Origin: Alphaproteobacteria bacterium
GTDB lineage: Bacteria; Pseudomonadota; Alphaproteobacteria; Micropepsales; Micropepsaceae
Reading direction: 5' to 3'
Assembly: GCA_025935155.1 (NCBI GenBank)
Contig: JAICVV010000120.1
Location: 1 to 6,576 of the forward strand
DNA: 6,576 bases
Every line of letters begins with the position of its first letter. Position 1 is the first letter of the stretch. Shown here piece after piece: positions 1 to 6,576 of this stretch. A program made the position numbers and the translations under genes. The notes under the pieces are model-generated. The model had not been told where the DNA came from. It searched no databases and was given only the letters and a program-made list of their open reading frames with translations.

Positions 1-45
1 ATCCAGAGTTCCGCAAAGTTTCTACACATTTGCAAAGTGCGTTCA

Positions 46-70
46 GGAACTTCGGCAGGAATCCGGCGTT
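46..70 (+). promoter_or_regulatory. EcfG-type general stress promoter of otsA
   Basis: GGAAC at 46-50, a 16-base spacer, and CGTT at 67-70 match the alphaproteobacterial EcfG (RpoE2-type) sigma consensus exactly. Transcription would start near 76-78, leaving a leader of about 80 bases before the otsA TTG at 156. Trehalose synthesis is a known output of this sigma factor in rhizobia, so the gene behind it makes biological sense. The promoter lies inside what would be the N-terminal extension if otsA began at the ATG at 30, which is one reason to reject that start. Motif and spacing are seen directly; the sigma assignment is inferred. Confidence 0.8.
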
Positions 71-90
71 TTTCTATTGCCGGGCGAGGT

Positions 91-122
91 GTTCGGGCTC
101 CGAACGGTATTCGGGCCCCGAA
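91..122 (+). repeat. Two tandem palindromes in the otsA leader
   Basis: A 13-base unit, TTCGGGCYCCGAA, occurs at 92-104 and 110-122 with one difference (T or C at the seventh-to-eighth position region) and an 18-base period. Each is a perfect 5-bp inverted repeat around a 3-base centre; the first extends to 6 bp (91-105). As RNA, the four arms (92-96, 100-104, 110-114, 118-122) could form two tandem hairpins, or arm 2 could pair with arm 3 instead. Arm 4 with its flank (116-121, CCCCGA) can also pair with TCGGGG at 136-141, just before the Shine-Dalgarno. As DNA it could be a pair of dimeric repressor sites just downstream of the predicted transcription start. The repeats are certain; the function is unknown. 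Confidence 0.65.
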
Positions 123-144
123 GAGCGTGCCAGAGTCGGGGTTC

Positions 145-150
145 AGGAGG
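145..150 (+). promoter_or_regulatory. Ribosome-binding site fixing the otsA TTG start
   Basis: A perfect AGGAGG ends five bases before the TTG at 156. No other in-frame start codon nearby has a comparable site, and the protein from 156 begins directly at the conserved first beta strand of the family. Confidence 0.85.
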
Positions 151-155
151 CTAGG

Positions 156-1652
156 TTGGCACGGGTTTTCATCATTTCCAACCGAGTAGCGGTTCCGGAT
201 CCCGACCGCGGCGTTCATGCGGGTGGTCTGGAGGTCGCGCTAAAAGCCACACTGAAGCGGCACGACTGTGTCTGGCTGGGCTGGAGCGGCGACGTGAAGC
301 CGGAAGGAGAAATCCAAACCCGCACCGTTGTTGCGGGCGGCGTCACCTACATCGTCACCGATCTCAGCGAAGAAGACTACGAGGAATATTATAACGGCTT
401 CGCCAACCGGGTATTGTGGCCCATTCTGCACTACCGGCTGGACCTTGCGGAATTCACCCGCCGAGATCTCACGGGCTATCTTCGAGTCAACGAACATTTC
501 GCGGCTGAACTGGACAAAGTGCTTGAGCCGGATGACCTGATCTGGGTGCACGATTACCACCTGCTGCCGCTTGCCAAGGCGCTGCGGCAACGTGGACGGC
601 ACAACAGGATCGGTTTTTTTCTGCATATTCCGATGCCACCGCCGGAAATTCTCACGGCTATGCCCAATCATGAGCGGCTGATACCGGCGCTGCTGCATTA
701 CGACCTTGTCGGCTTCCAGACGGACGGCGATTCGCAGAATTTCGCGCGCTATCTCGCCAGCGAGTGCGGAATGCCGGCACATATCCCGCGCCGGATCGGC
801 CTGGACGATCGGACCATGCGGGTGGGTTCATTCCCGGTGGGCATCGAGACGCGCGAGTTCACGCGCCGGGCCCGGCGCGCGGTACGTTCCAGCTTTATCC
901 AATCGGTGCGGAACAGCACACCAGGTGCACTGATGCTGGGCGTGGACCGGCTCGATTATACCAAGGGAATCACACTCAAGCTGGACGCATACGAGCGATT
1001 TCTGATGGCCAATCCGCAGTGGCACGGACGCGTGACGTTCGCCCAGGTCACGCCGAAGAGCCGATCGGCCATCGACGAGTACGCACAGATGGAGCGGGAG
1101 ATCGATACAGCTGCGGGACGCATCAATGGCACCTATGGCGATGTATCCTGGACCCCGCTGCGCTACATCAACCGTCCCTACACCCGCACCGCATTGGCGG
1201 GGCTTTATCGGCTGGCGCGTGTCGGGCTGGTAACGCCCCTGCGCGACGGCATGAACCTCGTAGCCAAAGAATACGTGGCAGCACAGGACCTGGCCGATCC
1301 GGGTGTGCTGATACTGTCGCGTTTTGCGGGTGCAGCTGCGGAATTTGAAAGCGCCCTGATCGTCAATCCCTACGATCCCGAAGCGGCGGGAGCCGCCATA
1401 CGCCGCGCGCTGGAAATGCCGCTGACCGAACGTATCGACCGCCACCGCAAACTGTATCAGGCGTTGATGGAGAACGACGTCCGTTATTGGGGCGATCGCT
1501 TCCTCACTGCGTTGGCCGGGTATGATATGTCTGCCAACGACAAGCTTCTTGCTGACGAAGGTGCCGAGGCGAACAACGCCAATGCCGGCCGCCGCCGCAC
1601 TCATCCCCGCCTAACGCCTTCCGGAAGCGAAGAACGGCATCACTTCCGCTAA
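156..1652 (+). CDS. otsA: alpha,alpha-trehalose-phosphate synthase (UDP- or GDP-glucose using), TTG start
   Basis: OtsA joins a nucleotide-activated glucose to glucose-6-phosphate, giving trehalose-6-phosphate in the cytoplasm; OtsB then removes the phosphate to give the osmoprotectant trehalose. The 498-residue protein is a GT20, GT-B-fold glycosyltransferase. Visible hallmarks are SNR (R10), the glycine loop HAGGL (21-25), WSG (43-45), [12 protein letters not shown] (78-89), VHDYH (131-135), FLHIPMP (155-161, H157), VDRLDYTKG (263-271, R265 and K270) and [11 protein letters not shown] (363-373, D364 and E372). These sit at a constant offset of three from the E. coli catalytic residues R262, K267, D361 and E369. 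The TTG start is chosen for its perfect Shine-Dalgarno and because the protein then begins at the first conserved strand. Residues 457-498 are a polar, probably disordered tail. An EcfG-type promoter precedes the gene. No otsB is in the window. Confidence 0.95.
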
Positions 1653-1660
1653 TCAGCGTG

Positions 1661-1684
1661 GCTGCGCCTGCTCTGGCGCGCAGC
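1661..1684 (+). terminator. Hairpin downstream of otsA, possible terminator
   Basis: GCTGCGCC (1661-1668) and GGCGCGCAGC (1675-1684) form an 8-bp GC-rich stem with a two-base bulge and a six-base loop, nine bases past the otsA stop. No U-run follows, so it is not a canonical intrinsic terminator; it could stabilise the mRNA end or act with Rho. It ends four bases before the next promoter, which fits a boundary between transcription units. Confidence 0.35.
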
Positions 1685-1687
1685 ATC

Positions 1688-1712
1688 GGAACTTCTTATC
1701 TTGTCAAAAGTT
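1688..1712 (+). promoter_or_regulatory. EcfG-type promoter of the DUF3309-ligD unit
   Basis: GGAAC at 1688-1692 is followed after 16 bases by AGTT at 1709-1712, with the same spacing as the otsA promoter and one mismatch to CGTT. Transcription would start near 1720, about 24 bases before the DUF3309 ATG. The second copy of the motif in the same window, again directly upstream of a plausible stress gene, makes chance less likely. The sigma assignment is inferred. Confidence 0.65.
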
Positions 1713-1743
1713 TCCTTCCCGCCATTTCGAAACGGGGAAATTC

Positions 1744-1899
1744 ATGCTCGGCACCATCCTTATCATCATCCTTATTCTGCTTCTGCTCGGCTCATGGCCA
1801 GCGTGGCCCTATAGCCGCGGCTGGGGCTACTATCCGAGCGGGCTGTTGGGCGTGGTGCTGATCGTCATTATCGTTCTGGTCCTGCTGGGAAGATTCTGA
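1744..1899 (+). CDS. DUF3309 small membrane protein
   Basis: This 51-residue peptide has a hydrophobic N-terminal segment (about 2-16, rich in L and I), a short aromatic centre with W18, W21, W27 and a GYYPSG turn (28-33), and a second hydrophobic segment (34-49). That is the pattern of DUF3309, a family of very small proteobacterial membrane proteins of unknown function, usually two helices in the inner membrane. A GGGGA stretch at 1734-1738 gives a suitable ribosome-binding site. It follows an EcfG-type promoter, which suggests induction by general stress. It ends six bases before the LigD phosphoesterase start and in the same reading frame, so the two are probably one operon. No function can be assigned from sequence. 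Confidence 0.88.
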   Translation: MLGTILIIILILLLLGSWPAWPYSRGWGYYPSGLLGVVLIVIIVLVLLGRF

Positions 1900-1905
1900 C
1901 GAAGG

Positions 1906-2652
1906 ATGCCGGGCTCGCGCCTCACTCTTTATAACCGGAAGCGCGATTTTGGCGTGACGCCGGAGCCGCCCGGCCGAGTCGGCAAAAGCGTGGGAAAGAA
2001 ACGCCGCTTCGTTATCCAGCGGCACGCGGCGACGCGGCTGCATTTCGATCTGCGGCTGGAGCTTGACGGCGTTTACAAATCCTGGGCGGTGACGAAAGTG
2101 CCGTCGCTCGATCCCGGCACACGCCGCCTGGCCGTCGAGGTGGAGGATCACCCGCTCGATTACGGGACCTTTGAAGGAACAATCCCGAAAGGCGAATACG
2201 GCGGCGGCACGGTGCAGCTCTGGGATCAGGGCACCTGGCGCCCGCAATCTACCGGCGATCCGGAGCGCGATCTTGCGCGCGGCAATCTGAAGGTTTGCTT
2301 CGATGGCAAGCGCATGCATGGCGGTTGGGCTCTCATCCGCTTGCGCGATCGCGAGCAGGGATTTCGCCGCACCCCTCGGCACAATTGGCTTCTCATCAAA
2401 GAAAACGATGAGTATGCGAAGCCCGGTGATGCCGACGCGCTTGCTTCTGAAACGACCTCCGTGAAAACCGGACGAACCCTCGAAGAAATTGCCAGCCGCT
2501 CGCGAAACGTGTGGCATTCAAATCGCAGCCAGACGGAGCCGGAATCTGCCCCCAAGTCACGCGCCGCCTCTGAGCGCGCGAAAAAGCCGGCACGGCGCAA
2601 AGCGCTCGTAAAGCCGAAACCCGCAGCTAAAAAAAAACTCAAGAAGCGCTGA
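1906..2652 (+). CDS. ligD: LigD 3'-phosphoesterase (PE) module, N-terminal part of a split LigD
   Basis: The PE module trims 3'-phosphate and 3'-ribonucleotide ends before ligation in bacterial non-homologous end joining. Catalytic residues match Pseudomonas LigD at an offset of two: R13-D14, H40, H46, D48, R50, R74, H82 and Y86. Motifs QRHAATRLHFDLRLELDG (38-55) and IPKGEYGGG (93-101) are clear, as is the conserved RTLEEIA and VWHSNR region after the domain. The tail becomes lysine-, alanine- and proline-rich and ends after three AAA codons at a nine-A run. Length is 248 residues, as in stand-alone PE proteins, but the tail resembles the PE-to-ligase linker of intact LigD. The start keeps R13-D14. 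Its purines GAAGG abut the ATG too closely, so GGGAAGA (1887-1893) or coupling to DUF3309 may drive translation. Confidence 0.92.
   Translation: MPGSRLTLYNRKRDFGVTPEPPGRVGKSVGKKRRFVIQRHAATRLHFDLRLELDGVYKSWAVTKVPSLDPGTRRLAVEVEDHPLDYGTFEGTIPKGEYGGGTVQLWDQGTWRPQSTGDPERDLARGNLKVCFDGKRMHGGWALIRLRDREQGFRRTPRHNWLLIKENDEYAKPGDADALASETTSVKTGRTLEEIASRSRNVWHSNRSQTEPESAPKSRAASERAKKPARRKALVKPKPAAKKKLKKR
2629..2637 (+). other. Nine-A slippery run at the LigD split
   Basis: Nine A residues are read as three lysine codons in the PE frame and contain the heptamer A AAA AAA (2631-2637) in correct register for -1 slippage. The -1 frame has a TAA at 2628-2630 just before the slip point, then is open from 2631 through the ligase module. 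The first residues in it are T-Q-E-A-L-N-A-P-R-A-V before the methionine at 2670. No strong stimulatory stem is obvious downstream; a small GCGG-TCATG-CCGC hairpin (2664-2676) is present. A homopolymer error in the read or assembly would look identical. Confidence 0.6.
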
Positions 2653-2669
2653 ACGCCCCGCGCGCGGTC

Positions 2670-4613
2670 ATGCCGCAATTCGTGGAGCCGGAACTCGCGC
2701 GCATGGTGGATCTGCCGGCGGGTGGCCCACTTTGGGTCCATGAAATCAAATTCGACGGTTATCGCATGCAGCTGCGCGTGGAAAAGAAGCGCGCAGTGCT
2801 GCTTACCCGCAAGAAGCTCGACTGGTCGCACAGGTTTCCTGAGATTATCGCCGAAGCGCGATCCTTGCCGGATTGCATTATCGACGGCGAAATCGCAGCG
2901 CTCGATGCGCGCGGCATTAGCAACTTTAGCGACCTGCAATCGGCGCTGTCGGACAAAGAGACTGCGGGGCTCGTCGATTTCGCGTTCGATCTGCTTTTCC
3001 TCGCGGGCCACGATCTGCGCGGGCTGCCGCTTATCGAGCGAAAAACGCTGCTTGAGCAGCTGCTGAGCAAAAAACTGCCGCCTTTATCGCGCATCCGTTA
3101 TGTCGAGCACTATAAATCCTCCGGTAAGGAGATGCTCGAAGCTGCCTGCCGCACGGGATTGGAGGGTGTAATCTCCAAGCGCGCCGATCAGCCGTACAAA
3201 TCCGGCCGCGGCAACGACTGGACCAAAGCCAAATGCCGCGGCGGCCAGGAGGTGGTGATCGGCGGCTGGAGGGGCGACGCCAACAATCTGCGATCGCTGC
3301 TGGCTGGCGCCTATCGGGACGGCAAGTTCCTGTATATGGGCCGCATTGGAACCGGGTACAACGTGAAATCTGCCGGCGAGTTGCTGCGCAAATTAAGGCC
3401 GCTGGAAATTGCGCAGCCGGCATTTGCGAATGCCGGCGAAATTCCGCGCGCACGCGATCTTCACTGGGTCGAGCCGAAACTGGTTGCGGAAGTGGAATTC
3501 GGCGCCATAACCTCGGCCGGAATACTGCGGCAGGCCAGCTACAAAGGCCTACGGGAAGATAAACCCGCCAAAAACGTGGTGCTCGAACCGCAACCGGCGG
3601 CGGCAGAGTCGAATAACAATCACAGCACATCCATGCAGAAGGCGAACGCAAGCACGCCTGCAGCAAAAACGGTGGTGGCAGGCAAAAAAGGTGTGGTGAG
3701 CGGCCATAAAGGCCTCATCGTGCGCGGCGTGGCCATCAGCAATCCGGACAAAGAATTGTGGCCTGCCACAAACGATTCACCGGCCGTCACCAAAGGTGAA
3801 CTCGTCCGCTATTACGAAATGGCAGCGTCGCGCATCCTGCCGCACATCGCGGGCCGGCCGCTTTCGATTGTGCGTGGACCGGACGGCATAGGTGGCGAGC
3901 AGTTCTTTCAGCGTCATGTCGTGCCCGGCCTGCAAGCTTATGCAAAACCCATTCGGGTTACCGGCGAAAGCAAACCGTATTTCTCGATCGACACTGAAGA
4001 CGGCCTGGTCGCGCTGGGGCAGGTCGCCGTCTTGGAGCTGCATCCCTGGGGCGCCAAACCGGGCGAGCCCGATATGCCGGAGCGCCTCACCTTCGATCTC
4101 GATCCGGCGCCGGATGTGCCGTTTGATGCGGTGATTGCCTCTGCGAAGGACATGCGCGCGCAATTGCAGCATCTCGGCTTCACGCCTTTCGTGAAGACGA
4201 CGGGAGGTAAAGGCATTCACGTGGTGGTCGCGATCAAGGGCGCACCGAAGAAGCCGCTCACCTGGACGCAAGCCAAGGAATTCGCGCGTGACGTGTGCCT
4301 GCAAATCGAGCAGGGAGCGCCTGACCGCTATACCACCAACATGTCCAAAAAGGTGCGAGGCGGGAAAATCTTTCTCGATTTCCTCCGCAACGCACGTACC
4401 GCAACGGCCGTGGCGCCCTGGTCGCCGCGGGCGCGCCCCGGCGCCACGATTTCCATGCCGCTGCAATGGAGCAAGCTGAAACCTGGTCTCGACCCGGCGC
4501 AGTTCAGCATTCCCAATGCCGCAAAGCTCCTGCGCGGAAGCGATCCGTGGAAAGATATCGACGCCACCGCCGTGAGTTTGGCGGCCGCCCGAAAACGGCT
4601 GAACGCGAGTTGA
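2670..4613 (+). CDS. ligD: LigD ATP-dependent DNA ligase plus polymerase/primase module
   Basis: This protein seals double-strand breaks and fills ends in Ku-dependent end joining. In 647 residues, the ligase nucleotidyltransferase carries KFDG (K27 is the adenylated lysine), IDGEIAALD (71-79), FAFDLLFL (104-111), LEGVISKR (164-171) and WTKAKC (184-189). An OB fold runs to about 305 and a low-complexity linker to about 345. The LigD polymerase domain (349-647) shows ELHPWGAK (456-463), DLD (D476, D478), GGKGIH (512-517, H517) and FLDFLRN with the third metal aspartate D570. All key residues are intact, so it is no decaying gene. Ligase-then-polymerase order is the Pseudomonas and rhizobial type. 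The ATG at 2670 has only GC-rich sequence upstream and no Shine-Dalgarno; its first residues, [10 protein letters not shown], correspond to internal linker in intact LigD. See the slippery run at 2629-2637. Confidence 0.93.
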
Positions 4614-4616
4614 TAT

Positions 4617-4630
4617 AGAGGGCGCCCTCT
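4617..4630. repeat. 14-bp perfect palindrome after ligD
   Basis: AGAGGGCGCCCTCT begins three bases after the ligD stop codon. As RNA it can form at best a 5-bp stem with a GCGC loop and has no U-run, so it is a poor terminator. A perfect even palindrome of this length could equally be a binding site for a dimeric regulator of argB. The repeat is certain; its role is not. Confidence 0.5.
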
Positions 4631-4671
4631 GCGGCCATGCTCCAAGCCAGGGCTGGTGGCGGGATCGGGAA

Positions 4672-4700
4672 CCTTGGTCTATAAGTCCGAGAACCCAAGG
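4672..4700 (+). promoter_or_regulatory. argB leader: -10-like box and inverted repeat over the Shine-Dalgarno
   Basis: TATAAG at 4680-4685 resembles a housekeeping -10 box, but no good -35 lies 16-18 bases upstream. CCTTGG (4672-4677) and CCAAGG (4695-4700) form a 6-bp inverted repeat; the right arm overlaps AAGGA (4697-4701), the argB ribosome-binding site, six bases before the ATG. A transcript coming from ligD would contain both arms and could hide the site; one starting near 4692 would not. This is weak evidence. Confidence 0.3.
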
Positions 4701-4707
4701 ATTCTGG

Positions 4708-5637
4708 ATGGCGCTGCAGGACGACGCCGGCAATTTGGACACCAACTTGCGCACGCTGGCCCGCTGGCGCTCGACTGCGCGTGTGCTGGTTGAAGCATTG
4801 CCGAACATCCTGAAATACGACGGCAAAACTATCGTTGTGAAATATGGCGGTCACGCCATGGAGGGCGGCGTTCCCCAACACTTTGCCCAGGACATCGTAT
4901 TGATGAAGCAGACGGGCATCGGCCCCATCGTGGTGCATGGCGGAGGCCCGCAGATCGGCTCGATGCTGAAGCGCCTGTCGATCCCGTCGAATTTCGTGGA
5001 CGGGTTGCGGGTAACAGATGCGGCCGCGATCGATGTGGTGGAGATGGTGCTCACCGGCTCCATAAACAAGCAGATCGTAAGCGGCATCAATGCCGCCGGC
5101 GGCCGCGCCGTCGGCATTTCCGGCAAGGATGGCAATCTCGTCATTGCCCGCAAGCTCGAACGCATCAAGCTCGATCCGCATACACTGCTGAGCAAAGCCG
5201 TCGATCTTGGCTTTGTCGGGGAGCCCGAAGCCGTGAACGCCGAAGTGCTTCGAACCATTATCGATTCGGCGCTTATTCCGGTCGTGGCCCCCATCGGTGT
5301 GGGGCGGAAGGGTGAAACCTACAACATCAATGCCGATACGGTTGCGGGTGCGGTCGCCGGCGCGATGAAGGCAACACGGCTGATGCTGCTGACCGATGTG
5401 GAAGGTGTACTAGACAATGACGGCAAGCGCATCCGGCGGCTCAGTGTGCCGGAGGCCCGCGCGCTGATTGCCAACGGCACCATTTCTGGAGGAATGATTC
5501 CGAAGATCGAAACGGCCATAGAGGCGGTGGAAGGTGGCGTGGATGCCGCTGTCATCCTGAATGGCCGCATCCCGCACGTTATCCTGCTGGAGCTCTTCAC
5601 CGAGCACGGCGCTGGAACCATGATCACCGCGGAATGA
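4708..5637 (+). CDS. argB: N-acetylglutamate kinase
   Basis: ArgB phosphorylates N-acetyl-L-glutamate with ATP, the second step of arginine biosynthesis, in the cytoplasm. The 309-residue amino-acid kinase shows VKYGGHAM (44-51, K45 binding the phosphates), VHGGGPQI (76-83), a conserved R101 in the GLRVTD stretch, NINADTVAG (206-214, with D210 as the catalytic organiser), LLTDVEG (227-233) and GGMIPK (261-266, K266). The C terminus ends in EHGAGTMI, a family signature. About 25 residues before the first strand, including a helix near 20-36 ([16 protein letters not shown]), match the N-terminal helix of hexameric, arginine-feedback-inhibited enzymes that E. coli ArgB lacks, so feedback inhibition is likely. 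AAGGA six bases before the ATG supports the start. The stop overlaps the next gene's start as ATGA. Confidence 0.96.
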
Positions 5638-6576
5638 CCTTTCGCAGATTGCTACAAGCGGCTTGTGCGCTCGCTTTCGTGCTGTGCGGTGCTCCGCCGG
5701 CGCAGGCATCGCTGAAGCTCTGCAATCAGACCAGCTACATCCTTTATGTGGCGGTCGGTTCCGCCACAAAAAAGGAGCTTGACACGACAGGCTGGCTGCG
5801 GATCGTGCCGGGCGACTGCGCCACGCCAATCTCAGAACTGCTTAGGGCGCCCGCCTATTTTCTCTATGCGCGAACTTCGCGGGCTCACTCTGGGCCGATG
5901 CGGGCCTGGGGCGGCAACGTGCAGATTTGCGCCCGCGATACGAACTTTACCCAGCGCACGAAGCTGCCGGTGCGCGGTTGCCCGAGCAACGAATTTTACA
6001 AGATGCCGTTCGCCGTTCTGGACCGCCACGGCCACACCACGTGGACCACGACTTTCAAGGAATCGCCGAGTCTTCGAACACTGAAGGATGCGAAGCATGC
6101 GGGCGTGAACCGCCTGCTGGAAGACCTCGGCTACCATGTGAACGTGCCGGGAGAGCGCGCCCACGATCAGGCGCTGGAAGATTTTCACCGCCGCACCAAA
6201 CTGCCGGCGGATGCAAACGAGGCGGAGCTTTTCGCCGCCCTCGAACTGCAGGCAACGAAGAAGGGCTCTCCTGCTGGGTATACCGTGTGCAACAGCAGCG
6301 AGCAGCCGGTGTGGATTGCGATTGGGCGGCAAGCCCAAAAGGGCATTGCCACGCGCGGGTGGTGGGAAGCGCCCGCGGGTGCTTGTTCGCGGGTGATCAG
6401 CGAAACGCTGCACACCAATGGCGTGTATCTCTTCGCTCGCGGCAAAGGGAAACAACCGCCCATTGTTACCGGAGGCACGAAGCTCTGCATTCGCGGCACC
6501 GAGTTCGACCTCAACGGCGCCCAGCCCTGCTCCGGCAAAGGTTTCAGCAAGGCAGGCTTCGCCTTTACGGATACCC
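5634..6576 (+). CDS. Secreted tandem-DUF1036 protein (3' end beyond the window)
   Basis: This open frame runs without a stop to the window end, so only 314 residues are visible. Residues 1-25 form a Sec signal peptide (RR near the start, a hydrophobic core, cleavage after AQA), with no lipobox. Residues 27-145 and 216 onward are two copies of a DUF1036-like domain. Each has four cysteines (C30, C62, C99, C116; C219, C251, C285, C299) with matching landmarks: LCN or VCN, TxGW, a G-C loop, YLYAR or YLFAR, and C-x-R-x-T-x-F. Between them, about 148-207 looks helical and faintly like a peptidoglycan-binding domain ([10 protein letters not shown] then [11 protein letters not shown]). Four-base ATGA overlap with argB indicates translational coupling. 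Function is unknown; an envelope or periplasmic location, with disulfide bonds, is inferred. Confidence 0.82.

What the first reader, a model, noticed from the sequence alone, without database searches (positions are those of the whole stretch)
1906..4613. LigD split at a nine-A slippery run: possible programmed frameshift or transcriptional slippage
Seen: the PE frame ends 13 bases after a run of nine A (2629-2637) holding A AAA AAA in correct register. The -1 frame is open from 2631 to the ligase module, so one -1 slip, or one extra A in the mRNA, joins both into a 902-residue protein. The -1 frame just before the ATG at 2670 reads [18 protein letters not shown], which resembles the PE-to-ligase linker of intact LigD proteins. 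The ATG at 2670 has no Shine-Dalgarno. All catalytic residues in all three domains are kept, against simple decay. Inference: the cell may make both a free phosphoesterase and full LigD at a set ratio. The dull alternatives are a homopolymer read error or a recent mutation.
Basis: partly seen in the sequence, partly recalled or inferred. Interest (0 to 1): 0.72.

Follow-up and report, generated by a model that had tools for sequence, protein, structure and literature searches.

The report
Slippery-run switch in DNA-repair ligase
In bacteria likely related to Rhizomicrobium the gene for the break-repair enzyme LigD is cut into two reading frames, and 12 of the 16 cut copies examined carry a run of eight or nine A's at the cut, where slippage likely lets one gene yield both a free end-cleaning enzyme and the whole repair ligase.

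Summary
In detail: ligD is split into a 248-aa phosphoesterase (PE) frame and a -1 ligase-polymerase frame overlapping at A9 (2629-2637). It is not a one-genome error. Among 35 family LigD loci read at the junction, 16 are split, always -1; 15 form one clade with one re-fused member, and 12 of these 15 carry A8/A9 (9 A9, 3 A8), in two codon phases. Of 94 fused LigDs, 2 have A8 and none A9. A fused gene with in-frame A8 (G002) is the likely sister of the split clade. Both modules are under purifying selection in the pairs tested; between run and conserved ligase motif, two run-bearing loci have no ATG/GTG/TTG and two only an in-motif GTG; no ligase ATG tested has a Shine-Dalgarno. The 120 best ligase database hits are all too short to be full LigD. 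Ku is in 16 of 17 genomes searched. Best reading: conserved programmed -1 frame transition giving PE plus full LigD, more likely by transcriptional slippage (runs longer than ribosomal slipping needs, no stimulator common to all) than ribosomal. Main rival: two coupled genes, since 10 of 16 split loci keep an ATG. No protein or RNA data. Five searches showed me no paper on ligD recoding.

The parts
1906..2652 (+). PE frame (LigD_N 3'-phosphoesterase, 248 aa, stop TGA 2650-2652)
   Evidence: PF13298 6.6e-41; TIGR02777; 2LJ6 4.2e-48, active-site residues kept
2017..2340 (+). LigD_N domain match
2629..2637 (+). A9 run, conserved slippery site
   Evidence: A8/A9 in 12 of 16 split family loci
2628..2630 (+). 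TAA in the -1 frame at the start of the run: upstream limit of any productive frame change
2631..2652 (+). 22-base overlap of PE frame and ligase frame
2638..2669 (+). trans-frame linker read in -1 (ending ALNAPRAV) between run and ATG 2670
   Evidence: no -1 stop from run to ligase in 12 of 12 run-bearing loci
2631..4613 (+). ligase-polymerase frame (-1 relative to PE); conventional ORF starts at ATG 2670 (647 aa)
2733..3233 (+). ATP-dependent DNA ligase catalytic domain PF01068
3282..3563 (+). ligase C-terminal (OB) domain PF04679
3789..4550 (+). LigD primase-polymerase domain PF21686

Best explanation
The nine-A run between the phosphoesterase and ligase frames of this ligD is a conserved slippery site at which RNA polymerase likely adds one extra A to part of the transcripts, which would put the two frames in line, so that the gene is predicted to yield both a free 248-residue phosphoesterase and the full 902-residue LigD. 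Unslipped transcripts would stop 12 bases after the run and give the phosphoesterase alone. Shown: the conserved layout, direction, run and reading-frame limits, purifying selection on both modules in the pairs tested, and Ku in the same genome. Inferred: that the slip occurs, that RNA polymerase rather than the ribosome does it, and that the two products have distinct uses. In lineages that lost the run, stop-start overlaps (ATGA or GTGA) probably took over as coupled reinitiation.
For: Split layout in one clade: 15 split loci plus one re-fused member, among fused LigDs; the ligase is at -1 in 16 of 16 split family loci, counting one outside the clade. A8/A9 in 12 of 16 split loci against 2 of 94 fused, Fisher 4e-11; A9 in 9 of 16 against 0 of 94 (loci are related, so the P values overstate). 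Synonymous resampling expects 3.4 of 15 clade splits to have A>=8; 12 do. Runs sit in two codon phases and at different linker positions, yet always keep -1. -1 frame open from run to ligase in 12 of 12, +1 in 5 of 12 (shuffles give all 12 open in 3.4%). L004 has no ATG/GTG/TTG at all in the ligase frame from its opening at the run to nt +42; L007 only a GTG at +12, inside the conserved P-x-F-V motif; L006 none between run and +36 and L005 only a GTG at +9, though both have a GTG or ATG far upstream inside PE. dN/dS 0.08-0.33 in the nine clade pairs tested, which include L004, L006 and L007 but not L005. No Shine-Dalgarno (<= -3 kcal/mol) at any ligase-frame ATG, GTG or TTG tested at or up to 60 bases before the module's first codon. 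Fused likely sister with in-frame A8 (L136). 120 of 120 listed ligase hits are 484-744 aa although up to 1132 was allowed. No stimulator common to the 11 run-bearing loci tested. Precedent: reporter cassettes with A-runs gave 63, 40 and 10% shifting at 11, 9 and 7 As (PMC3711429, passage).
Against: No RNA, protein or read data. Ten of 16 split loci keep ATG at the ligase start, so separate translation is possible there. The linker is Lys-rich: resampling gives A>=8 with P 0.16-0.48 in eight of the 12 run-bearing loci, window included (0.37). The run is absent in L009, L012 and L023, where the split persists. The shift direction is constant, which by the rule in PMC3711429 (section 10) would predict ribosomal shifting. 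Four of 11 loci (L005, L007, L010, L011) have an upstream Shine-Dalgarno-like duplex of -3.0 to -3.8 kcal/mol, as strong as the weakest gene start in the window, and three (L022, L024, L025) a downstream fold at z below -2; both are possible ribosomal stimulators. On re-check I lowered this odds figure from 0.54 to 0.52 for the first of these.
Confidence: 0.52

Rival explanations
1. The same -1 frame change at the A-run is made by the ribosome (programmed -1 frameshifting on A_AAA_AAA or A_AAA_AAG), giving the same two products.
For: All 12 run-bearing loci hold an in-register A_AAA_AAN heptamer in both codon phases, and the three A8-G loci hold A_AAA_AAG. Direction is always -1, which PMC3711429 section 10 takes as a sign of ribosomal shifting. 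Upstream Shine-Dalgarno-like duplexes of -3.0 to -3.8 in 4 of 11 loci, all three A8 loci among them, and downstream folds below z -2 in three others.
Against: Six or seven A suffice for the heptamer, yet all 12 runs are A8 or A9. Neither kind of stimulator is shared by the 11 loci tested; L002, L003, L004 and L006 show neither.
Confidence: 0.26
2. Two separate genes, PE and ligase-polymerase, translated separately or by termination-reinitiation at the start codon near the PE stop; the run is a by-product of a Lys-rich tail.
For: ATG at the ligase start in 10 of 16 split loci against 5 of 19 fused family loci, P 0.04. ATGA or GTGA stop-start overlaps in L009, L012, L025 (ATGA) and L010, L011, L023 (GTGA). 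Two genomes (G022, G035) have PE and polymerase as true separate genes with ATGA and no run. Many database ligases are called from M-P-x-F. L005 and L006 have ligase-frame GTG or ATG far upstream inside PE.
Against: No start at all in L004 up to nt +42, and none or only an in-motif GTG after the run in L005, L006, L007, with purifying selection where tested. Met at that place is also common in fused LigDs: 33 of 75 named, so against all 94 fused P is 0.11. No Shine-Dalgarno. A8/A9 far above the codon-usage expectation. -1 frame open upstream of the ATG, with A-P-R kept before it in two subclades.
Confidence: 0.17
3. Phase variation: the run changes length during replication, switching full LigD on and off between cells.
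For: Long A runs are likely hypermutable by replication slippage (PMC1088944, passage).
Against: All 12 run-bearing split loci are in the same -1 state; a switching tract should show in-frame lengths too. Of the two fused family loci with A8, L136 falls outside the split clade and L020 among the other fused genes.
Confidence: 0.03
4. Sequencing error or recent decay in this metagenome-assembled genome.
For: The window is a whole contig of an 82% complete, 465-contig assembly. One other family locus (L135) looks like such an accident: shift inside a conserved linker element, no run.
Against: Same layout in 14 other genomes of the clade, three of them in one to three contigs; the 120 best ligase hits in the protein database are likewise without PE; catalytic residues kept.
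Confidence: 0.02

Closest known systems
Transcriptional slippage at tssM1 of Citrobacter rodentium (PMC4256274, abstract and outline seen)
   Same: Poly-A run before a stop, extra A restores the frame, short and full-length products from one gene, both needed.
   Different: A11 in a secretion gene; here A8/A9 in a repair ligase, where the short product is a complete enzyme domain, and no experiment exists.
dnaX (PMC3711429, PMC5009743 and PMC1088944, passages seen)
   Same: A-run of similar length giving two products; orthologues use transcriptional or ribosomal shifting.
   Different: In T. thermophilus dnaX the slippage product is the shorter one (PMC1088944, passage); here it would be the longer.
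Bacterial LigD of P. aeruginosa type, PE-ligase-polymerase (PMC8656161, passages seen)
   Same: Domain families, PE active-site residues, Ku in the genome.
   Different: PE and ligase are in different frames joined only by a frame change.
Separate PE, ligase and polymerase proteins of archaeal end joining (e.g. Methanocella paludicola; separate genes recalled, PE structure 5DMP)
   Same: Free PE is a workable enzyme.
   Different: There wholly separate genes (recalled); here overlapping frames with a slippery run.

Membership tests
LigD (PE-Lig-Pol) | PE, ligase and LigD polymerase domains in that order | tested here: met
   four Pfam domains and TIGR02777/02779/02778 above their cut-offs; the whole-length model NF004628 is below its cut-off for each half (280 and 774 against 895 bits)
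LigD (PE-Lig-Pol) | one continuous reading frame | tested here: not met
   -1 frame break at 2629-2652
LigD (PE-Lig-Pol) | Ku partner in the genome | tested here: met
   own genome yes; 16 of 17 searched
Programmed transcriptional slippage gene | A or T run of about 8-9 or more in the overlap of two frames of one protein family | tested here: met
Programmed transcriptional slippage gene | run and layout conserved beyond neutral expectation | tested here: met
   12 of 16, with relatedness caveat
Programmed transcriptional slippage gene | mRNAs with changed A count and both products detected | not testable with these tools
   no RNA or protein data
-1 programmed ribosomal frameshifting | X_XXY_YYZ heptamer in register | tested here: met
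   12 of 12 run-bearing loci
-1 programmed ribosomal frameshifting | stimulatory upstream Shine-Dalgarno-like site or downstream structure | tested here: inconclusive
   11 loci (L137 not included): upstream duplex -3.0 to -3.8 in 4, downstream z below -2 in 3 others, neither in 4
Coupled two-gene operon | downstream start codon at the junction in every locus | tested here: not met
   none from run to nt +36 in L004 and L006; in-motif GTG only in L005 and L007

The most novel reading that the evidence does not exclude
A whole lineage of alphaproteobacteria gates its end-joining ligase by RNA-polymerase slippage: each ligD message makes free 3'-phosphoesterase by default and full LigD only when the polymerase stutters at an A8/A9 tract, so the ratio of end-cleaning to end-joining is set at transcription, and in the lineages without a ligase start codon end joining depends on the stutter.
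Probability: 0.4. Interest if true: 0.78.

Novelty: new member of a known kind. Interest (0 to 1): 0.62.

Why it matters
Conserved programmed frame changes in bacterial housekeeping genes are few (recalled), and I found none described for a break-repair ligase. If real, it ties the output of error-prone end joining to transcription fidelity and makes a free phosphoesterase a regulated product. It also suggests an evolutionary path: a fused gene with a Lys-rich linker gains an A-run, loses frame, keeps both products by slipping, and later drifts to re-fusion (L008) or to coupled genes (L009, L012, L023). It warns that many 'separate' PE and ligase proteins in databases may be halves of one protein.

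Tried and rejected
Sequencing error and pseudogene: rejected by conservation in relatives. Phase variation: disfavoured because all 12 run-bearing split loci share one state. Ribosomal stimulators: looked for in 11 run-bearing loci; present in some, common to none. Avoidance of A9 in the genome: 6 copies in 2.46 Mb is not fewer than a simple base-frequency estimate of mine (not from a call), so I do not claim avoidance. The other five A9 sites showed no frame-linked gene pair that I could recognise; not pursued. Selection on the stretch between PE stop and ATG: only 17 bases in the closest trio, with third-position changes in A-P-R-A; suggestive, too short to test.

Corrections made on the way: L135 was first counted as fused and corrected; the tree label, the M counts and the Fisher tests still carry the old label. 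L041 in the named set is a duplicate of G002. L133 was missed by the motif match and has Met; the same kind of match missed L003, which has ATG at the start. The linker was measured from the PE core to the ligase in family loci and as the last 180 bases before the ligase in named loci.

Not in the counts: 13 further family matches (one is a second copy in G076) with frames of 806-1001 aa, taken as fused by length without reading the junction, and short or partial matches (G014, G036, G084 and others; one search found no PE in G014 and G036). Class-wide survey: matches at E<=1e-140 in 14 of 190 genomes; 11 of these lie outside the family, with 12 matches, all in frames of 847 aa or more, so fused by length only.

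Full report
What is there. The window is contig 249 of a metagenome-type assembly (2.46 Mb, 465 contigs, 82% complete). Its ligD is split. PE, 1906-2652, is a complete LigD_N phosphoesterase with the residues that bind metal and substrate in the P. aeruginosa enzyme (alignment to 2LJ6; residue roles from passages of PMC8656161). The ligase-polymerase module, 2670-4613, carries PF01068, PF04679 and PF21686. It lies one frame behind PE; the two frames overlap in 2631-2652, and A9 at 2629-2637 fills the start of the overlap.

Not an accident of one genome. Searches with the ligase module covered 96 genomes of the family; an order-wide search returned the same 96. I read the PE/ligase junction in 35 family loci: L002-L031 from the searches, and five more (L133, L135-L138) out of 11 stretches fetched. 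Sixteen are not in one frame, and in all sixteen the ligase is at -1. One of these, L135, lies outside the clade, has no run, and breaks inside a conserved linker element; it looks like an ordinary mutation or assembly error and serves as contrast. The other 15 form one clade with L008, a re-fused gene nested beside L006 (midpoint-rooted trees). Support for the clade is 100/100 (14 split loci and L008) and 83/74 in the larger tree, where the group of L136 plus the clade has 100/99. L136 (G002, also found as named record L041) is fused and has an in-frame A8 in its linker: a plausible intermediate, its place just outside the clade resting on the 83/74 fork.

The run. Nine of the split loci have A9 (L002-L006, L022, L024, L025, L137), three have A8 (L007, L010, L011), and L009, L012, L023 and L135 have none (longest A run 3-5). 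Among 94 fused LigDs (19 family loci and 75 named loci, mostly alphaproteobacterial, after removing four duplicates and one record without PE from 80) two have A8 (L020, L136) and none A9. Fisher P is 4e-11 for A>=8 and 2e-9 for A>=9; related loci make these too small. Synonymous resampling of each PE tail with the gene's own codon use expects 3.4 of the 15 clade splits to reach A8; 12 do. In L006, L007, L010 and L011, where Lys is mostly AAG, the chance is 0.03-0.06 each; in the other eight it is 0.16-0.48 and in the window 0.37, so the window alone would not convince. The runs fall in two codon phases and end 29 to 105 bases before the ligase start, yet all need the same -1 step. From run to ligase the -1 frame has no stop in 12 of 12 loci, against 5 of 12 for +1; shuffled stretches stay open in all 12 in 3.4% of trials.

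Is the ligase translated without a shift? Ten split loci have ATG at the ligase start. None of these, nor the other ligase-frame ATG/GTG/TTG codons within 60 bases before the module, has a Shine-Dalgarno by duplex energy (+1.9 to -2.1 kcal/mol); GTG codons at +12, inside the conserved motif, reach -5.6 in L024, -3.3 in L010 and L011 and -2.6 in L007. Met at the same place is common in fused LigDs (5 of 19 family, 33 of 75 named), so it need not be a start; the excess in split loci is P 0.04 against the family and 0.11 against all 94. L004 has no ATG, GTG or TTG from the opening of the ligase frame at the run to nt +42, past the conserved P-x-F-V-x-P-x-L motif. L007 has only a GTG at +12. L006 has none from the run to +36 and L005 only a GTG at +9, but in both the ligase frame is open far back into PE and holds a GTG at about -140 (L006 also an ATG at -336), so those two are weaker cases. 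dN/dS for ligase-polymerase is 0.12-0.33 and for PE 0.08-0.24 in nine clade pairs, which include L004, L007 and L006 (the last only against the re-fused L008); dS exceeds 1 in some. So these ligases are selected as proteins. Run and start complement each other: the three clade members without a run all have an ATGA or GTGA stop-start overlap, and no clade member lacks both run and start. Three run-bearing loci (L010, L011, L025) have such an overlap too. True separation looks different: G022 and G035 have PE and polymerase as neighbours with ATGA, no run, and the ligase on another contig.

How wide. The 120 listed PE hits of the protein database (of 7895) are 169-262 aa; the search itself admits only 136-434 aa, so fused proteins could not appear. 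91 of 120 have KKK in the last 60 residues, and in the nearest ones KKK sits right before the C-terminus while the rest of the tail varies. The 120 listed ligase hits (of 7907) are 484-744 aa, although up to 1132 was allowed. By a simple motif match 77 start at or just before the P-x-F motif, 3 further upstream, and 40 do not match it; some of the 40 are only spelling variants or contig-cut, and others are called from inside the module, as expected if no start precedes it. Names given include Rhizomicrobium sp. and Micropepsaceae bacterium; the window's own genome has no name here, so that placement is inferred. In 190 genomes of the class, 14 had a match at E<=1e-140; 11 lie outside the family, and their 12 matches are all in frames of 847 aa or more. 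Ku is in the own genome and in 16 of 17 genomes searched (the 15 clade splits, G010 and G002); the one miss, G011, is 75% complete.

Mechanism. A slip at the run is the simplest account of the conserved run, fixed direction, open -1 frame and missing starts. Transcriptional slippage is favoured because all 12 runs are A8 or A9, while a ribosomal heptamer needs six or seven A, and because no stimulator is common to the 11 loci tested. Passages of PMC3711429 give An with n>7 as transcriptional sites and report 40% shifting in a reporter cassette with nine As; PMC1088944 passages give nine as the usual length where slippage is selected against. Against it, PMC3711429 section 10 would read a constant direction as ribosomal, though shared descent could explain the constancy either way. 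Four loci, among them all three A8 loci, have an upstream Shine-Dalgarno-like duplex (-3.0 to -3.8 kcal/mol), and three others a strong downstream fold, so part of the clade may shift on the ribosome.

Novelty. Five literature searches over the held library turned up no paper on recoding of ligD in what I saw of them: two returned no paper, and in the others I saw only the top listings. PMC3711429 and PMC5009743 (the latter held in part) do not mention DNA ligase in the text searched. PMC7719229, a survey of bacterial end joining, has no 'frameshift' or 'split' in its text. Slippage-made product pairs are a known kind (tssM1, PMC4256274 abstract; dnaX), so this is a new member of a known kind, in a gene class where I know of none. 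No wet evidence exists; the claim rests on comparative sequence.

Noticed in passing
L135 (G033), PE-ligase linker: A fused-clade ligD with a -1 break inside the conserved linker element and no A-run: likely an ordinary frameshift or assembly error.
   Followed up: partly
L143 (G022) and L145 (G035), with L132 and L134 for the ligases: LigD taken apart in another way: PE and polymerase lie side by side as two genes with an ATGA overlap, while the ligase sits on another contig.
   Followed up: partly
L136 (G002, same as L041): Fused ligD with an in-frame A8 in a Lys-rich linker, likely sister to the split clade; slippage there would make truncated PE.
   Followed up: partly
window 1744-1899: 51-aa DUF3309 hydrophobic peptide gene ends six bases before the PE start; possibly co-transcribed with ligD.
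   Followed up: no
window 5634-6576: DUF1036 protein with two DUF1036 stretches, cut by the contig end; its start overlaps the stop of the amino-acid-kinase gene (4708-5637, argB-like).
   Followed up: no
L114, reverse strand near base 248: Another A9 of the own genome lies a few codons into a small ORF; whether it slips is unknown.
   Followed up: no
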